Origin: Ruminococcus sp.
Lineage (GTDB): Bacteria; Bacillota; Clostridia; Oscillospirales; Ruminococcaceae
Reading direction: 5' to 3'
Length of the DNA: 64,000 bases
Assembly (NCBI GenBank): GCA_021770655.1
Contig: JAETQO010000012.1
Coordinates: 1-64,000, forward strand
In this document: positions 1 through 64,000 of the stretch, in pieces
Numbering within the stretch: the stretch's first letter is position 1
How the letters are laid out: the number at the start of each line of letters is the position of its first letter
Program-made: the position numbers and the translations under genes
Notes under the pieces: model-generated
Told to the model about the DNA's origin: nothing
What the model saw: only the letters and a program-made list of their open reading frames with translations
The model's database searches: none

Positions 1-130
1 AAGTAGCTGATTTCAGCTGATAGCTTTGGTTTATATCTTTTTAGTCACTTTTTTTGTGGCTTTCTTTAGTGCGCCCTTTTCTCTTCTTAGGGGGATTATT
101 TTATTTTTCAAACTTTTCACTCCAAAGTCG

Positions 131-309
131 TTAAAGGTAACACCGCACAACTATTGTGTGCAAATAACGCAGAAAATTTTTCGTTAGATTGTATAGAAAC
201 GACGCAGGAATACTTGTGTCTTTCAAGGAGTTTCTTTGCAAGATAACGAAAATTGGCAAGTTAGACGTTCACAAAGCCGTTAGGCGGTAGTTGTGCGGTG
301 TTGCCTTAA
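131..309. repeat. MITE-like inverted-repeat element, full-length copy 1
   Basis: About 179 bp bounded by TTAA-AGG...CCTTAA. The inverted ends read roughly AGGYAACACCGCACAACTA and its complement. The interior matches the copies at 29125-29296 and 48029-48207 closely. There is no coding capacity. The right end overlaps the stop codon of the kinase gene at 306-1163. The CACAA-CTA-TTGTG inner arm can form its own small hairpin. Confidence 0.85.
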
Positions 310-1163
310 AGGTTTGTGTAATCCCTGAGTTCCTGATAGCTTGTTAGCCACGGCAGTTGTCCTTCCAGCATAAGACCGTCCGTCCAGGGGGTTTGATAAC
401 TGTAAGTAGTCTTTACCGTAAGCTCGGTAAAAGCTGTAGCCCTGTTCATTGCGATAGGCAGACTGTCACCTTTCAGAATTCCTCCGATAAGCACGCCGGT
501 AAACATATCGCCCGTGCCTGAATAATGTGCCGGAACATAATCGTTCTTGATTTTCCAGAAACTGTTGTTCTCCTTGTCATATCCGACAGTAGACATTCCG
601 CCGTCCGCAAGGCTTACGCTTGTAATCACTACTATCTTCGCACCTTGCTTTGAAAGTCTAACCAGCCACGACTTAACCTCGGAACTTCTCATCGGAGCGT
701 TCGGAAATTCCTCTCCGAGAAGTATTGCCGCCTCGGTAAGGTTCGGAGTAATTATGTCGGCGACCGCCACAAGCTCGCTCATTCTGCTGCAAAGCTCCTT
801 GGTGTAGGTAGGATACGCCTTTCCGCCGTCACCCATTACGGGATCAACAACCTTAAGCGAGTCGGGAAATGCACCAAAGAACTCAAGACAATGGTCTATC
901 TGCTCGCTTGAAGCTAGAAATCCGCTGTAAACACAATCAAACTTAGTTCCGAGTTTTTTGTAATGCTCCAGCGCAGGATGCATAAAATCGGTAAGATCCC
1001 TCATAACAAACTCACTGTAACCCGTATGAGCGGAAAGCACCGCCGTCGGCACAGGACAAACCTGAACTCCCATAGCCGAAAGCACAGGAATTATAACCGT
1101 CAATGAACATCTTCCCAGTCCTGAAATATCCTGTATTGCCGCAACCTTTTTACAACCTGTCAT
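306..1163 (-). CDS. pyridoxamine/pyridoxal kinase family protein (ribokinase fold)
   Basis: Predicted cytosolic kinase that phosphorylates pyridoxamine or pyridoxal (vitamin B6 salvage), 285 aa, the usual length for the family. Visible motifs are the N-terminal DISGLGRCS stretch (12-20), DPVMGDGG (107-114) and the C-terminal anion-hole/catalytic-base motif GTGD (216-219). The start is supported by AGAGGGA just upstream on the minus strand. A good minus-strand promoter lies at 1200-1228. The TAA stop lies inside the terminal TTAAGG of the adjacent repeat element, so the last residues may be recent. A hydroxymethylpyrimidine kinase (ThiD-like) role is the main alternative, but the N-terminal motif favours a B6 kinase. 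Confidence 0.8.
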   Translation of the reverse strand: MTGCKKVAAIQDISGLGRCSLTVIIPVLSAMGVQVCPVPTAVLSAHTGYSEFVMRDLTDFMHPALEHYKKLGTKFDCVYSGFLASSEQIDHCLEFFGAFPDSLKVVDPVMGDGGKAYPTYTKELCSRMSELVAVADIITPNLTEAAILLGEEFPNAPMRSSEVKSWLVRLSKQGAKIVVITSVSLADGGMSTVGYDKENNSFWKIKNDYVPAHYSGTGDMFTGVLIGGILKGDSLPIAMNRATAFTELTVKTTYSYQTPWTDGLMLEGQLPWLTSYQELRDYTNL

Positions 1164-1199
1164 AAAGTCATCCCTCTTGCTAATTACTCATAATATATT

Positions 1200-1228
1200 A
1201 TTATAACATATATTTTTTGATTTTTCAA
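1200..1228 (-). promoter_or_regulatory. sigma-A promoter of the B6 kinase gene
   Basis: On the minus strand: TTGAAA (1228-1223), 17 bp, TATAAT (1205-1200), about 37 bp upstream of the start codon. Confidence 0.7.
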
Positions 1229-1236
1229 TAGCTGAT

Positions 1237-1407
1237 TCTTCTTGTTCACGGAAATCAATTTTTACAGATATAGCTTGTTTTTGTGTATTTTCCCCGCCGT
1301 ACGGCGGGGAAAACAGTCTGCATTTCATAAAATATTTTCTTCCCGTTTATATTTTTTTACTCAGTCAAAAATCGTGCTTCTTGTTCCACGTAAATCAATT
1401 TTTACAA
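1237..1407. repeat. imperfect direct repeat pair around 1237-1266 and 1377-1407
   Basis: Both copies share CTTCTTGTTC followed by ACG, one variable base and AAATCAATTTTTACA, about 140 bp apart. They lie upstream of the diguanylate cyclase gene and on either side of the palindrome at 1288-1313. Function unknown. Confidence 0.7.
1288..1313. repeat. perfect 26-bp palindrome in intergenic region
   Basis: TTTTCCCCGCCGT followed by its exact reverse complement. T-runs lie 5' and A-runs 3' on both strands, so it is not a standard terminator. It lies between two imperfect copies of a 30-bp direct repeat (1237-1266 and 1377-1407). The rest of 1164-1629 holds the two promoters and no supported gene. 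Confidence 0.8.
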
Positions 1408-1537
1408 ACAGAAAATTATTGTTTCATATATTAAAATCATTTTGATCCCAATTTTAATACAGAAAAATCAACGGTAATTAATTCCACACAAAATAAATTA
1501 CACAAAAACTCTAATAATTATTTGTGCAATATATACA

Positions 1538-1566
1538 TTGCAATGGACATTAAAATATTATATAAT
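1538..1566 (+). promoter_or_regulatory. sigma-A promoter of the diguanylate cyclase gene
   Basis: TTGCAA (1538-1543), 17 bp, TATAAT (1561-1566), 63 bp before the start codon. Confidence 0.75.
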
Positions 1567-1629
1567 AAATTTATGAAAACATGGTTATTTTGTTTTCGCG
1601 GTTAAACTAAAGAAAGCGAATTATTATAT

Positions 1630-2700
1630 ATGAAATTAAAAAAAGAACTCAACCTTGCGGCGGGATTCTTTTCGGAAAAACAGATCTTTCTGCTTTTCGA
1701 TATTCTTCTGCTGAGCGGGCATATCATATATGTGATAATTTTTCATATGCTCGGCGTTAGGCAAATGGAGAGATATAATTATTTCAGCGTAACATTTTAC
1801 CTTATTATGCTGTATTTCCTCCATAAAAAAAATAATTCCGCACCGTTTCTTTATGCCACTCTGGTAGAAGTAACGATACATTCCTGCCTCGGTGCATACT
1901 ATCTCGGCTGGATCGCAGGCTTTACGCAAATGCTTTTATGTATCATACCGGTGCCTTTTTACATCAATCCAAATGAAAAAAAACTGCCGTACCTGTTATC
2001 TTCTCTCGATGTTTTGATATTTATTTCGATGCGTATATATATGACGGATAAAACGTTTCCCTATTCATTTTCCAGCGGAAAAACCAACATTGTATTTATT
2101 TACAACACCATTTGCAGTTTTGTACTGATAATATATATATCTTCGATCTATATTTTCACCAATGAGAAAAACCGACGGGAGGCAAAAGCTCAGAATGAAA
2201 ACCTTCAGCGGCTGGCTACTATCGATCCGTTGACTGAACTTTTCAACAGACGTGCGATGATGGATTTCATCAAAGTTATTCAGGCTAACGCCCGAAAAGC
2301 GAATAAAGAATATGTTCTCTGCCTCGGCGACATTGACGATTTCAAACACGTTAACGACAGCTACGGTCACGACGCAGGCGATAAGGTTCTGAAAACAGTA
2401 TCTCAGATAATTGCTCAAACCGTACCTGCCGAAGGCTATGTCTGCCGATGGGGCGGCGAAGAAATACTTTTTGTCGTTCCGTTTGCGGGCAAAGAGGACG
2501 GTGTGAGGATAGCTCAGGATATATGCACAAGAATAAGCAGCAGCGTGTTTGACGTCGGAGGCGGAAGCTTCTCAATTTCGATGACCTTTGGCGTGTATTC
2601 CGTCAAACCGGACGAAAATTACGACAGCGGAATCTCTAAAGCGGACAAACTCCTGTACAAAGGAAAAAGTCACGGAAAAAACTGCGTTGTTTCAGAATAA
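1630..2700 (+). CDS. membrane diguanylate cyclase (GGDEF domain)
   Basis: Predicted to make cyclic di-GMP from two GTP at the membrane. The protein is 356 aa. About six hydrophobic segments fill residues 15-177, followed by a GGDEF domain at about 195-356. The active-site loop reads GGEE (275-278), and GDIDDF (233-238) supplies the metal-binding Asp. LTELFNRR (201-208) is the usual domain-entry motif. No RxxD inhibitory site precedes GGEE, so product feedback is probably absent. The fifth loop residue is Ile rather than Phe. It is a single gene with its own promoter (1538-1566) and a terminator at 2709-2737. Confidence 0.88.
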   Translation: MKLKKELNLAAGFFSEKQIFLLFDILLLSGHIIYVIIFHMLGVRQMERYNYFSVTFYLIMLYFLHKKNNSAPFLYATLVEVTIHSCLGAYYLGWIAGFTQMLLCIIPVPFYINPNEKKLPYLLSSLDVLIFISMRIYMTDKTFPYSFSSGKTNIVFIYNTICSFVLIIYISSIYIFTNEKNRREAKAQNENLQRLATIDPLTELFNRRAMMDFIKVIQANARKANKEYVLCLGDIDDFKHVNDSYGHDAGDKVLKTVSQIIAQTVPAEGYVCRWGGEEILFVVPFAGKEDGVRIAQDICTRISSSVFDVGGGSFSISMTFGVYSVKPDENYDSGISKADKLLYKGKSHGKNCVVSE

Positions 2701-2708
2701 CAAATTGA

Positions 2709-2737
2709 CCCGTATGCGATTTTGCATACGGGTTTTT
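2709..2737 (+). terminator. Rho-independent terminator after diguanylate cyclase
   Basis: CCCGTATGC (2709-2717) pairs with GCATACGGG (2724-2732), followed by TTTTT. It separates convergent genes. Confidence 0.85.
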
Positions 2738-2757
2738 ATATTTTCAGGCAAAATATT

Positions 2758-4707
2758 TCAGCCTTTTCTGCTTTTTAATACCCTGCACTCAAAAGGCATA
2801 AGAATAAAATTCTCTCCGCAGTATTCAACACCGATCTGTTCACCGTTATTATTAAATATGAAAGTAAACTTTTCCTCGTTTGTCTCCCTTACGGTGATCT
2901 CAACATTCTGCGGCAGATCGTCAACATATTCAATGCCGGCCGTGCTCAGCACTTGTTTCATCAGATCCTTGTAAAATTTTCTTTCGCCTATTGTTCCAGC
3001 ATAATAACAAATACCCTCTCCGAAAGAATTTCTTGTCACGCATGGTAAGCCTGCGTAAAATCTTTCAGCGTATTCAGCCAAAGACTCTGCGCCGCAAAGC
3101 TCAAGAATATCGCACCACTGTGAAACCCGATAATCCGAACCGCCCATTTTTATTTTGACACTGTCCCGACCCACAGCGTCAAACTCGGCGACCTTACAGC
3201 CGGTCATATCAGAATATACCGTAGGCAAAGGTGACATTATACAGCCGTTGTTATCGTCCTTGACTCCGCTCCTGTTAGTTATAACGCACACTCCGCCCTT
3301 TTCTGTAAATCGGTGAAGCCGTTTTGAAACATTTTCATCTGTGATAAAAAGCGTAGGCGCTATCACAACTCTGTATCCGGAAAAATCAGCTTTCTCCGAG
3401 ATTATGTCACAGCCTATGCCAAGGGCGGTCAATCCGTCATGAAAACTTTTAAGCTGATTGTAATAGTGGAAACCGTTAGTCTGTGGCTGAATTTGCAATG
3501 CGGATTCCTGTTCGGAAGAATAAAGAATAGCTACTTTGTTATTTACAACTGCGTTTTCAGGTATCTCCAGACGCCGTACCTCAGCGCAAAGCTCGGTAAA
3601 CTCGCCAAATCGGCGGGAAGGCTTATTGCTTTGGTCTATAAGTCCATGCCAGAACATTTCAGCGCCCTTCGCCGCACTGCGCCAGCGAAAATGTATGACC
3701 TTGTCCGCGCCGTGAGCAATAGCCTGCATAGAGTATCCCTTTATCATTCCCGGCTTCGGCGTTGTAAGCATAGGCATCCAACAGCCCTGAACTCCGCTCA
3801 GCTGTTCCATTATCCAGAAATTCTTCCGCTTTATCCCCCTCATCAAATCAAGATGAAAAGCGTGAGAATAAAGCTCTTCAGGATCGTCTGGCAGCTTGGT
3901 CTGCGGATAATTGTCGTAAGAAACAAAGTCAAGGGGCTTGAACATCTCGTGGAAATCCGGCGTCTTGTCACAAAGCCACGTATTTGTAGTGATCTTCGCA
4001 TCAGGTATAACAGAGCGTATCAGATCAGCCTGAAAACGCACAAAATCATTTACGCTTTCCTTGCAGAACCTGAACCAGTCCAGCATATATGCGGGATTAT
4101 ACCATGCAAGCTCGTAACTGCCCAAAGGTGGGATTATCTGAGTTTCCGAAGAATACTCGCCGCTCCATACCACGTTGCCGTATGCGCTGTTCACCTCAGG
4201 CAGACTGCCGTATTTTGACATTACAAAATTTCTGAACTTCTCAGTACAGGTCGGACAACAGCAGTGAACAGCGTCAAGCTCGTTGTCGATCTGCCACGCA
4301 ATGACCGCCGGTTCGTCCTTATAGTGCTCCGCAAGCTTTACAATAACGCGCTCGGAAAGCCTTCTAAGCGACGGAGAATTGTAGCACCTGTGTCCGCGGA
4401 TTCCCGTTGCTATCGGCTTAGAATCTCTTGTCCACTGCAAAGAGTCGGGATATTTCTCATACAGCCACAGCGGCGGACAATTCGTAGGCGTACACAAAAC
4501 CACATCTATATCTCTTTCGGCAAAAATCTTTACCGCCTTATCAAGCCAGCCGAAATCAAATTCATTCTCCCTAGGCTCTATCCTGCACCAGGCAAATTCC
4601 GCTATACGCACAGTCTTGACGCCTGCCGTCTTCATCAGCTCTGCGTCCTTTTCCCAAAGCGACTCGTCCCAGTGTTCGGGATAATAATCCACGCCGATAT
4701 TAACCAT
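2758..4707 (-). CDS. GH42 beta-galactosidase
   Basis: Predicted glycoside hydrolase of family 42 that releases galactose from beta-galactosides, 649 aa, typical length. The acid/base Glu is E143 in WQIDNELD and the nucleophile is E301 in WIMEQLSG. C108 plus the CCCPTC cluster (149-154) match the zinc-binding cysteines found in many GH42 enzymes. No signal peptide, so cytosolic. The start is firmly set by AAGGAGGAGAAT just upstream. Its promoter (4875-4903) lies beyond a 120-bp repeat element, which therefore sits in the mRNA leader. Confidence 0.9.
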   Translation of the reverse strand: MVNIGVDYYPEHWDESLWEKDAELMKTAGVKTVRIAEFAWCRIEPRENEFDFGWLDKAVKIFAERDIDVVLCTPTNCPPLWLYEKYPDSLQWTRDSKPIATGIRGHRCYNSPSLRRLSERVIVKLAEHYKDEPAVIAWQIDNELDAVHCCCPTCTEKFRNFVMSKYGSLPEVNSAYGNVVWSGEYSSETQIIPPLGSYELAWYNPAYMLDWFRFCKESVNDFVRFQADLIRSVIPDAKITTNTWLCDKTPDFHEMFKPLDFVSYDNYPQTKLPDDPEELYSHAFHLDLMRGIKRKNFWIMEQLSGVQGCWMPMLTTPKPGMIKGYSMQAIAHGADKVIHFRWRSAAKGAEMFWHGLIDQSNKPSRRFGEFTELCAEVRRLEIPENAVVNNKVAILYSSEQESALQIQPQTNGFHYYNQLKSFHDGLTALGIGCDIISEKADFSGYRVVIAPTLFITDENVSKRLHRFTEKGGVCVITNRSGVKDDNNGCIMSPLPTVYSDMTGCKVAEFDAVGRDSVKIKMGGSDYRVSQWCDILELCGAESLAEYAERFYAGLPCVTRNSFGEGICYYAGTIGERKFYKDLMKQVLSTAGIEYVDDLPQNVEITVRETNEEKFTFIFNNNGEQIGVEYCGENFILMPFECRVLKSRKG

Positions 4708-4725
4708 ATTCTCCTCCTTGAGTAA

Positions 4726-4845
4726 TTAAGGCAGCACCGCACAACTACCGCCTAACGGCTTTGTGTACGTCTAACTTGCCAATTTTCCGTTATCTTACAC
4801 AGAAACTCCTTGAAAGACACAAGTATTTCTGCGGTATTGCCTTAA
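4726..4845. repeat. MITE-like element, internally deleted copy in GH42 leader
   Basis: TTAAGGCAGCACCGCACAACTA... to ...GCGGTATTGCCTTAA, in the same orientation as the copy at 48029-48207 but lacking about 60 bp near the far end. It is located between the GH42 promoter (4875-4903) and the GH42 ribosome site, so it is transcribed as leader RNA. Confidence 0.8.
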
Positions 4846-4874
4846 AAATTTCATAACATATATCCGACAGGCTT

Positions 4875-4903
4875 ATTATATCATATATATTTTTATATTG
4901 CAA
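4875..4903 (-). promoter_or_regulatory. sigma-A promoter of GH42 gene
   Basis: Minus strand TTGCAA (4903-4898), 17 bp, TATAAT (4880-4875), about 170 bp upstream of the GH42 start. Confidence 0.7.
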
Positions 4904-4928
4904 ACAGAAATAATATGGGCTGTTGATC

Positions 4929-4981
4929 AAGGCAACACCGCACAACCACCGGCTAACGCCTTTGTACGGCTGCTGCCTTAA
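4929..4981. repeat. short MITE-like relic (53 bp)
   Basis: Only the outer parts of the element remain: AAGGCAACACCGCACAAC at the left and a degenerate TGCTGCCTTA at the right. With the copy at 4726-4845 and two promoters it fills the 4708-5085 intergenic region. Confidence 0.7.
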
Positions 4982-5021
4982 TAAAATTCGACGAAAATCG
5001 CCTAAAAAGGTAAAAAAACTA

Positions 5022-5050
5022 TTGCATAATTATTTTCTTTATGATATAAT
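5022..5050 (+). promoter_or_regulatory. sigma-A promoter of membrane protein gene
   Basis: TTGCAT (5022-5027), 17 bp, TATAAT (5045-5050), 36 bp before the start. Confidence 0.75.
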
Positions 5051-5085
5051 GACTTTGTTAATATTTAATTTTAAGGGGGATAAAT

Positions 5086-6357
5086 ATGGAGGAAAACAAA
5101 ACCTATTACAAACAGTCGGGCAAATTCAGTCCCGCAGGCGCAGTGCTGATGCTGTTGGCAACAGCAGTTTGCGGAGTAGCGCTTTTCTGGGTCTATATGC
5201 TTTTCAACGGCTGGTGTACGATCATTTATCTTAACATCTTTGCCGCATTGGCGGTAAGCGTGGCGCTCGGCTATGTCGGCGGAAAGATCGTTAAGGCTTT
5301 TAAAATGAGAAATACTTTGGTTGCAATGATATGCACGATAGTCGGATTTCTCATCGCCACATATTTCAAGTGGGCGCTGTACGATTACAACGACCTGAAA
5401 AAATACGGCTATGACCTGATGAAAGATCAGAGTGCCTGGGAATATTATATCGAGCTTTCCACAATGTTTGAAGACGCGGACTCAGACAGCTTTGAAGAAT
5501 ACTATGATTTCTATCACGAGCTGAACGCTTACGACTTCTTTTCCTACGACGGGGACGACAGTGATTTCACTGCAAAAGACATTGAAGATATGAAAAAACA
5601 ATCGGTATGGGAGTTCCTTGAATTTGACAAACTTCTTGGAAAAAACCTTGAAACGGCAAAAGAATCATTGTCAAAGTCCAAGACGATGAACGCTTATGAT
5701 TATACCTACGAATATAAAACAGGTTATGAAAAAATCGGATTTTTTGATATTTTAACAAGCCCCTCAGACCTATGGAATGACATAAAGGGTATAAACGAGG
5801 AAGGAAGATGGTCATTTAAATCGTCACATTCCTCCAGAGATAACGGTACGCTTGTAAACGGCACAATACTTTGGATAGTATGGGGCGGAGAATTAATCGC
5901 ACTTGCGGCATTCCTGTTCGCATCGGTTTACCAGAAATCCAAGGAACCGTTTATCGAATCCGAAGACGAATGGGCTGAGTATAAGGATACCAAATCCGTA
6001 TTCAAATTTTATGCTCCCGCAAACGCAAAGCAGTTCAAAGCAGAAATGGAGCAGAACCCATACTCTTTGTTCAACTACGTTATAGACGGTAACCAATATC
6101 AGACAAGCTATATGAGCATAGAATGTTATGTAAGTAAACTCGGAAATGAAAACTATATTTCGGCTTATCAGATGACGATAAATCCAAAGAACAAAAATCC
6201 TAACAGCAAAACGCTGTTCAAGTACCTTTTTGTTGACAGCGACTTTATAAGCAGACTTTATTCGCAGTTTACGCCGGGCAATACTCAAAAAGTTCCGCAT
6301 CCCGCAGACGAACAGCAGGCTTCCGCCGAACCTCAGACGGAAGAACAGAACGTTTAA
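5086..6357 (+). CDS. hypothetical acidic membrane protein
   Basis: I do not recognise a family. The protein is 423 aa. Hydrophobic segments lie near 18-40, 45-65 and 77-96. A long Asp/Glu/Tyr/Lys-rich soluble stretch (about 97-255) follows, then a fourth hydrophobic segment near 258-283 and a C-terminal domain of about 110 residues. It ends in a Pro/Gln/Glu-rich tail. The start is well supported by AAGGGGGA. The soluble stretch is rich in DY and DS pairs. It is monocistronic, with its own promoter and a bidirectional terminator. Topology and function are open. Confidence 0.75.
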   Translation: MEENKTYYKQSGKFSPAGAVLMLLATAVCGVALFWVYMLFNGWCTIIYLNIFAALAVSVALGYVGGKIVKAFKMRNTLVAMICTIVGFLIATYFKWALYDYNDLKKYGYDLMKDQSAWEYYIELSTMFEDADSDSFEEYYDFYHELNAYDFFSYDGDDSDFTAKDIEDMKKQSVWEFLEFDKLLGKNLETAKESLSKSKTMNAYDYTYEYKTGYEKIGFFDILTSPSDLWNDIKGINEEGRWSFKSSHSSRDNGTLVNGTILWIVWGGELIALAAFLFASVYQKSKEPFIESEDEWAEYKDTKSVFKFYAPANAKQFKAEMEQNPYSLFNYVIDGNQYQTSYMSIECYVSKLGNENYISAYQMTINPKNKNPNSKTLFKYLFVDSDFISRLYSQFTPGNTQKVPHPADEQQASAEPQTEEQNV

Positions 6358-6362
6358 AACTC

Positions 6363-6399
6363 AAAAACACGGTTGGAAAATTCCAGCCGTGTTTTTTAT
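6363..6399 (+). terminator. bidirectional terminator
   Basis: AACACGGTTGG and CCAGCCGTGTT arms around an AAAATT loop, with a T-run on each side. It serves the membrane protein gene and probably the convergent beta-helix gene. Confidence 0.85.
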
Positions 6400-6424
6400 G
6401 TGCGGTATTGCCCCTTTTAAATTA

Positions 6425-9037
6425 TCAGAGCCACGCTCCGTAAATCGTTTCTCCTGTAAGTTCGCGATATGAACGTACAGAAATATCGGGATAATCCTCC
6501 CTCGCATTTTTTATCATTTCAACAGGCGAATACATATTCACAACAGTCGCATATGTCTGAGAAACGCCTTGATTGAGCCTATCCTTAGTGTTCAGAACCA
6601 CTTCGTAGCCCTGTGCTTTCATGGACGGAGCGGAATTTATGATAGAACCTCCACTATAGCTTTGAGGACTTATAGCCAGAACATTGTCGGACAAAAGACT
6701 GATACTGAATGTAAATTCCTCTTGATCGCAGTATTGACCCATACCTATTATCATTACACGAGCCTCGCCTACATTAATGTTGTCGTAGTATTCGACCCTG
6801 TAATCAACATCGGGAATAAGTGTTTCTTCATCGGCGTAAACGTTAAACATCTGAGTTCTTTCCTTGCCGGTATATGACATAGAAGACAGCATATCGGTAG
6901 AACAGCCCTTTATAGTAAGCTTAGTCTTAATATTCAGCGCCGCACTTCCCTTTCCTCGTTCTGGCGAATTGACCGTATTTATATACGCCTTTACTTTATA
7001 GATATATCTTGTTTTCGGAGCAAGCTCAAAATCCGTATAGGAGGTATCTGTTACCTCGGCGATACGCTCATATTCAGCACCCTCCTCATCAGACTTGCGG
7101 TAAACGTAATAGCCGTCCGCCTGAGATACCGTATCCCATTGCAGGCTAAGCTTATCGGAACATATATCGCTCGCCTTGAACTGCTGAGGCGCATTAAGCA
7201 TTACCACAGCCTTTCCTGCCGCAAGTATATTACCCTTGCCGTTGTCCGCAAGAGTATTTCCGCTTATCAGCACTTCCGATTCCCTGTTAGCCTTTATGCC
7301 GTAGTTTTTATTCTTCTCACAGGTATTGTCACGAAATTCAACCTTTGCGCCGTTGTCGGCAAGGAATCCGTTAAGGCTGTTCTCACTCAGTTTATTTTCC
7401 GTGGCTTTTCCGCTTGAATCGGTAAAGAGTATTCCGTGATTTCCGGATTTGGAAACCGTATTCTTTCTGATGTCCGCCTCAGATTTCTTAGTTACCTTGA
7501 TTCCGTTAGAACCCGTACCCGATATGGTATTGCCCGAAACGGTATTTCCCTCGGATCCTCCCGAAACATAAACTCCCGAAACCGAAGACTTGCTCATTTT
7601 ATTGGAGCTTATCTCGCTTCCCGAACCGCCGCTTACATAAACGCAGTTCTGATATGAACCTGTAAGCGTGTTCTTAGTAACGGTTATCTGCGACGTGTCT
7701 GTCATTGAGATAAGATCCATGTCGGAGCGATTGTATTTATCGTAATCAAAGCTCATTTCGTTGGACGCAATATAAATTCCCGAAACGTCGTTCAATCTTA
7801 CCGCGCTTCCCACAGTAGTGATTTTATTGTCGGTTATCTTCACGCCTTTTACTGTATAGTTATAATCAGGGTGATTAGCAGAAGCCTCCAGCTTTTTTCC
7901 GAATATCTGAATACCGAAGGGCTGGGAAATGTAATAGGTCATAGCCGTGGAAATGGTATTGTTCCTGATAATGGTATTGGCGTTGTCATCAAGCCGTTCC
8001 TTTATTCCCGCGTATCCCGAATTAGGAATGTGGAAATTGCTGTTTTCATTATCGGTCATATATTTGAAATCTACGCCGTATCCTACATCGGACATGGTAT
8101 TGTTTTCTATTATGCAGTTTTTATGATTTACCAATACTATCGCCGTGGATTTAAGATTGCTGAAACTGTTGCCGGAAATAATAGTGTTGGTATAATAAAC
8201 GCCAAGGCAAGCCGAATGTGATCCAAGACCTCTCATCAAATCATGAAAACTGTTGTTTTTTATCACCACATTATCGCAGGGCGTATCGTCAAACGGCTCA
8301 TATCCAGCAAAAACCTCGCTGCTGGATATGGTGTCAAGCTGGATAGCCTCTTTCTGCTCGTAACCGGAATAACCGTGAAAATCGCAGTCTTCAATAGTGA
8401 TACCCTTTGTTGCACCGATTTCAAGATGGTGACCGTTATAGTTATTTTTGATCTCCACATTCTTTATCCAAAGATTTGTCATATGACCGAAACGCATATT
8501 TGAAAACGGCGCAGAGCTTCCCGACGGATTACCGTCCCAGCATCCGCCCTCGATAACAATGTTCCTATCGCTGTCATAACCGCCCGCACCGTTTGCCTGA
8601 GCGTTCTTTAACATACAGCCGCTGTCAAAATCTCTTATAATGGTAGCGCCGTCCTCAAGATAAAACCATGTATTTGAATATATTTTCAGCAAAGACTTTA
8701 TCTTATACTTTCCGGCAGGCACAAATACTTTTATCTGAATCGAAGAAGAACCGTTGTCGACAGCATAATTCAGAGCCTTCTGGATAGCCTTTGAGGAATC
8801 CTTCTTTCCGCTTTTATCGGCGCCGAAATCAAGCACGTTTACCTCCAGCGCGCCTGAATAACCGCTTATATCCGCACCGCTCGCGTTCGTACCGGTAATT
8901 TTTGAATAATCATAAGCAAAGCACCTTATTGTCATGAGCGTAACAGCGCATAAAAGCGCAGAAGCAATAGCAATAAAGGTGCGTGAAATCCTTATCAAAT
9001 CCCATCTGTCCTTTCGTTGTCCGCGGGTTTTGCCCAT
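6425..9037 (-). CDS. large secreted right-handed beta-helix protein with FnIII domain
   Basis: The protein is 870 aa. A basic start and one hydrophobic helix (about 16-42) act as signal peptide or anchor. Residues 50-600 are a pectate-lyase-type right-handed beta-helix: the stretch opens with the VLDFGADKSGKKDSSKAIQKAL pattern, shown here only as the VLDFGA...D...D..AIQ signature, and continues in many short N-rich rungs such as IISGNSFSN and ENNTMSD. A fibronectin type III-like domain follows at about 635-715 (LSLQWDTVSQADGYYVYRK). The remaining 155 residues are not recognised. It likely binds or cleaves plant or host polysaccharide at the cell surface, but catalytic residues were not identified. 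Promoter at 9063-9091. Confidence 0.8.
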   Translation of the reverse strand: MGKTRGQRKDRWDLIRISRTFIAIASALLCAVTLMTIRCFAYDYSKITGTNASGADISGYSGALEVNVLDFGADKSGKKDSSKAIQKALNYAVDNGSSSIQIKVFVPAGKYKIKSLLKIYSNTWFYLEDGATIIRDFDSGCMLKNAQANGAGGYDSDRNIVIEGGCWDGNPSGSSAPFSNMRFGHMTNLWIKNVEIKNNYNGHHLEIGATKGITIEDCDFHGYSGYEQKEAIQLDTISSSEVFAGYEPFDDTPCDNVVIKNNSFHDLMRGLGSHSACLGVYYTNTIISGNSFSNLKSTAIVLVNHKNCIIENNTMSDVGYGVDFKYMTDNENSNFHIPNSGYAGIKERLDDNANTIIRNNTISTAMTYYISQPFGIQIFGKKLEASANHPDYNYTVKGVKITDNKITTVGSAVRLNDVSGIYIASNEMSFDYDKYNRSDMDLISMTDTSQITVTKNTLTGSYQNCVYVSGGSGSEISSNKMSKSSVSGVYVSGGSEGNTVSGNTISGTGSNGIKVTKKSEADIRKNTVSKSGNHGILFTDSSGKATENKLSENSLNGFLADNGAKVEFRDNTCEKNKNYGIKANRESEVLISGNTLADNGKGNILAAGKAVVMLNAPQQFKASDICSDKLSLQWDTVSQADGYYVYRKSDEEGAEYERIAEVTDTSYTDFELAPKTRYIYKVKAYINTVNSPERGKGSAALNIKTKLTIKGCSTDMLSSMSYTGKERTQMFNVYADEETLIPDVDYRVEYYDNINVGEARVMIIGMGQYCDQEEFTFSISLLSDNVLAISPQSYSGGSIINSAPSMKAQGYEVVLNTKDRLNQGVSQTYATVVNMYSPVEMIKNAREDYPDISVRSYRELTGETIYGAWL

Positions 9038-9062
9038 CTCTTTCTATTCTTACACATATTAT

Positions 9063-9091
9063 ATTATAACAAACCCGGACTTTTTTGTCAA
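9063..9091 (-). promoter_or_regulatory. sigma-A promoter of beta-helix gene
   Basis: Minus strand TTGACA (9091-9086), 17 bp, TATAAT (9068-9063), 26 bp from the start codon. Confidence 0.8.
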
Positions 9092-9194
9092 CTCGGACAG
9101 ATAATTAAATAAGCTCTTAAAAAGAATTGTAGACCTGCACAAAAGCGTATAAGAATTTTGTATAACATTTTACACGTAATTTACCTGCTAATGT

Positions 9195-9983
9195 CTATCC
9201 CAGCGCAACGTCAAGTATCATCATTATAAGGAACCCCAGCATTACGCCGACTGTGCCAATATGACCCTCTCCGAGATGCGCCTCGGGAATAAGTTCTTCC
9301 ACAACAACGTAAAACATTGCACCCGCCGCAAACGCCAGCAGCCAAGGCAAAAGTGCCTGAACCGTTCCTGCTATCAGTACGGTTATAAGACCGAACACAG
9401 GCTCAACCAGTCCCGAGCTCATTCCGAAAAGAAAGGATTTTTTCCTGCTGAGCCCAGATTGCCTTATAGGCAGAGCTATCGCCGCGCCTTCGGGAAAATT
9501 CTGTATTCCCATTCCGAGCGCCAGTGCAATAGCGGACGCCAACATGACTGAGTTTTCATTCTGCGCCGCCAGTGCAAACGCAAGGCCGACTGCCATGCCC
9601 TCAGGAATGTTGTGCAAAGTAATTGCAAATATAAGAAGACTTGAACGCTTTAATCCGTTGCGAACGCCTTCCTCTCTATCAGGCTCAGGGTGGAAATAAG
9701 GCATAAGCTTATCCAGCAGCATGAGGAACATTACTCCGATACCAAAGCCTCCCGCCGCAGGCACCCAGCCTATCTTTCCGAGAGACTCAGCCTCATCGAT
9801 CGCAGGAATAAGCAAGCTCCATACCGAGGCCGCTATCATCACTCCCGCGGCAAATCCAAGAAAGGCCCGCTGGACCTTGTCGCTGCTGCCCTCCTTTTTC
9901 ATAAAGAACACCACGGCTGCGCCAAGTGCGGTCATTGTAAAGGTAAAACCCGTTCCTGCCGCAGCCCATAACAATCCGTTCAT
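9195..9983 (-). CDS. ZIP-family divalent metal transporter
   Basis: Predicted inner-membrane importer of zinc or related divalent metals, 262 aa with about eight hydrophobic segments. The two ZIP signature helices are visible as HNIPEGMAVGLAFA (helix IV) and QNFPEGAAIALPI (helix V), which carry the metal-binding His, Asn and Glu residues. The second motif has Asn in place of the usual first His, as in the GufA branch. The loop HPEPDREE in the middle is the usual variable His/acidic region. AAAGGAAA precedes the start. A 28-bp perfect palindrome upstream (10045-10072) is a candidate operator. Confidence 0.88.
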   Translation of the reverse strand: MNGLLWAAAGTGFTFTMTALGAAVVFFMKKEGSSDKVQRAFLGFAAGVMIAASVWSLLIPAIDEAESLGKIGWVPAAGGFGIGVMFLMLLDKLMPYFHPEPDREEGVRNGLKRSSLLIFAITLHNIPEGMAVGLAFALAAQNENSVMLASAIALALGMGIQNFPEGAAIALPIRQSGLSRKKSFLFGMSSGLVEPVFGLITVLIAGTVQALLPWLLAFAAGAMFYVVVEELIPEAHLGEGHIGTVGVMLGFLIMMILDVALG

Positions 9984-10044
9984 ACCGTATGTTTCCTTTC
10001 AAATGTATTAGCGGCGTCAAACATTTATATATGATCTGCCGCCC

Positions 10045-10072
10045 TTATGTAAATCTACGCAGATTTACATAA
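10045..10072. promoter_or_regulatory. perfect 28-bp palindrome, candidate operator
   Basis: TTATGTAAATCT, ACGC, AGATTTACATAA: 12-bp exact arms with a 4-bp centre. It lies between the divergent ZIP transporter (start 9983) and sipL (start 10230). AT-rich palindromes of this kind are typical of metal-responsive repressors, but the regulator is unknown. Confidence 0.55.
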
Positions 10073-10229
10073 TACAGCTTATGCCGTTTTATAGCCGTCG
10101 GTGAAAATACGCAGACAAAGACTGATGAACAAAAAAGCCTGAAAAAATCAGAATACAACAGCCAAAGCCTGAATATACTGTCTTAGCAAGCAAAAACACT
10201 CAGTTTATTTTTAGGAGGAATCAAACAAC

Positions 10230-11792
10230 ATGGATACTATGGAGCTTAAACTTAACAGGGAAACGCTGGCAATGAGCCAGACTATTCTCGACTCTGCCTG
10301 CGAACAGTCTGTAGAAAAGGACTTTGTCCTGCCAGATTATTATCCCGACATTTTCAGGATCCTCAAATGCGTAATACTGCCAAGGATACAGACTCATTCC
10401 ATAAACGGCGGAAAGCTGAGTTTCGATATGACCGCTCTTATCAGAGTGCTTTACCTCAGCGAAAACGACAAACGCATAAACTGCATTGAGCAGAAAATGA
10501 ACTTTTCAAAATCAATGGACCTGCAGGGGGACTGCACCGCCCCTATGGTGAGCCTTAACCCACGCTGTGATTATGTCAACTGCCGTGTGGTAAATCAGCG
10601 CAGACTGGATATCCGAGGAGCTGTATCGATCGGAGTAAAAGTCGTCGGCGAGGTTTCAAGACCGGTCGTGACCGACGCATTCGGCTGTAATATCCAGCTG
10701 AAAAAAACGCCTGTTACATATCCCACCAAAAGGCTGACCGCTGCAAAGCGGATCACCGTTATAGAGGAACTTCAGCTTTCTGCGTCAAAACCGCCGGTAG
10801 GCACTGTACTGCGTTCCGATTGCAGAGTTATCCCGCAAGAGCATAAAATGATCGCAGGAAAGCTAGTTACCAAAGGCGATGTTGAAATATCGATGCTTTA
10901 CAGCTGTATCGCTCCCGACGGCGAGGAAAGTGCGGAAACAATGAAATTTACCGTCCCTTTCAGCCAGATAATCGACATCGAAGGCATTGACGAGACCTTC
11001 ACCGCCGACGTTGACATAACCGCTTCCAGCTGTGATATTATACCAAAATCCGAGGACGCCTCGTCGATGGAATGTGAGCTTGTTCTGCTTGTGAACTGCA
11101 CTGCAAAGAAATTTGAAAGCTGTGAGATAGTTACCGACGCATACTCCACCTGCTACGAATGCGAACTTCAGTCCTGCGAAAGCAAGCTTGATTCTGTCGG
11201 TGTGAAAGCAGATGAAAACCACACCGCCTCTGCAAATCTCAGCTGTGCCGAAGGCACGATAAGCTGTGTACACGACAGCTGGGCTAGCTGTTCAAACGTG
11301 ACCTCCCGCTTTGACGAAGAAAAATGCGCCTTTATCGTTACGGGCACGGTTACTTTCTGCTTGCTGGGCAGAAATGAAAACGGCACTCCCCTTTATCTTG
11401 AAAACGACGCTCCTTTCGAGCACGAGGTATCCGTTTCTGAAAACGGCTGTGAAGGCGAGCTAAGCTTCGAGCCCAAAGTTTCCGTTGTAGGCTGTTCTTA
11501 CTATCTTTCGGACGAAAGCACAGCGGAAGTAAAGGCAGAGCTGAAGATCTGCGGAGAAATAACAGCGCAGAAATCCAGAACGATGCTTACCGACTTAAAG
11601 GCGCTTACCGATAAACCGAAAGAGAAAAAAGACTCATACGCTCTGAAGATATGCTATTGCAGTGAAAACGACGATATCTGGGAGATCGCCAAGAAGTATT
11701 CTACTTCGATCTCCGCAATTCTGGAAGAAAACGAGTTGACGGACGAAAAAGTCACACAGCACGGAATGTTATTGATCCCATTAATGAACTAG
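10230..11792 (+). CDS. sipL: SipL-like spore coat protein (SPOCS/DUF3794 plus LysM)
   Basis: Predicted SpoIVA-interacting protein that anchors the coat basement layer to the outer forespore membrane in the mother cell. The protein is 520 aa. The bulk is SPOCS (DUF3794) repeats, seen as the CEQSVEKDFVLPDYYPDI opening (29-46), VSIGVKVVGEV and a later EVKAELKICGEI strand. A C-terminal LysM domain (about 470-519) contains the DDIWEIAKKYSTS and LLIPL pattern. In Clostridioides difficile SipL binds SpoIVA through LysM; the next gene here is spoIVA, 12 bp away, which strengthens the call. AGGAGGAATC marks the start. A mother-cell sigma-E promoter is expected; GAATA near 10151 and ATATACTG near 10173 are only suggestive. 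Confidence 0.8.
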   Translation: MDTMELKLNRETLAMSQTILDSACEQSVEKDFVLPDYYPDIFRILKCVILPRIQTHSINGGKLSFDMTALIRVLYLSENDKRINCIEQKMNFSKSMDLQGDCTAPMVSLNPRCDYVNCRVVNQRRLDIRGAVSIGVKVVGEVSRPVVTDAFGCNIQLKKTPVTYPTKRLTAAKRITVIEELQLSASKPPVGTVLRSDCRVIPQEHKMIAGKLVTKGDVEISMLYSCIAPDGEESAETMKFTVPFSQIIDIEGIDETFTADVDITASSCDIIPKSEDASSMECELVLLVNCTAKKFESCEIVTDAYSTCYECELQSCESKLDSVGVKADENHTASANLSCAEGTISCVHDSWASCSNVTSRFDEEKCAFIVTGTVTFCLLGRNENGTPLYLENDAPFEHEVSVSENGCEGELSFEPKVSVVGCSYYLSDESTAEVKAELKICGEITAQKSRTMLTDLKALTDKPKEKKDSYALKICYCSENDDIWEIAKKYSTSISAILEENELTDEKVTQHGMLLIPLMN

Positions 11793-11804
11793 GAGGACAG
11801 AAAG

Positions 11805-13280
11805 ATGACTAACGACATTTATACCGACATCGCCACACGAACCGGCGGAGACATTTATATCGGAGTGGTCGGACCCGTGAGGACGGGAAAATCCACTTTC
11901 ATAAAACAGTTTATGGAGCAGTTCGTTATCCCGAACATCGAGAGCGATTTCAGAAAAGAAAGAGCTATCGACGAACTTCCTCAGTCCTCCGCCGGAAAAA
12001 CCATTATGACCACCGAGCCGAAATTCATTCCGGAAGAAGCGGTAAGGATCGACCTGGACGGAGGAGCAAGTTTCAACGTAAGAATGATAGACTGCGTGGG
12101 TTATATAATCCCCAGCGCTATAGGCTATATCGAAAACGAAGCCCCGAGAATGGTAGTAACTCCATGGTTTGACACCGAGGTGCCGTTCAACATGGCAGCC
12201 GAAGTCGGCACCCAGAAAGTAATAACCGAACATTCCACTATCGGTCTTGTGATCACCACGGACGGCAGTGTTACCGACCTCCCCCGCGAAGAATACGAGG
12301 AATGCGAAGAACGTATCATAAACGAGCTGAAACAGATCAACAAGCCGTTCGTAGTTCTGATGAACAGCGTACACCCGGAATTCTCCGACGTAAAAAGGCT
12401 CTGCACAGAACTTACTGAAAAGTACGGCACAACAGTCATGCCGATAAACTGTCTGGAGCTTGGCGAGGAAGAAATACGTGAGATACTTACACAAGTCCTT
12501 TATGCTTTTCCCGTCAAAGAGATAAATATTTCCATGCCCTCGTGGATAAACTCACTGGATAAAGGTCATTGGCTCAAGGAAGCAGTTTTCGGTCACATAA
12601 AAGATGCGGCAAGGTGTGTGACAAATTTAAGAGAGATCTCCGACTGCGCCGAAAAAATATGCTGTTGTGAGCAGGTAGCATCGGGAGCAGTGGCCGGTAT
12701 CGACCTGGGCTGCGGCGCCGCAGTGATAAACGTAGAGCTTAAACCCGATCTTTTCTTCAAGATCATAGGCGAGGCGACCGGTCTTGAGATCAAGGACGAA
12801 AACGACCTTATGCCCCGTATTCTGGAGCTTGTCAAGATAAAAGAACGTTTTGCAAAATTCAACGACGCACTGGACGAAATGGAAAAGACAGGCTACGGCA
12901 TAGTAATGCCTGAAATGAATGAGCTTACCCTTGACGAGCCTGAGATAATCAAGCAGGGTGGAAAATACGGCGTCCGCCTCAAAGCCGCCGCTCCTGCGAT
13001 ACACCTGCTGAGGACCACGATAAACACCGAGGTCGCACCGATAGTCGGTTCAGAAAAGCAGTCCGAGGAATTGGTGCTCTATATGCTGAACGACTTTGAG
13101 GAATCCCCCGAAAAGATATGGGAATCCAACATTTTCGGCAAATCGCTCCACGAACTTGTAAGCGAGGGCCTGCACGCCAAGCTTTCAAAGTTGCCGGACG
13201 ACGCCCGAATGAAAATAAAAGAAACCATAGAACGTATGATAAACGAAGGCTGTTCAGGACTTATCTGCTTTATTCTGTGA
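11805..13280 (+). CDS. spoIVA: stage IV sporulation protein A (coat morphogenesis ATPase)
   Basis: ATP-hydrolysing scaffold that polymerises on the forespore outer membrane and forms the coat base, 491 aa, the normal length. The Walker A motif is GPVRTGKST (23-31). The switch-like stretch SAGKTIMTTEPKF follows, and the conserved C-terminus ends GCSGLICFIL. AGGAGGACAG supports the start. It is co-transcribed with sipL and ends at a strong terminator (13316-13360). The pair shows the organism forms endospores or keeps the programme. Confidence 0.97.
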   Translation: MTNDIYTDIATRTGGDIYIGVVGPVRTGKSTFIKQFMEQFVIPNIESDFRKERAIDELPQSSAGKTIMTTEPKFIPEEAVRIDLDGGASFNVRMIDCVGYIIPSAIGYIENEAPRMVVTPWFDTEVPFNMAAEVGTQKVITEHSTIGLVITTDGSVTDLPREEYEECEERIINELKQINKPFVVLMNSVHPEFSDVKRLCTELTEKYGTTVMPINCLELGEEEIREILTQVLYAFPVKEINISMPSWINSLDKGHWLKEAVFGHIKDAARCVTNLREISDCAEKICCCEQVASGAVAGIDLGCGAAVINVELKPDLFFKIIGEATGLEIKDENDLMPRILELVKIKERFAKFNDALDEMEKTGYGIVMPEMNELTLDEPEIIKQGGKYGVRLKAAAPAIHLLRTTINTEVAPIVGSEKQSEELVLYMLNDFEESPEKIWESNIFGKSLHELVSEGLHAKLSKLPDDARMKIKETIERMINEGCSGLICFIL

Positions 13281-13315
13281 TGATCTTCCGCCGAAAAATA
13301 AACTGATAACATAAA

Positions 13316-13360
13316 AAGCGATCCGGAAAGGAATTGATTCTTTCCGGATCGCTTATTTTA
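13316..13360 (+). terminator. terminator after spoIVA
   Basis: AAGCGATCCGGAAAG (13316-13330) and CTTTCCGGATCGCTT (13340-13354), followed by ATTTTAT. It can also serve the convergent minus-strand gene at 13371. Confidence 0.85.
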
Positions 13361-13370
13361 TACTGAAAAC

Positions 13371-13709
13371 TTAATTTACACCCTCCGCAAAGGTGATAGG
13401 CACGCCGAAAAGCACGCCTGCGTTAGGCTGTGAAAGATCGCCCGTAACATCAGTGATCGCCTTTCTTGCAACATCGACCTGCTCGTCGGCAACCGCTACA
13501 AAAATCGTCTTACCCTTCTGAGCATCGTCCTCGCCGTTAAGAATAGACCTGAGCACTCCGATCATCGGCAGGCTGTCCATCGTTGAAATGGATTTAGCCA
13601 TTCCCACGCTGTCTATAACTGTTCCGCCCCTTATGCCGGCAGAGGCAAGCGAGCGCATAATATCGTCAACCAACTCAACTCTTTTGATTACTAAAAACAA
13701 TAACTGCAT
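13371..13709 (-). CDS. small PII-like (GlnB superfamily fold) protein
   Basis: 112 aa, no membrane segment. The start (MQLLFLVIKRVELVDDIMRS), the glycine-rich loop GIRGGTVIDSVG and the later TIFVAVADEQVDVARKAI strand-helix pattern follow the alternating beta-alpha-beta layout of PII-like signalling proteins. It lacks a clear T-loop Tyr. It is unlike classical GlnB, so nitrogen sensing should not be assumed. AAGGATGG supports the start. It lies just downstream of prmA (31 bp) in the same direction. Confidence 0.6.
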   Translation of the reverse strand: MQLLFLVIKRVELVDDIMRSLASAGIRGGTVIDSVGMAKSISTMDSLPMIGVLRSILNGEDDAQKGKTIFVAVADEQVDVARKAITDVTGDLSQPNAGVLFGVPITFAEGVN

Positions 13710-13740
13710 TTTGATCCATCCTTTCGTTCAACAACTTTTC

Positions 13741-14706
13741 TTATTTCCTGAATGACGCCGCCACCCAGTCTTCTTTTTCTCTTATTTCGATCAGTTCAAA
13801 GCCCTGCGCCTTCAATTTGTCAAGCACCTCGTCCTTTCTCTGATCGATAATTCCCGAAACGATAAGCGTTCCGCCGTCTCTTATAAACCTGCCGAAAATA
13901 CCGCTCATTCCTATAAGTACGTCTGCCACAATGTTGGCGCACAGCAGATCGTATCCTGTTCCGATCTTTTCCACCAAAGCCTCATCTTCGATAATATTAC
14001 CGCAGTAAGCCGTATATCTGTCTTCGGAGATATGGTTTTTTCCGGCGTTCTCTTTAGCGATCTTGACCGAGTTTTCATCGACATCGACCGCAACAGCCTC
14101 ATCAGCGCCCAGCAACAACGCGCCTATAGAAAGAATACCGCTTCCACAGCCGAGGTCAAGGATCCTGTCGCCAACGGCAAGATTTTTTTCCACCAGTTCC
14201 AGACAGAGCTGAGTAGTATTATGTTGACCGGTACCGAAAGAAGACGCAGGGTCGATCTCAAGTATCTGCCTTTTTTCACCCTCAGCGGTCTTTTCCCACG
14301 AAGGCTTTATCAAAAGCTTTTCACCAACGCAGAGCGGCTTGAAATACTGTTTCCAGTTATTCGCCCAATCCTCTTCCTTTACGTTTTTCAGCTCATACTC
14401 AAGCCTGCCGAACCGGTCGTTGACATCACGTTTTTTCAGCGCTTTCAATTCAAGCTTGACAGCCTCAAGATTTTCAAGTCCCTGAGCGTTTTCAGGAAGA
14501 TAGACCGTGACCGTAGTCTCACAGTTTTTAAGACCCATCAGATCGTCGTCAATATAATCCCAGTTTCCGTCCTTATCATTCAGAAACTCCTGAAAATCCT
14601 TAGCGTCCTTTATAACAAAACCGTTTATGCCCATTCCGAGAAGACTTCCGGTAACAGCTTCAATGCCCTCGGTAGTCGTAAAAACATCGATCTCGACCCA
14701 ATTCAT
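13741..14706 (-). CDS. prmA: ribosomal protein L11 methyltransferase
   Basis: Methylates ribosomal protein L11 using S-adenosylmethionine, 321 aa. It has the N-terminal L11-recognition half (1-125), then the Rossmann methyltransferase. Motifs are GTGQHNTT (158-165) and the SAM-binding DLGCGSG (184-190), with LLCANIVADVL further on as motif IV. GAAAGGAT sets the start; the promoter is at 14735-14763. The PII-like gene follows. Confidence 0.93.
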   Translation of the reverse strand: MNWVEIDVFTTTEGIEAVTGSLLGMGINGFVIKDAKDFQEFLNDKDGNWDYIDDDLMGLKNCETTVTVYLPENAQGLENLEAVKLELKALKKRDVNDRFGRLEYELKNVKEEDWANNWKQYFKPLCVGEKLLIKPSWEKTAEGEKRQILEIDPASSFGTGQHNTTQLCLELVEKNLAVGDRILDLGCGSGILSIGALLLGADEAVAVDVDENSVKIAKENAGKNHISEDRYTAYCGNIIEDEALVEKIGTGYDLLCANIVADVLIGMSGIFGRFIRDGGTLIVSGIIDQRKDEVLDKLKAQGFELIEIREKEDWVAASFRK

Positions 14707-14734
14707 TTTACCAAATCCTTTCGATAATATTATA

Positions 14735-14763
14735 ATTATAGCACATTTTGCACGATTTGTAAA
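14735..14763 (-). promoter_or_regulatory. sigma-A promoter of prmA
   Basis: Minus strand TTTACA (14763-14758), 17 bp, TATAAT (14740-14735). Confidence 0.75.
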
Positions 14764-14861
14764 GCGGCGAATTAAATTATATTTAACAAAATTAAATATT
14801 GATTATTGTATATGTTTAACAAATGTCAACTAAAATCGTCTTGCTTACAAAAACAGCCAAA

Positions 14862-14893
14862 TAACAAAACAGGCGGACATCTTCGTCCGCCCT
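14862..14893 (-). terminator. terminator of glycopolymer export operon
   Basis: GGCGGAC and GTCCGCC arms around ATCTTC (14871-14890). On the minus strand the hairpin is followed by TGTTTTGTT. Confidence 0.7.
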
Positions 14894-14906
14894 AAAATCA
14901 AAAAAA

Positions 14907-15641
14907 CTACTTTTTCTTATCATACTCGGCAAAAGCCTCCTCGACAGTTCCGTCGACCTTGACCTTTCCGTCTTTAAGAAATATCGCCCTCGTACAGGTT
15001 TCTTCTATCGCTTTTTTTGAATGTGAAACGAATAATACCGTAACGCCTGCGGCGATAACGTCGTTTATCTTGTTCCTGCATTTCTGCTGAAAATCCGCGT
15101 CGCCAACGCTCAGCGCCTCGTCAACCACAAGAATATCAGGCTTGATATTGATATTTATCGCAAATCCCAGACGCATTTTCATTCCGCTGGAGTAAGTCCT
15201 TACCGGCTGATCGATATACTCGCCCAAGTCTGCAAAATCAATTATATCTTGCTCTATCTCCTTTATCTGATCGTCGTTCAGACCCAGCAGATAGCCCTTG
15301 AGATAAATATTCTCTATACCGGTCATATCCAGCGAAAACCCTGCGGTCAGCTCCAGAAGTGCGGCAACTTTTCCTCTTACGATTATCTGTCCGCTGTTCG
15401 GAAAGCTTACTCCGGTTATCATTTTAAGTATAGTCGATTTTCCCGCGCCGTTCTTTCCGATTATTCCTACAGATTCGCCGGGATATATCTTAAAACTAAC
15501 ACCCTTTAAAGCCGGGTGCTTTTTTACGCCCTTGTTTTTGGTAAAGATAGCTTTAAAACGGGCTTTCTCATTTTTATATAAAAAATATTCCTTTTTTACG
15601 TCAACAAATTCAATTATGGGTTCTTTTTCCATTGAAAGCAT
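14907..15641 (-). CDS. polysaccharide/teichoic-acid export ABC transporter, ATPase (TagH/Wzt type)
   Basis: Energises export of a lipid-linked surface polymer across the membrane, 244 aa. The Walker A motif is GKNGAGKST (62-70), the ABC signature reads SSGMKMR (151-157), and Walker B is LVVDEA (171-176). The ATPase type with a short N-terminal extension and no C-terminal carbohydrate-binding domain fits TagH/Wzt-like exporters. It is the last gene of the operon that begins at 18479. It follows the permease by 18 bp. Confidence 0.9.
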   Translation of the reverse strand: MLSMEKEPIIEFVDVKKEYFLYKNEKARFKAIFTKNKGVKKHPALKGVSFKIYPGESVGIIGKNGAGKSTILKMITGVSFPNSGQIIVRGKVAALLELTAGFSLDMTGIENIYLKGYLLGLNDDQIKEIEQDIIDFADLGEYIDQPVRTYSSGMKMRLGFAININIKPDILVVDEALSVGDADFQQKCRNKINDVIAAGVTVLFVSHSKKAIEETCTRAIFLKDGKVKVDGTVEEAFAEYDKKK

Positions 15642-15659
15642 TCGATCCTTTCTGTAGCC

Positions 15660-16520
15660 CTAAAGCACATCGGGCAGAATTTTTCTGAACTTTTTATAGG
15701 TATGAGCGCCCACAAAGGTCATCAGGACAAGCTCTGCAAAAAACACGATCGTTTCCGTGGTGTAGTTTGCATCAAAAATAAACGTATCTGTAAGAAAACA
15801 TTTTCGGTATCCGTTGACAAAATAGTTTATCGGATTGAAATACATCAGTCTCTGAAGCCACACCGGCCGTATGTCATAGGTGTTCCAGAAAATTCCCGAC
15901 AGCCAGAACAGACCCGTAATAACTGAATTGATCAGATTTTCAAAATCCTTGCTGAACGCGCTTAACGGTGCAGTCGCCCAAGAAAGCACAAGGAAAAACA
16001 GATACATCATCGCACAGTAATAAAAAAACTGAAGATTATACCAACTCGGACCATATCCAAGGCATACCAGCACGATATACATTATCACGCACAACAGGAA
16101 ATGTATATACAATCCCGACAGAGATGTAAAGGTCATTATATTCGATACCGGAAAAGACAGCTTGGTAACAAACTGCTTATTGTTTCTTATCGAGCGTGAA
16201 CCGCCCACGATACATTCCGAAATATAGAACCACGGAACATATCCCGTAAGCATGAAAACGAACTGCGGATACTTTGCATTTATAAAATGAACTCCGCCGT
16301 TCCTTCTTAAACCTATCTCAAAAGCGAACCATAATATAAACAGCGTGAATGTCGGCTTTATCAGCGCCCACAGCGGACCCAGAGCCGCACCCTTATACTT
16401 CTTTTTCAGCTCGTTGACCGACAGCATTCTGATCTGTCTCAGCTTGCCTTTATGCTCGCCGATAATCTGCCCCAGACCGAACAAGTCAAATTTTTTCTTT
16501 TCTATTTTTACCATCTCCAT
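15660..16520 (-). CDS. polysaccharide/teichoic-acid export ABC transporter, permease (TagG/Wzm type)
   Basis: ABC-2 family membrane subunit, 286 aa from the start I prefer. An upstream in-frame start at 16625 exists, but GAGGAG five bases before the ATG at 16520 and the sequence MEMVKIEKKKFDLFG favour 16520. Six hydrophobic segments follow the conserved RQIRMLSVNELKKKYKGAALG entry, listed here only by its LSVNELKKKYKG core. It overlaps the transferase upstream by 35 bp, which suggests translational coupling. With the ATPase it should export the polymer made by the upstream genes. Confidence 0.88.
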   Translation of the reverse strand: MEMVKIEKKKFDLFGLGQIIGEHKGKLRQIRMLSVNELKKKYKGAALGPLWALIKPTFTLFILWFAFEIGLRRNGGVHFINAKYPQFVFMLTGYVPWFYISECIVGGSRSIRNNKQFVTKLSFPVSNIMTFTSLSGLYIHFLLCVIMYIVLVCLGYGPSWYNLQFFYYCAMMYLFFLVLSWATAPLSAFSKDFENLINSVITGLFWLSGIFWNTYDIRPVWLQRLMYFNPINYFVNGYRKCFLTDTFIFDANYTTETIVFFAELVLMTFVGAHTYKKFRKILPDVL

Positions 16521-17643
16521 TACCGCTCTCCTCGCCGAGAGCATAGTCGATAATCCGTTTCGTCGCCCCGCCGTCGCAGGAAGACATATATTTTTCCACA
16601 AAGCTATCCATCGCACCTGCGTCAAAACCGCCTAAACTTTCCCTTACAGCCTCGGCAAGCCTTTCACCGTCGGTAACGATTTCTCCCGGCATCTCGTTTT
16701 CAAAATCAAGATAAAAGCTTCTTTCCCTGTTGTAGCTTTCAAAATCGGGAACAAAAAGCACACAGGGCTTTTTATAAAGCGCATATTCAAATATCAAGGA
16801 AGAATAATCCGTAATAAGCACGTCCGCCGCAGGCAGTATCCTGTTAGTGGGGATCTCACAGTTGGTAAGAGAACTTTTCAGCCTTGGGTGCATCTTTATG
16901 ATCACTTTCCATTCGTTGCCAAGCTTGTCCTCAAGTCCGGCCGCATATTCCTCTCCGACGCAGTACGCTTCCCCTGCGTTTCCCCTGAAGGTCGGCGCAT
17001 ACAGTACTATCTTCTTTCCTCTGCAATCGGGATATTTATCAAAAAATTCCTTCCTGCACCTTTGGTTGTAGCTTTCATCAAAAAGCACGTCCGTCCTGCT
17101 CACGCCCAGCGGTTTTACAATGCCGCTTTTCAGCCTGAACGCCGAGTTGAACGCCCTAACGCACTCCGGACTGCTCACAGTAATAAGGTCAAAATTTCTT
17201 GTTACAGACCCTTTGAAGTGTGAAGAAATATCCTCTTCGCTGTCATAACCGAATTTTTTCAGCCCGCCGCAGGAATGCCACAACTGAACTACTTCGGTCT
17301 CTTTCCTTTTCCTGCAAGCCGTAACAGGCACAAAGTAATTACAGATAAAAACCGCTCTTGCATTCGCATAGCTTTTCATAAAAGCTATCATATATTTCAG
17401 ACTCTGTATCATAGAAGCTTTTGAAAAATCACAGTACATTTCCAAAACCTCATAGCCGCGCCTTTTAAGCTCGTCCTTGACAAGCTCCATGCTTTCGGGC
17501 GTACTGTCCGTATTTGAGTCGGCAAGAATAACCAGCCGCTCGTTGATCTGCTTTTGCTTAGCCCAATTATAACTCAAAGGCAGAAGCGTTTTCTGCAAAG
17601 CGGTTTTTATATACTGCCTAACAATATGTTTAAAGCTTTCCAT
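16486..17643 (-). CDS. CDP-glycerol:polyglycerophosphate glycerophosphotransferase family protein
   Basis: Predicted transferase that adds glycerol-phosphate or a related polyol-phosphate to a membrane-linked glycopolymer, 385 aa. Diagnostic stretches are LWHSCGGLKKFG near 140, YAPTFRGN near 215, IIKMHPRL near 248 and ADVLITDYSSLIFEYAL near 275. The ATG at 17643 shares its A with the TGA stop of the preceding gene, a tight coupling. TagB and TagF are the nearest known relatives. The exact substrate cannot be read from sequence. Confidence 0.85.
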   Translation of the reverse strand: MESFKHIVRQYIKTALQKTLLPLSYNWAKQKQINERLVILADSNTDSTPESMELVKDELKRRGYEVLEMYCDFSKASMIQSLKYMIAFMKSYANARAVFICNYFVPVTACRKRKETEVVQLWHSCGGLKKFGYDSEEDISSHFKGSVTRNFDLITVSSPECVRAFNSAFRLKSGIVKPLGVSRTDVLFDESYNQRCRKEFFDKYPDCRGKKIVLYAPTFRGNAGEAYCVGEEYAAGLEDKLGNEWKVIIKMHPRLKSSLTNCEIPTNRILPAADVLITDYSSLIFEYALYKKPCVLFVPDFESYNRERSFYLDFENEMPGEIVTDGERLAEAVRESLGGFDAGAMDSFVEKYMSSCDGGATKRIIDYALGEESGNGDGKNRKEKI

Positions 17644-18479
17644 CAATCTCTTAAAAACCTCTTGTAAATTCTGCCCGTCAGCGATTTAGGCATTATAAAA
17701 ATGAAAAGCTGAAAGGCGCAGGGAACGATAAAATCTATTATTCCCGAATATCCCATACGAAATATTTTCCATCTTACATTTATAAATGATCTGGTGTTTG
17801 CCCAGTTTTTTCTGCGCTCATAATTGTTTCCTGAAACTCTGTACATAACAAGAGATCTGTCAAGATTTATACCCCTTGCACCGTCGGCAAGCATTTTCAC
17901 CACGAACTCATAGTCCTCACAGCGCTTTATGTTGCTGTAACCGCCCACGCTCAGCGCTCTTGATTTCTTATACACAAGCGTAGAATTGTTGAAAGGATTT
18001 CTCCTTTTTGCGTACTTGTGTATCTCTTTATTTGAAAGAGGCGTTTTTTTCGTAGCGATCGTCTTGCCGGTATCGCTTTCAAACTCGTCTATATACGCCC
18101 CAAGCATATCTATCTCCGGATGCTTTGACATAACGTACAGCGAAAGCTCGCACCTGTTCGGCACGGAAATATCGTCCGAATCCATTTTCACAATGTATTC
18201 GTTTCTGCAAGCGTCTATGCCTCTGTTGGCGCATCGCCCAGTTCCGATATTCTCTTTCAGCCTCAAAGGGTGAAAGCACTCGTAATTATCCTCAAAATAG
18301 CTTACAAGCTCGTCAAGCTCGTCGGTAAGCTTTCCGTCGCACACTAAGACAAAATCGTTTGTCGGGTGGGTCTGGTTCAGCATACTCTCAACGCTCGCCT
18401 TGAAAAACTCAGGCTTTTCGCCTGCATAGACGGACATAAGCACGCTGTAATCGGGAAGAACGATATTTTTCACAACCAT
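17643..18479 (-). CDS. GT2 family glycosyltransferase
   Basis: First gene of the glycopolymer operon, 278 aa. It carries the GT-A fold start YSVLMSVYAGEKPEFFKAS, the FVLVCDG strand, the metal-binding MDSDD (a DxD motif near 117) and CEDYEFVVKML (the GT2 ED motif). A hydrophobic C-terminal stretch near 245-262 suggests membrane association. It likely adds a sugar to the polymer or its linkage unit. Promoter at 18529-18557. Confidence 0.88.
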   Translation of the reverse strand: MVVKNIVLPDYSVLMSVYAGEKPEFFKASVESMLNQTHPTNDFVLVCDGKLTDELDELVSYFEDNYECFHPLRLKENIGTGRCANRGIDACRNEYIVKMDSDDISVPNRCELSLYVMSKHPEIDMLGAYIDEFESDTGKTIATKKTPLSNKEIHKYAKRRNPFNNSTLVYKKSRALSVGGYSNIKRCEDYEFVVKMLADGARGINLDRSLVMYRVSGNNYERRKNWANTRSFINVRWKIFRMGYSGIIDFIVPCAFQLFIFIMPKSLTGRIYKRFLRD

Positions 18480-18528
18480 ATTTTACGCCGTCCTTTCAAT
18501 AAATTTCTCACAGAATGTAAGCTATTTT

Positions 18529-18557
18529 ATTATACCATTAAAAGAATATTTTGTCAA
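18529..18557 (-). promoter_or_regulatory. sigma-A promoter of the glycopolymer operon
   Basis: Minus strand TTGACA (18557-18552), 17 bp, TATAAT (18534-18529); it drives 18479 to 14907. Confidence 0.85.
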
Positions 18558-18641
18558 CGAAAATGCACGTTTATACAATCGATTATACGCTTTTTTTATT
18601 CTTCCCCGACAAAAGCAGATAAATTTGTGCAAAATGTTCCT

Positions 18642-18823
18642 AAGGAAACGCTGTCAAATCAAATTCGCCCCGTTCAATGCGGGAATTCACGCGGCTGAAT
18701 TTGATACGCTTCGCTTTAATCAGCGTATCCTTGGAAAACGCTGATCAAATCAAATTCGCCCCGTTCAATGCGGGAATTCATGCGGCTGAATTTGATACGC
18801 TCGCTTTAATCAGCGTATCTCTA
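18642..18823. repeat. two tandem copies of an about 90-bp palindromic repeat
   Basis: Copy 1 is about 18642-18730, copy 2 about 18733-18823. Each holds ACGCTG(A)TCAAATCAAATTCGCC-like left and GGCTGAATTTGATACG...AATCAGCGT right arms that fold into a long hairpin, with a small GTTCAATGCGGGAATTC centre. Copies differ at only a few positions. They lie in the divergent intergenic region 18480-18931, between two promoters. Confidence 0.85.
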
Positions 18824-18856
18824 ATGTGAAAATAAGATGAAAAAACTCGCTTTTAT

Positions 18857-18885
18857 TTGACAAGCGGGTTAAACTGTAATATAAT
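18857..18885 (+). promoter_or_regulatory. sigma-A promoter of the LCP gene
   Basis: TTGACA (18857-18862), 17 bp, TATAAT (18880-18885). Confidence 0.85.
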
Positions 18886-18931
18886 ATTGTTATTGTGGAA
18901 AAACGGAGAGATTCTGAAAGGATTGGTGTAA

Positions 18932-20377
18932 ATGACTTATCCGAATAACGGACGACAAAACGGACGCTCCGACAGATATACAAATCGGAGCGTATATAAC
19001 GAAAACAACAGCGGCAATCAGGATATATACGAGCAGGAATATCAGCGTCAGCTTGAACAGTTCAGCCGAATGGACAATGAAAACTTTGATGACGGCGTTG
19101 ATCTTCAATTTCATCAGCCCGGCGAGGATAACTACGACTATCATGACTATTATGACGAGGGCTACGAAGAAGACTATATCAGACAAGACCGCAGAGCGCA
19201 GTATACAAAACGACCCGACGCTAACGGACAAAGCGCTCCGCACAGACAAACCGGAAACAGCTCCCGTCAAAACAGCAAGCCTTCCCAATCAAAAAGCAGA
19301 ACAGGTTCAGACAACAATCTGCAATTCGGAGCTAATAATCATAACCGGCCTCAAAGCAAAAATAAAAATAAAAAGCAGTCTTCAAAGAAAAGGAACAGCA
19401 AAGTGGAGAATAAAAAACGTCACCCTGTCAAAACTTTTTTAAAAGTGCTGATAATAATTATTTTAATACTGTTTATCCTTGCCAACCTGCTTATATGGAG
19501 ATATATCGGCATGGTAAACACCGTCAAACGTGGCGAGCGTTCGGTAACGAACGCCTCAATGAGTGATTCCGATGTAAGAAATATCCTCGTTATAGGTTCT
19601 GATACCCGAAGCGTCGAACAGCGGGGAAGAACAGACTCTATGATACTTCTCTCCGTAAACAGCAAAACAAAGGAGATAACCATGACCTCCTTTATGAGAG
19701 ATATGTACGTTGAGATAGTCGGCAAGGACGCCGACGGCAACGACATAGACACATGGGATAAAATGAACGCCGCATATGTATACGGCGGAGCGGAACTGCT
19801 TATGGATACCATTGAATATAATTTTGATATATCCGTTGACGATTATGTTTATATCGATTTCTATTCATTCGTTGACATCGTTGACGCTATCGGCGGAATT
19901 GAGATCGAAATATCCGATGAGGAAGCCGAAGGAATGAAACCGCCTATGGCAGAACAAAATAAGATCCTCGGCAACGAAAAGGGTACGGATTATCTTGAGC
20001 ACGGCGGAAAGCTTACTCTTAACGGCAATCAGGCGCTCGCCTACGCAAGACTCAGATATGTCGGAAACGCCGATTTTGAGCGAACCGAAAGACAGCGTAC
20101 TGTTATCTCCAAGATAATCGAAAAAGTAAAATCTTCAAGTCCGCTCACCATTGACAAATTTGCAAAAGCATCAATGTCTCACCTTACCACAAACATGTCA
20201 AAAGCTGAGCTTTACGCACTAACCTATAAGGCGATATTCTCACTGAACTATGATATAAACTCACTGAGAATACCCGACGACGATTCCTATACCTACGGTA
20301 ATCACAGCGGACAGTCTACCCTTGACGTCGATTTTGAAAAATGCAGACAACTTCTGCGCGAGAACATATATAAATAA
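18932..20377 (+). CDS. LytR-CpsA-Psr (LCP) family glycopolymer ligase
   Basis: Predicted to attach teichoic-acid-like or capsular polymers to peptidoglycan outside the cell, 481 aa. Residues 1-165 are a low-complexity, Asn/Gln/Arg/Asp/Tyr-rich cytosolic region. One transmembrane helix follows (about 170-190), then the LCP domain. It has RNILVIGSD, GRTDSMILL with the catalytic-type Arg and Asp, TSFMRDMYVEI, and the later YARLRYVGNADFERTERQR motif, cited here by its ARLRYV and RTERQR ends. It is divergent from the glycopolymer export operon, which fits a ligase for that product. GAAAGGATTGG supports the start. Confidence 0.92.
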   Translation: MTYPNNGRQNGRSDRYTNRSVYNENNSGNQDIYEQEYQRQLEQFSRMDNENFDDGVDLQFHQPGEDNYDYHDYYDEGYEEDYIRQDRRAQYTKRPDANGQSAPHRQTGNSSRQNSKPSQSKSRTGSDNNLQFGANNHNRPQSKNKNKKQSSKKRNSKVENKKRHPVKTFLKVLIIIILILFILANLLIWRYIGMVNTVKRGERSVTNASMSDSDVRNILVIGSDTRSVEQRGRTDSMILLSVNSKTKEITMTSFMRDMYVEIVGKDADGNDIDTWDKMNAAYVYGGAELLMDTIEYNFDISVDDYVYIDFYSFVDIVDAIGGIEIEISDEEAEGMKPPMAEQNKILGNEKGTDYLEHGGKLTLNGNQALAYARLRYVGNADFERTERQRTVISKIIEKVKSSSPLTIDKFAKASMSHLTTNMSKAELYALTYKAIFSLNYDINSLRIPDDDSYTYGNHSGQSTLDVDFEKCRQLLRENIYK

Positions 20378-20382
20378 AAAAG

Positions 20383-20426
20383 AAAACGCATTCTGTCCGA
20401 TCTTGTATCAGATAGAATGCGTTTTT
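20383..20426 (+). terminator. terminator after LCP gene
   Basis: AAAACGCATTCTGTC and GATAGAATGCGTTTTT arms with an intervening loop. Confidence 0.85.
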
Positions 20427-20507
20427 ATATGATCTTTGTGGCTGTTACTCTGCGCCGCTGTCTGTTTCCTCCGCCTCAAGCCCGATTAGAATATTTAATG
20501 GTAAAAA

Positions 20508-20552
20508 TTTAAGGTAACGCCGCACAACTATTGTGTGCGGTGTTACCTTAAT
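20508..20552. repeat. minimal MITE-like hairpin
   Basis: TTAAGGTAACGCCGCACA and TGTGCGGTGTTACCTTAA around a 7-base centre, a nearly perfect 44-bp hairpin. It looks like one end of the full element plus its mirror. The remainder of 20427-20663 shows no supported feature. Confidence 0.8.
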
Positions 20553-20663
20553 TATGTGAAAAGTAAATTATTGATGTTAATATATTAACAAAATTCAATA
20601 ATAATTGATGTAATCATTACCAAACCCTGAGGAAAACTTTTCATGTATATAGGAAATAAACAG

Positions 20664-20694
20664 TAAGGAAAGCACCATGCTCTCCTTACTTTTT
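20664..20694 (-). terminator. terminator of metal ATPase gene
   Basis: AGTAAGGAAAGC and GCTCTCCTTACT around ACCAT. T-rich on the plus side and TGTTTATTT on the minus side. Confidence 0.6.
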
Positions 20695-20696
20695 TC

Positions 20697-23030
20697 TTAT
20701 TTCACTCTACTGCTTCTCAGCGCGTTCAGAATAGCTATCACCGCAACTCCAACGTCGGCAAATACCGCAAGCCACATTCCCGCAATGCCCAGCGCGCCAA
20801 GCGCAAGAACTATCGCTTTGACCCCAAGAGCGAACACTATGTTTTCCCTAACAATTACCATAGTCTTGCGTGAGATCTTTACTGCGTCTGCAATACTTTC
20901 AGGCTCGTCGTTCATAAGCACAACGTCCGCCGCCTCTATAGCAATGTCCGAACCAAGTCCGCCCATTGCTATGCCTATATCCGCCCTCGCGATAACAGGC
21001 GCGTCGTTTATCCCGTCACCCGCAAAAGCCACAAGCCTGCGCTGAGGATCGCTTATAAGCTCCTCAACCCTTTCGACCTTGTTTTCAGGAAGAAGTTCGC
21101 TGTAAAGTGTCCTTATCCCGACCTTGTAAGCCACTTCTTCCGCCGTCTGCCGCTTATCTCCCGTCAACAGCACCGTTTCCACGCCAAGTGACCTGAGTCT
21201 TTCAACTGCCTTAGCCGAACTTTCCTTGATCTCATCGCCAAGCAAAATCCTTCCGATATACTTTCCGCCCAACGCCACATACACAGACGTTGCACCGTCC
21301 TCAGAAGAGGAAACCTCTATGCCGTTACCCTCAAGAAAACTTTTCTTTCCGCAAAGCGCCGGCATTCCGTCAAACCTTGCTTTCACGCCGTTTCCTGCAA
21401 GCTCCTGAATATCCGTAAGTCTTTTTTCATCAAAATCTTTTCCGTACCGAGCCACTATAGACGATCCGATTGGGTGAGTGGACATACTTTCGCAGTAAGC
21501 CGCCGTTTCGAGCAGTTTATCCTCGGAAACCTCCTGAGGTATAATTTCAAGGACCGCAAAACGTCCCTTTGTAAGCGTACCTGTCTTATCCACAGCGAGG
21601 GTCCTGCATTTCGACATAGTTTCAAGATTTTTTGCACCTTTGATAAGAATACCCTTCTTTGATGCTCCGCCTATTCCTGCAAAGAATGAAAGCGGAACGG
21701 AAATAACCAAAGCGCAGGGACAGGAAATAACAAGAAACAGCAACCCTCTGTAAAACCATTTTGAAAACTGTCCGAAACCAAACGCAAAGCATGGTATAAA
21801 TGTAAGCGCAAGCGCGGCGATAACAACCGCAGGCGTATAAACTCTTGCAAAGCGTGTAATGAACTTTTCGGTTTTCGCTTTTCTGGCGCCGGAGTTCTGC
21901 ACCATATCAAGTATCTTTGCTACAGCGGATTCGTGGAAAGTGTTCGTTACCTTTATTTTAAGCAGACCTCTCAGATTTGTCGAACCGCTTAAAACGCTGT
22001 CGCCCACTCCGACTTGAACAGGAAGAAATTCACCCGTGAGCGCTGAAACGTCAAGTTCGGAACCGCCCTCGCATACCACGCCGTCCAACGGGATCCTCTC
22101 GCCTGTCTTTACCGCTATTTCTTCTCCTGCCGCAACCTCTTCGGGAGATACCGACACGCTCTTTCCGTTTCTGATAACCGTCACCGATTCGGGCTTTAAT
22201 TCCATAAGCTTAGTGATAGACTTCCTCGAATGCTCGACAGCTATAGTCTGGAAAAGCTCTCCGACCTGGAAAAACAGCATGACTGCCGCGCCCTCTCTGA
22301 AATCCCCGAGTGCAAACGCACCGACCGTAGCGATCGTCATAAGCAGAGATTCGTCAAAAGCCTCACCCTTGATAAGATTTCTTACAGCGGCTATCACTAC
22401 ATCCAGACCTGAAATAAGATATGCCGCAACAGCCAGAACAGCGCTGATGATCTTCAGTGTATTTCCACTGCCAAGCTTATCCAAAATCATAGATACAATA
22501 AATAAAACCGCCGCCACAGACAGCCTTGCAACATCACCCTTGTGATCCTTATCCTCCGGTGCGTCAACAGCCGATGAACCATAGTCGCTTATTTCAACAT
22601 CGGGTTCAAGCTTATGAATGCAGTTCTCTATCTCTTTACGCAAAACAGGATTTGAGCCGTCGTTCATGACCGTCAACGTCTTGTTGACAAAGCTTACCTC
22701 GGCACTGCTCACTCCTCCAAGCTCGCCTATCCTTACGCCTATCTTTTCGGCGCACTGCGGACAGTCAAGTCCCTCAAGCTTTAAAGTAAGCGTTTTAAAT
22801 TCTCCGCCGCTCAGATCAACTACCCTTACATCAGGCTCAAGCTTGTGAACACAATTTTCGATCTGAGTAAGTATATCCTTTACAGCACCGTCACAGTCTA
22901 CCGACAGCTTTTTATTTATGAAATCAAGGCTTGCCAACTTTACGCCCGGCAACTCCCCTACTCTCTTTTCTATTTTCTCAGCGCAGTTAGGACAATCCAA
23001 TCCCTCCAGCAGAAGTACCAATTTATTCAT
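20697..23030 (-). CDS. cadA: heavy-metal-translocating P1B-type ATPase (Cd/Zn/Pb class)
   Basis: Predicted metal efflux pump, 777 aa. Two N-terminal heavy-metal-associated domains carry CPNC (13-16) and CPQC (87-90). The transmembrane metal site is CPC (434-436), the phosphorylation site DKTGT (478-482), and the hinge GDGINDAP appears near the end. The tandem HMA domains, 84% alike in their core motifs by eye, suggest internal duplication. The ArsR-type repressor gene lies 33 bp upstream in the same operon, as in cadCA. Assignment to cadmium/zinc rather than copper rests on the CPC context and the repressor class. Confidence 0.88.
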   Translation of the reverse strand: MNKLVLLLEGLDCPNCAEKIEKRVGELPGVKLASLDFINKKLSVDCDGAVKDILTQIENCVHKLEPDVRVVDLSGGEFKTLTLKLEGLDCPQCAEKIGVRIGELGGVSSAEVSFVNKTLTVMNDGSNPVLRKEIENCIHKLEPDVEISDYGSSAVDAPEDKDHKGDVARLSVAAVLFIVSMILDKLGSGNTLKIISAVLAVAAYLISGLDVVIAAVRNLIKGEAFDESLLMTIATVGAFALGDFREGAAVMLFFQVGELFQTIAVEHSRKSITKLMELKPESVTVIRNGKSVSVSPEEVAAGEEIAVKTGERIPLDGVVCEGGSELDVSALTGEFLPVQVGVGDSVLSGSTNLRGLLKIKVTNTFHESAVAKILDMVQNSGARKAKTEKFITRFARVYTPAVVIAALALTFIPCFAFGFGQFSKWFYRGLLFLVISCPCALVISVPLSFFAGIGGASKKGILIKGAKNLETMSKCRTLAVDKTGTLTKGRFAVLEIIPQEVSEDKLLETAAYCESMSTHPIGSSIVARYGKDFDEKRLTDIQELAGNGVKARFDGMPALCGKKSFLEGNGIEVSSSEDGATSVYVALGGKYIGRILLGDEIKESSAKAVERLRSLGVETVLLTGDKRQTAEEVAYKVGIRTLYSELLPENKVERVEELISDPQRRLVAFAGDGINDAPVIARADIGIAMGGLGSDIAIEAADVVLMNDEPESIADAVKISRKTMVIVRENIVFALGVKAIVLALGALGIAGMWLAVFADVGVAVIAILNALRSSRVK

Positions 23031-23063
23031 TTTACCTTTCTCCTAAAGCAAAAATTCTTTGAG

Positions 23064-23420
23064 TTATTCGGTAATGTGTTCCATTCCCATACTCAGAATA
23101 GTAGCCACATGCTCGTCGGATACCGAATAATAAACTGTTTTTCCCTCACGCCTGTATTTTACAAGCCTTGCCTGTTTCAGAACTCTGAGCTGATGAGATA
23201 TAGCCGACTGCGTCATTTCCAGCAATTCAGCAATGTCGCATACACACATCTCATCTCTTATAAGCGAAAAAAGGATCTTAACCCTCGTTTGATCGCCAAG
23301 CACCTTGAAAAGCTCCGCAATGTCGTATATTTCTTCCTCCACAGGCATCATTGCGCCTATTTGTGCGACCTTTTCAATATTCTTGCCGCCGCATTGTTTA
23401 TGCTCGTTAAACTCGCTCAT
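23064..23420 (-). CDS. cadC: ArsR/SmtB-family metal-responsive repressor (CadC type)
   Basis: 118 aa winged-helix dimeric repressor. The alpha-3 metal site ELCVCD appears as EMCVCD with C59, C61 and D62. C10 and the nearby His8 could complete a CadC-like site. The DNA-reading helix is TQSAISHQLRVL. It likely represses its own operon until Cd, Zn or Pb binds; operator at 23436-23455 and promoter at 23461-23488. GAAGGTTATTAA lies before the start. Confidence 0.88.
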   Translation of the reverse strand: MSEFNEHKQCGGKNIEKVAQIGAMMPVEEEIYDIAELFKVLGDQTRVKILFSLIRDEMCVCDIAELLEMTQSAISHQLRVLKQARLVKYRREGKTVYYSVSDEHVATILSMGMEHITE

Positions 23421-23435
23421 TTAATAACCTTCTTT

Positions 23436-23455
23436 CATATGAATGGTTGTTCATG
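23436..23455. promoter_or_regulatory. candidate ArsR/CadC operator
   Basis: CATATGAATGGTTGTTCATG, an imperfect inverted repeat (TGAA...TTCA core) between the -10 element and the start codon. A second half-like ATATGTTCAT lies in the promoter spacer. Confidence 0.6.
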
Positions 23456-23460
23456 TGTTT

Positions 23461-23488
23461 ATTATATCATATGTTCATTATTTGTCAA
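23461..23488 (-). promoter_or_regulatory. sigma-A promoter of cadC-cadA
   Basis: Minus strand TTGACA (23488-23483), 16 bp, TATAAT (23466-23461). The spacer contains TGAACATATGA. Confidence 0.8.
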
Positions 23489-23639
23489 GGGGCAAGTATA
23501 AACAATTTGTTAATTCTACAGCTATCAATAAAATATAGCACAATTATTATATGCCTAATGTGAAATAATATTTTTCGTCTGATCGGCTTGATTTAACAAA
23601 CTTTATTTCAAAGGCATTGTCTGATATTCCGTACAAAAC

Positions 23640-23671
23640 AAAACCGAACAGCACCAAAGCCGTTCGGTTTG
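23640..23671 (-). terminator. terminator of degV gene
   Basis: AAACCGAAC and GTTCGGTTT arms with an inner GC pair. The minus strand continues TTTTGTTTTG. Confidence 0.75.
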
Positions 23672-23692
23672 AATAACAGATATTGAATTGTC

Positions 23693-24574
23693 TTATCTTT
23701 CCTCGCCCATAAAGAAAATCGCAAGAGTTCCCGGGCCTGAGTGAGAACCTATAACAGGACCTGTATAGCAAATATGCACCTTGCCTGCACCAAGTTTTTT
23801 CATTTGCTTTGCCGCATACTCTGCGTCCTCTATGCAATCTCCGTGACATATTGCGGCAACCGGATTTTCCCAGCCGCCCAGCCTTTCGCTCATCATTTCT
23901 ATCAGCTTATCGATAGACTGCTTTCTGCCTCTTACTTTACCAACAGGAATAAGATGTCCGTCGTTATCAACATGAAGCACGGGCTTTATTCCCAGAATTG
24001 AACCCGCTATCGCCGCAGTTTTGGACACCCGTCCTCCGCGATGAAGATATTTCAGATCGTCCACCGTAAAAATGTGACAAAGATGAAGTTTATTCGCCTC
24101 TAACCAGTTTTCCAGTTCTCCTATCGACATTCCCGACTTTTTCTTTTCATCTGCCTTTATGAGCAGAAGTCCCTCTCCTGTGGAAGCGCAAAGCGAATCC
24201 ACGCATTTGATCTTTCCCTCCGGGTACTTCTCGGCAAGGTTGTCTCTTGCAATACAGGCGGCGTTGAAACTGCCGCTCAATCCCGAAGAGAATCCGAGAT
24301 ACAGCACGTCATACCCCGCCGCAAGCTCTTTTTCAAAAGCCGCCTCATAAACAGAAGGCGATATCTGTGAAGTCTTGGTCACCGCTCCGTTTCTCATAGC
24401 GTCATAAAACTCTTTCATAGATATATCGTTTCCGCTGTGAGCCTTTCCGTCCACCTCGTAGGACAAATCAAGTATCTCCACGTCCATACCTTTCAGTAGT
24501 TCGTCCGACAGATCGCAGGTCGAATCCGAATAAAGCTTATATTTTCTGTCCTTGATATTTTCCGGCATATCCAT
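23693..24574 (-). CDS. DegV family fatty-acid-binding protein
   Basis: Predicted fatty-acid-binding partner of fatty acid kinase (FakB-like), which feeds exogenous fatty acids into phospholipid synthesis. It is 293 aa, slightly longer than usual. Family features are the YSDSTCDLS start (15-23), TSQISPSVY, the LGFSSGLSGS loop that caps the acyl carboxylate, and GRVS/AAIAGSILGIKPVL in the second domain. No fakA is in the window. Promoter at 24605-24633. Confidence 0.9.
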   Translation of the reverse strand: MDMPENIKDRKYKLYSDSTCDLSDELLKGMDVEILDLSYEVDGKAHSGNDISMKEFYDAMRNGAVTKTSQISPSVYEAAFEKELAAGYDVLYLGFSSGLSGSFNAACIARDNLAEKYPEGKIKCVDSLCASTGEGLLLIKADEKKKSGMSIGELENWLEANKLHLCHIFTVDDLKYLHRGGRVSKTAAIAGSILGIKPVLHVDNDGHLIPVGKVRGRKQSIDKLIEMMSERLGGWENPVAAICHGDCIEDAEYAAKQMKKLGAGKVHICYTGPVIGSHSGPGTLAIFFMGEER

Positions 24575-24604
24575 ATCCCCCTCTTAAATTATATCTTAAT
24601 AATA

Positions 24605-24633
24605 TATATATCACAATTTCTCCTTTTTTTCAA
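24605..24633 (-). promoter_or_regulatory. promoter of degV gene
   Basis: Minus strand TTGAAA (24633-24628), 17 bp, TATATA (24610-24605). Confidence 0.6.
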
Positions 24634-24664
24634 TAGTTTCCTAAAAAAATTTCGGCATATTCTT

Positions 24665-24701
24665 TTAAGGCGGCAGTCGGTGATTGGCAGTATTGCCTTA
24701 T
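24665..24701. repeat. degenerate MITE-like relic
   Basis: TTAAGGCGGCAGTC... and ...GCAGTATTGCCTTA, a worn hairpin of the dispersed family. A similar relic is at 27207-27240. Confidence 0.5.
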
Positions 24702-24756
24702 TTTATCCGACAGAATCATTTATTACAAACCTCCTGCATTTTTTGCGGCAAATTTA

Positions 24757-27123
24757 TTATGAACATATCTGCTTTTCACGCTGATCTACCGTAAGACTGC
24801 CTTCGCAAACGTCCAGCAAAAAGCACTTTCCTGTGCCGCTCAGTATCCTGTCCGAGATCTGATTTTCTATCTCCTCTGTCACAAGCTTTCTTATACCTCG
24901 GGCTGAACTGCTTTTTCCGTAAGCCTTATCTGCGATGTACTTAGCCACAGCCTCACCGTATTCAAGAGTGCAGCCGATCGCTGTCATTCTGCCTTTCAGC
25001 CCTGCCAGCTCCAGCTCCGCTATTTTTTTCATATCCGCCGCCGTCAAATCGTTGAACACCACTATCTCATCGATTCTTCCCAAAAGCTCCGGAGACATGA
25101 ATTTCTTCAATTCTGAAAGCATTTCCTTTTTCATCTCCCTTGCCCTGTCCTCCGCCGAGATTTTGCCGCCGAATCCAAGAGATTTCTTTTCCGCAAGCTT
25201 TTTCACTCCGATGTTGGAGGTCATTATAATTATTACATTTGAAAATGAAATGTTTCTTCCCGAAGAATCCGTAACAAAACCGTCCTCCAGAATTTGCAGA
25301 AGAATGTTGTATATATCCGGGTGCGCCTTTTCAATCTCGTCAAGGAGCAGGACTGCATAAGGCTTTTTTCTTACCTGCTCCGTAAGCTGTCCGCCTTCGT
25401 CGAATCCTACATAACCCGGCGGAGAACCGATAAGCCGCGAAACGCTGTGCCGTTCCATATATTCCGACATATCCAGCTTTATTATCGCGTCGTCACGTCC
25501 GAACAGAGCCTTTGCCAGATTTTTTGCCAGTTGGCTTTTTCCCACTCCCGTAGAGCCAAGAAATACAAAGCTTCCCACAGGACGGTTTAAGGCTTTAAGC
25601 CCCGCCCTGCAACGCCTGATCGAAGCGCAAAGTCTGTGAACGGCGTTCTCCTGCCCGATGATGTCCTTGTCAAGGATTTCCTCAAGATTCATCAGCCTTT
25701 CCGCCTCGTCCATACCGATAGAACTGCAGTTTATTCCGGTCCATTTTGATACCACACTGTCAATATGTTTTTTTTCAAGGACTGTTTTTCCCTTTCTGTT
25801 TTCCGAAGTAATAGCCGAAAGATAAGCGTCGCGGCTTATTTTGCCCTGAACATAATCGTTGAATGCGGCTGAGATCTTTTCTCCCGATCTCTCGCCCGAA
25901 GTCTCAATTCTTGCACAGGCACAGGCTTCGTCAAGTATATCTATCGCCTTGTCGGGAAAAAATCTGTCGGTAACATACCGTTGAGCAAGCCTTACTGCAT
26001 ATGAAACAAGCTCTTCGCCTATTTCTACGCCGTGATGTTCCTCATATTTCCCCACCAGACCCGCAAGTATCTCACAGGTCTGCTCGGCAGTCGGTTCTTC
26101 TATCCTTACTTTCTGAAAACGCCGCTCCATAGCCGAATCCTTTTCGATATTCTTCCTGTATTCGTCAAAAGTCGTTGCTCCGATTATTTGAAGGCCCCGT
26201 CTTGCAAGCTGCGGCTTCAGAATGTTTGCCGCGTCTATCGCGCCCTCCGCCGCGCCCGCTCCCATAATGTTGTGTATCTCATCAATAAACAGAATAACGT
26301 TTCCCGCAGAAACAGCCTCGTCCATACAGCCCTTTAGCCGCTCCTCAAAATCTCCTCTGTATTTCGCACCCGCCAGAAGCGACGTAAGGTCCAACGCAAA
26401 TATCCGCTTACCCGAAAGTATAGCTGGAGCGTCTCCGAGCATTATTTTCCGGGCAAGCCCCTCGACAACAGCGGTCTTTCCTACTCCGGCCTCCCCTACA
26501 AGACAGGGATTGTTTTTCGTTCTGCGGCAGAGTATCTCCATTATTCTCTCCGTCTCTTCTTCTCTTCCCAAGCAAGGATCAAAGCCCTCGCACTCGCTCC
26601 GTTTCGTCAGTTCTCTCCCATAACGTTCCAAGGTTTTCAGTTTTGGATAATTCCTGTCCGCAAAAATATTCTGCTCATTGCCCGAAAGAGTGCAGTCGTT
26701 ATACATCTTGTTGCAGTTTATCCCAATCTGCTGAAGTATCTCAAAAGCACAGCAATCCGAACTTCTCAAAAGCATTGCCAGAATATACTCTGTTCCGGCG
26801 ATCTCTCCCCCAAGGCTCTCACAAAGCTTTACCGCTCCCCTTAGCGCATTTGACGCATTCGGCGTAAAATCATTCTGAGACAGCCGGCAGGGCGTTCCCC
26901 TGCCTATTATTCTTTCGATCTCCTCCTCGACCTTCGGTACGGTGACTCCGTATTTAAGCAGAACAGCCGCCGCAGTCGTCCCCTCGCCGTAAGCCGCGCT
27001 CAGCAGAAGATGTTCCGTACCGATGTAAGTATGTCCCCATTTTCCGGCAAAAGAAACAGCATTTCTGATAAGCTCTCTTGCCTTTCTTGTATACCGCTCA
27101 ATATCAAAGCCTGAATAATTCAT
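24757..27123 (-). CDS. clpC: ClpC-type AAA+ unfoldase
   Basis: Two-ring ATPase that unfolds proteins for ClpP or acts as a chaperone, 788 aa. The N-domain repeats span 1-145. AAA-1 has Walker A GEAGVGKT (210-217) and FIDEIHN. The middle region (about 400-460) is short. AAA-2 has GSTGVGKS (about 526-533) and LLLDEIEKAHPDIYN, with the sensor/arginine region FGRDDAIIKLDMSEYMER cut here to KLDMSEYMER. There is no clear UVR motif, so it may be ClpC-like rather than canonical ClpC. The mcsA-mcsB-ctsR genes that usually precede clpC are absent. No CtsR box was seen upstream. Confidence 0.88.
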   Translation of the reverse strand: MNYSGFDIERYTRKARELIRNAVSFAGKWGHTYIGTEHLLLSAAYGEGTTAAAVLLKYGVTVPKVEEEIERIIGRGTPCRLSQNDFTPNASNALRGAVKLCESLGGEIAGTEYILAMLLRSSDCCAFEILQQIGINCNKMYNDCTLSGNEQNIFADRNYPKLKTLERYGRELTKRSECEGFDPCLGREEETERIMEILCRRTKNNPCLVGEAGVGKTAVVEGLARKIMLGDAPAILSGKRIFALDLTSLLAGAKYRGDFEERLKGCMDEAVSAGNVILFIDEIHNIMGAGAAEGAIDAANILKPQLARRGLQIIGATTFDEYRKNIEKDSAMERRFQKVRIEEPTAEQTCEILAGLVGKYEEHHGVEIGEELVSYAVRLAQRYVTDRFFPDKAIDILDEACACARIETSGERSGEKISAAFNDYVQGKISRDAYLSAITSENRKGKTVLEKKHIDSVVSKWTGINCSSIGMDEAERLMNLEEILDKDIIGQENAVHRLCASIRRCRAGLKALNRPVGSFVFLGSTGVGKSQLAKNLAKALFGRDDAIIKLDMSEYMERHSVSRLIGSPPGYVGFDEGGQLTEQVRKKPYAVLLLDEIEKAHPDIYNILLQILEDGFVTDSSGRNISFSNVIIIMTSNIGVKKLAEKKSLGFGGKISAEDRAREMKKEMLSELKKFMSPELLGRIDEIVVFNDLTAADMKKIAELELAGLKGRMTAIGCTLEYGEAVAKYIADKAYGKSSSARGIRKLVTEEIENQISDRILSGTGKCFLLDVCEGSLTVDQREKQICS

Positions 27124-27206
27124 TTATATCACACCTTTCAGAATGTATCGTATAAATTCTTGACAATCCGGATATAAATTATTCTTTCCCTATAATAATT
27201 CAGCAG

Positions 27207-27240
27207 GCTCTTTAAGGCAACAGTCATTTTTATATTGCCT
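27207..27240. repeat. degenerate MITE-like relic
   Basis: TTTAAGGCAACAGTC and ATATTGCCTC ends around a short AT-rich centre. Much shorter than the full element. Confidence 0.4.
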
Positions 27241-27387
27241 CTATATTCTTATGCACAGGACAAATTCAGCTTGCAAAAAATTTTGTAACACTTTTTTTCC
27301 ACCGTCATAAACTGTACTATAAAGCAAACGGAGCGGTACAAAAACCGACCGGCTTTATAAATTCAAACAAAAAAGGAGACATCATTT

Positions 27388-27519
27388 ATGAACGGTTGCG
27401 GATTTGGCGGTTGCTGGTGGATCATCATTCTCGTCCTCATTATTTTCTGTTGCTGCGGCGGCGGAAACTGGGGCGGCTGCGGCGGCTGCGAGAACAACGG
27501 CTGCGGATGCGGATGCTAA
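27388..27519 (+). CDS. 43-residue Cys/Gly-rich single-pass membrane peptide
   Basis: Short ORF with an excellent ribosome site (AAAAGGAGAC, 8 bases before ATG) and its own terminator. Residues 4-9 are Cys/Gly-rich, residues 10-20 form a hydrophobic helix (WWIIILVLIIF), then CCC (21-23) and a tail of Gly, Asn and Cys. There are ten cysteines: 4, 9, 21, 22, 23, 31, 34, 39, 41 and 43. The layout recalls small YjcZ-type sporulation membrane peptides but is richer in Cys; a metal-binding or cross-linked spore protein is possible. No processing or transport genes lie beside it, so a bacteriocin is less likely. Confidence 0.75.
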   Translation: MNGCGFGGCWWIIILVLIIFCCCGGGNWGGCGGCENNGCGCGC

Positions 27520-27536
27520 TCTAACGCGCAAAAAAG

Positions 27537-27568
27537 CGGCGGAGCTACACGGCTCCGCCATTTTTTTA
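27537..27568. terminator. bidirectional terminator
   Basis: GGCGGAGC, TACAC, GGCTCCGCC, with a T-run on the plus strand and CTTTTTTG on the minus strand. It ends the small peptide gene and the convergent PPK2 gene. Confidence 0.9.
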
Positions 27569-29089
27569 TTTACTCTTATCTTCTGCCTCCAGCCTTTTTT
27601 CAAGCCTTTTCACAACTGTTTTAAGCGCCTTGATCCTGGCGTACTTCTTGTCGTTGCCCTCTATTATCGTCCACGGAGCAAAATCAGTTGACGTCTTTCT
27701 CGTCATTTTATTTACATATTCTTCATATATATCCCACTTCTCTCGGTTTCTCCAATCCTCGTCGGTTATTTTCCAGCGCTTTTCCGGAGTGTTCTCTCTT
27801 TCCTTAAACCGCCTGTACTGCTCGTCCTTGTCTATATTCACCCAGAACTTGATTATTACAGCGCCCCAGTCGTAAAGCTGTTTCTCAAATTCGTTTATCT
27901 CCCGGTAAGCCATATCCACCCTCTCCAGCGGAGTAAGTTTCTCAATAGGTTCTACCATTACTCTGCCATACCAGGTGCGGTCAAAGATAGTAAAGTGCCC
28001 GTCATTTTCAAGTCTTGTCCAGAAACGCCACAAATAGTGTCTTGCAAGCTCCGACGGTTCAGGCGCGGCAATGGGATGCACCTCATATCCTCTCGGATCA
28101 AGAGCGGCAGCGAGCCGTTTTATGTTTCCGCCCTTTCCGCCGGCGTCCCATCCCTCATAGCAGATAATAACAGGTATCTTCTTCTGATAACAAAGATTTT
28201 GCAGTTTGAAAAGCTTATTCTGATATTTTTTCAGCTTTTTCTCATACTCCACATCGTCCAGTTTTTTGCTGAGATCGGTCTCAGAGATCAGCGGCGTATT
28301 TATCAGCCTGAAGTCGGTATATTTGTAAGCCGCCGTCTCAAACTGCGGTTTTTCCTCATATCTAACGCCAAGTTCCTTTGCTTTGACCGCACCGTTTACG
28401 GCATTCACCACAGCGGAAAAGACCTCCAGCTCTGCCGCAGGCTTTTCATTCGCTCCGATACAGTGCCATGCCGCAAAAGACGTGTTCGTCTTAGCAAGCA
28501 TTTTGTCGTACAAGCCAAAGAACTTCTCATACTTTTCCATATTTATCTTATCATGCTTTTCAACTCTCCAGTTGGTAACATCGGAGCTTTTGAGCTTTTC
28601 AATACGTTTTCTCTGTTCATCCTCAGTAATATGCAGAAAAAATTTCACCAAAAGACAGCCGTCATCAGTAAGCTGTCTTTCAAAGGTCATAATATCCTCC
28701 AAACGCTTTTTGTAAGTCTCCTTACCGATCTCTCCGTACATATATGCGTTCACAGTATCCCTGTACCAGCTTCTGTCCAGAATAAGAAATTCGCCCTGTT
28801 TGGGAAGTACCTTCCAATAACGCCACAGCCACGGCTTGCGCTTATCCGTATCAGAGGGCGACCTTACCGAAACGACCTTATAAAATCTGGGGTCAAGCGA
28901 CTTAATAAGCTGAGCGATCATCGACCCCTTTCCCGAAGCGGACCAGCCGTCAAAGGTAATTATCACAGGCAGATTTGCATTTTTCACCGTATTTTCAAGC
29001 TTTGAAAGCTCTGCCCTGAGTTCTTTAAGCTCCTGAGAAATTTCCGATTTTTCAGTCTTTATTTGTTTTATCTGTTCTAACATTTTCAT
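27566..29089 (-). CDS. pap: polyphosphate:AMP phosphotransferase (two PPK2 domains)
   Basis: Transfers phosphate from polyphosphate to AMP (or a related nucleotide), 507 aa. Two tandem PPK2 domains each carry a P-loop: DGWSASGKGS (47-56) and YEGWDAGGKGGN (about 308-319). Lid or catalytic motifs follow as LDRSWYRD and FDRTWYGR. The tandem PPK2 arrangement is class II, mostly AMP phosphorylation. A basic tail (KKYARIKALKTVVKRLEKRLE, cut to KTVVKRLEKRLE) ends the protein. It likely recharges AMP to ADP under energy stress. Confidence 0.9.
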   Translation of the reverse strand: MKMLEQIKQIKTEKSEISQELKELRAELSKLENTVKNANLPVIITFDGWSASGKGSMIAQLIKSLDPRFYKVVSVRSPSDTDKRKPWLWRYWKVLPKQGEFLILDRSWYRDTVNAYMYGEIGKETYKKRLEDIMTFERQLTDDGCLLVKFFLHITEDEQRKRIEKLKSSDVTNWRVEKHDKINMEKYEKFFGLYDKMLAKTNTSFAAWHCIGANEKPAAELEVFSAVVNAVNGAVKAKELGVRYEEKPQFETAAYKYTDFRLINTPLISETDLSKKLDDVEYEKKLKKYQNKLFKLQNLCYQKKIPVIICYEGWDAGGKGGNIKRLAAALDPRGYEVHPIAAPEPSELARHYLWRFWTRLENDGHFTIFDRTWYGRVMVEPIEKLTPLERVDMAYREINEFEKQLYDWGAVIIKFWVNIDKDEQYRRFKERENTPEKRWKITDEDWRNREKWDIYEEYVNKMTRKTSTDFAPWTIIEGNDKKYARIKALKTVVKRLEKRLEAEDKSK

Positions 29090-29124
29090 CGCTCCCTTTA
29101 TCTTATTTTTTCAGCTGAAAAAAA

Positions 29125-29296
29125 TTAAGGCAACACCGCACAACTATTGTGTGCGGATAACGCAGAAAATTTTTCGACAGATTGTATAGAAACGACGCAG
29201 GAATACTTGCGTCTTTCAAGGAGTTTCTGTGCAAGATGACTGGCAAGTTAGACGTACACAAAGCCGTTAGGCGGTAGTTATGCGGTGTTGCCTTAA
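29125..29296. repeat. MITE-like element, full-length copy 2
   Basis: TTAAGGCAACACCGCACAACTA at the left and its complement at the right, 172 bp, closely matching 131-309. It lies in the divergent region between the PPK2 gene and the coiled-coil protein. The remaining 29297-29450 sequence holds no clear promoter. Confidence 0.9.
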
Positions 29297-29471
29297 TTAA
29301 AATCAATAATCTTTTTATATTATACACAAAATTTCATCATTTGTATACTGTCATTTTCAATGAAATTAACAGTAGTTTTTTGTTAATACAGAGTTAATAA
29401 ATATGAGTTATACTAAATAAAATTAATACGCTTTACGACCATTATAAGATTTGAAAAGGACGGCAAAAATC

Positions 29472-30497
29472 ATGTCAAAGAAAAAGGATACAGATGTTAA
29501 CGTATCAAATAAAAGCGACGAGTTTGAAAATAACGCATTGCTTGACAGCGATGATTATGAATACGAAAAAAACATCGCTATGCACCGCAAGGAAATGGAG
29601 CGCAGAGAGCAGGAAGCAATGGAGCGCGCCCTCGCCGAGCAGAAGGAGCGTGAAAAACAGGAAGAAAAGGAACGCGAACGCCGCATCGCTCAGGAGCGTA
29701 TCGAGCTGATGAAACTGAAAAGCGGCGTGATCGACGAAAGCGAGTCTACTATCAAAGAAGAGCATGACCGGATAAGAGAACTTCACGGATTTGAAAAGGT
29801 GTCGAACTTTTTCTACCACAACAAATTATGGATAATATTCGGAGCTTTTATTATAGTCGTTACGGCGTTCATAGTGATAGATTCTCTCAGACGGGAAAAA
29901 GCGGATCTTACCGTGCTGATGATAGCAAACAACGGACTTGAAACAAGACAGGAAGAGCTTGAAACTTTCTTTGAAAAGTATACCGACGACATTGACGGCA
30001 ACGGTTATGTCCACGTTTCGGTAATCGAAATACCACTCAACCCCAACAGCACCGACTATCAGGGACAGAACGTCAACAACACAAAATTTCTCGCACAGCT
30101 TCAGTCGGGCGAAACCATAATGGTGATAACCGACTCCAACACCGACGAAGACTTCATGGCTATAATGAAATCCGACCTAAAAAAGGATTTCCCCGACAAC
30201 CCATACATCGACGATAAAGGAATGAGTTGGGATATGGAAATATTGGCGGAAGAACTAAGCTATGAAAATATGCCTAACGACGTTCATCTTTCTCTGCGTA
30301 CTCCCGTTAAAACCACAGGCGACTCCAAGGAGAAAATGGAAGAAAACTACGAAAAAAGCTATACAGTTTTCAAGCGCATCGTAGAGGATATGACCCAGAA
30401 AGCCGAGGAATCAGGCGACAAAGGTCTTTCCACAGAACCGATACATTACGATGACAGCTCGGAAAGCGTTTCCAAAACAGATAAAAAGGCAGATTAA
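29472..30497 (+). CDS. hypothetical coiled-coil membrane protein
   Basis: No family recognised. 341 aa from the ATG at 29472, preceded by GAAAAGGA; an upstream TTG at 29451 is less likely. Residues 30-100 are an unbroken Glu/Arg/Lys/Gln coiled coil with HRKEMERREQEAMERALAEQ heptads (first 20 residues cited). One transmembrane helix lies near 125-147 (LWIIFGAFIIVVTAFIVI). An extracytoplasmic domain of about 190 residues ends Ser/Asp/Lys-rich. The topology suggests a trafficking or envelope scaffold, but this is only a guess. Confidence 0.75.
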   Translation: MSKKKDTDVNVSNKSDEFENNALLDSDDYEYEKNIAMHRKEMERREQEAMERALAEQKEREKQEEKERERRIAQERIELMKLKSGVIDESESTIKEEHDRIRELHGFEKVSNFFYHNKLWIIFGAFIIVVTAFIVIDSLRREKADLTVLMIANNGLETRQEELETFFEKYTDDIDGNGYVHVSVIEIPLNPNSTDYQGQNVNNTKFLAQLQSGETIMVITDSNTDEDFMAIMKSDLKKDFPDNPYIDDKGMSWDMEILAEELSYENMPNDVHLSLRTPVKTTGDSKEKMEENYEKSYTVFKRIVEDMTQKAEESGDKGLSTEPIHYDDSSESVSKTDKKAD

Positions 30498-30519
30498 GAT
30501 GACTTTATTACCAATACAA

Positions 30520-30556
30520 TACGCCGTACGACCTACAAAGTCGTACGGCGTTGTTT
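30520..30556. terminator. bidirectional terminator
   Basis: ACGCCGTACGAC, CTACAAA, GTCGTACGGCGT, followed by TGTTTGTT. The convergent VanY gene ends just beyond. Confidence 0.85.
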
Positions 30557-30561
30557 GTTCT

Positions 30562-31485
30562 CTATGAAGCGCTGTTGTCATCAGCGTATTTATAATCGGA
30601 GGTGATATCAAGATACTCCTCAAGACATAAACCGCTCTCGGTCACAGCCTTAGCCTTTTCCTTTCCGATATATCTGATATGCCACGGTTCGTAAATATAA
30701 CCCGTAATATCCTCCTTGTCCTCAGGATACCTGATTATAAAACCATATTCACAGCAATGCTCTGCAAGCCAGTTAGCCTCAGGCGTTCCCGCAAAGCTGT
30801 TTTCCGTGGTGTTCACGTCAAAGGTCAACCCCGTCTGATGCTCCGAATGCCCAGGTCTTGAAGACACCTCGTCGGCGGCCTCCGTGCCCCTTTCCATAGC
30901 GTAAGAATTGTAAAGCATCTCCTGCTCCTGATAACTTCTGTAGCCTGAGTTTACAAACAGCGTGATCCCGTCGTTTGCCGCCGCCGCCGACATATTGTCA
31001 AATGCGTTCTGAGCCACCGTGCTTACACCCGGATCATAATCGGCTGGCAGTGAATAGGTCTTGTTTACAATGAGTATACCGTCCACAAAGGTCATACCGT
31101 TTACCTGTTCTATATCATGCTCATTTTTTTCAGAAGGAGTGTCCATCTTAACGGCAGGCTCAGAGTCGGACTTCTTCGCTTTGCTGTCCGACCTTTCAGT
31201 CTGAGAAGAACTGCTCTGTGACGGTTCTGTTATGCCGTTATCATCATGACAGGCTCTGAATATCAATATTCCGATTATCAGCAGTATCGCAATAGCAACG
31301 GCTCTGTTACGCATTATCCTGCGATGTGCCGCCGCACGCCTTTCGGCTCTGCGCTGTTCCATTCTCTTTCTTATGACCTCAAGCTCTTCCTCGGAGTACA
31401 CAGGATAATCAGCAGAATTGTTTCCTTCGGAAATATTATCCTCCGTCTTGAGTACCGTATTTTCACTTTTTGTAAAATTGTCCAT
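30562..31485 (-). CDS. D-alanyl-D-alanine carboxypeptidase (VanY, peptidase M15B)
   Basis: Zinc peptidase that trims the terminal D-Ala from peptidoglycan stem peptides outside the cell. 307 aa from the ATG at 31485, chosen because AAGAGGA sits at the right distance; an ATG six bases upstream is too close. A basic N-terminus (about 40-62) and one helix (about 62-78) anchor it. A Ser/Lys linker follows, then the M15B domain. SRPGHSEHQTGLTFD gives ligands His216 and Asp223, and EPWHIRY gives His269. Promoter at 31528-31556. A response regulator/kinase pair lies just upstream, but the kinase operon ends in its own hairpin. Confidence 0.88.
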   Translation of the reverse strand: MDNFTKSENTVLKTEDNISEGNNSADYPVYSEEELEVIRKRMEQRRAERRAAAHRRIMRNRAVAIAILLIIGILIFRACHDDNGITEPSQSSSSQTERSDSKAKKSDSEPAVKMDTPSEKNEHDIEQVNGMTFVDGILIVNKTYSLPADYDPGVSTVAQNAFDNMSAAAANDGITLFVNSGYRSYQEQEMLYNSYAMERGTEAADEVSSRPGHSEHQTGLTFDVNTTENSFAGTPEANWLAEHCCEYGFIIRYPEDKEDITGYIYEPWHIRYIGKEKAKAVTESGLCLEEYLDITSDYKYADDNSAS

Positions 31486-31527
31486 AATCATCCTCTTATA
31501 TTTTACATTATCTTTTTATCTTCATAT

Positions 31528-31556
31528 ATTATAACACGTTGCGAGCAATATTTCAA
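31528..31556 (-). promoter_or_regulatory. sigma-A promoter of the VanY-type gene
   Basis: Minus strand TTGAAA (31556-31551), 17 bp, TATAAT (31533-31528). Confidence 0.75.
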
Positions 31557-31615
31557 GTCGAATTCCGGCGGTTAAAATAAACGTAAAGTATAAAAAAGCC
31601 GCCAAGATAAATAAT

Positions 31616-31693
31616 AAACTGCTCCCCTCTTATCAGACTTTACTTTGGATATATTTATTTATACCAAATTGTCTGATAAAAAGAGAGCAGTTT
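31616..31693 (-). terminator. long hairpin after the histidine kinase gene
   Basis: Left arm 31616-31638 and right arm 31671-31693 are complementary over 23 positions. On the minus strand three C-A mismatches of the plus strand become G-U pairs, so the stem is intact only as minus-strand RNA. A T-rich tract (TTTATTATTT) follows. Terminator or mRNA-end protector of the kinase operon. Confidence 0.65.
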
Positions 31694-31715
31694 CCTTTGC
31701 GCTGTGTCGCCTTTA

Positions 31716-33248
31716 TTACTGCTCCTCTCCGCTGAGAGTAAGCCTGCTTTCCATACGCTGAACAGTCTTGCTTTCGGTCTTTGCGATCTTCACCTCAAAC
31801 CAGAAAGTAGAGCCTTTGCCCTCCTCCGACTGAACGCCGTAAGCAAACCCGTGCTTTTTGAGTATCTCTTGACATATCGAAAGACCCAGTCCCGTTCCTA
31901 CCACGTCACGCTTGTATTTAGCGTCGCGGTAGTACCTGTCGAATATCTTCGGCAAAAGCTCCTTAGATATTCCCTTTCCGTTATCTATTACCTCTATCCT
32001 TACAACATCAGGCTTGTTTATCTGCCTGATGCGAATAACCTTTTCATCTCCGCTGTAATTTATAGCGTTGTTTATAAAATTGTATATTACCTGATCCAGC
32101 TTTTCAATATCCGCTGTAATTATTCTATCCTCATCGGATATATACTTGATGTCGTAACCGTTCTGCTCGATAAGCAGCTTATAGCGCGTCATACAGTCGT
32201 TAAGCTTATCCACAACAGAAAAATCCGTAAGATTAAGCTCTACATTTCCCGATTCAAGCTTTGAAAGCTCCAGCAAATTATTTACAAGATTTGAAAGTCT
32301 GTCCGCCTCGTCAATGATGACCTGAATATGCTCCTGCCGCTTGACGGGATTGTCGCCCGACAGATCTCTTATCATTTCCGCATAAGCCTTTACCATAGTA
32401 AGCGGCGTTCTCAGATCGTGAGAAATATTTGCAATAAGATCCTTTCGCAGATCAGAAACCTTTTGTATCTCGTTTTTCGCATTGTTAAGCACCGTTGAAA
32501 GCTCTTCGATCTCTCTGTAGCCCTGCCCGTTAAAATCCACCGAATAATCTCCGCCTCCGAATTTCTTGGCGGTCTCGGTGATGTTAACGATAGGTCTTGA
32601 AAGCCGCTTGGAAATAAACATCGTAACGATAAAAGCAAGCTCGAAAAGAATAATGGTGATGTAAATAAGCTGTTCCCTGATTATGCTTACCGTCGAATCT
32701 ATAGGCTCTATAGAGCTTTCAATAAACAGATACGCCTGAGTATCCGAATCCTCTGTGTATACCGAGGTACAGTAAAATATCTCCTTGCTTTTGAAATTCT
32801 CACTCTGGGTAATATTTGTGATATAGCCCTCGTCGGATCGTTTCAGCTTTGAGATCATTCTGAAAAAATATATTCCGTAACCGTTTCTTACCTCTTTATC
32901 AAGAAACGAATATGCGCCCATATTGTTTTCCATAACAAGAGGATTTCCCATTTCATCGGTAATAGCAATACACAGATTATTGTCAAAAGCAAGCGAACGA
33001 TTTATAATATCCTGATCTTCCGTGCCGTAAGCCCGGATTATCTTGTTTGCCGCTTCAGTAATATCCCTTACTTTTGCAGACCTATAATAGCTTTCAAGGA
33101 AGAAATACTGGAACAGCCACAAGAGGATAAGTATGAATATGGTAAAGAACATAAAATACATCCACACATATGCCCTTATGCTTCTCTTACCCCTGAATTC
33201 TGCCGCAGCCGCCTTGGACTTATCCCTTAGCTCACTGAATTTTTTCAA
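31716..33248 (-). CDS. membrane sensor histidine kinase
   Basis: 510 aa. Basic start, transmembrane helix near 27-50, extracytoplasmic sensor domain (about 51-190), second helix near 190-212, HAMP linker, HisKA with the phospho-acceptor in ISHDLRTPL (about His292), and the ATPase domain with NAINYSG, DNGKGI and GTGLGLSI boxes. It overlaps its response regulator by 17 bp, so the pair is one operon. The signal is unknown; the downstream VanY-type peptidase hints at the envelope but has its own promoter. Confidence 0.92.
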   Translation of the reverse strand: MKKFSELRDKSKAAAAEFRGKRSIRAYVWMYFMFFTIFILILLWLFQYFFLESYYRSAKVRDITEAANKIIRAYGTEDQDIINRSLAFDNNLCIAITDEMGNPLVMENNMGAYSFLDKEVRNGYGIYFFRMISKLKRSDEGYITNITQSENFKSKEIFYCTSVYTEDSDTQAYLFIESSIEPIDSTVSIIREQLIYITIILFELAFIVTMFISKRLSRPIVNITETAKKFGGGDYSVDFNGQGYREIEELSTVLNNAKNEIQKVSDLRKDLIANISHDLRTPLTMVKAYAEMIRDLSGDNPVKRQEHIQVIIDEADRLSNLVNNLLELSKLESGNVELNLTDFSVVDKLNDCMTRYKLLIEQNGYDIKYISDEDRIITADIEKLDQVIYNFINNAINYSGDEKVIRIRQINKPDVVRIEVIDNGKGISKELLPKIFDRYYRDAKYKRDVVGTGLGLSICQEILKKHGFAYGVQSEEGKGSTFWFEVKIAKTESKTVQRMESRLTLSGEEQ

Positions 33249-33906
33249 ACTTATATCCCATTCCTCTCAGAGTAACAATAAGATTGCGGTATTTTCCAAG
33301 ACTGTTTCTGAGCATCTTTATATGAGTGTCCACTGTTCTGTCGTCGCCGTAAAAATCAAACCCCCAAACCTCTTCCAAAAGCTTTTCACGGGACAGCGCG
33401 ATGTTCATATTCTTTACAAGATAAAACAGAAGATCGTATTCCTTCGGAGTCATTGAGACCTTTTCGCCGTCGATTTTTACCTCTCGGGCTGTAAAGTTTA
33501 TCTCAAGCCCCTCATATCTGATAACGTCCTCCGTATGCTGAGAAGCCGTTGCGCGGTTAAGAACCGCCTTTATCCTCGCCATAAGCTCCTTAGGGGAAAA
33601 AGGCTTTACAACATAGTCGTCCACGCCTATCTCAAAACCGAAAAGCTTGTCATATTCCTCTCCCCTTGCGGAAAGCATTATCACAGGTATCTGTTTTATT
33701 TTCTTGATCTCTTTGCAGGCGGAATAACCGTCAAGGCGGGGCATCATAACGTCCATAATAATAATATCAAAGTTTTCGTTCTTGACCTTTTCCACAGCGT
33801 CCATGCCGTCCTCAGCCTGAACCACCTGATAGCCCTCGAACTCGGCATACTCCTTTATAATTTCTCGTATCTTAATCTCATCATCGACAACCAGAATTTT
33901 AGCCAT
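33232..33906 (-). CDS. OmpR/PhoB-family response regulator
   Basis: 224 aa. Receiver (1-115) with acidic pair D8/D9, phosphorylated D52 in IIIMDVMMP, conserved Lys in VVKPFSP, and a winged-helix output domain with SREKLLEEVWGFDF and the RTVDTHIKMLRNSLG recognition region. It is first in the operon, ahead of the kinase. Promoter at 34002-34030. Confidence 0.93.
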   Translation of the reverse strand: MAKILVVDDEIKIREIIKEYAEFEGYQVVQAEDGMDAVEKVKNENFDIIIMDVMMPRLDGYSACKEIKKIKQIPVIMLSARGEEYDKLFGFEIGVDDYVVKPFSPKELMARIKAVLNRATASQHTEDVIRYEGLEINFTAREVKIDGEKVSMTPKEYDLLFYLVKNMNIALSREKLLEEVWGFDFYGDDRTVDTHIKMLRNSLGKYRNLIVTLRGMGYKFEKIQ

Positions 33907-34001
33907 AAAGCGTCCTCCTCATCATATCCTTTTCTATATGGTAACCTTTTTTTGTGTTAATAAAGTGAATATTTGTGGAATTTTTAAGAATTACTGATAT
34001 T

Positions 34002-34030
34002 ATTTTAGTACATAAAATTCTATATGTCAA
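34002..34030 (-). promoter_or_regulatory. sigma-A promoter of the two-component operon
   Basis: Minus strand TTGACA (34030-34025), 17 bp, TAAAAT (34007-34002). Confidence 0.75.
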
Positions 34031-34049
34031 TACGGCAGATAAATAAATC

Positions 34050-34094
34050 TCTCCAGATCAACTCCGAGAGAGAATCGATAGGAGAGATTTATTA
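34050..34094. terminator. hairpin after small minus-strand gene
   Basis: AATAAATCTCTCC and GGAGAGATTTATT arms around about 19 bases. Likely terminator of the gene at 34115-34417. Confidence 0.6.
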
Positions 34095-34114
34095 CTAATG
34101 GGCGCTCACAGAAA

Positions 34115-34417
34115 TTATTTCTTTGACCAAAGCATAATATTTATAGTATTCAGCCATTCGTCCGCCTCGTCAATACCCTGCATAGTCAATTTCAGAGTGA
34201 TACCGCTTTTCATCTTCAAAGCTAACCCGCGTTCAAAGATCCTTGCAGATAGAATATCCTTAACCGGAAACTCGCGTTCAGACTTTTCCGTACGGATAAC
34301 AAGCCCATCCCGATAAAGCAGATATATCTCATTATCATTATCCGCCTGCATAATAAGCGTTTTATCCTTATTTTCGCTCTTATCGGCTACTGCGCCGTAT
34401 CCACCAAGATGTACCAT
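34115..34417 (-). CDS. hypothetical small soluble protein
   Basis: 100 aa from the ATG at 34417, which follows GGAGG by 8 bases; the longer reading to 34480 adds a poorly supported N-terminus. The sequence alternates short beta strands (EIYLLYRDGLVIRTE, EFPVKDILSARIFE, GITLKLTM) and ends in a helix, a pattern like a single PH-type or similar beta-barrel domain. No motif identifies a function. Confidence 0.6.
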   Translation of the reverse strand: MVHLGGYGAVADKSENKDKTLIMQADNDNEIYLLYRDGLVIRTEKSEREFPVKDILSARIFERGLALKMKSGITLKLTMQGIDEADEWLNTINIMLWSKK

Positions 34418-34615
34418 TTCATTTACCTCCAAAACTGATCGCATGGATAAATATATCAATAGATATGAATAATATCTCAAACTTATCCTTAAAATAACAT
34501 TACAGCAATATTATACTACGCATTTCGAGTATTGTCAATATGCAAATTCTCATTTAGAAAATATCCGCGTTAATAAAATTTTTTTATTGTATAATATGCT
34601 AAAGGAGTTGAGAAA

Positions 34616-34942
34616 ATGGATTTTGGTGATAAATTGCTGAGTTTACTTGAGGAAAAAGAAATCTCACAGAAGGAATTTGCCGTAAAACTAAATATCGCCC
34701 CCACAACCCTTAACGGATATATAAAGAACAAGCGCCAGCCCGATTTTGAACTTGTCAAAACCATAGCCGGAGCGCTTGACGTATCGATAGATTTTCTGTT
34801 TGACTATGACGGCAAAGCTCCTGCATTGACTGCTGATGAGCTTTCGCTTATCCTGAAACTGCGGTCACTTTCTGATGACCAGCGGGAAATAGTCCGCGAC
34901 CTGATAAATCTGTCCGCCAATAAAAATACGAAACGCAGATAA
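34616..34942 (+). CDS. XRE-family transcriptional regulator
   Basis: 108 aa. N-terminal Cro/C1-type helix-turn-helix: ISQKEFAVKLNIAPTTLNGYIKNKRQPD (core QKEFAVKLNIAPTTLNGYI), then an acidic C-terminal helix region. It starts with the usual DFGDKLLSLLEE. AAAGGAG lies before the ATG; a TATAAT is at 34590-34595. Confidence 0.85.
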   Translation: MDFGDKLLSLLEEKEISQKEFAVKLNIAPTTLNGYIKNKRQPDFELVKTIAGALDVSIDFLFDYDGKAPALTADELSLILKLRSLSDDQREIVRDLINLSANKNTKRR

Positions 34943-34980
34943 AAACAGCCTGTGCGCCGGATAGCGCACGAGCTGTTTTT
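34941..34980. terminator. bidirectional terminator
   Basis: AAAAACAGC and GCTGTTTTT outer arms with an inner GTGCGC/GCGCAC stem. Confidence 0.9.
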
Positions 34981-35020
34981 ACAACTAAGCGGAACTGATC
35001 GCAGAAACATTCCAAACCGA

Positions 35021-35467
35021 TCATTCATCATCTTCATTCTCATCGTCATTTCTGTGTATAGCATAATGAATAAAATAAAATGCGCAGTTGATTATCATGC
35101 ACCCGCCGATAAATATCTGAGCCAGCAGATTCTCTCCCATTTTTTCCGATCTTATCATAGCTGCTGCAATTATAAACAGCCCAGCAATACCGAATACAGC
35201 AAAAATTGTTTTTCCCGTTGAAGTGTCGTTAATGCGATCATATGCGTTGTGCTTAATGACATAGAAGAAAAAGACCGTCATTGACGCCCATACCGTAACA
35301 ACAAACTCAGCATAAGGATTTATATACTTTGTCGTTTCATCAAAGCGGGTAAGCAAAGCCAGAACCACAATAGCGGTAATATAAGCTATCATAAATCCTT
35401 TTCCTCTGACGGCTATCTGCATTTCGTCATAGCCTTTTTCACCTTTTACAAGCTCAATTTTTTTCAT
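35021..35467 (-). CDS. hypothetical membrane protein next to an XRE regulator
   Basis: 148 aa from the ATG at 35467 (TGGAGGAGATC just upstream); longer readings lack a ribosome site. Four hydrophobic segments near 25-43, 55-75, 90-110 and 115-135. The tail is acidic (NDDENEDDE). It is paired with the 64-residue XRE protein 49 bp upstream, a common regulator-plus-membrane-protein pair in Firmicutes. Function unknown. Confidence 0.75.
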   Translation of the reverse strand: MKKIELVKGEKGYDEMQIAVRGKGFMIAYITAIVVLALLTRFDETTKYINPYAEFVVTVWASMTVFFFYVIKHNAYDRINDTSTGKTIFAVFGIAGLFIIAAAMIRSEKMGENLLAQIFIGGCMIINCAFYFIHYAIHRNDDENEDDE

Positions 35468-35516
35468 AAAGATCTCCTCCAATACTGATTTTGTCCTGCA
35501 CATAAAGCGTCTGCTG

Positions 35517-35711
35517 TTATTCCCAGAACAATTCGTCTAATGTTTTGTCTAAAGCTTTGCATATCGCAATACAAAGCTTTATGGTCGGATTGTAATCGCC
35601 GCTTTCGATAGCGTTCATTGTCTGTCTTGAAATTCCAATCGTCTCGGCAAGGTCTTTCTGCGACATATCCTTTAACGCCCTTGCGGCTTTAAGCCTTAAA
35701 TTCTTACCCAT
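35517..35711 (-). CDS. small XRE regulator (YozG-like)
   Basis: 64 aa from the ATG at 35711, with GAAAGGTGAGC at proper distance. It is a minimal helix-turn-helix: ARALKDMSQKDLAETIGISR and NAIESGDYNPTIKLC. First gene of a two-gene unit with the membrane protein. Confidence 0.85.
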   Translation of the reverse strand: MGKNLRLKAARALKDMSQKDLAETIGISRQTMNAIESGDYNPTIKLCIAICKALDKTLDELFWE

Positions 35712-35852
35712 CTGCTCACCTTTCATTTGTGTATAGACAATCTGTCTGACTTTATATACATATTGTATCATATTATTTTTATTATGTCAAGTATATTTGA
35801 CTTATTTTTTCGATTTTTTCAAAAGATTATACTTTACCAAAACTCGGCATAC

Positions 35853-35877
35853 AAAAAGGGCGGTCAATGACCGCCCC
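35853..35877 (-). terminator. terminator of valS
   Basis: GGGCGGTC and GACCGCCC around AAT. The minus strand continues TTTTTGTATG. Confidence 0.85.
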
Positions 35878-35896
35878 TCATACTATAACAGCTATT

Positions 35897-38524
35897 TTAT
35901 TTTCTCGCCTCAAGCGATGCGATAGATTCATTGATCTTTGACATTTTCTCTTCAGCCTTTGCAAGCTTAGCCTTCTCAGCCTCGATAAGCTGTGCAGGCG
36001 CCTTTGCAAGGAATCCCTGATTGTTAAGCTTCTTACTAAGGAAATCAATGTCCTTCTGAGCGTTCTTTTTGTCTTTTTCAAGACGGGCAAGCTCTTTTTC
36101 GACATCGATAATATCAGAAAGCGGAATGAAAAATCTTGCACTGTCCGTTACAACGGTCACACAATCCTGCTGATCACACTTTTCTGTAATTATAACCTCT
36201 GATGCGGATGCAAGCCTTTCAAAGAACATTACTCCCTGCTCAAATCCCCCCTGCTGTGCAGTTTCAATGTAAAGCTTAGCCTTTACCGACGGCGGTACGT
36301 TCATTTCTCCGCGGCAGTTTCTTATACCTTTGATACCTGCAACGATTTTTTCAAATGCGGCTTCGTCCTCGGTAAATTCAAGCGACTCATCGTAAACCGG
36401 AAAATCCTGAACCATAATAGCTGTTCCGTCGTCAACAAGCGCCTGCCAGATCTCCTCAGTGATGTACGGCATAAACGGATGCAACAGTTTGAGCATCCCT
36501 TTCATTACCCATACAAGTACAGCCTGAGCGGTCGCCTCGGTCTCGCCTCCTGCGGCGATTCTCGGCTTTGTAAGCTCAATGTACCAGTCGCAGTAAACGT
36601 CCCAGATAAAGTCGTAAAGCTTTGCAACCGCAACACCCAGTTCAAACTTATCGAGATTGTAGTTTACGTCCTTTGCAAGGGTATTAAATTTTGAAATTAT
36701 CCACTTATCCTCAACGTTGAGATTTTCAGGCAGATTGTCTGCTTTGAAACCGTCGGGCAGATTCATCATGATAAATCTTGCCGCATTCCATATCTTATTA
36801 GCAAAATTTCTTGACGACTTGACCTTCTCCTCGATAAATCTCATATCGTTTCCGGGAGCGTTTCCTGTCGCAAGCATAAATCTCAGAGCGTCCGCACCGT
36901 ACTGATCGATGATAACCAGCGGATCGATTCCGTTGCCGAGAGATTTGGACATCTTTCTGCCCTGAGAATCTCTTACAAGACCGTGGATAAGAACGGTATC
37001 AAAAGGCTTCTGCTTCATATTTTCCATTCCGGCAACGATCATTCTCGATACCCAGAAAGTAATAATGTCATATCCTGTAACAAGAGTATTGGTAGGATAG
37101 AAATATTTAAGCTCCTCTGTCTGCTCCGGCCAGCCTAAAGTAGTGAAAGGCCAGAGTGCAGATGAGAACCATGTATCCAGCGTGTCGGGATCCTGTCTCA
37201 TAGGCTTGCCGCACTTAGGACAATCAGCATGATCTTCCTTTGTAACTACGGTCTCACCGCAGTCGTCGCAGTAAAACGCAGGTATCTGATGACCCCACCA
37301 CAGCTGTCTTGAAACGCACCAGTCACGAATATCGTTCATCCAGTTATAGTAATTCTTCTCAAAACGCTTGGGAACGAATTTGATCTCTCCATTCTCAACC
37401 GCCTTGATCGCAGGCTTTGCAAGCTCCTCCATTTTAACGAACCACTGGAGCGAAACTCTCGGCTCGATAGTAGTACCGCAGCGATAGCAAGTACCGACAT
37501 TATGTTCATGATCCTCAACTCTTACAAGGAAACCGCCTTTTTCAAGGTCTTCAACGATCTTCTTTCTTGCCTCATAACGATCCATACCTGCATACTTAGG
37601 ATAGTCGTCAACGATTTTGGCGTCATCAGTAAGAACATTGATAACAGGAAGATCATGTCTTTTGCCGACCTCAAAGTCGTTAGGGTCGTGGGCAGGCGTT
37701 ATCTTAACTACGCCTGTACCGAATTCCATATCGACATAGCTGTCCGCAACAACAGGTATCTCTCTTCCGACAAGCGGCAGTATAAGCGTCTTGCCGACAA
37801 TATCCTTATATCTTTCGTCTTTGGGATTTACCGCAACGGCAGTATCGCCCAAAAGCGTTTCAGGTCGTGTTGTGGCAAGCTCAACATAACCGCTTCCGTC
37901 CTTTAAGGGATACCTTAAATGCCAGAAATGACCTGCCTGATCCTCATATTCAACCTCTGCATTTGAGATAGAAGTGCGGCAATGGGGACACCAGTTGATG
38001 ATCCTTTCACCTCTGTAAATAAGTCCCTTATTATAATAATTTACAAAAACCTCCTTAACCGCCTTTGAACAGCCCTCGTCCATAGTAAAACGTTCTCTGT
38101 CCCAGTCGCAGGAGGATCCCAGCTTTTTAAGCTGTTCAACTATTCTTCCGCCGTATTTTTCTTTCCACGCCCAGGCTCTTTCCATAAAGCCGTCTCTTCC
38201 GATATCGTCCTTGGTAAGGCCCTCATTGCGCATAGCCTCAACGATCTTCGCCTCGGTTGCGATAGACGCATGGTCGGTACCCGGAATCCACTCAGCCGCA
38301 TAGCCGCTCATACGTTTCCAGCGGATAAGAATATCCTGAAGAGTTTCATCAAGGGCGTGACCCATGTGGAGCTGTCCCGTGATGTTCGGAGGCGGGATAA
38401 CGATACAATACGGCTCTTTTTTTGAATCCGGCTCAGCATGGAAAAATCCGCCGTCAAGCCAGTACTTATAAATTTTATCCTCTACCTTATTAGGTTCATA
38501 AAGCTTTGAAAGCTCTTTTTTCAT
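35897..38524 (-). CDS. valS: valyl-tRNA synthetase
   Basis: Charges tRNA-Val, 875 aa, the usual bacterial length. HIGH-class motif appears as GQLHMGHA (about 50-57) and KMSKS as GRKMSKSLGN (about 525-534). A zinc-binding region (CYRCGTTIEP, CDDCGETV...CPKCGKP) and the C-terminal coiled coil (about 805-875) are present. The leader (38525-38750) carries a small ORF and an hairpin but no T-box AGGGTGGNACCGCG motif. GAAAGGATT precedes the start. Confidence 0.97.
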   Translation of the reverse strand: MKKELSKLYEPNKVEDKIYKYWLDGGFFHAEPDSKKEPYCIVIPPPNITGQLHMGHALDETLQDILIRWKRMSGYAAEWIPGTDHASIATEAKIVEAMRNEGLTKDDIGRDGFMERAWAWKEKYGGRIVEQLKKLGSSCDWDRERFTMDEGCSKAVKEVFVNYYNKGLIYRGERIINWCPHCRTSISNAEVEYEDQAGHFWHLRYPLKDGSGYVELATTRPETLLGDTAVAVNPKDERYKDIVGKTLILPLVGREIPVVADSYVDMEFGTGVVKITPAHDPNDFEVGKRHDLPVINVLTDDAKIVDDYPKYAGMDRYEARKKIVEDLEKGGFLVRVEDHEHNVGTCYRCGTTIEPRVSLQWFVKMEELAKPAIKAVENGEIKFVPKRFEKNYYNWMNDIRDWCVSRQLWWGHQIPAFYCDDCGETVVTKEDHADCPKCGKPMRQDPDTLDTWFSSALWPFTTLGWPEQTEELKYFYPTNTLVTGYDIITFWVSRMIVAGMENMKQKPFDTVLIHGLVRDSQGRKMSKSLGNGIDPLVIIDQYGADALRFMLATGNAPGNDMRFIEEKVKSSRNFANKIWNAARFIMMNLPDGFKADNLPENLNVEDKWIISKFNTLAKDVNYNLDKFELGVAVAKLYDFIWDVYCDWYIELTKPRIAAGGETEATAQAVLVWVMKGMLKLLHPFMPYITEEIWQALVDDGTAIMVQDFPVYDESLEFTEDEAAFEKIVAGIKGIRNCRGEMNVPPSVKAKLYIETAQQGGFEQGVMFFERLASASEVIITEKCDQQDCVTVVTDSARFFIPLSDIIDVEKELARLEKDKKNAQKDIDFLSKKLNNQGFLAKAPAQLIEAEKAKLAKAEEKMSKINESIASLEARK

Positions 38525-38586
38525 AGCGTTAACAATCCTTTCGTAACAAAATAAATCCGTGCAGATCTGAAATATGTTTGCAAAAA

Positions 38587-38661
38587 TCAGACTCGCGTTT
38601 TGGGTTCTTTACGGAAAGACGGATAAAGCTGTGCGAAAAAAGCAAATCTCAGATCAAGCAT
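38587..38661 (-). CDS. 24-residue leader ORF upstream of valS
   Basis: MLDLRFAFFAQLYPSFRKEP followed by KTRV and TGA. Preceded by GAAAGGAATGG at a workable distance and placed between the valS promoter and start. A hairpin can form around it: GATCTGA...TTTGC near its start pairs with GCAAA...TCAGATC beyond its stop. This geometry suggests translation-dependent control, but no Val-codon run is present. Confidence 0.5.
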   Translation of the reverse strand: MLDLRFAFFAQLYPSFRKEPKTRV

Positions 38662-38704
38662 AAATCCATTCCTTTCTCAAAGGCTTTCGCCTAAAATTCT
38701 ATTT

Positions 38705-38740
38705 TATATTATCTCACTTTTCCGTCTGATTGTCAAGAGG
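38705..38740 (-). promoter_or_regulatory. sigma-A promoter of valS leader transcript
   Basis: Minus strand TTGACA, 17 bp, GATAAT within this interval; about 190 bases of leader precede valS. Confidence 0.65.
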
Positions 38741-38780
38741 GGGAGACAGGTTTGACAAGGTTTTAACGTTGCAGATACAT

Positions 38781-38816
38781 AATAACTCCGCCTTGAGAGA
38801 TCAAAGCGGAGTTATT
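38781..38816. terminator. terminator of the NPNTG surface protein
   Basis: AATAACTCCGC (38781-38791) and GCGGAGTTATT (38806-38816). Confidence 0.7.
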
Positions 38817-38868
38817 AACGGTATTATTGGGTGTTAGACAGTTTTCACCGGATTATATTAGGCGTATT

Positions 38869-39861
38869 TTATTTTCTCTTTCTGAAAATTATTACGCCTG
38901 CGCCAAGAATTACAGCGGCTGTAAGAGAAACCGCCGCTCCGGTGTTAGGATTTGTATTGCTTGAAGCTGAGGGTTTTTTTGTTTGTATTTCAGACGAGGT
39001 TTCAGCAGTCGAAACGCTGTTTAATACCTCGTCCGAGCTTGTTTCGGCGTTGCTGTCCGTTGTTATTTCGGAAGATGTATCAGATGAAACATCTGAGTTT
39101 TCGATATTTGAATTATCCGAATTTTCTTCTTTATATAGTTCGTATCTTACATGATTTTCAATAAAATATTTTTCTGCGGCAGAACCGGGATTGCATATGA
39201 AAGTGACATTACTGCCCACAACTCCATCAAAATATTCATTTTCATAACCATAGTCTTTATCAATTCCAGGGAAATAACTGATACTGTCTGGAACAAAAAT
39301 TCTTGTGTTATTTTCCGAATTTGTATAGAAACATTGTCCTCCTCCGGAACCGCCACCGCAATAATCTCCATTATAACGATAAAGGTCTGAACCTCCGTAT
39401 GTTGAAAAAATATACTTCACCGGCAATCCTTCTATCTGTTCAGGTATAGAAACATTACTTTCATTGCCTTCGTAAGATCCTATTACTACAACATCGCCGT
39501 CCTTGGAAGGCGGAAGGTCAAAATATCCATTACCTTTATCTTCGATTTCAGAGCTTTTCACTTTCCAATAAGCCCAGCCGTCATCGGTAATATTGCCTTC
39601 CTGCCACCCAATCCTATATCCGACATCATCATCTCCCAGAAAACCGAATTCGCCGTAAAAATCCGGATCAGACCTGTCGTACAGCTTATAATACCAACCG
39701 TTATCTTCAAGCTCTTCGATTCGTTTTTCCAAGTCGCTTTTTTCAGAAACGGCAGAGGCTGGAACCTCTTCGTCTTCAATAATTTCCTGCGCTGAAACTG
39801 TCAATCCTGCTCCCATAGTCATAATCGCAGCGCATATTCCTGCTATTATTTTTTCCTTCAT
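38869..39861 (-). CDS. sortase-anchored surface protein (NPNTG)
   Basis: Predicted cell-wall-linked surface protein, 330 aa. Signal peptide 1-24 (MKEKIIAGICAAIMTMGAGL). Folded part 30-235 with repeated Asp/Gly/Tyr strands resembling leucine-rich-repeat-type surface segments, then a Ser/Asn/Thr/Glu-rich wall-spanning stretch (about 236-300). The sorting signal NPNTG is at 304-308, followed by a hydrophobic helix and RKRK tail. The NPxTG form is common in Ruminococcus-like bacteria. AAAGGAG precedes the start at slightly long spacing. Its promoter is overlapped by a perfect palindrome (39901-39923). Confidence 0.85.
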   Translation of the reverse strand: MKEKIIAGICAAIMTMGAGLTVSAQEIIEDEEVPASAVSEKSDLEKRIEELEDNGWYYKLYDRSDPDFYGEFGFLGDDDVGYRIGWQEGNITDDGWAYWKVKSSEIEDKGNGYFDLPPSKDGDVVVIGSYEGNESNVSIPEQIEGLPVKYIFSTYGGSDLYRYNGDYCGGGSGGGQCFYTNSENNTRIFVPDSISYFPGIDKDYGYENEYFDGVVGSNVTFICNPGSAAEKYFIENHVRYELYKEENSDNSNIENSDVSSDTSSEITTDSNAETSSDEVLNSVSTAETSSEIQTKKPSASSNTNPNTGAAVSLTAAVILGAGVIIFRKRK

Positions 39862-39899
39862 ACTGATCCAATGCTCCTTTGTTTTTATTTTATAATTAT

Positions 39900-39928
39900 A
39901 TTTTAGCGGATAATCCGCTAAAAGTCAA
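39900..39928 (-). promoter_or_regulatory. promoter covered by a perfect 23-bp palindrome
   Basis: TTGACT (39928-39923), 17 bp, TAAAAT (39905-39900) on the minus strand. The palindrome TTTTAGCGGAT-A-ATCCGCTAAAA (39901-39923) spans the spacer and the -10 element, the classic position for a repressor. The divergent XRE gene at 40015 is the obvious candidate regulator. Confidence 0.7.
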
Positions 39929-40014
39929 TAGAAAAATCTATAATAATATATAATAAACTTAACAAATTCAAAAATAAATTTTTGTCCATATTAACCAAAA
40001 AGGAGTATATTATT

Positions 40015-40227
40015 ATGTATATCAGGATAAGAAATCTCAGAGAGGACGCAGATATGACTCAGACTGAAATTGCGAAAATACTTTATTGCAGTCAACGTGT
40101 TTACAGCAATTATGAACGCGGCGAATTGGATATTCCTACAGAAATTCTGATAAGACTTGCAGATTTTCACGGCGTTTCGGTCGATTACATTTTAAATCGC
40201 ACCGATAAAAAGGAAACAAACAGATGA
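40015..40227 (+). CDS. XRE-family regulator
   Basis: 70 aa from ATG 40015, with AAGGAG upstream; the TTG at 39982 has none. Cro/C1-type fold: MTQTEIAKILYCSQRVYSNYERGELD. It may bind the palindrome at 39901-39923 next door. Confidence 0.85.
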   Translation: MYIRIRNLREDADMTQTEIAKILYCSQRVYSNYERGELDIPTEILIRLADFHGVSVDYILNRTDKKETNR

Positions 40228-40249
40228 ATGTGTGTCTGAAAATGTAACA

Positions 40250-40325
40250 CGGACTGTCAAAAATTCATATGCAAACAAAGTGATTTTTATGTTTGCACTG
40301 CATTTTTGACAGTCCGCGTTTTTAT
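40250..40325. terminator. bidirectional terminator
   Basis: ACGGACTGTCAAAAA and TTTTTGACAGTCCGCGTTTTT arms enclose about 40 bases with a second small stem. It separates the XRE gene and the GH13 gene. Confidence 0.8.
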
Positions 40326-40343
40326 TGTATCTCTGCTTTAATA

Positions 40344-41654
40344 TTATTTTTCCATTTTCCAGAACTCTACCGAGTAAGGTTTCAGCTCACTGCCTCCTCC
40401 AAAATCGTGCACTGTTCCCGTAAGAAGTTCATCGGCTCTGCCGCAGCGGGCGTCAAAATGCGCGGTATAGGGCTGATCATCGGCATTTATAGCTATCAAC
40501 ATTCTTTCGCCCTCGAATTCCCTTTCGATTATGCACTGCTTGTTTGTAAGCACAGGCACGTTTATCGAACCATAGCACAGCGCTTTGCTGTTCTTATGGA
40601 TCTCCGTCATTTTTGAGATAAGATCGGTAAGCTCGTTCCACTCAGGCTTTTCAAAGGATACCCTAAGCGCGGGGTCGCCCTCGCTCTTGTTTGCTTTCGT
40701 TCCCCATTCTGAGCCGTAATATACGCAGGGTATTCCCGGCATACCGAACATTATTCCGTAGATAAGAGGAAGGTGCTTTTCATTCGTAAGCTGGCTTGCG
40801 ATTCTTGAAACGTCGTGGTTATCAACAAAGCAAAGCAGGTGCATTCCTCTGTACCTGCACCAGTTTTCAGGTCCGAACTGATTTTTCAGCGAATGACAAA
40901 TTTCAAACATATTCATACTGTTAAAGCTGGAATAAAGTCCTTTATAGCACTCATAATTGGTGCAGGAATGGAGCATTTCAGGATTGACCCACTGGGCATA
41001 GTCGCCGTGGAGCAGTTCTCCGATAAGAACGAAATCCTGTTTCAACTGATCGCAGTGACGGCGAAGACGTTTGAGAAAATTCTTATCAAGACAATAAGCC
41101 ACATCCAAACGAAGTCCGTCGATGTCAAATTCCTTTACCCAGCCGGTTATACACTCCATGATATGGTCTGCTACCTGCGGATTGTTGAGGTTGAGCTTAA
41201 CAAGGTCAAAATGACCTTCCCAGCCTTCATACCATAGTCCGTCGTTGTAGCCGTCGTTTCCGCCGAAATTAATAAAGAACCAATCCTTATAGGGTGAGTT
41301 CTCACGGTTTTTAAGAACGTCCTGAAAAGCCCAGAAGCCTCTGCCGACATGATTGAACACTCCGTCAAGAACGACTTTGATACCCTGCTCATGAAGTTCT
41401 CTGCAAACCTTTGCGAAATCTTCGTTACTTCCAAGACGACAGTCGATCTTGCGGTAATCTCTGGTATTATATCCGTGAGTGTCCGACTCAAACACGGGAG
41501 AAAAATAGACCGCATTTGCACCAAGCTTTTTAATATGAGGTATCCAGTCTATGACCTTCAGTATCCTGCTTTCGTTCTTTCCGTCATTTTCAAAGGGCGC
41601 TCCGCAAAACCCCAAGGGATAAATCTGATAAAATACGCTTTCATAAGCCCACAT
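40344..41654 (-). CDS. GH13 alpha-amylase-family enzyme
   Basis: 436 aa from ATG 41654 (AAAGGAAGAAT upstream); upstream in-frame codons have no ribosome site. (beta/alpha)8 barrel with DGVFNHVGR (region I), D184 nucleophile in GLRLDVAY, E213 acid/base in GELLHGD, and D281 in VDNHDVSR. Intracellular because no signal peptide. Likely a neopullulanase/cyclomaltodextrinase-like or oligosaccharide-acting GH13; exact subfamily not decided. A candidate operator palindrome GTACAACAATTTGTAC is at 41719-41734. Confidence 0.85.
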   Translation of the reverse strand: MWAYESVFYQIYPLGFCGAPFENDGKNESRILKVIDWIPHIKKLGANAVYFSPVFESDTHGYNTRDYRKIDCRLGSNEDFAKVCRELHEQGIKVVLDGVFNHVGRGFWAFQDVLKNRENSPYKDWFFINFGGNDGYNDGLWYEGWEGHFDLVKLNLNNPQVADHIMECITGWVKEFDIDGLRLDVAYCLDKNFLKRLRRHCDQLKQDFVLIGELLHGDYAQWVNPEMLHSCTNYECYKGLYSSFNSMNMFEICHSLKNQFGPENWCRYRGMHLLCFVDNHDVSRIASQLTNEKHLPLIYGIMFGMPGIPCVYYGSEWGTKANKSEGDPALRVSFEKPEWNELTDLISKMTEIHKNSKALCYGSINVPVLTNKQCIIEREFEGERMLIAINADDQPYTAHFDARCGRADELLTGTVHDFGGGSELKPYSVEFWKMEK

Positions 41655-41836
41655 AAATAATTCTTCCTTTCCAAATACTATGATTACTGAGATCGTGTTA
41701 AAATAATTACTACATAGTGTACAACAATTTGTACGCATTATATATACAGCAATATTATTATACCAAATTTTATTCTTTTTCACAATACTCATTTTTCATT
41801 AATATAGCTCAAACTTTTGTACACTTTGCACAACTA

Positions 41837-41865
41837 TTGACAAACGTCGCAGGGAATGATATTAT
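41837..41865 (+). promoter_or_regulatory. sigma-A promoter of the asparaginase gene
   Basis: TTGACA (41837-41842), 17 bp, TATTAT (41860-41865). Confidence 0.75.
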
Positions 41866-41916
41866 AATTATAACAAATATCAAGGGTTGATTTTTTGAAA
41901 ATAAGGAGAGTTTATA

Positions 41917-42908
41917 ATGAAAAAAATTCTGGTGATTTTTACCGGCGGAACTATCGGAAGTAAGGTCTGCGACGGTATAATCAACGTTGAAGAGGACGGA
42001 AGATTTGCGCTTGTGGAGGCTTATCGTTGCGATTACGGCGACGAGATCGAATTTGAATGCAGACAGATAATGAACATTCTAAGTGAGAATATGGGGTTCA
42101 AGGACTGGGAAAAACTTATTGCGGAAATCTCGTCTGTCGACTGTGAAAAATACGAGGGAATAATCCTCACACACGGCAGTGACACCCTTGCATACACATC
42201 GGCGCTTATAGGAATGTACTTCCGTCACATCGCAGTTCCTTTTTTATAATAGCAAGCAACAAGCCTATCGGTGAAAAAGGCTCAAACGGACTTTTTAATT
42301 TTGCAAGTGCGGTAAAGCTGATAAAAGAGGGCAAATACAGAGGAATATTTACGCTGTACGAAAGAGTCATGCTGCCGACAAGGGTAATTCCTGCGGACAC
42401 TTGCCGTGACAGATTTTCGGTATACGGATACGACGGAGTAAATGAATTTTCGATTTTCAGCGGAGTAAGCGAGAGAATGCTGAACGCGGGCAGAGAAAGA
42501 CTTTTTCCCGAAAGCATAACATTCAGAAAGCGGATAATGCTCATAGAGGGATACCCGGCAATGGACTTCAGCTGTTATGAACCGTCGGACGGCGTTGCGG
42601 CGGTGCTGTATGAACCTTATCACAGCGGCACAGGCTGTACGGACGTAAGCAACGGCGAAAATTACGCTCTAACCGAATTTATAAAGCGGTGCATAATGAA
42701 AAATGTAATGGTATATATCTGCGGTCTGAAAAAGAGCAATGCCGTTTACAATACCCAGCGAGAAATAATATCTGCGGGAAGTATTCCGCTTTACGGTATC
42801 TCCTCACCTGCGGCGTATATGAAATTACTGATAGCTTATAATCAGGACAGGATAAGCGTTAAGGAAATAATGAAAAAGAATTTGTATTTTGAGATGATCG
42901 GAGGATAA
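41917..42908 (+). pseudogene. L-asparaginase with an internal -1 frame change
   Basis: Type I L-asparaginase. Frame 1 (41917-42249) gives TGGTIGS (9-15) and HGSDT (86-90), the catalytic Thr and Ser/Asp motifs. It then stops in VPFL. The -1 frame continues without a break as FFIIASNKPIGEKGSNGLFN and the C-terminal domain through to 42908. Together they would be 330 aa, the normal length. The switch sits at T-TTT-TTA-TAA (42240-42248), a textbook X-XXY-YYZ slippery heptamer phased with the zero frame; one T short of seven. It may be a pseudogene, a sequencing indel, phase-variable, or a programmed frameshift. GGAGAG supports the start. Confidence 0.8.
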
Positions 42909-42982
42909 GAGATCATTATATCACAAAATTACTATGATTTAAGTGACAATTTAAACTTCTGTATTCCGTTCACCATATTTTC

Positions 42983-43011
42983 TTGACAAGTGTCAAAAAA
43001 AGTGATAATAT
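42983..43011 (+). promoter_or_regulatory. sigma-A promoter of the hemolysin III-type gene
   Basis: TTGACA (42983-42988), 17 bp, TAATAT (43006-43011). Confidence 0.75.
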
Positions 43012-43062
43012 ATTGTTGGTATAGGAGAGAGTTTATTTTTATGCTTGAAAGGAAATGGTAAA

Positions 43063-43740
43063 ATGAGTAAAAAAGAAACTGCTCTGAAAGGAAATAATGA
43101 CATAACCAAACGATATACTCTCGGAGAAGAAATTTTCAACTCCGTTTCTCACGGTGCAGGAGGTCTGCTGTCTATTGCAGGCACTGCGGTGCTTATAGTA
43201 TTTGCGGCAATATATTCAAACGCATGGGGAGTTGTTAGCTCCGCTGTTTTCGGAGCTTCGCTGATAATTCTTTACACAATGTCCACGCTTTATCATGCGA
43301 TAACCAATCCAAAGGCTAAAAAATTTTTCAGGATAATGGATCACAACACTATATTCTTTCTGATTGCCGGAACTTACACGCCTATAACGCTTGTACCGCT
43401 CAGAGGTCCGCTGGGCTGGGTGCTGTTCGGTATCGTATGGGGTGCGGCGATACTCGGTATCGTGCTTAACTCCATTAACCTTGAAAAGTTCCGCAAGCCT
43501 TCGGTGGTATGCTACATTGCTATGGGCTGGGTAGTCATCATTGCCGTAAAACCTATGCTTGAGAACGTTTATCCTCTGTCGCTCTGGTTCATTCTCATAG
43601 GCGGTTTGTTCTATACTGCAGGAGTGGTTTTCTACGTCAAGAAAAGCAAAAAATATTTTCACTCAGTCTGGCATCTTTTCACCATTGCAGGCAGTGTTTT
43701 TCACTACTTCGCTGTACTGCTGATGATAATTCATGAATAG
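43063..43740 (+). CDS. hemolysin III/PAQR-family membrane protein (YqfA-like)
   Basis: 225 aa from ATG 43063, preceded by GAAAGGAAA; the TTG at 43045 is the alternative. Seven hydrophobic helices. Family signals are VSHGAGGLLSI, TLYHAITN, MDHNTIFFLIAGTYTPI and the C-terminal SVWHLFTIAGSVFHYF. The conserved His/Asp residues at these places coordinate zinc in the PAQR family. The physiological role in bacteria is unclear; haemolysis should not be assumed. Confidence 0.88.
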   Translation: MSKKETALKGNNDITKRYTLGEEIFNSVSHGAGGLLSIAGTAVLIVFAAIYSNAWGVVSSAVFGASLIILYTMSTLYHAITNPKAKKFFRIMDHNTIFFLIAGTYTPITLVPLRGPLGWVLFGIVWGAAILGIVLNSINLEKFRKPSVVCYIAMGWVVIIAVKPMLENVYPLSLWFILIGGLFYTAGVVFYVKKSKKYFHSVWHLFTIAGSVFHYFAVLLMIIHE

Positions 43741-43746
43741 GATTAT

Positions 43747-43787
43747 AAAAACTGCGGGACTGCTTTTACAGCACTCCCGCAGTTTTT
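43747..43787. terminator. bidirectional terminator
   Basis: AAAAACTGCGGGA and TCCCGCAGTTTTT with an inner TGC/GCA pair. It ends the hemolysin III-type gene and the drug-export operon. Confidence 0.9.
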
Positions 43788-43790
43788 GAT

Positions 43791-45626
43791 TTAGGTTTTT
43801 ACTCCTGAAAACTGAGTCTGATACAGATTATAGTAACATCCCTTTTTCGCCAAAAGTTCGTCATGACTGCCTTCTTCCACTACCCTTCCGCCGTCGATTA
43901 CTACTATTTTATCAGAATCTCTTATAGTAGAAAGTCTGTGTGCTATGATAAGCGACGTACGGTTCTTCATAAGCGCTACCATTGCGGACTGAATGTGCAT
44001 TTCCGTTCTGGTATCCACCGATGAAGTCGCTTCGTCCAGAATGAGTATCTTCGGGTCGGCAAGGACTGCTCTGGCTATAGATAACAACTGGCGCTGTCCC
44101 TGCGACAGGTTTGAACCGCCTTCGGAAAGAACAGTCTGATAACCCTCCGGCAGTCTTTCAATGAACTCGTCCGCATTGGCAAATTCAGCCGCCGCTTTTA
44201 TTTCTTCAAAAGTTGCGTCTGCCCTGCCGTAGCGGATATTTTCTTCTATGGTGTCCGAAAAAAGAACGGTATCCTGCAATACTATCGCAATTGAACGTCT
44301 TAGGTTATCCTTTGGAATGTCATATACGCTTTGTCCGTCGATAGTTATTTCACCGTCGTCTACGGGGTAAAATCTTGTGAGAAGATTTACTATCGTAGTT
44401 TTGCCTGAGCCTGTTGCACCCACTATAGCTATCTTTTGTCCTGCCTTAACGTCAAGATTAAGCTTTTTAAGCACAGGTTTTTCAGGAACATAGGAGAAGT
44501 CGATATTTTTAAAGCATATATTTCCTTTCACATTTTCGATCTCATAATCCGCCCTGCCGTTGTCCGATTCCTTATCGGCCTCCATTACCTCGAAAATTCT
44601 TTCTGCGCCTGCAATTGCGGTCTGAATATTGGCAAACTGATTCGCTATCTCGTTTATCGGACGGGAGAACTGCTTGGAATAGAGCAAAAACGCCTGGATA
44701 GTTCCTATGGTTATCATGCCCTTTATTGCGAACCAGCCGCCGAAAGCGGCGATAAGTATGAATCCGAAGTTTGAGATAACGTTCATGCAGGGACCCATTA
44801 CTCCGCCGAATATCTGCGCTTTTATTCCGCATTTTTTCAGGTCGTCGCTCATTTTTTCAAAATCCTTTACGGCGTCCTTTTCTTTGGAATAGGATACTAC
44901 CGTTTTATAACCTACGACCATTTCTTCCACTTCACCGTTAATTCTGCCGAGAAGTATCTGCTGGCGGACAAAATATTTTTTCATATACTTAGTAAGAACG
45001 CCGGATATAAAGATCGTTAGAAATATAGTTGACAAGGAGATGAGCGTAAGCAGAGGAGAATAGAAAAGCATTATGATAACGGTTCCCACTATGGTAAGAA
45101 CACCGGAAATTAGCGAGCCTATAGACTGGGAAATAGTAGTGGAAATGTTTTCCACGTCATTGGTCATACGGCTCATAATGTCGCCGTGGCTATGAGTATC
45201 CAGATACTTTATGGGCAACCTTACCAGATTGTTGAAAAGATCCCGGCGCATAGTCTTTACCGTAAACTGTGAAAGCCTTGCGGAGAAGATTCCCTGAAGA
45301 TATGTGAACAGAGACATGAACACATAGACTACCCCAAGGCCTATCAGCGTTTTTACCAGAGAATCAAAATCAACGTGAAACTTCTTCTCGGTAAGAGTTA
45401 TGCAGTCTATCGCTATCTGCTGTATCGCAGGCGCGGCAAGATTCAGAAGTGTGATTATAAGCATTACTGCGATAAGCGCAAAAAACAGATATTTGTTTTT
45501 TCCTATATAGCTTATCAGCTTTTTAAGTGTGGACTTAGCGTTTTTAGGCTTTTCCATAGTAAGCCTTGCGCCGTGAGGCCCGCCCGGTCCTTTTCCTCCG
45601 GGTCCTATTGGCGGCATTGGAGGCAT
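43791..45626 (-). CDS. multidrug ABC exporter, half-transporter B
   Basis: 611 aa. A Pro/Gly-rich start (MPPMPPIGPGGKGPGG) is followed by six transmembrane helices and a nucleotide-binding domain with Walker A GATGSGKTT, signature LSQGQRQ and Walker B ILILDEATSSVD. The ATG shares a base with the stop of the upstream exporter half, so they are made together and should heterodimerise. The MarR repressor is first in the operon. Confidence 0.92.
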   Translation of the reverse strand: MPPMPPIGPGGKGPGGPHGARLTMEKPKNAKSTLKKLISYIGKNKYLFFALIAVMLIITLLNLAAPAIQQIAIDCITLTEKKFHVDFDSLVKTLIGLGVVYVFMSLFTYLQGIFSARLSQFTVKTMRRDLFNNLVRLPIKYLDTHSHGDIMSRMTNDVENISTTISQSIGSLISGVLTIVGTVIIMLFYSPLLTLISLSTIFLTIFISGVLTKYMKKYFVRQQILLGRINGEVEEMVVGYKTVVSYSKEKDAVKDFEKMSDDLKKCGIKAQIFGGVMGPCMNVISNFGFILIAAFGGWFAIKGMITIGTIQAFLLYSKQFSRPINEIANQFANIQTAIAGAERIFEVMEADKESDNGRADYEIENVKGNICFKNIDFSYVPEKPVLKKLNLDVKAGQKIAIVGATGSGKTTIVNLLTRFYPVDDGEITIDGQSVYDIPKDNLRRSIAIVLQDTVLFSDTIEENIRYGRADATFEEIKAAAEFANADEFIERLPEGYQTVLSEGGSNLSQGQRQLLSIARAVLADPKILILDEATSSVDTRTEMHIQSAMVALMKNRTSLIIAHRLSTIRDSDKIVVIDGGRVVEEGSHDELLAKKGCYYNLYQTQFSGVKT

Positions 45627-47359
45627 TACCGATCACCTCCCGTAGATTTTATCTGCGAAGCGTAAATATCCTGATATACCTCGCAGGTCTTTAACAGATT
45701 TTCGTGGGTATCGCAGGCGCAAAGTCTGCCGTGGTCAAGAACTGCTATCCTGTCGCAGTTCTTCACGCTCTGGATACGCTGAGCGATTATAATAAGCGTT
45801 GCTCCTTCCATTGTTTCGTCGATACGCCGGCGAAGCTTGGCTTCTGTCCCAAGGTCCAGAGCCGACGTCGAGTCGTCAAGAATGAGTATCTCAGGCTTTT
45901 TAAGCACGGCTCTTGAAATAGACAGCCTTTGCTTTTGTCCACCGGAAAGAGACGCGCCTTTTTCCGCGATAACTCCCTCATAGCCTGCGGGGATCTTCGA
46001 GATAAACTCGTCTGCCTGAGCGACTTCCGCGGCGGCTTTTACCTGCTCGTGATCCGCCTGCGGGTCGCCCCATTTAATATTATCCTCCACGGTTCCGGAA
46101 AACAGCTCGCTTTTTTGCAGAACTATCCCCACTCTTTTTCTCAGTTCATCAAGATCGCAGTCCTTGACGTTTACGCCGTCCACAAGAACTTCACCCTCGG
46201 TACAGTCATAAAATCTCGGTATAAGGTTAACAAGAGAAGATTTCCCCGAACCCGTTGCGCCGAGGATAGCCACGCTTTCGCCTGATTTTATATCCAGACT
46301 GAAATCTGAGATAACGGGACTTCCCTTAGTATCGGGATATGAAAAAGAAACGTTTCTGAAAGAAACCGTTCCGTTCTCCATACCATCGAAAGGAGTGTTG
46401 CCGCTTTTGATCACAGGCTCGGTCTCAAGTACCTCGCTGAGCCTTTTTGCCGAGGCGGAGGCTTTTGCAAGAGTCTGGAACATCATGGACATCATCATTA
46501 CGCCGTGAAGCACCTGCGTAAGATATGTGATAGCCGCCATGACCTCGCCGACATTCATTGCTTTTGCCTCTACCTGCAAGCCGCCTATAAAGATAACGGC
46601 GATAACTGAAATATTGAGGATTATCATAAGCAGAGGCTGTAAAACTGCCATAAGAGTCTGTACTCTGAGATTGGATTCCATAAGGCTGATATTCGCATCG
46701 TTAAAGCGGTTTTCCTCATAATCCTCACGGACGTAGGCCTTTACCACTCTTGCACCTGTTACATTTTCCTGAACAACGGAATTCACGCTGTCAAGTCTTT
46801 TTGCGGCTATAGAATAGTAAGGGTTAGCCTTTTTCAGTATTATTACCATCATCAGTATCTCAATAGGCAGAGCACAGATGATAACTATTCCGAATTTTAT
46901 GTTCAGAGTAAGCATCATAATGATACCACCGAAAAACAGCAGGCTGTCCCTCACCAACATTCTGAGCATAAAATCTACCATTTGCTGTACGGCGGTTATA
47001 TCTGCCGTAAGCCTAGTTACAAGCGAGCCTGTAGTAAATTTGTCCGTTTGCTCAAAGGACAGTCCCATCACCTTTTTAAAGACATCGACCCGCAGATCGC
47101 GTGAAAAGCTCTGGGACGCCACTCCGCCAAAAGCCGACGCCGCTATTCCGCAGGCGCCTCCGATAACAAGCACCAGAAGCATAAGCAGACCCGTTTTGAT
47201 TATAAGATTCATATCCTGTCCAAGCACGCCGTCGTCAACGATCTTTGACATCAGCTTTGGCTGGAGCAGGTCACCCACTACTTCGCCCACCATTGAGAGC
47301 GGAGTAAGCAGTGCAAAAAGCGCATAGGGTTTCAGGTATTTGCTGAGCTTTACTTTCAA
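45626..47359 (-). CDS. multidrug ABC exporter, half-transporter A
   Basis: 577 aa, six transmembrane helices, then Walker A GATGSGKSS, signature LSGGQKQ and Walker B ILILDDSTSALD. The residue after Walker B is Asp rather than Glu, a degenerate catalytic site. Its partner carries the Glu, a pattern typical of heterodimeric exporters such as BmrCD and LmrCD. It overlaps the MarR stop by 4 bp. Confidence 0.92.
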   Translation of the reverse strand: MKVKLSKYLKPYALFALLTPLSMVGEVVGDLLQPKLMSKIVDDGVLGQDMNLIIKTGLLMLLVLVIGGACGIAASAFGGVASQSFSRDLRVDVFKKVMGLSFEQTDKFTTGSLVTRLTADITAVQQMVDFMLRMLVRDSLLFFGGIIMMLTLNIKFGIVIICALPIEILMMVIILKKANPYYSIAAKRLDSVNSVVQENVTGARVVKAYVREDYEENRFNDANISLMESNLRVQTLMAVLQPLLMIILNISVIAVIFIGGLQVEAKAMNVGEVMAAITYLTQVLHGVMMMSMMFQTLAKASASAKRLSEVLETEPVIKSGNTPFDGMENGTVSFRNVSFSYPDTKGSPVISDFSLDIKSGESVAILGATGSGKSSLVNLIPRFYDCTEGEVLVDGVNVKDCDLDELRKRVGIVLQKSELFSGTVEDNIKWGDPQADHEQVKAAAEVAQADEFISKIPAGYEGVIAEKGASLSGGQKQRLSISRAVLKKPEILILDDSTSALDLGTEAKLRRRIDETMEGATLIIIAQRIQSVKNCDRIAVLDHGRLCACDTHENLLKTCEVYQDIYASQIKSTGGDR

Positions 47360-47847
47360 TTTCCTTTATCCTCCTCTTCCAGCATATTTTCAAGAATACG
47401 CCGCAGATAGCCGTTAAGCTGTTCCTCCTCCTCTGCGGAAAAGCCGCGGAGCATTATCTCGTCCGCCTCATGACAAAGCTTTTTTATAAAGACGTCATGT
47501 TCCCTGCCCTTATCGGTGAGAAAGACCCGTACCTTGCGGCAGTCATTGGGGTCGGCCTCGCGGCGGACAAGTCCCGACTGTTCCATTTTTGCCAATGCTA
47601 CAGAAACAGACGGTGCGCTCAGATGTCCTTCTTTCACCAGTTCCAGCTGAGTAAGGCCGTCATTTCTCGAAAGACTTCTTAATATACTGCGATAGCCGCG
47701 GCTAACACCCTTGCCCTCGCAGGCGTCCGATATTCTGCCGTCAAAAAGCTTTGAGATGTCGTTTATATACATTGACGGCTTGCCAAAATTATTTTTCAGC
47801 AAGTGTTTCGCACGCTCACGAGCGTGTTTCAGGTCATTTTCTTTCAT
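47356..47847 (-). CDS. MarR-family repressor
   Basis: 163 aa winged helix. DNA-binding helices LTQLELVKEGHLSAPSVSVAL and wing VRREADPNDCRKVRVFLTDKG (core DPNDCRKVRVFL). It should repress this operon until a drug or solute binds. AAGGAGGGAAAG precedes the start; operator at 47867-47886 overlaps the -10 of the promoter. Confidence 0.9.
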   Translation of the reverse strand: MKENDLKHARERAKHLLKNNFGKPSMYINDISKLFDGRISDACEGKGVSRGYRSILRSLSRNDGLTQLELVKEGHLSAPSVSVALAKMEQSGLVRREADPNDCRKVRVFLTDKGREHDVFIKKLCHEADEIMLRGFSAEEEEQLNGYLRRILENMLEEEDKGN

Positions 47848-47866
47848 TCTTTCCCTCCTTTTGATT

Positions 47867-47886
47867 AATTAGTTTCCTAACTAATT
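47867..47886. promoter_or_regulatory. MarR operator candidate
   Basis: AATTAGTT-TCCT-AACTAATT, exact 8-bp inverted arms. It covers part of the -10 and extends towards the ribosome site of the marR gene. Confidence 0.75.
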
Positions 47887-47912
47887 ATATAGCATTTCGA
47901 TGCGTTTGTCAA
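47884..47912 (-). promoter_or_regulatory. sigma-A promoter of MarR/ABC operon
   Basis: Minus strand TTGACA (47912-47907), 17 bp, TATAAT (47889-47884). Confidence 0.85.
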
Positions 47913-48028
47913 GAGCAAAAAATAAAAAACGCGGAAATCAACTTTTAAAGTTTAATATTTCAACCGAATTAAAATGATATATTTAAACACAGAATGCAGA
48001 AGAGACAACAAGTATATGCTATTTTTAC

Positions 48029-48207
48029 TTAAGGCGACACCGCACAACTACCGCCTAACGGCTTTGTGTACGTCTAACTTGCCAATTTTCCGTCATCTTG
48101 CACAGAAACTCCTTGAAAGATGCAAGTATTCCTGCGTCGTTTCTATACAACCTAACGAAAAATTTTCTGCGTTATCCGCACACAATAGTTGTGCGGTATT
48201 GCCTTAA
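48029..48207. repeat. MITE-like element, full-length copy 3 (inverted)
   Basis: 179 bp, opposite orientation to copies 1 and 2. It runs from TTAAGGCGACACCGCACAACTA to TAGTTGTGCGGTATTGCCTTAA. It lies in the 47913-48249 intergenic gap, otherwise featureless. Confidence 0.9.
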
Positions 48208-48249
48208 ATCACAGTAATTTTCGTAATATATTTTGAAAATTGATTTCCA

Positions 48250-48288
48250 TAATAAAAAACTGCGCCGGCATTTTTTACCGACGCAGTT
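48250..48288 (-). terminator. terminator of the L-fucose operon
   Basis: AACTGCG, CCGG...CCG, CGCAGTT arms; minus strand continues TTTTTTATT. Confidence 0.85.
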
Positions 48289-48295
48289 CAAAAGA

Positions 48296-48973
48296 TTATT
48301 CGGAATATTTTTTATAGCCCGGGTGCTTACCTGTTACGCCGTATTTAGGACGCATAGCGATAAGCCTGTCGATGTTCTCTCTGGAAATATCCTTTGCTCC
48401 TCCCAGAAGTCTTGCGACCAGTGATATCTGAGCCTGAAGCTCCAGCGTTTCCATTCTGTAGTAAGCCGTAGTAAGGTCTGCTCCGACAGTAAGCGCGCCG
48501 TGATTTTCAAGGAGCATAACGTCATGCTCCTGAAGATAAGGCTCGATAGCCTCGGGAACTTCGTATGTAGAGGGCGTGCCGTAAGGCGTAAGCGGAACTG
48601 AGCCTACGGCGATCACCGTTTCTATCATACAGTAGTCGTCAATGGGAAGATGAGCGCAGGCAAATCCGGTGGAAACAGGCGGATGAGCGTGAACTACCGC
48701 TCCCACATCGGGTCTGTCGTGATAGCACTTTAGGTGCATTTTTACTTCCGAGGAAGGTCTCCAGCCCTCAGCCGCCTCGATTATGTTGAAATCGTCGTCG
48801 ATAAGACCGATCTTGTCGGGGGTTATCTCAGCCTTTGAAACTCCCGTCTGAGTAGCAAGGTATCTGCCCTTGGCAACCTTGACGGTAACGTTTCCGTCAT
48901 TAGCTGCGACCCAGCCCTTCTGCCACATTTTATGACAGACCTCTACCATTTTTTCTTTTATATCTTCATACAT
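48296..48973 (-). CDS. fucA: L-fuculose-1-phosphate aldolase (class II)
   Basis: Splits L-fuculose-1-phosphate into dihydroxyacetone phosphate and L-lactaldehyde, 225 aa. Zinc-ligand motif HAHPPVS with the second histidine pair in ENHGALT, and the glycine loop NDGNVTV. AAAGGAAAG supports the start. Last gene in the fucose operon. Confidence 0.9.
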   Translation of the reverse strand: MYEDIKEKMVEVCHKMWQKGWVAANDGNVTVKVAKGRYLATQTGVSKAEITPDKIGLIDDDFNIIEAAEGWRPSSEVKMHLKCYHDRPDVGAVVHAHPPVSTGFACAHLPIDDYCMIETVIAVGSVPLTPYGTPSTYEVPEAIEPYLQEHDVMLLENHGALTVGADLTTAYYRMETLELQAQISLVARLLGGAKDISRENIDRLIAMRPKYGVTGKHPGYKKYSE

Positions 48974-49004
48974 GATTTTTCTTTCCTTTCAAAATATAAG
49001 TAAA

Positions 49005-49412
49005 TCAAAACTTATTTTTATTCAATAAAACAAAACTTTTAAATTGTAAAAATCTTTCCTCGTATTCTGTTTTTTCTTCGTCGTTCAGCTCTTTTTCGTG
49101 TTCAAAATCATAAAAAAGCATTCTGTTATCTTCATCTTTATGATTAAGAAAATACTTGCTGTTTTTGTCCTTTTTGCACATTTTTCCAATCAGTTTCAAG
49201 AAATCCTTGTATGCGAAAGAGTCATTAATATAGTGCTTAAGCAATAAATAATTGTAACTGTTATTCTCCTTTAGCTCATTATAATCGAAAATCGCACATT
49301 CCGACGCTTTTAAAATGATTATTACACTTATGCCGTCCTTACATACTATTGCATAACTACAGCCCAAATCATTGTTATCTTTCATTGAAATCTTAACCGT
49401 AGATTCAATCAT
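49005..49412 (-). CDS. hypothetical protein inside the fucose operon
   Basis: 135 aa, AT-rich, no family recognised. GGAGG precedes the start. Its sequence is Lys/Glu/Asn/Tyr-rich with an acidic C-terminal half (KELNDEEKTEYEERF) and no membrane segment. It sits between fucU and fucA with gaps of 34 and 31 bp, so it is probably co-transcribed. Composition differs from its neighbours, which suggests a later insertion. Confidence 0.7.
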   Translation of the reverse strand: MIESTVKISMKDNNDLGCSYAIVCKDGISVIIILKASECAIFDYNELKENNSYNYLLLKHYINDSFAYKDFLKLIGKMCKKDKNSKYFLNHKDEDNRMLFYDFEHEKELNDEEKTEYEERFLQFKSFVLLNKNKF

Positions 49413-49446
49413 CGATTACCTCCAAACCCAAGTCTGTTTTATTGCT

Positions 49447-49881
49447 TTAAACCACACCCTTTTGCAACATGATGTTAGCGTATATTGCCTTTTCGCCCGT
49501 TGCGATAATAGCGTAGGCTGTCTTTGCCTCCTCATAGAAAGCAAAACGCTCTATCTCTCCGATAGCCTGCTCTCCCCTTTCATCGTGCTTTGCGACTATT
49601 GCTTTATATTCCTCCCATATGGGCGTTTCGGCGTTGTCTCCCGGCATTACCTGCATGAGATTTACAGGTTTTTCTACATATGTATCCAGCGGAAAAAGCG
49701 TAAGTATTGCGTCAAGAAGTTCTGGTACGCCGTGTCCGTCGCATCTTATGACCTTGGCGTTTTTCCCCATGCTCTCGGCGGGAAAGTTTCCGTCTGCAAT
49801 AACAATTCTGTCCGAATGACCCATTTCACACAAAACCTTTAAAAGCTCAGGCGAAAGAATTGCGGGTATATTTTTAAGCAT
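49447..49881 (-). CDS. fucU: L-fucose mutarotase (RbsD/FucU family)
   Basis: Interconverts alpha and beta L-fucose, 144 aa, normal length. Motifs are GHSDRIVIADGNFPA near the N-terminus (His and Asp active-site pair) and the C-terminal YANIMLQKG. It overlaps the kinase gene by 8 bp. Confidence 0.93.
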   Translation of the reverse strand: MLKNIPAILSPELLKVLCEMGHSDRIVIADGNFPAESMGKNAKVIRCDGHGVPELLDAILTLFPLDTYVEKPVNLMQVMPGDNAETPIWEEYKAIVAKHDERGEQAIGEIERFAFYEEAKTAYAIIATGEKAIYANIMLQKGVV

Positions 49882-51346
49882 TTGCCGTTACCTCCTTATA
49901 TTTTTCATAGACTTTATCCCAATCGGCGGGATTCTGAGGTTCAAAGGTATATATCTTCTCAGAATCTCTGATTATTTCTCTTGCCCGTTCAAGGCTTTCT
50001 ATATCGCCGCTTGAAATTAGCTGAACCGCTATGTTTCCCAATGCGGTGGCCTCTACAGGACCGCTTGATACCCTTATATTGCAGGCGCTGGCTGTTAGTT
50101 CCGATAAAAATCTGTCCTTTGTTCCTCCGCCTATCATATACAAGGTCTTATAAGTCTTGCCTGTACATATTTCAAGCTCCTCGATCGATATGCGGTATTT
50201 CAGCGCAAGGCTTTCATATATACAGCGCATTACCTCTCCGTCGGTCTGCGGAACAGGCTGTCCCATATCTGAGCAGTAATTCTTTATGCGCTTTGGGATA
50301 TTTCCCGCAGGAACGAACATCTCGTCGTCGGGATCGATAAAGCATTTGAACGGCTCGGCTTCCTTTGCTATTCTTTCAAGATCGGCAAAGGAATAATCCT
50401 TACCCTCGCAATGCCACTGTCTGCGGCTTTCCTGAATAAGCCACAAACCGATGATGTTTTTCAGGAAAGAGGTTTTTCCGCCGAAGCCTGCTTCGTTTGT
50501 CACGTTAAACCGCATTGAGTTTTCGTCAAGAACGGGTTCGTCAAGCTCGGTGCCCAGCAGGCTCCATGTTCCGCAGCTCAGAAATAGAAAATCCTTTTCC
50601 GATGCGGGAACTGCCGTCATTGCCGCTTGAGTATCGTGTCCGCAGACAGCGATAACATCCATATCCGACACGTCAAGCTCCTCCTTTATTTCGGAGGTAA
50701 GCGTTCCGATCTTCGTTCCGGCAGGAATGATATTTGTGAAAAGGCTTTGCTTTATACCAAGCTTTTCCGCAAGCCTGTACGCCCAGCCCTTACCCGTCTG
50801 ATCGTAAAGCTGAGTAGTGGAGGCGATAGACTGCTCCGTGACCTTTTCGCCCGTAAGAAAATAGGTGAAAAGGTTAGGCATCATGAGAAGCTTATCGGCG
50901 CGCTCCATAAGATCAGGACGATTTCTTGCTACGGACATAAGCTGAAACGCCGTATTTATTTCCATAAACTGATTTCCCGTTACTGCATAAAAAGCGTCGC
51001 GCGGGATAAGCTTAAAGCCTTCGTCCACCATTCCCGAGGTGCGCTTGTCGCGGTAATGAACGGGATTTTCAAGAAGTCTGCCGTCCTTGTCGATAAGACC
51101 GAAGTCAACGCCCCATGTGTCTATGCCGACACTGTCTATTTTTCCGCAGGCTTTAGCTTTCACAAGGCTCTGCTTTATTTCGTGGAAAAGTCTCAGAACG
51201 TCCCAGTACATAGTACCGCCGAGTATAACGGGATCATTGGAAAAGCGGTGTATCTCCTCCAGCGTTATCCGTTCGCCGTCAAAACTGCCGACTATTGCTC
51301 GCCCGCCGGACGCGCCGAAATCTATAGCGAGAACTTTTTTATCCAT
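49874..51346 (-). CDS. FGGY-family sugar kinase (L-fuculokinase role, RhaB-like)
   Basis: Phosphorylates the ketose from fucI, most likely L-fuculose, 490 aa from ATG 51346; the longer reading to 51460 lacks a ribosome site. Family marks are DFGASGGR (9-16), IDTWGVDFGLID and the ATP site GGGTKDRFLSELTA. By sequence it resembles rhamnulokinase (RhaB). The operon, with fucI, fucU and fucA, argues for fuculose. Both substrates differ only in stereochemistry at two carbons, so cross-use is possible. Confidence 0.85.
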   Translation of the reverse strand: MDKKVLAIDFGASGGRAIVGSFDGERITLEEIHRFSNDPVILGGTMYWDVLRLFHEIKQSLVKAKACGKIDSVGIDTWGVDFGLIDKDGRLLENPVHYRDKRTSGMVDEGFKLIPRDAFYAVTGNQFMEINTAFQLMSVARNRPDLMERADKLLMMPNLFTYFLTGEKVTEQSIASTTQLYDQTGKGWAYRLAEKLGIKQSLFTNIIPAGTKIGTLTSEIKEELDVSDMDVIAVCGHDTQAAMTAVPASEKDFLFLSCGTWSLLGTELDEPVLDENSMRFNVTNEAGFGGKTSFLKNIIGLWLIQESRRQWHCEGKDYSFADLERIAKEAEPFKCFIDPDDEMFVPAGNIPKRIKNYCSDMGQPVPQTDGEVMRCIYESLALKYRISIEELEICTGKTYKTLYMIGGGTKDRFLSELTASACNIRVSSGPVEATALGNIAVQLISSGDIESLERAREIIRDSEKIYTFEPQNPADWDKVYEKYKEVTANA

Positions 51347-51372
51347 GGTTTCATCTCCGATCGTGAAGATAT

Positions 51373-51663
51373 TTATTTGTACAATTTTATGTACTGATCT
51401 GCAAGCAAGATCTGATGTTCGACGATTCTGCCGCTCCAGTTTCCTTTCGTTACAAGCCATTCACAAGGAAACTCTCGGCAAAGTCCGCAAAAAGGAACAT
51501 TGTGTTCTCCACAGCAGGCAAAGACATAACAGCCGTCGTCCCACATTTTTACACACCTGCCTTCGGTTGTCTTACAGCCATGACACTCACCGCTTATCAG
51601 ATGTTCACAGCTCGCGCAATTCTCTCCGCAGGGCGTGATATTCTTAAAATCAGCAATTTCCAT
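51373..51663 (-). CDS. DUF3795 cysteine-rich protein
   Basis: 96 aa, 12 cysteines in three clusters: C12, C16, C19, C27, C30, C37 first, then C45, C50, C51, and C59, C62, C67. Matches the DUF3795 pattern (PCGENCASC...C..C). Zinc or iron-sulphur binding is likely but unproven. It lies between fucI (8 bp away) and the kinase (26 bp away) and is clearly co-transcribed. Why the fucose operon carries it is unknown. Confidence 0.85.
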   Translation of the reverse strand: MEIADFKNITPCGENCASCEHLISGECHGCKTTEGRCVKMWDDGCYVFACCGEHNVPFCGLCREFPCEWLVTKGNWSGRIVEHQILLADQYIKLYK

Positions 51664-51671
51664 ACCCGCAG

Positions 51672-53465
51672 TTACCTATACATCGGACCGTAATTCTTGC
51701 AGGCTCTGAAATCAGCGCCCTCTTTATCCATTCCGAATGCGTTCCATGCCGCGGGACGGAAAATGTCTTCCTCCGGAACGTTGTGCATAGCTACAGGTAT
51801 TCTGAGCATTGAACAAAGCGTGATAAGATCCGCGCCGATATGACCGTAGCTTATTGCGCCGTGGTTTGCACCCCAGTTGTTCATTACGTCATAAGCGGTC
51901 TTAAATGCGCCCTCGCCCGTTGTCCTTGGAGCAAACCATGTGCAGGGCCATGTATAGTCGGTTCTTTTCCAGAGCTTATCGGTGACCTCGTCGGGGAGCT
52001 TGACAGTCCAGCCCTCGCATATCTGGAGCATCGGTCCGAGACCTTTCACAAGATTAAGTCTTATCATTGTTGCAGGCATTTCCGCCTCGGTCACAAAACG
52101 TGAGGAGAATCCGCCGCCTCTGAAATATCCGCAGTCGGCATAGTTCCATGTGGTTGCGTCAAGGATAGCCTTCTGATCCTCTTCGGTGACGTTATACCAC
52201 TCTTTCATTACGGGGTTTCCGTTTTCGTCAAGAGCCTTTCCGCAAGCGTCAAGACATGCCGCACCCGAATTGATAAGATGGATAAAACCGCCTGCTTCCT
52301 TTGCCTTTCCCTCAAGCTCATATCCGGCTGCTTTCTTTACTGCTTCTGGAGACCAATATGTACGGACGTCAGCAAATATCTGCGCTCTGTTGGTGAGAAG
52401 CTTCATAAAGAGCATACCAAGTCCGTTGAGCACGTCGTTCTCGGTAGCAAGGACATACGGCTCTCTTGCTCCGTTCCAGTCAAAGGTAGAATTGAGAAGA
52501 GCTTCCGAAAAGTCGCCGTTGGGATAGAAATCCGTCCACTGTCTTTGACCTTGGAAACCTGCCGCGATAGCGTTATGACCGACAGCCTCTTCCTCACAGC
52601 CCTTGGGGAGCTTGTCGTTTCCGTTCATCAGATCCTTGATTATGCACATCATTTTTACGACAAATTCCCAGTCCTTTTCTTTTTCTTCGGGGGTTTTGCG
52701 TACTTCGGGCGGATTCTTGTCAAAGCCCTCTTTACAGTTTGCCTTTGTCCATGCAAGAGCCTTTCTGAACTCCTCCTCGTCATAAATGCCCTCAGTCATT
52801 CGGCGGATTATCTCAACTTCATCTACCGACTCTACTCTCATTCCCAGATACTCCTCAATAAAAGCAGGGTCGATTATTGAGCCGCCTATACCCATACAAA
52901 TAGAACCTATCTGCAAATAGGATTTACCCCTCATTGTTGCGCAGGCAACTGCCGCTCTGCCGAAACGAAGAAGCTTCTCCTTAACGTCCTCCGGTATCTC
53001 AGTATCGTCCGCTTCACAGACGTTGTGTCCGTAGATTCCGAAAGCGGGCAGACCTTTCTGCGCGTGGGTAGCGAGAACCGATGCAAGATAAACCGCACCC
53101 GGTCTTTCCGTTCCGTTAAAGCCCCAGACCGCTTTGATCGTGTTTTTGTCCATATCCATTGTTTCTGCGCCGTAACACCAGCAAGGAGTAACGGTCAGCG
53201 TAATATCCACGCCCGCTTTTTTGAATTTATCGGCACAGGCGGCGGATTCTGCCACTCTGCCGATAGTCGTGTCGGCAATGATGACCTTTGCCGGTTCGCC
53301 GTTGGAATATTTAAGATTATCCTCGAAAAGCTTTGCCGCCGCTTTCGCCATATTCATGGTTTGTTCTTCAAGGGAACCTCTTACGTTAAGATAGCCTCTT
53401 CTTCCGTCAATGACTGGCCGGATTCCGATAACAGGGTAATCTCCCACAAGTCTGTTTTTTGCCAT
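51672..53465 (-). CDS. fucI: L-fucose isomerase
   Basis: Interconverts L-fucose and L-fuculose with Mn2+, 597 aa (usual about 590). N-terminal [19 protein letters not shown], central [13 protein letters not shown] and later [11 protein letters not shown] match the family, as do the metal ligands in EWYNVTEED and WNGARE areas. First gene of the operon; RBS AGGAGG just upstream. Operators and promoter lie at 53537-53583. Confidence 0.95.
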
Positions 53466-53536
53466 AATAAAAAACCTCCTGATAACTGCATTTTTTCACC
53501 GGCACAGATCTGTACTGTCAAACGTTGCCGGTGCGA

Positions 53537-53548
53537 GTAATCGTTTAC
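53537..53548. promoter_or_regulatory. LacI-type operator half 1
   Basis: GTAATCGTTTAC, a near-perfect LacI/GalR-type palindrome upstream of fucI. A related TGTAATCGTTAT (minus strand) is at 53572-53583. Confidence 0.6.
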
Positions 53549-53571
53549 TTATTTTTAGTGTTCCTTGTAGT

Positions 53572-53583
53572 ATAACGATTACA
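53572..53583 (-). promoter_or_regulatory. LacI-type operator half 2 over the promoter
   Basis: TGTAATCGTTAT on the minus strand, followed directly by ACT, giving a TATACT -10-like box. A repressor here would block the fucose operon promoter. No LacI-family gene is in the window. Confidence 0.55.
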
Positions 53584-53652
53584 TTTACAATTATGATTAT
53601 ATCACAATACCTTGATTTTGTCTCGTAAATTTTAAATTTTCAAAGACAAAAT

Positions 53653-53697
53653 TAAGCCTTGAAAATTATGCATAATGCACAATAATCAAGGCTTTAT
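53653..53697 (-). terminator. terminator of the GH2/FkbM operon
   Basis: TAAGCCTTGA (53653-53662) and TCAAGGCTT (53686-53694) arms; minus strand continues AATTTTG. Confidence 0.7.
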
Positions 53698-53743
53698 TCT
53701 TCATAATGTCAATGCTGTAACGAATTTATCGGACATACGGGTA

Positions 53744-56212
53744 TCAATTATACATAATTTCCAACTGCTCTGAAAGTGTTTCTGCGGTCATGCCCTCGGG
53801 AAGATCGGCTTTTTTCACACATACGGTTACAGGCTCTTTTCCGTGTATGTCGAACCAGTTGTCCGAGAATACGCAGTCCGCTTCCGTAAGGCTCAGACAC
53901 ACGCTCTTTGCGTAATTCTCGGCACAGAGGGTTATGACAAAGTCGGAATCGCTTTCGGATATTCCGTAGGCTATCTTCGGTTCTAAGAAATTAAACTCCT
54001 TGGGACGAACAAACAGCGTCGTACCATAGCTTAAAGTTATGCCGTTTTCGCTTATGGAATATTCCAGGTATTTTTCACGGAAATCCGCTCTGCTTTCAAA
54101 CTGTCCGCCCAGATCTATCTCAAAAACGTTTTCCGCAGAAAGTGCACCGACCTTAACGCTTTTTTCGCCGCTGAGGACTATTTCCGCTTTGTTGTTCCTG
54201 AGCGTCCATTTTACTATGCCCTCAAAAGGCTTTCTCCGCTCGTTGGAAATGTTGAGAACGGGCTTTGCGGGGTCGCTGTCATTGCAGGAAACAAGACAGG
54301 GTGCGTAGAATTTTTTAGCATAATAGTGAAGTCCTTTCCACCTGCCGAAATAGTCTATGCTCGACCATGAGATTACAGGATTTGAGTCGTTGACCTGCCA
54401 GTAAGCCGAGCCCATACAGCGGCCTCTGGCACGGCGCATATGCTCGACGTTGGAACGTATACAGTCTGCCTGAACAAGCTGTGAGGAATAAATAAGCCGC
54501 TTAAAATCATAAGGATAGCGAACCATTTGTGCAAGGTAATACATAACCTTTTCGTTGCCCTGAGTGCATTTCTGATGAGCCTCCATTACAGGTCCGCAAA
54601 GATCGAAATCGCCCTTTGATTCGTCGGCAAAGGCACGGCAGGTCTTTATATCCGGCAGGCTTTCAAAACCGTATTCGGAGCAGAAACGGTAATAGAACTC
54701 CCTGAACGCCTCGATAGGCTTGAAATTGTGCCAAACGTCCCAGTAGTGCATATCTCCCGCATGGTTTGAAGAAGCGTCTTTAAATCCGCCGCCCGAGGAC
54801 GGTGATGAGGGCCAATAGAAGGTATTGGAATCAGGGTCGTATTTTTTCAGCAGACGTGGGATAATATCCTCAAAAAGAACAAGATAATCTCTCTTTGCTT
54901 CCTCGTCCTCGGGAAGTCCCCAGTATTCCCAGGCTGATTCTATTTCATTGTTGCCGCACCAAAGCCCCAGAGAAGGGTGATTTCTCAGGCGGATAATATT
55001 GTCCCTTACCTCAGCCTCCACGGTTTTCCTGAATTCGTCGGTGAGAAGATAGGCGGAGCAGGCAAACATAAAGTCCTGCCACACGATAATTCCGTTTTCA
55101 TCGCACCAGTCGTAGAAATACTCATCGGGATAATATCCGCCTCCCCATACTCTTATGAAATTGTAATTGGCGGCTTTGCAGTCGTCAAGGAGCTTTCTCG
55201 TTTTTTCTTCATTACAACGTGTAACGATCTGATCTTCCGGGATATAATTTGCACCCATAGCAAATATCTTCACACCGTTGTTTATGAAACAGAATTCCTC
55301 GCCCCATTCGTCCTTGTCCTGAGAAACGGAAAGGGTACGCAGTCCTATGCGGCGATAGTTTATATCCGCAGTTTTATCGCCGTCAAGAAGAGTGACCTCG
55401 CAGGTATACAGCGGCTGTTCGCCGTAACCGTTCACCCACCAGAGACGAGGCTCTTCTATGATAAGCCGTGTTTCAAAATTATCGCAGTTATCCGTAAAGC
55501 TTATCTCCGAAGATGCAACGATCTTGCCGTCGGGATCGTGAACATCGACCAACGCTTTTTTACAGCCGTGATTTTCAATATGCGCAAGAGCCTTGAGGAT
55601 TACTTTCTTTTCCTTATGTGTCTGGCTGTAATAAACGTCAAGGATTCTTCCTTTTTCTGGAACGACAAGGGAAACGTCACGCCAAATTCCCATATCCGGC
55701 AGTTTCGGACCCCAGTCCCAGCCGAACATACAATGCGCCTTTCTTATATGGGTATAACCCGTCATTGTGGAATCTACACCCCAAAGATGACGCTTTTCGT
55801 CCATTTCTTTTATATAGCGGTTCGGAGATTTTATTCTTACCGCAAGAATATTTTCCCCCTTATTCAAAACACCGAAAGCCGGAAATTCCCATATTCTGTG
55901 CATATTGTTTGCACTGCCGATAAGTATGCCGTTAAGATAAACGTCTGCTATAGTGTCGATACCCTCAAAACGCAGAACGGTATATTTACAGTCTGCCGCC
56001 GCTTTTACTGCTGTAAAAACCGTTTCAAAATCATAATCATCGTCGCATATCTGTGTTGAGATATACTCGTTTTCTCTGTAAAATGGGTCGGGTATCTTTT
56101 TATATTCCAATAGGGTCTTATATACCGAGCAGGGCACTTTGCAGTCATAGCTTTCAGTTTCTCCCGCTTTTTTCATTTTCCAGTTTTCATTCAGCTTAAA
56201 AATCATAGCCAT
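53744..56212 (-). CDS. GH2 beta-mannosidase
   Basis: Releases beta-linked mannose from oligosaccharides, 822 aa, cytosolic. N-terminal jelly roll, Ig-like domain near 190-290, then the catalytic barrel. Acid/base E423 in CGNNEIES and nucleophile E513 in CSEYGFES; FIRVWGGGYYPDEYFYD is typical of GH2 beta-mannosidases. The start overlaps the end of the FkbM gene by 17 bp. N-glycan or mannan degradation in the gut is a plausible role. Confidence 0.92.
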   Translation of the reverse strand: MAMIFKLNENWKMKKAGETESYDCKVPCSVYKTLLEYKKIPDPFYRENEYISTQICDDDYDFETVFTAVKAAADCKYTVLRFEGIDTIADVYLNGILIGSANNMHRIWEFPAFGVLNKGENILAVRIKSPNRYIKEMDEKRHLWGVDSTMTGYTHIRKAHCMFGWDWGPKLPDMGIWRDVSLVVPEKGRILDVYYSQTHKEKKVILKALAHIENHGCKKALVDVHDPDGKIVASSEISFTDNCDNFETRLIIEEPRLWWVNGYGEQPLYTCEVTLLDGDKTADINYRRIGLRTLSVSQDKDEWGEEFCFINNGVKIFAMGANYIPEDQIVTRCNEEKTRKLLDDCKAANYNFIRVWGGGYYPDEYFYDWCDENGIIVWQDFMFACSAYLLTDEFRKTVEAEVRDNIIRLRNHPSLGLWCGNNEIESAWEYWGLPEDEEAKRDYLVLFEDIIPRLLKKYDPDSNTFYWPSSPSSGGGFKDASSNHAGDMHYWDVWHNFKPIEAFREFYYRFCSEYGFESLPDIKTCRAFADESKGDFDLCGPVMEAHQKCTQGNEKVMYYLAQMVRYPYDFKRLIYSSQLVQADCIRSNVEHMRRARGRCMGSAYWQVNDSNPVISWSSIDYFGRWKGLHYYAKKFYAPCLVSCNDSDPAKPVLNISNERRKPFEGIVKWTLRNNKAEIVLSGEKSVKVGALSAENVFEIDLGGQFESRADFREKYLEYSISENGITLSYGTTLFVRPKEFNFLEPKIAYGISESDSDFVITLCAENYAKSVCLSLTEADCVFSDNWFDIHGKEPVTVCVKKADLPEGMTAETLSEQLEIMYN

Positions 56213-57287
56213 TTAAACAGTCCTTTCTGATACAGAACAGATTCGTTTCCCATGCGGGATAGTATCTCTCCTGTCTGATATAATAAGCGTAACCGCCGTT
56301 TATTTCATTTACAAGCAGAGGTATTTCGATATAATCGTAGGGGCGGTGATACAAAGCTGTACAAATTTTCGGACTATATTCCTTAATTGTGAACTTACTG
56401 CCCTCCAATGCCTCACGATCTGCACCCTCAACGTCATATTTGATATAAGTAACCGGTTCACCCTGCAAAATTTCGTCAAGGCTTACCGCCATAACCTCTC
56501 TGCCTGCCGCGTCTACTCTGCCCTGTCTTCCTGCTCCGTTTGAAAAGTTAAGCGTTGTACTTCTGCTCCACACGGCGGCGTTATAAAGGCTGATATTGTC
56601 GAAGGCGAGAGTATTTCTTACGCACTTCTGAAAATTCCTTCTGTCCGGTTCAAAAGCATATATCTTTTTATAGCCGTTCTTTGCACGGCGTACAAAATCC
56701 GTCACGGTATCCCCTGTGTAAGCGCCCAGATCGCAGTAAACCTCGTTTTCATCTATGGGAAGAATTTCACCGATCTTATCCTTTTCCGTAAAAACTTTTC
56801 TGAGAAAGTCAAGTTTTCCTGTTATTTTATAGGCAGTGAGATTTTCAAAGGTCCTTTGGGAGGTTTCGTCGGAAAGCATACCGTAAACTTTTTCCGCTTC
56901 TGAAAAACGCTGTAAAAAGCCCTCTTTTGTGAAAGGTTCAGAACCTATTACGCTCATTTCGGGAACTATAAGCTCGTGATTTTTTTCAAGGCTGTCGATC
57001 TTAGTCATGACCTCCGACAGACTTGTGCCGAATCCGAGAACGGCAACGAAATCCCCCGCAGTTTCCTCCGCCTGTTTAAGACTCAGAACCTTATATCCGC
57101 GAAACTGTTGACCTCGGACGAATTCATCGCTGGCGAAAATGCCTGTGCAGGTGATTTTTCTGCGGTCAAATTCGTCAAGGAGTTTTTCCGCTCCGTCGCC
57201 CATTCCGTAAATGTATATAGGCTTTTTACAGTTTTCCAGCCTCTTCCATGCAGAAATCAGCGAAATAAAAAACTCTTTTGAAAACAT
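56196..57287 (-). CDS. FkbM-family methyltransferase
   Basis: 363 aa. The N-terminal 120 residues hold a Rossmann-like part (KPIYIYGMGDGAEKLLDEF). The methyltransferase domain starts near 175 with EVYCDLGAYTGDTVTDF, followed by YAFEPDRRNF and YIKYDVEGADREALEG, the FkbM signature. Such enzymes O-methylate sugars or related groups. Direct overlap with a beta-mannosidase suggests a methylated-glycan or glycan-modification role, but the substrate is unknown. The ribosome site is weak; an upstream hairpin (57294-57312) lies over the region. Confidence 0.85.
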   Translation of the reverse strand: MFSKEFFISLISAWKRLENCKKPIYIYGMGDGAEKLLDEFDRRKITCTGIFASDEFVRGQQFRGYKVLSLKQAEETAGDFVAVLGFGTSLSEVMTKIDSLEKNHELIVPEMSVIGSEPFTKEGFLQRFSEAEKVYGMLSDETSQRTFENLTAYKITGKLDFLRKVFTEKDKIGEILPIDENEVYCDLGAYTGDTVTDFVRRAKNGYKKIYAFEPDRRNFQKCVRNTLAFDNISLYNAAVWSRSTTLNFSNGAGRQGRVDAAGREVMAVSLDEILQGEPVTYIKYDVEGADREALEGSKFTIKEYSPKICTALYHRPYDYIEIPLLVNEINGGYAYYIRQERYYPAWETNLFCIRKDCLNGYDF

Positions 57288-57293
57288 AATCCA

Positions 57294-57312
57294 TTATGCT
57301 CCGACGGAGAGC
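57294..57312 (-). promoter_or_regulatory. hairpin next to the FkbM start, with micro-ORF
   Basis: Minus strand ATGCTCTCCGTCGGAGCAT, arms ATGCTC/GAGCAT. Just upstream is AAAGGAGGT. The first ATG opens MLSVGA-stop, ending two codons before the FkbM start. The GGAG used by fkbM is inside the hairpin. Confidence 0.4.
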
Positions 57313-57434
57313 ATACCTCCTTTCGGCAGATAAACGCCTTTTTTGAAAAAAGAGCCTCTGCCCCGAATCGTTGCAGAAGCCCATCTGATAATTTTCAATT
57401 TGCATAGCACACAGATTCTGTTCGCAGAGCCGAA

Positions 57435-57854
57435 TTATAAAATATCGTCCCCGCCGTCAAAATCAAAATCGTCGTGAGATCCTCCGAAGCCGTCTGCACC
57501 GACCATATCTCTGCCCCTAACGCGGTATCTGTCACGGTTGATGTTAATATGCTTATCAAGCAAAGCAAGAACGTCTCTCGGCGCTTTTATGCTCTTGACC
57601 TCCTTTATGGGAGTATCGATGTCTTTGACGTGCATAATGATAGTGCCGCATTTGAATAATCTTTGTCCGATCGGAAGCACAAGCTTTTTATCCGTTACTC
57701 TGTAAAGGTCAAGCTCGTCTTCTTCGACACTGAGAAAGCCCTTACGGGTTATAAACTTATCCTCGGTAAGAAAATATCTTGTAAAAGATATGGGTAATCC
57801 GAAAATCGTTCTTTTCTTATCTGTCCAGATATATTTTATAACGTCTTTTTTCAT
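57435..57854 (-). CDS. hypothetical bacterial PH-domain-like protein
   Basis: 139 aa from ATG 57854 (GGGAGGTTAT upstream, spacing about 10). Residues 1-105 read like a single bPH/DUF304 domain: RTIFGLPISFTRYFLTEDKF...ITRKGFLSVEEDELDLYRVTDK, cited by its RYFLTEDKF and EEDELDLYRV parts. The tail 106-139 is Asp/Gly/Phe-rich and probably disordered. No membrane segment. Promoter at 57892-57920. Confidence 0.7.
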   Translation of the reverse strand: MKKDVIKYIWTDKKRTIFGLPISFTRYFLTEDKFITRKGFLSVEEDELDLYRVTDKKLVLPIGQRLFKCGTIIMHVKDIDTPIKEVKSIKAPRDVLALLDKHININRDRYRVRGRDMVGADGFGGSHDDFDFDGGDDIL

Positions 57855-57891
57855 TTTGCAATAACCTCCCGCATTAATTTTTCTTCTTAAA

Positions 57892-57920
57892 ATTGTATCA
57901 TAATCTATAGCATTTGTCAA
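57892..57920 (-). promoter_or_regulatory. sigma-A promoter of the PH-like gene
   Basis: Minus strand TTGACA (57920-57915), 17 bp, TACAAT (57897-57892). The 57921-58298 gap beyond shows no supported gene. Confidence 0.75.
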
Positions 57921-58298
57921 GAATCCCAACGCTTTGTCTGTACTTTTATATGCAAAAATATGAAACTGAAAAATGTCTATTAATCCTCTCGGATTTATGT
58001 AATTACAATATGTTTTTGAAAAGGCGTACCACTATATTAAATTTACCGAAAAAACATCTTAACCGTTTCGTCTGAAGCCGCTTCGGTTTTCGGGTATATT
58101 AGTGCTATAACATCATGAAATCGCCACTAAATCAGTATAATATTTTATTATTTGCATAGCACATATACAATAAAACATTATTCCTCATAGTCTGAGATAT
58201 TCCTACTTATAGTTTCGATATGTATGAACAAATCATCAACGTCATATTGTTAAATGTTTAAAGAATGACCTCAGAATGTAAAAATATGAATGTAAGTC

Positions 58299-58327
58299 TT
58301 GAAAAGAAAATCAAGAACTGCTATACT
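58299..58327 (+). promoter_or_regulatory. promoter of the Spo0A-like gene
   Basis: TTGAAA (58299-58304), 17 bp, TATACT (58322-58327). Confidence 0.7.
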
Positions 58328-58386
58328 CGGAACATGAAGATAAATAAAAACAAGTAAATTTTTTGGAGAATCTAGGAGGATGTAAA

Positions 58387-59172
58387 ATGGACAATCATCA
58401 AAAGCAGAAGGTATTGATCGGAGGACTAAGCAGTGAAGCCACTCAGATAGCGGAGTATTTAAAGCTTTGGGGCTTTGAGACCAAGCAGGTAGAGCATAAT
58501 CCGCTTACGATACAATTCGAGGTGCTTCAATTCAAGCCCAGAGCAATGATAATATCTGCAAAGACCCGTTATCCGAGCCAGCTTTGTGAAAATCTTAAGA
58601 AGGTAGAGAAGGATCTGTACATAATTATAGTTTCAGGTGTAAACGAACTGTTCGTACCTACAGATGTTCTCAATTTTGTTGATAAGGTCGTGACATCTCC
58701 GTTCAATTTAGAAGATATCAAAAATGAGCTTACTTCACTGTCCGACACTGCGGCGGCATTACAGACAGACGATGAAGAAGGATTTTCATGTCCCTATGAA
58801 CCGCTCGCTGTTCATTTTGAGATAACAAATCAGCTTAAAACCCTATGCCTTACGCCGAACTACAGCGGCTACGAATACATAAGAGAGGCTGTAAAGATCG
58901 CTCTGAGCGGTGGAAGACTCAGCAAAGGAATGTCTAAGATAATTTATCCCGCAATTGCCAAACGGCACAGAGTTTCCTCTGCCAGCGTCGAGAGAAGCAT
59001 GAGAACCGCTATTCAGCGCGCATGGCCCAAGGTCAAGTCCGAAGACAAATCTGAGCTTTTCGGTCATTTTGCTTTGGAACAGGACTGGGCTCCAACCAAC
59101 AGCGAACTGATATTTATAATTGCGGACAAGATAAACTGCAGGCTTTCAGGCAAAGCGCTGAAAAAAGCCTAA
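58387..59172 (+). CDS. Spo0A-like regulator with degenerate receiver
   Basis: 261 aa from ATG 58387 (AGGAGG, spacing 7). Residues 7-117 keep the alternating strand-helix pattern of a receiver, but the acidic pair is GG (12-13), the phospho-Asp is missing around 55-59 (IISAK), and the Lys of KPF is Ser (TSPF, 103-106). Residues 145-260 are a Spo0A C-terminal DNA-binding domain: TNQLKTLCLTP, YEYIREAVKIAL and the recognition region SSASVERSMRTAIQRAW. It likely binds 0A boxes without phosphorylation. It may compete with or modulate the true Spo0A, which is not in this window. Confidence 0.85.
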   Translation: MDNHQKQKVLIGGLSSEATQIAEYLKLWGFETKQVEHNPLTIQFEVLQFKPRAMIISAKTRYPSQLCENLKKVEKDLYIIIVSGVNELFVPTDVLNFVDKVVTSPFNLEDIKNELTSLSDTAAALQTDDEEGFSCPYEPLAVHFEITNQLKTLCLTPNYSGYEYIREAVKIALSGGRLSKGMSKIIYPAIAKRHRVSSASVERSMRTAIQRAWPKVKSEDKSELFGHFALEQDWAPTNSELIFIIADKINCRLSGKALKKA

Positions 59173-59208
59173 TCTTAATATATAATAATAGTATAAAACC
59201 AAAGATAA

Positions 59209-59236
59209 AGCCGCCTCGGAAAATACCGGGACGGCT
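59209..59236 (+). terminator. hairpin after Spo0A-like gene
   Basis: AGCCGCCTCGG and CCGGGACGGCT arms. No clear T-run, so only a probable terminator. Confidence 0.45.
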
Positions 59237-59376
59237 CAATCTATATCAGCGGGAAAACGCATCGCCACAAGGCATAAAGCTTCTCTGCGGACATAGAACA
59301 GCTACATCACTTTACGTCATACCATGCCGCCGTTCCCCCGTTGTTACATTCTATGCCGCCTGATTTTTTTTGACAC

Positions 59377-59656
59377 AAAAAAGCGTACCGGAATGATCCG
59401 ATACGCCAATTCTTTAAGTAATGGCCGCCTTGCCGTCGCACAGTCGATAAACCCGCTGTTAAAAGCAGGGTGGGTAAAACAGCCTGAAAGCTTCACGCTC
59501 CCTTCGTCCGTATCCGAAAAAGCGGCTCGAAAGCGGCTTCGGGCGGGAGGTCTGCAATCCCTTTCCAGAGTCTGAATCCCTTTTTAGATGTGTTGGATTT
59601 ATAATAACCGTGCTTGTTCGCACAAGGCAGTACATTTGCTTTCATTACATAGTATA
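59377..59656 (-). ncRNA. ssrS: probable 6S RNA
   Basis: Minus-strand transcript of about 270 bases with its own consensus promoter (TTGATA 59679-59674, 17 bp, TATACT 59656-59651) and a terminator (GCGTATCGG/CCGGTACGC then TTTTTT at 59377-59400). It folds as one long rod of 202 bases closed by GCCTTG (59628-59623) and CAAGGC (59432-59427). A large internal bubble follows, then CTGGAAAG/CTTTCAG, CTCCC/GGGAG and CCGAA/TTCGG stems. The small CCCTGC...GCGGG hairpin on the 3' side of the bubble is a 6S hallmark. The call rests on architecture, not a covariance search. Confidence 0.6.
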
Positions 59657-59679
59657 TCACATACCGGCGCAAATATCAA
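59651..59679 (-). promoter_or_regulatory. sigma-A promoter of the 6S-like RNA
   Basis: TTGATA, 17 bp, TATACT on the minus strand. Confidence 0.75.
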
Positions 59680-59747
59680 TAGGTAATTTAAGCAAATTTA
59701 AGTACAAAATATTGTACATTATACATATTGACACGCGCCCTTTTGCT

Positions 59748-60095
59748 TTAGGAAAAATGTGTGCCGTGATCATGACCGCAACCGCAGTCACAATCGTCAT
59801 CGTCGTCAAACTCGAACATATCCTCAATACGCTCCATAAACATATTTCCTATTTTCTCATACTCCTCATCGTCTTCGATAGAAGCAAGAATTTCTTCGTT
59901 GTTCTCATCAAAGGTCGATTTCAGTATCACAACATCGCCGGAATCCTCCAGCGCCTCCTCTCCGTCCTCAAAATAAGGAGTAAGAGCATAATACTTCTCG
60001 TCCTCATATTCCATTGCGTCAAGAAGCTCAAAAGTCTGCTTATTACCGTCCTCATCCTCAAGCTCATAAAGATCCGGCAGAAACTCGTTATCCAT
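59748..60095 (-). CDS. DUF1292 acidic protein
   Basis: 115 aa, extremely acidic (Asp/Glu runs throughout), matching DUF1292: DEDGNKQTFELLDAMEYEDEKY at the start (core DGNKQTFELLDAMEYEDEKY). The C-terminus is DCDCGCGHDHG, a possible metal-binding tail. AGGAGGAATATT supports the start. Function unknown. Promoter at 60199-60227 faces away from the minigene array promoter. Confidence 0.85.
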   Translation of the reverse strand: MDNEFLPDLYELEDEDGNKQTFELLDAMEYEDEKYYALTPYFEDGEEALEDSGDVVILKSTFDENNEEILASIEDDEEYEKIGNMFMERIEDMFEFDDDDDCDCGCGHDHGTHFS

Positions 60096-60198
60096 AATAT
60101 TCCTCCTAATCGTTAAATCGTGCAGTATATCGATTCGTTTCGGAATGATATATTGGAAAAGTCAAAATAAAAAAGCTTCCAACCACCGCAACAGTTAT

Positions 60199-60227
60199 AT
60201 TATACTACAACGAAAATCCAAAGTCAA
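60199..60227 (-). promoter_or_regulatory. sigma-A promoter of the DUF1292 gene
   Basis: Minus strand TTGACT (60227-60222), 17 bp, TATAAT (60204-60199). Confidence 0.8.
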
Positions 60228-60285
60228 GCGCATTTTGTAAAAGTAATATTAAATATAATTTTCACAAAAAAGTTGAAAAAAACTA

Positions 60286-60314
60286 TTGACAAATCACAAA
60301 ATGTGTGGTATATT
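60286..60314 (+). promoter_or_regulatory. sigma-A promoter of the minigene array
   Basis: TTGACA (60286-60291), 17 bp, TATATT (60309-60314), a full-strength consensus. Confidence 0.85.
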
Positions 60315-60355
60315 ATAGTCAAGGAAAAAGAAAAGAGAACAAACCAATAAGGCTG

Positions 60356-60460
60356 ATGTTCTTATTAAACGGAAAACGACCCGGACGGTACAGTAACGAT
60401 TTTAAGAGAGCGGACGCCAAAGGATATGTTTCAAAAATTTTCCTTATATCACAGGTATAG
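60356..60460 (+). CDS. 34-residue basic peptide ORF at the head of the array
   Basis: Opens MFLLNGKRPGRYSNDFKRAD and ends LISQV. It contains many Lys/Arg. The ribosome site is only AAGG with a short gap, and the ATG sits in the right arm of an AGAACA/TGTTCT hairpin. May be real or chance. Confidence 0.35.
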   Translation: MFLLNGKRPGRYSNDFKRADAKGYVSKIFLISQV

Positions 60461-60557
60461 AGAAGGACAAAGCAAATACTTGCCACATGGTGCAAAAAGT
60501 TCGATCAAGGCAGGCATACTCTTCGGTACCTAATATGATAAAAAAGGAGCGAGTCCG

Positions 60558-60614
60558 ATGGACGTATCTGAAATCCAGACGAGTATCCAAAGGCTCGGCA
60601 GTTTCTTAAAGTAA
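60558..60614 (+). CDS. 18-residue peptide, array unit 1
   Basis: MDVSEIQTSIQRLGSFLK with AAAAAGGAGCGAGTCCG just upstream, the best-formed start motif of the array. Amphipathic helix pattern. Confidence 0.55.
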   Translation: MDVSEIQTSIQRLGSFLK

Positions 60615-60786
60615 GCAGGATCAGGACTCAGACGTAAGGGCTGGCAGATCTAAACTATATAAAGGTTACATAAAGAAGAAATTGCAGGGTCTAACGGAAA
60701 TAATCACTAACAGGTCACTGCAAGATGAGGATACTCGGACAATTACAATTGAATAATTCGTACAGTTTATTATAAGGAGCGGTTTT

Positions 60787-60822
60787 ATGATTCGTTTCAC
60801 AAGGCTTACGAATAAATTTTAG
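60787..60822 (+). CDS. 11-residue peptide, array unit 2
   Basis: MIRFTRLTNKF after ATAAGGAGCGGTTTT. Its start ATGATTCGTTTCACAA recurs out of frame in the unit near 61229. Confidence 0.5.
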   Translation: MIRFTRLTNKF

Positions 60823-60837
60823 ACAGGAGTGTTTCCA

Positions 60838-60873
60838 ATGCACAATTTCAGCTTTTCAGAGGTAAACAAATAA
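60838..60873 (+). CDS. 11-residue peptide, array unit 3
   Basis: MHNFSFSEVNK after GACAGGAGTGTTTCCA. Confidence 0.5.
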   Translation: MHNFSFSEVNK

Positions 60874-60952
60874 ACTGAAAGAGTGAGTCCGATGTAAAAA
60901 TCAGAAATCATTTCACGATGTAAATAAAATAAATTTCGAGGAGTGGTGCATT

Positions 60953-60985
60953 ATGAAAATGCACAAAAGGATTTTGAATATCTGA
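60953..60985 (+). CDS. 10-residue peptide MKMHKRILNI, array unit
   Basis: AGGAGTGGTGCATT precedes the ATG. The start sits in the loop of GTGCAT...ATGCAC. Nearly identical to the peptide at 61095. Confidence 0.6.
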   Translation: MKMHKRILNI

Positions 60986-61094
60986 ATGACAGGAGTGAGT
61001 CCACCAAGAAATTTACGAGCTATATGCTCTTTTGCCGATTAAATTTACCGAATTAAAATTTTCTGAATAAAAACAACTGAAGGAGTGGTGCGTT

Positions 61095-61127
61095 ATGAAA
61101 ATGCACTCAAGGCTTTTGAACATCTGA
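61095..61127 (+). CDS. 10-residue peptide MKMHSRLLNI, array unit
   Basis: AAGGAGTGGTGCGTT precedes the ATG. Hairpin GTGCGT/ATGCAC is kept by a G-U pair relative to the copy at 60953. Confidence 0.6.
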   Translation: MKMHSRLLNI

Positions 61128-61676
61128 AAGTTGGAGGTGAGTCCGCCGGTTACTTCAGTTAAGTCTGTGTTTCAGCAGACATAGGACTTTTTCAAATTTG
61201 AGCGAAAGGCGATAATTCCGATGGATAAATGATTCGTTTCACAAATTTATTTTATTTTTCAGAAAGGTGTTAAGTCCAATGGCACGTTAAGAAATTTTCT
61301 GGGGCATTACTTAATATTTTGAAAGGAAATAAATCCGATGGAAAGATAATTTTCTTGGCTGCGATTATTTTTACCGAAAGGAAATAGATCCAATGGAATA
61401 GCTTAATGTTTTGCGGACAGAATTTCGCACGAAAGGTGTGAGTCCAAAATACAGTTTAACTTTGGTTATACGAAATCTTTTGAAGGGTGTAATACCAATG
61501 GCAGAATAAAATTTCGGATTTTTCCGAATCGACGAACACAAATTTGTTACGAAAGGTGCAAGTCCAATGGCTTAATTATCAGAGGGTTTTCCTCATTAAC
61601 TTTTACGTTTTAATTTTGAAAATTGGAGTGAGTTCCGATGTACTGAACGGTACGCGAAATTTATCTGAAAATACAT

Positions 61677-61706
61677 AGAGCCGACAGCGTTTGTCGGCTC
61701 TTTTTG
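61677..61706 (+). terminator. terminator of the minigene array
   Basis: AGAGCCGACA, GCGT, TGTCGGCTCT, then TTTTTGTT. A canonical strong terminator. Confidence 0.95.
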
Positions 61707-61773
61707 TTAAGACATAAAAGCTGTGTTATTGTGTACCGATCAATCATGTAGTCGGGGAAAATAATTATTATGC

Positions 61774-61827
61774 AAAAAGCTGCCGTCAAATCCGAATTTA
61801 ACGAGAATGACGGCAGTTTTGTTTTTT
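61774..61827. terminator. bidirectional terminator
   Basis: CTGCCGTCA and TGACGGCAG arms around about 20 bases with T-runs on both sides. It ends the aldo/keto reductase gene. Confidence 0.8.
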
Positions 61828-61832
61828 ATCAG

Positions 61833-62801
61833 CTATATAATATTTTCAAGAAAAGCAATGGTCTTGGCGTCATATGTAAGATCCTGAGCCTGCATATCCT
61901 CTTCAAGCTGCCACAGCTTTGTTACCGCAAAAACCGATGAAACAAAAAACGGCTGGCTGTTCAGATAGCCGAGAGGTATAACTGCCGGAGAATCCCCTGT
62001 CTGCTCACTCAGACGCTTTACGCGGGCAAGCCTTGCAAGATTTGCAGTTCCGGCATATTGACCCTCCGGAAGATTGTTGGCCGCATCGCCTTTGGCAAGC
62101 TTGGCAAAAAAGCCCTTCGCCTGTGGAGAAAACGCCATGACAGGAAAATTATTTTTCTTATACCATTGAAATTCCTTGGTGTCCATACACACAAGAGTAT
62201 CATCGCCGAAAGTCTCTGCACTTGCATGAGCAAGGCTGTAATTTATCTGGCTGATGCGGATAGGCTCGAGCCCGTTTGACTCGGCAAAGGCATTAGCCTC
62301 TTCTATTCTCTTGGTCGTCCAGTTGGATACTCCGATAAAGTGTATCTTTCCGCTCTTGTAAAAATCATTAAGCACCGGCATTATTTCCTCCACAGGAACT
62401 TTCGTGTCGTCCCGATGCAGAAAATAGACGTCGATATAATCCACGCCCAATACAGACAAGCTTTCCTCCAGATCTGCGGTAAGCTCTTCCCTGCCAAGCC
62501 TGTTAACGTCCATATGACCCATTAGCGGGTGTCCGCCCTTTGTCGCAATGCAGATCTTGTCACGGCAGTTTCTCGCTTTGAGCCAGCGTCCGATAACTCC
62601 CTCGCTGGCATTATGACCTTCCTCAAGCCAATCGCAGTATACTCGTGCCGTATCTATGCACCAGCCGCCAAGCTCTGCATACTTATCGAGAAATTCAAAA
62701 TAAGTATCGTCGCAGTCACTTCTCTCAAAACCTGCGGCACCAAAGGTCAATGCCGGGATCTTTATCTCATATTTATCATTTTTAAGAGTACAGCTTAACA
62801 T
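61833..62801 (-). CDS. aldo/keto reductase family oxidoreductase
   Basis: NAD(P)H-dependent carbonyl reductase, 322 aa, TIM barrel. The catalytic Asp and Tyr lie in DTARVYCDW, the Lys in ATKGGHP and the His in YFLHRDD. The cofactor-binding part contains GVSNWTTKRIEEANAF and AFSPQAKGF. Substrate cannot be assigned; neighbours give no pathway. GGGGGAATT precedes the start. Confidence 0.9.
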   Translation of the reverse strand: MLSCTLKNDKYEIKIPALTFGAAGFERSDCDDTYFEFLDKYAELGGWCIDTARVYCDWLEEGHNASEGVIGRWLKARNCRDKICIATKGGHPLMGHMDVNRLGREELTADLEESLSVLGVDYIDVYFLHRDDTKVPVEEIMPVLNDFYKSGKIHFIGVSNWTTKRIEEANAFAESNGLEPIRISQINYSLAHASAETFGDDTLVCMDTKEFQWYKKNNFPVMAFSPQAKGFFAKLAKGDAANNLPEGQYAGTANLARLARVKRLSEQTGDSPAVIPLGYLNSQPFFVSSVFAVTKLWQLEEDMQAQDLTYDAKTIAFLENII

Positions 62802-62948
62802 AACAAATTCCCCCTTGTCATACTTCTTTCATACTATTCCTATACATATAATTATATTACAGCACTGTTTACATAAATAAAAGTATACCATACATTAAGG
62901 ACTTTTTCCACAGAATTTTGTAAAATTTTATTTTTTTATAAAAAACGC

Positions 62949-62977
62949 TTGACAAGCTCGGTAACTTGATATATAAT
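62949..62977 (+). promoter_or_regulatory. sigma-A promoter of ylxM-ffh
   Basis: TTGACA (62949-62954), 17 bp, TATAAT (62972-62977). Confidence 0.85.
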
Positions 62978-63032
62978 AGTTAATATTGTAAAGGCTGTTA
63001 GCTTTACAACTTGTCGATTTGGAGGGATTGCA

Positions 63033-63422
63033 ATGAGTAAAAACCTTGAAAACAGCGTACTTCTCGATTTGTACGGCAGTCTGCTCACCGACAAACAGAA
63101 TGAGATAATGGATTTGTATTACAACGACGACCTATCGCTGGGCGAAATTGCCGCTCAGCTTGATATTTCAAGACAGGGCGTACACGACGCTGTAAAGAAA
63201 TGTGAAAACGCTCTTGCTGATTATGAAAGCAAGCTTGGTCTTTACAGACAGCAAAGAGAATATCTTGAACAGCTTAAAGAATTCAAGGCTCAGGCTCTTG
63301 CGGTATTTGAAGAATGCAAACGCAAGAATTTTGCGAGAGACATTGCAGAGAAAACTATTGTACTGCTTGAAAACCTTGACAGCAAGTTTCAAGAATTTGA
63401 TACGGCGGAATATACTGAATAA
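63033..63422 (+). CDS. ylxM: YlxM/UPF0122 family helix-turn-helix protein
   Basis: 129 aa, sigma-70-region-4-like helix-turn-helix ([20 protein letters not shown], then [21 protein letters not shown]) with a C-terminal helical tail. In many Firmicutes it sits directly before ffh and modulates the SRP GTPase cycle. Here ffh starts 21 bp later. TTTGGAGGG supports the start. Confidence 0.93.
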
Positions 63423-63443
63423 ACATATAACGGAGGATTGATT

Positions 63444-64000
63444 ATGGCGTTTGAAGGACTTTCAGAAAAACTTAACGGCGTGTTCAAGCGTCTGAAATCA
63501 AGAGGAAAGCTGAGCGAGGCCGACGTTAAGGAGGCTATGCGCGAAGTCAAAATGGCTTTGCTGGAGGCGGACGTAAGCTATAAGGTGGTTAAGGATTTTA
63601 TTTCCAAGGTCACTGAACGAAGCGTCGGCGAAGAGGTTTTAAAGAGCCTTACTCCCGGTCAGCAGGTAATCAAGATAGTTAACGAGGAGCTTATCAAGCT
63701 CATGGGCGAAGCTAATTCAAAGATTAACTTCCCCAACAAACCGCCCTGCATCATTATGATGTGCGGACTTCAGGGTTCGGGTAAAACTACCCATGCAGCT
63801 AAGCTTGCAAAGATGTTCAAAAAAGAGGGCAAAAGGCCGTTGCTTATCGCCGCGGACGTTTACAGACCTGCCGCTATCGAGCAGTTAAAGGTAGTCGGAG
63901 AGAGAGCCGAGGTCGCAGTTTTTGAGATGGGGCAGATTGATCCGAGAAAAATCGTTAAAGAGGGCATCAAACACGCTAAAGATTACGGAAACGACCTTGT
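63444..64000 (+). CDS. ffh: signal recognition particle protein Ffh (5' part)
   Basis: GTPase that delivers nascent membrane proteins to FtsY. About 185 residues are present; the gene runs off the window. N-domain helices lead into the G1 box GLQGSGKTT and the DVYRPAAIEQL strand. CGGAGGATT sets the start. Operon with ylxM. Confidence 0.96.
   Translation, partial: MAFEGLSEKLNGVFKRLKSRGKLSEADVKEAMREVKMALLEADVSYKVVKDFISKVTERSVGEEVLKSLTPGQQVIKIVNEELIKLMGEANSKINFPNKPPCIIMMCGLQGSGKTTHAAKLAKMFKKEGKRPLLIAADVYRPAAIEQLKVVGERAEVAVFEMGQIDPRKIVKEGIKHAKDYGNDL

Follow-up and report, generated by a model that had tools for sequence, protein, structure and literature searches.

An apparently non-coding locus in the genome of a Ruminococcus species, delimited by its own promoter and terminator (positions 60286-61709 of the window, the whole 64,000-nucleotide stretch of DNA that was analysed), may belong to a class of stand-alone, structured, ribosome-engaged RNAs that has so far gone unrecognised, on which ribosomes would start at many ribosome-binding sites (RBSs) and terminate within 0-18 codons. 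We give this reading roughly an even chance. Sequence comparison supports the view that selection acts on starts, in-frame stops and reading frames and, in the longer micro-ORFs, on the peptide, and that several helices covary; we infer that the element is transcribed and translated, with a function probably tied to ribosomes loading onto the RNA. Bacterial annotation misses long RNAs without long ORFs and ORFs shorter than ~20 codons, and the locus, conserved across a gut and rumen genus, is both.

The initial annotation had placed the two promoter boxes and the terminator hairpin with its T-run, from 61677, correctly (Table 1). The promoter is preceded by an A-rich tract, carries TGTGG ahead of the -10 box and is kept across the genus, where matches cover positions 1-54 of the query. 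It is similar to promoters of rRNA genes in R. bicirculans and G022 and of a tRNA operon in G052; an rRNA-type promoter was not retained as a candidate, the likeness being common to promoters of some other genes. The ORF list holds no ORF of more than 58 codons inside 60286-61709 on either strand, as the earlier statement that no normal ORF lies between the two signals implied. That the element is the leader or attenuator of a neighbouring gene is improbable in this setting: it has its own terminator (61677-61709), the long ORF that follows (61833-62801) runs towards it on the opposite strand, and the gene upstream is divergent. The attenuator-like trait is ORF 1, the first short ORF, which overlaps two helices; attenuation would further call for a mutually exclusive alternative fold.

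The upstream neighbour belongs to DUF1292. In 33 of 34 elements (all but L073), a divergent ORF of 70 aa or more is found no further than 330 nt from the promoter, and this ORF is DUF1292 in 6/6 elements tested. The DUF1292 protein of the window ends in DCDCGCGHDHGTHFS. ORF 1 of several relatives has a Cys motif (CGSC, GCRC, SGCC, CGCAA) at or close to its end, perhaps by chance. Downstream of DUF1292 and on the same strand lies a 6S RNA candidate (59418-59636, minus strand; RF00013, 32.4 bits, E 7.7e-5, below the gathering score of 46.4), and a similar sequence was seen by eye at the same place in L047.

Sixteen Shine-Dalgarno (SD)-like units were counted in the element, 13 with an ATG and three without, matching the ~16 units and at least 12 ATGs first described. 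The three ATG-less units (60992, 61133, 61435) were chosen by eye from a motif list, and units resembling GGTGTGAGTCC (61435) are also present in L022, L027, L052 and L074; retention of the SD-like motif without an ATG suggests that part of the motif does not serve translation. The 13 ATGs have SD duplex energies between -5.7 and -9.8 kcal/mol, and none of their ORFs runs beyond 18 codons (in order 18, 11, 11, 1, 10, 10, 3, 3, 3, 2, 3, 2 and 2 codons). Eight are closed within three codons, and the peptides first listed for these near-immediate stops (M, MDK, MAR, MER, ME, MAE, MA, MY) were exact; the five ORFs of 10-18 codons had been under-described. In 200 runs of a first-order Markov null of the window element, SD-ATG ORFs of up to 20 codons numbered 2.0 on average (maximum 7), compared with 13 observed, and those of up to 4 codons numbered 0.5 (maximum 4), compared with 8.

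Table 1. Features of the element and its neighbour, in window coordinates.
Feature	Position	Strand	Basis
DUF1292 gene (PF06949), divergent conserved neighbour	59748..60095	-	profile match
Promoter: TTGACA (60286-60291), 17-bp spacer, TATATT (60309-60314)	60286..60314	+	sequence
Hairpin CGAGTCC (60550-60556) with GGCTCG (60592-60597), around ORF 1 start	60550..60597	+	alignment
ORF 1, MDVSEIQTSIQRLGSFLK-stop, behind AGGAGCGAGTCC; start codon in loop of CGAGTCC/GGCTCG	60558..60614	+	
Long-range helix, GAGTATCC (60581-60588, ORF 1 codons 8-11) with GGATACTC (60729-60736)	60581..60736	+	covariation
Covarying hairpin just past ORF 1 stop	60627..60644 (approximate)	+	covariation
ORF MIRFTRLTNKF-stop; has relatives	60787..60822	+	SD-ATG scan
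ORF MHNFSFSEVNK-stop	60838..60873	+	SD-ATG scan
Start-stop unit ATG TAA	60892..60897	+	SD-ATG scan
ORF MKMHKRILNI-stop; ATG in loop of GTGCATT/AATGCAC hairpin (by eye)	60953..60985	+	
SD-like unit GGAGTGAGTCC without ATG	60992..61002	+	motif list
ORF MKMHSRLLNI-stop, second module copy	61095..61127	+	SD-ATG scan
SD-like unit GGAGGTGAGTCC without ATG	61133..61144	+	motif list
Micro-ORF MDK-stop	61221..61232	+	SD-ATG scan
Micro-ORF MAR-stop	61279..61290	+	SD-ATG scan
Micro-ORF MER-stop	61338..61349	+	SD-ATG scan
Micro-ORF ME-stop	61393..61401	+	SD-ATG scan
SD-like unit GGTGTGAGTCC without ATG	61435..61445	+	motif list
Micro-ORF MAE-stop	61498..61509	+	SD-ATG scan
Micro-ORF MA-stop	61567..61575	+	SD-ATG scan
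Micro-ORF MY-stop	61638..61646	+	SD-ATG scan
Intrinsic terminator, AGAGCCGACA-GCGT-TTGTCGGCTCT + T-run	61677..61709	+	hairpin with T-run

Selection on a start followed by a stop was assessed in the set of 34 elements, with SDs below -6.9 kcal/mol classed as strong and those from -6.9 to -5 as intermediate; identical downstream 12-mers were removed before frames were counted, and L035 and L039 are near-identical. At 218 distinct strong-SD ATGs, a stop within 3 codons is found 110 times in frame versus 44 in the +1 and 55 in the +2 frame, and a stop within 20 codons 211 times versus 162 and 155. No in-frame excess of stops within 3 codons exists at the 90 intermediate-SD ATGs (31, 31, 22), and none was seen at the 428 weak-SD ATGs (78, 81, 101) or at GTG or TTG codons of the 34 elements. 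Micro-ORFs with an SD below -5 and at most three sense codons after the ATG number 185, duplicates kept, and end in TAA (103), TGA (48) or TAG (34). MA-stop accounts for 71 of the 185, in all six spellings (GCA/GCT with TAA, TAG or TGA), and M-stop for 23 (20 ATGTAA, 2 ATGTGA, 1 ATGTAG). The stop codons interchange while the frame stays, which argues that selection keeps 'start, then stop'; a constraint on the RNA only is not expected to hold the frame while the stop codon changes. Selection for initiation with early termination, as first proposed, thus finds backing in the frame-specific stops, in the six MA-stop spellings and in the recurrence of this design beyond the genus and in a second family.

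Ala (GCA/GCT) is the commonest second codon (71/185). PMC1397820 reports Ala at the second residue as more frequent in highly expressed proteins, in keeping with efficient starts. The same codon bears on a bar-like minigene array, in which ORFs of 1-3 codons would release peptidyl-tRNA, depleting tRNAs or, in certain conditions, slowing the cell. The good SDs in front of very short ORFs are what such an array would look like, but these Ala codons are not known to be typical of toxic bar minigenes, and the longer conserved ORFs would be left unexplained; we consider this quite unlikely.

Exceptionally strong SDs were ruled out, the strength of the units falling within the range of ordinary genes. 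The 13 window units have a mean of -8.1 and a median of -8.2 kcal/mol, and the 42 ordinary ORFs of the window have medians of -9.65 (best start) and -9.45 kcal/mol (first ATG); micro-ORF SDs are weaker than the best starts of ordinary genes (p=0.016), with p=0.61 against first ATGs. This ordinary strength weakens the case for a pure high-affinity ribosome sponge and favours a sensor or modest sink over a high-affinity trap. Extended pairing to the whole 16S tail (complement GAAAGGAGGTGATCC) was suggestive by eye only and is not claimed, the recurrent GAGTCC being an imperfect complement; the Rfam model found no 16S in G000.

Peptide-level selection is apparent in the longer ORFs. Sixty-four ORFs of ~10 aa (7-13 codons) were collected with an SD pattern, a length limit of 7-14 codons and a GGAG..CC behind the ORF. 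LNI forms the end of 43 of them, most often as MxM(H/R)x(R/K)(L/M)LNI-stop; synonymous changes occur, and lengths differ by whole codons. When these were filtered on the last two residues (57 of 64 pass, 44 distinct), the conservative change seen in frame 0 over the last six sense codons was reached by 0/300 column shuffles, with P of 0.90 and 0.26 for frames 1 and 2. The unfiltered set (50 distinct) likewise gave 0/300 in frame 0 and P of 0.96 and 0.40 in the others, and with the two filter codons removed, P was 0.0033 in the filtered and 0.0067 in the unfiltered set, whereas no other frame reached significance. Codons 2-11 of ORF 1 also change conservatively in frame 0 only (0/300 shuffles; the synonymous share reaches only P=0.05). 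The compared sequences are related, and the column shuffles keep this kinship in the coding and covariation tests alike. By these comparisons, the longer ORFs (18 aa; ~10 aa) are also under peptide-level selection, contrary to the initial annotation, which placed selection on initiation and termination 'rather than on peptide sequence'.

ORF 1 is, judging from its relatives, not simply a conserved peptide: its frame is shifted between groups by a one-base indel, and one RNA stretch of ORF 1 that L062 and L094 have in common is read in a different frame in each. This matters for the possibility that the element is a polycistronic mRNA for functional micro-peptides, with the ~10-aa cationic peptides and the ORF 1 product as output and the 1-3-codon ORFs as spacers or coupling sites. 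Selection on the longer peptides and the repetition of similar ones (43/64 ending LNI) speak for such an mRNA, whereas ORFs consisting of ATG-stop or of two codons (M-stop 23, MA-stop 71 of 185) would go unexplained, and neither the frame difference between L062 and L094 nor the covarying RNA structure agrees with it. On balance, we judge it unlikely.

RNA structure is concentrated around ORF 1 and in a repeated module. Across relatives, the ORF 1 spacer CGAGTCC pairs with a downstream GGRCTCG, so that the start codon falls in the loop; this hairpin is nearly invariant and hence shows little covariation. A duplex search returned similar partners in other families; for ORF 1 as a class, spacer and downstream partner had a mean of -11.5 kcal/mol, with p<=0.05 relative to shuffles in only 30% of 37. 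The long-range helix, which reaches ~140 nt downstream from inside ORF 1, pairs in 172/197 cells with 29 both-side changes, and 0/500 shuffles reach either value; slid by 1-3 columns, only 49-82 of 176-198 cells pair. In the R. albus-like group, the repeated module has a folding z of -13.7 relative to column shuffles (26 sequences), and its stems H3 and H4 covary, with 39 and 10 both-side changed cells and 0/500 shuffles each (25 modules, the divergent row L036 being dropped). The ATG-in-loop hairpin of the ~10-aa ORF pairs in 161/169 cells of this group with weak support, 18/500 shuffles reaching its pairing and 84/500 its both-side changes.

Three further pairings were discarded. A helix GGAGUG/CAUCCC after the ~10-aa ORF received no support from covariation; a GG...CC mini-hairpin at the spacer of every unit, dropped for the short units, often fails at its third pair, the MA-stop consensus pairing GG/CC only; and pairing of the spacer with a downstream partner as a rule for all units is absent in the very short ORFs, which pair no better than shuffles (mean z 0.04, n=126). 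The corresponding pairing of ~10-aa ORFs is weak (z -0.37, n=78; control z -0.01, n=150). With no excess pairing to downstream sequence, the very short ORFs thus seem to have open RBSs. The first description, in which everything between the units varies, is wrong for the linkers, which carry covarying helices and conserved ATG-less units.

Covariation, the conserved ATG-less copies and repeated GGA motifs in a number similar to that of CsrB are compatible with a protein-binding or structured RNA that offers the SD-like motif as a binding site, as in a CsrB-like sponge, with translation being incidental. We hold this to be unlikely, given the frame-specific stops, the interchange of stop codons and the coding signature. 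Moreover, CsrA was found in 0/19 genomes of the genus (g1; 70-99.8% complete, so that some are incomplete), with positive controls in E. coli, B. subtilis and T. maritima. A CsrB-type sponge, which requires CsrA, is accordingly unlikely, and the 'protein sponge' of the initial annotation loses its best-known candidate.

The element is widespread in the genus and reaches beyond it. Of 28 other genomes of the genus, 26 match a whole-element query at E <= 1.2e-7, and G017 and G025 are without a match; in another genus, G030 matches in the promoter region (E 4.2e-8), with micro-ORFs read by eye in L047. Carriers among the matches listed in a pattern scan include Ruminococcus bicirculans 80/3, R. 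albus 8, R. albus AR67 and Ruminococcus sp. Marseille-P6503, and, more distantly, L052, L062, L074 and L094 (bins titled Oscillospiraceae or Ruminococcaceae). That scan gave 108 stretches, of which 80 were listed, many being chance matches in unrelated phyla, and 17 of the 80 were oriented; to judge from their lengths, many of the remainder are contigs covered elsewhere in the set, and the others come from other phyla. We left out L033, L034, L038, L048, L049, L050 and L051 (partial, second piece or non-element), L053, L055, L068, L071 and L082 (other sequences), L054 (the L043 contig), and L060, L093 and L124 (no terminator found). The resulting set comprised 33 elements, with L052 cut by hand, and then L186 as the 34th; the limits of L182, L241, L242, L247 and L252 were also cut by hand.

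Searched with one mismatch in 147 genomes of the order, AAGGAGCGAGTCCNATGGR matched only the window and one lone MG-stop site; since this pattern found no distant relatives, the DUF1292 neighbour was used as an anchor. DUF1292 occurs at 78 places in 75/79 order genomes, and 50 of these loci were fetched and scanned. Seven contain the element, in 4/4 genomes of family f1 and 3/3 fetched of family f24 (a fourth, G059, lies outside the set), extending its range to further genera of the family and to a second family of the order. The other 43 loci, one of them a second DUF1292 of an f24 genome and ten partly read by eye, hold at most isolated motif matches; single matches at L169, L170, L244, L255 and L260 were judged isolated, that of L169 sitting in an apparent long ORF. 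In a different family, the minus strand of L166 (G135) carries, near its middle, AGAAAGGAGTGAGTCCGATGGGCTAG, a lone MG-stop micro-ORF ~80 nt upstream of an apparent ordinary gene start, perhaps a unit reused as a leader.

Genus elements have 9-17 starts each with an SD below -5 kcal/mol. Strong-SD micro-ORFs exceed the Markov null in the window, in three other genus elements tested, in L047 and in NL062; they are barely above it in L182 and L186 and no more than chance in L242, L252, L247 and NL052. L182 is a compact version of ~270 nt, with two ATG-less units and three ORFs (MYT, MFIATRIMKTQKKFK, MYS). The chance-level numbers in distant relatives suggest that the array is perhaps an elaboration within one branch and not the core; the ancestral core may consist of ORF 1, its helices and a few units, with the array elaborated in Ruminococcus and some neighbours. 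In L045 and related loci, a ~220-nt module made of a 10-aa ORF, two stems and an MA-stop occurs in as many as five copies, their number differing between species. G002 has two pieces sharing 5' domain sequence (C42 and C30; L037 and L038), one of which reaches a contig end, perhaps as an assembly duplicate.

Decayed genes or chance would account for the absence of a long ORF. Yet the element is conserved in several genera and in a second family, its stops are frame-specific and its helices covary, all of which argues that the locus is neither, and this explanation retains next to no credibility. The comparison with related genomes that the initial annotation had proposed, in which 26/28 genus genomes match, contradicts decay.

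How such an RNA might work can be sketched as follows. Its transcript would run from its own promoter to its own terminator, with ribosomes loading at many RBSs of ordinary gene strength and stopping within 0-18 codons. Since the RBS hairpin and the long-range helix overlap the ORF 1 coding region, a ribosome translating ORF 1 would have to open both, and fold and translation should be mutually exclusive. The very short ORFs would act as open start sites, at which a ribosome is loaded and released at once, and the stops would keep ribosomes off the structured linkers. Ribosome occupancy would then set the fold, and the RNA would report or absorb initiation capacity (free 30S subunits, initiator tRNA); the ~10-aa ORFs, with their conserved C-terminal LNI beside the stop, may add a stalling or slow-termination step. 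The output in trans might lie in a partner protein, in the withdrawal of ribosomes or in RNA stability. That initiation and immediate termination, repeated along the structured RNA and taking in the bare ATG-stop units, are themselves the function of this Oscillospirales RNA, an initiation gauge or sink beside DUF1292 across two families, is a tentative proposal that we would not yet back at even odds. If ribosome loading is the function, the element would embody a new mode of translation control, in which start and stop codons act although no protein is made. It would also lend itself to the study of start-stop initiation, of termination after very few codons and perhaps of stalling next to a stop, and DUF1292, a family without assigned function, would gain a candidate partner.

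The initial annotation knew of no described system with this layout, and neither Rfam nor the open-access literature yielded one, a weak absence as subscription papers lay largely outside that scope. A large structured-RNA survey of human microbiomes (PMC8040213) might list a fragment of the element; PMC8708949 concerns a minigene role in axe-txe; PMC7580957 concerns CRISPR arrays and is irrelevant. No Rfam family reached its gathering score in a search of the window (OLE, ROOL, GOLLD, raiA and all others); below gathering, the best E values were at chance level, 0.19 for the window element and 0.011 for the L074 element (a microRNA model on the terminator hairpin). Like OLE, ROOL, GOLLD and raiA, the ornate RNAs of Firmicutes, the element is long, structured and stand-alone; unlike it, none of these is known to carry an array of translated ORFs, and none matches it in Rfam.

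CsrB and RsmZ are stand-alone sponge RNAs with repeated GGA motifs, and the element resembles them as a stand-alone RNA with ~16 GG-containing repeats; most of its repeats, however, carry start and stop codons under selection, in a genus where CsrA was not found. With leader-peptide and uORF attenuators (erm, tna) it shares a short ORF over helices and a conserved C-terminus beside the stop, and differs in its many ORFs, its own terminator and the lack of a controlled, co-transcribed downstream gene in the window. In-frame purifying selection, the mark of small-protein mRNAs, was found for the ~10-aa ORFs and ORF 1 only. Dual-function sRNAs (SgrS, RNAIII) are also structured RNAs that encode a small peptide, one each, whereas the element has a dozen micro-ORFs, some of one codon. 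Phage lambda bar and other minigenes share the unit design of SD, ATG and a stop within 1-3 codons, which the very short ORFs of the element display. Bar sites are single minigenes in phage DNA; the element, in contrast, sets many starts on a dedicated, chromosomal, conserved and structured RNA, mixed with longer ORFs.
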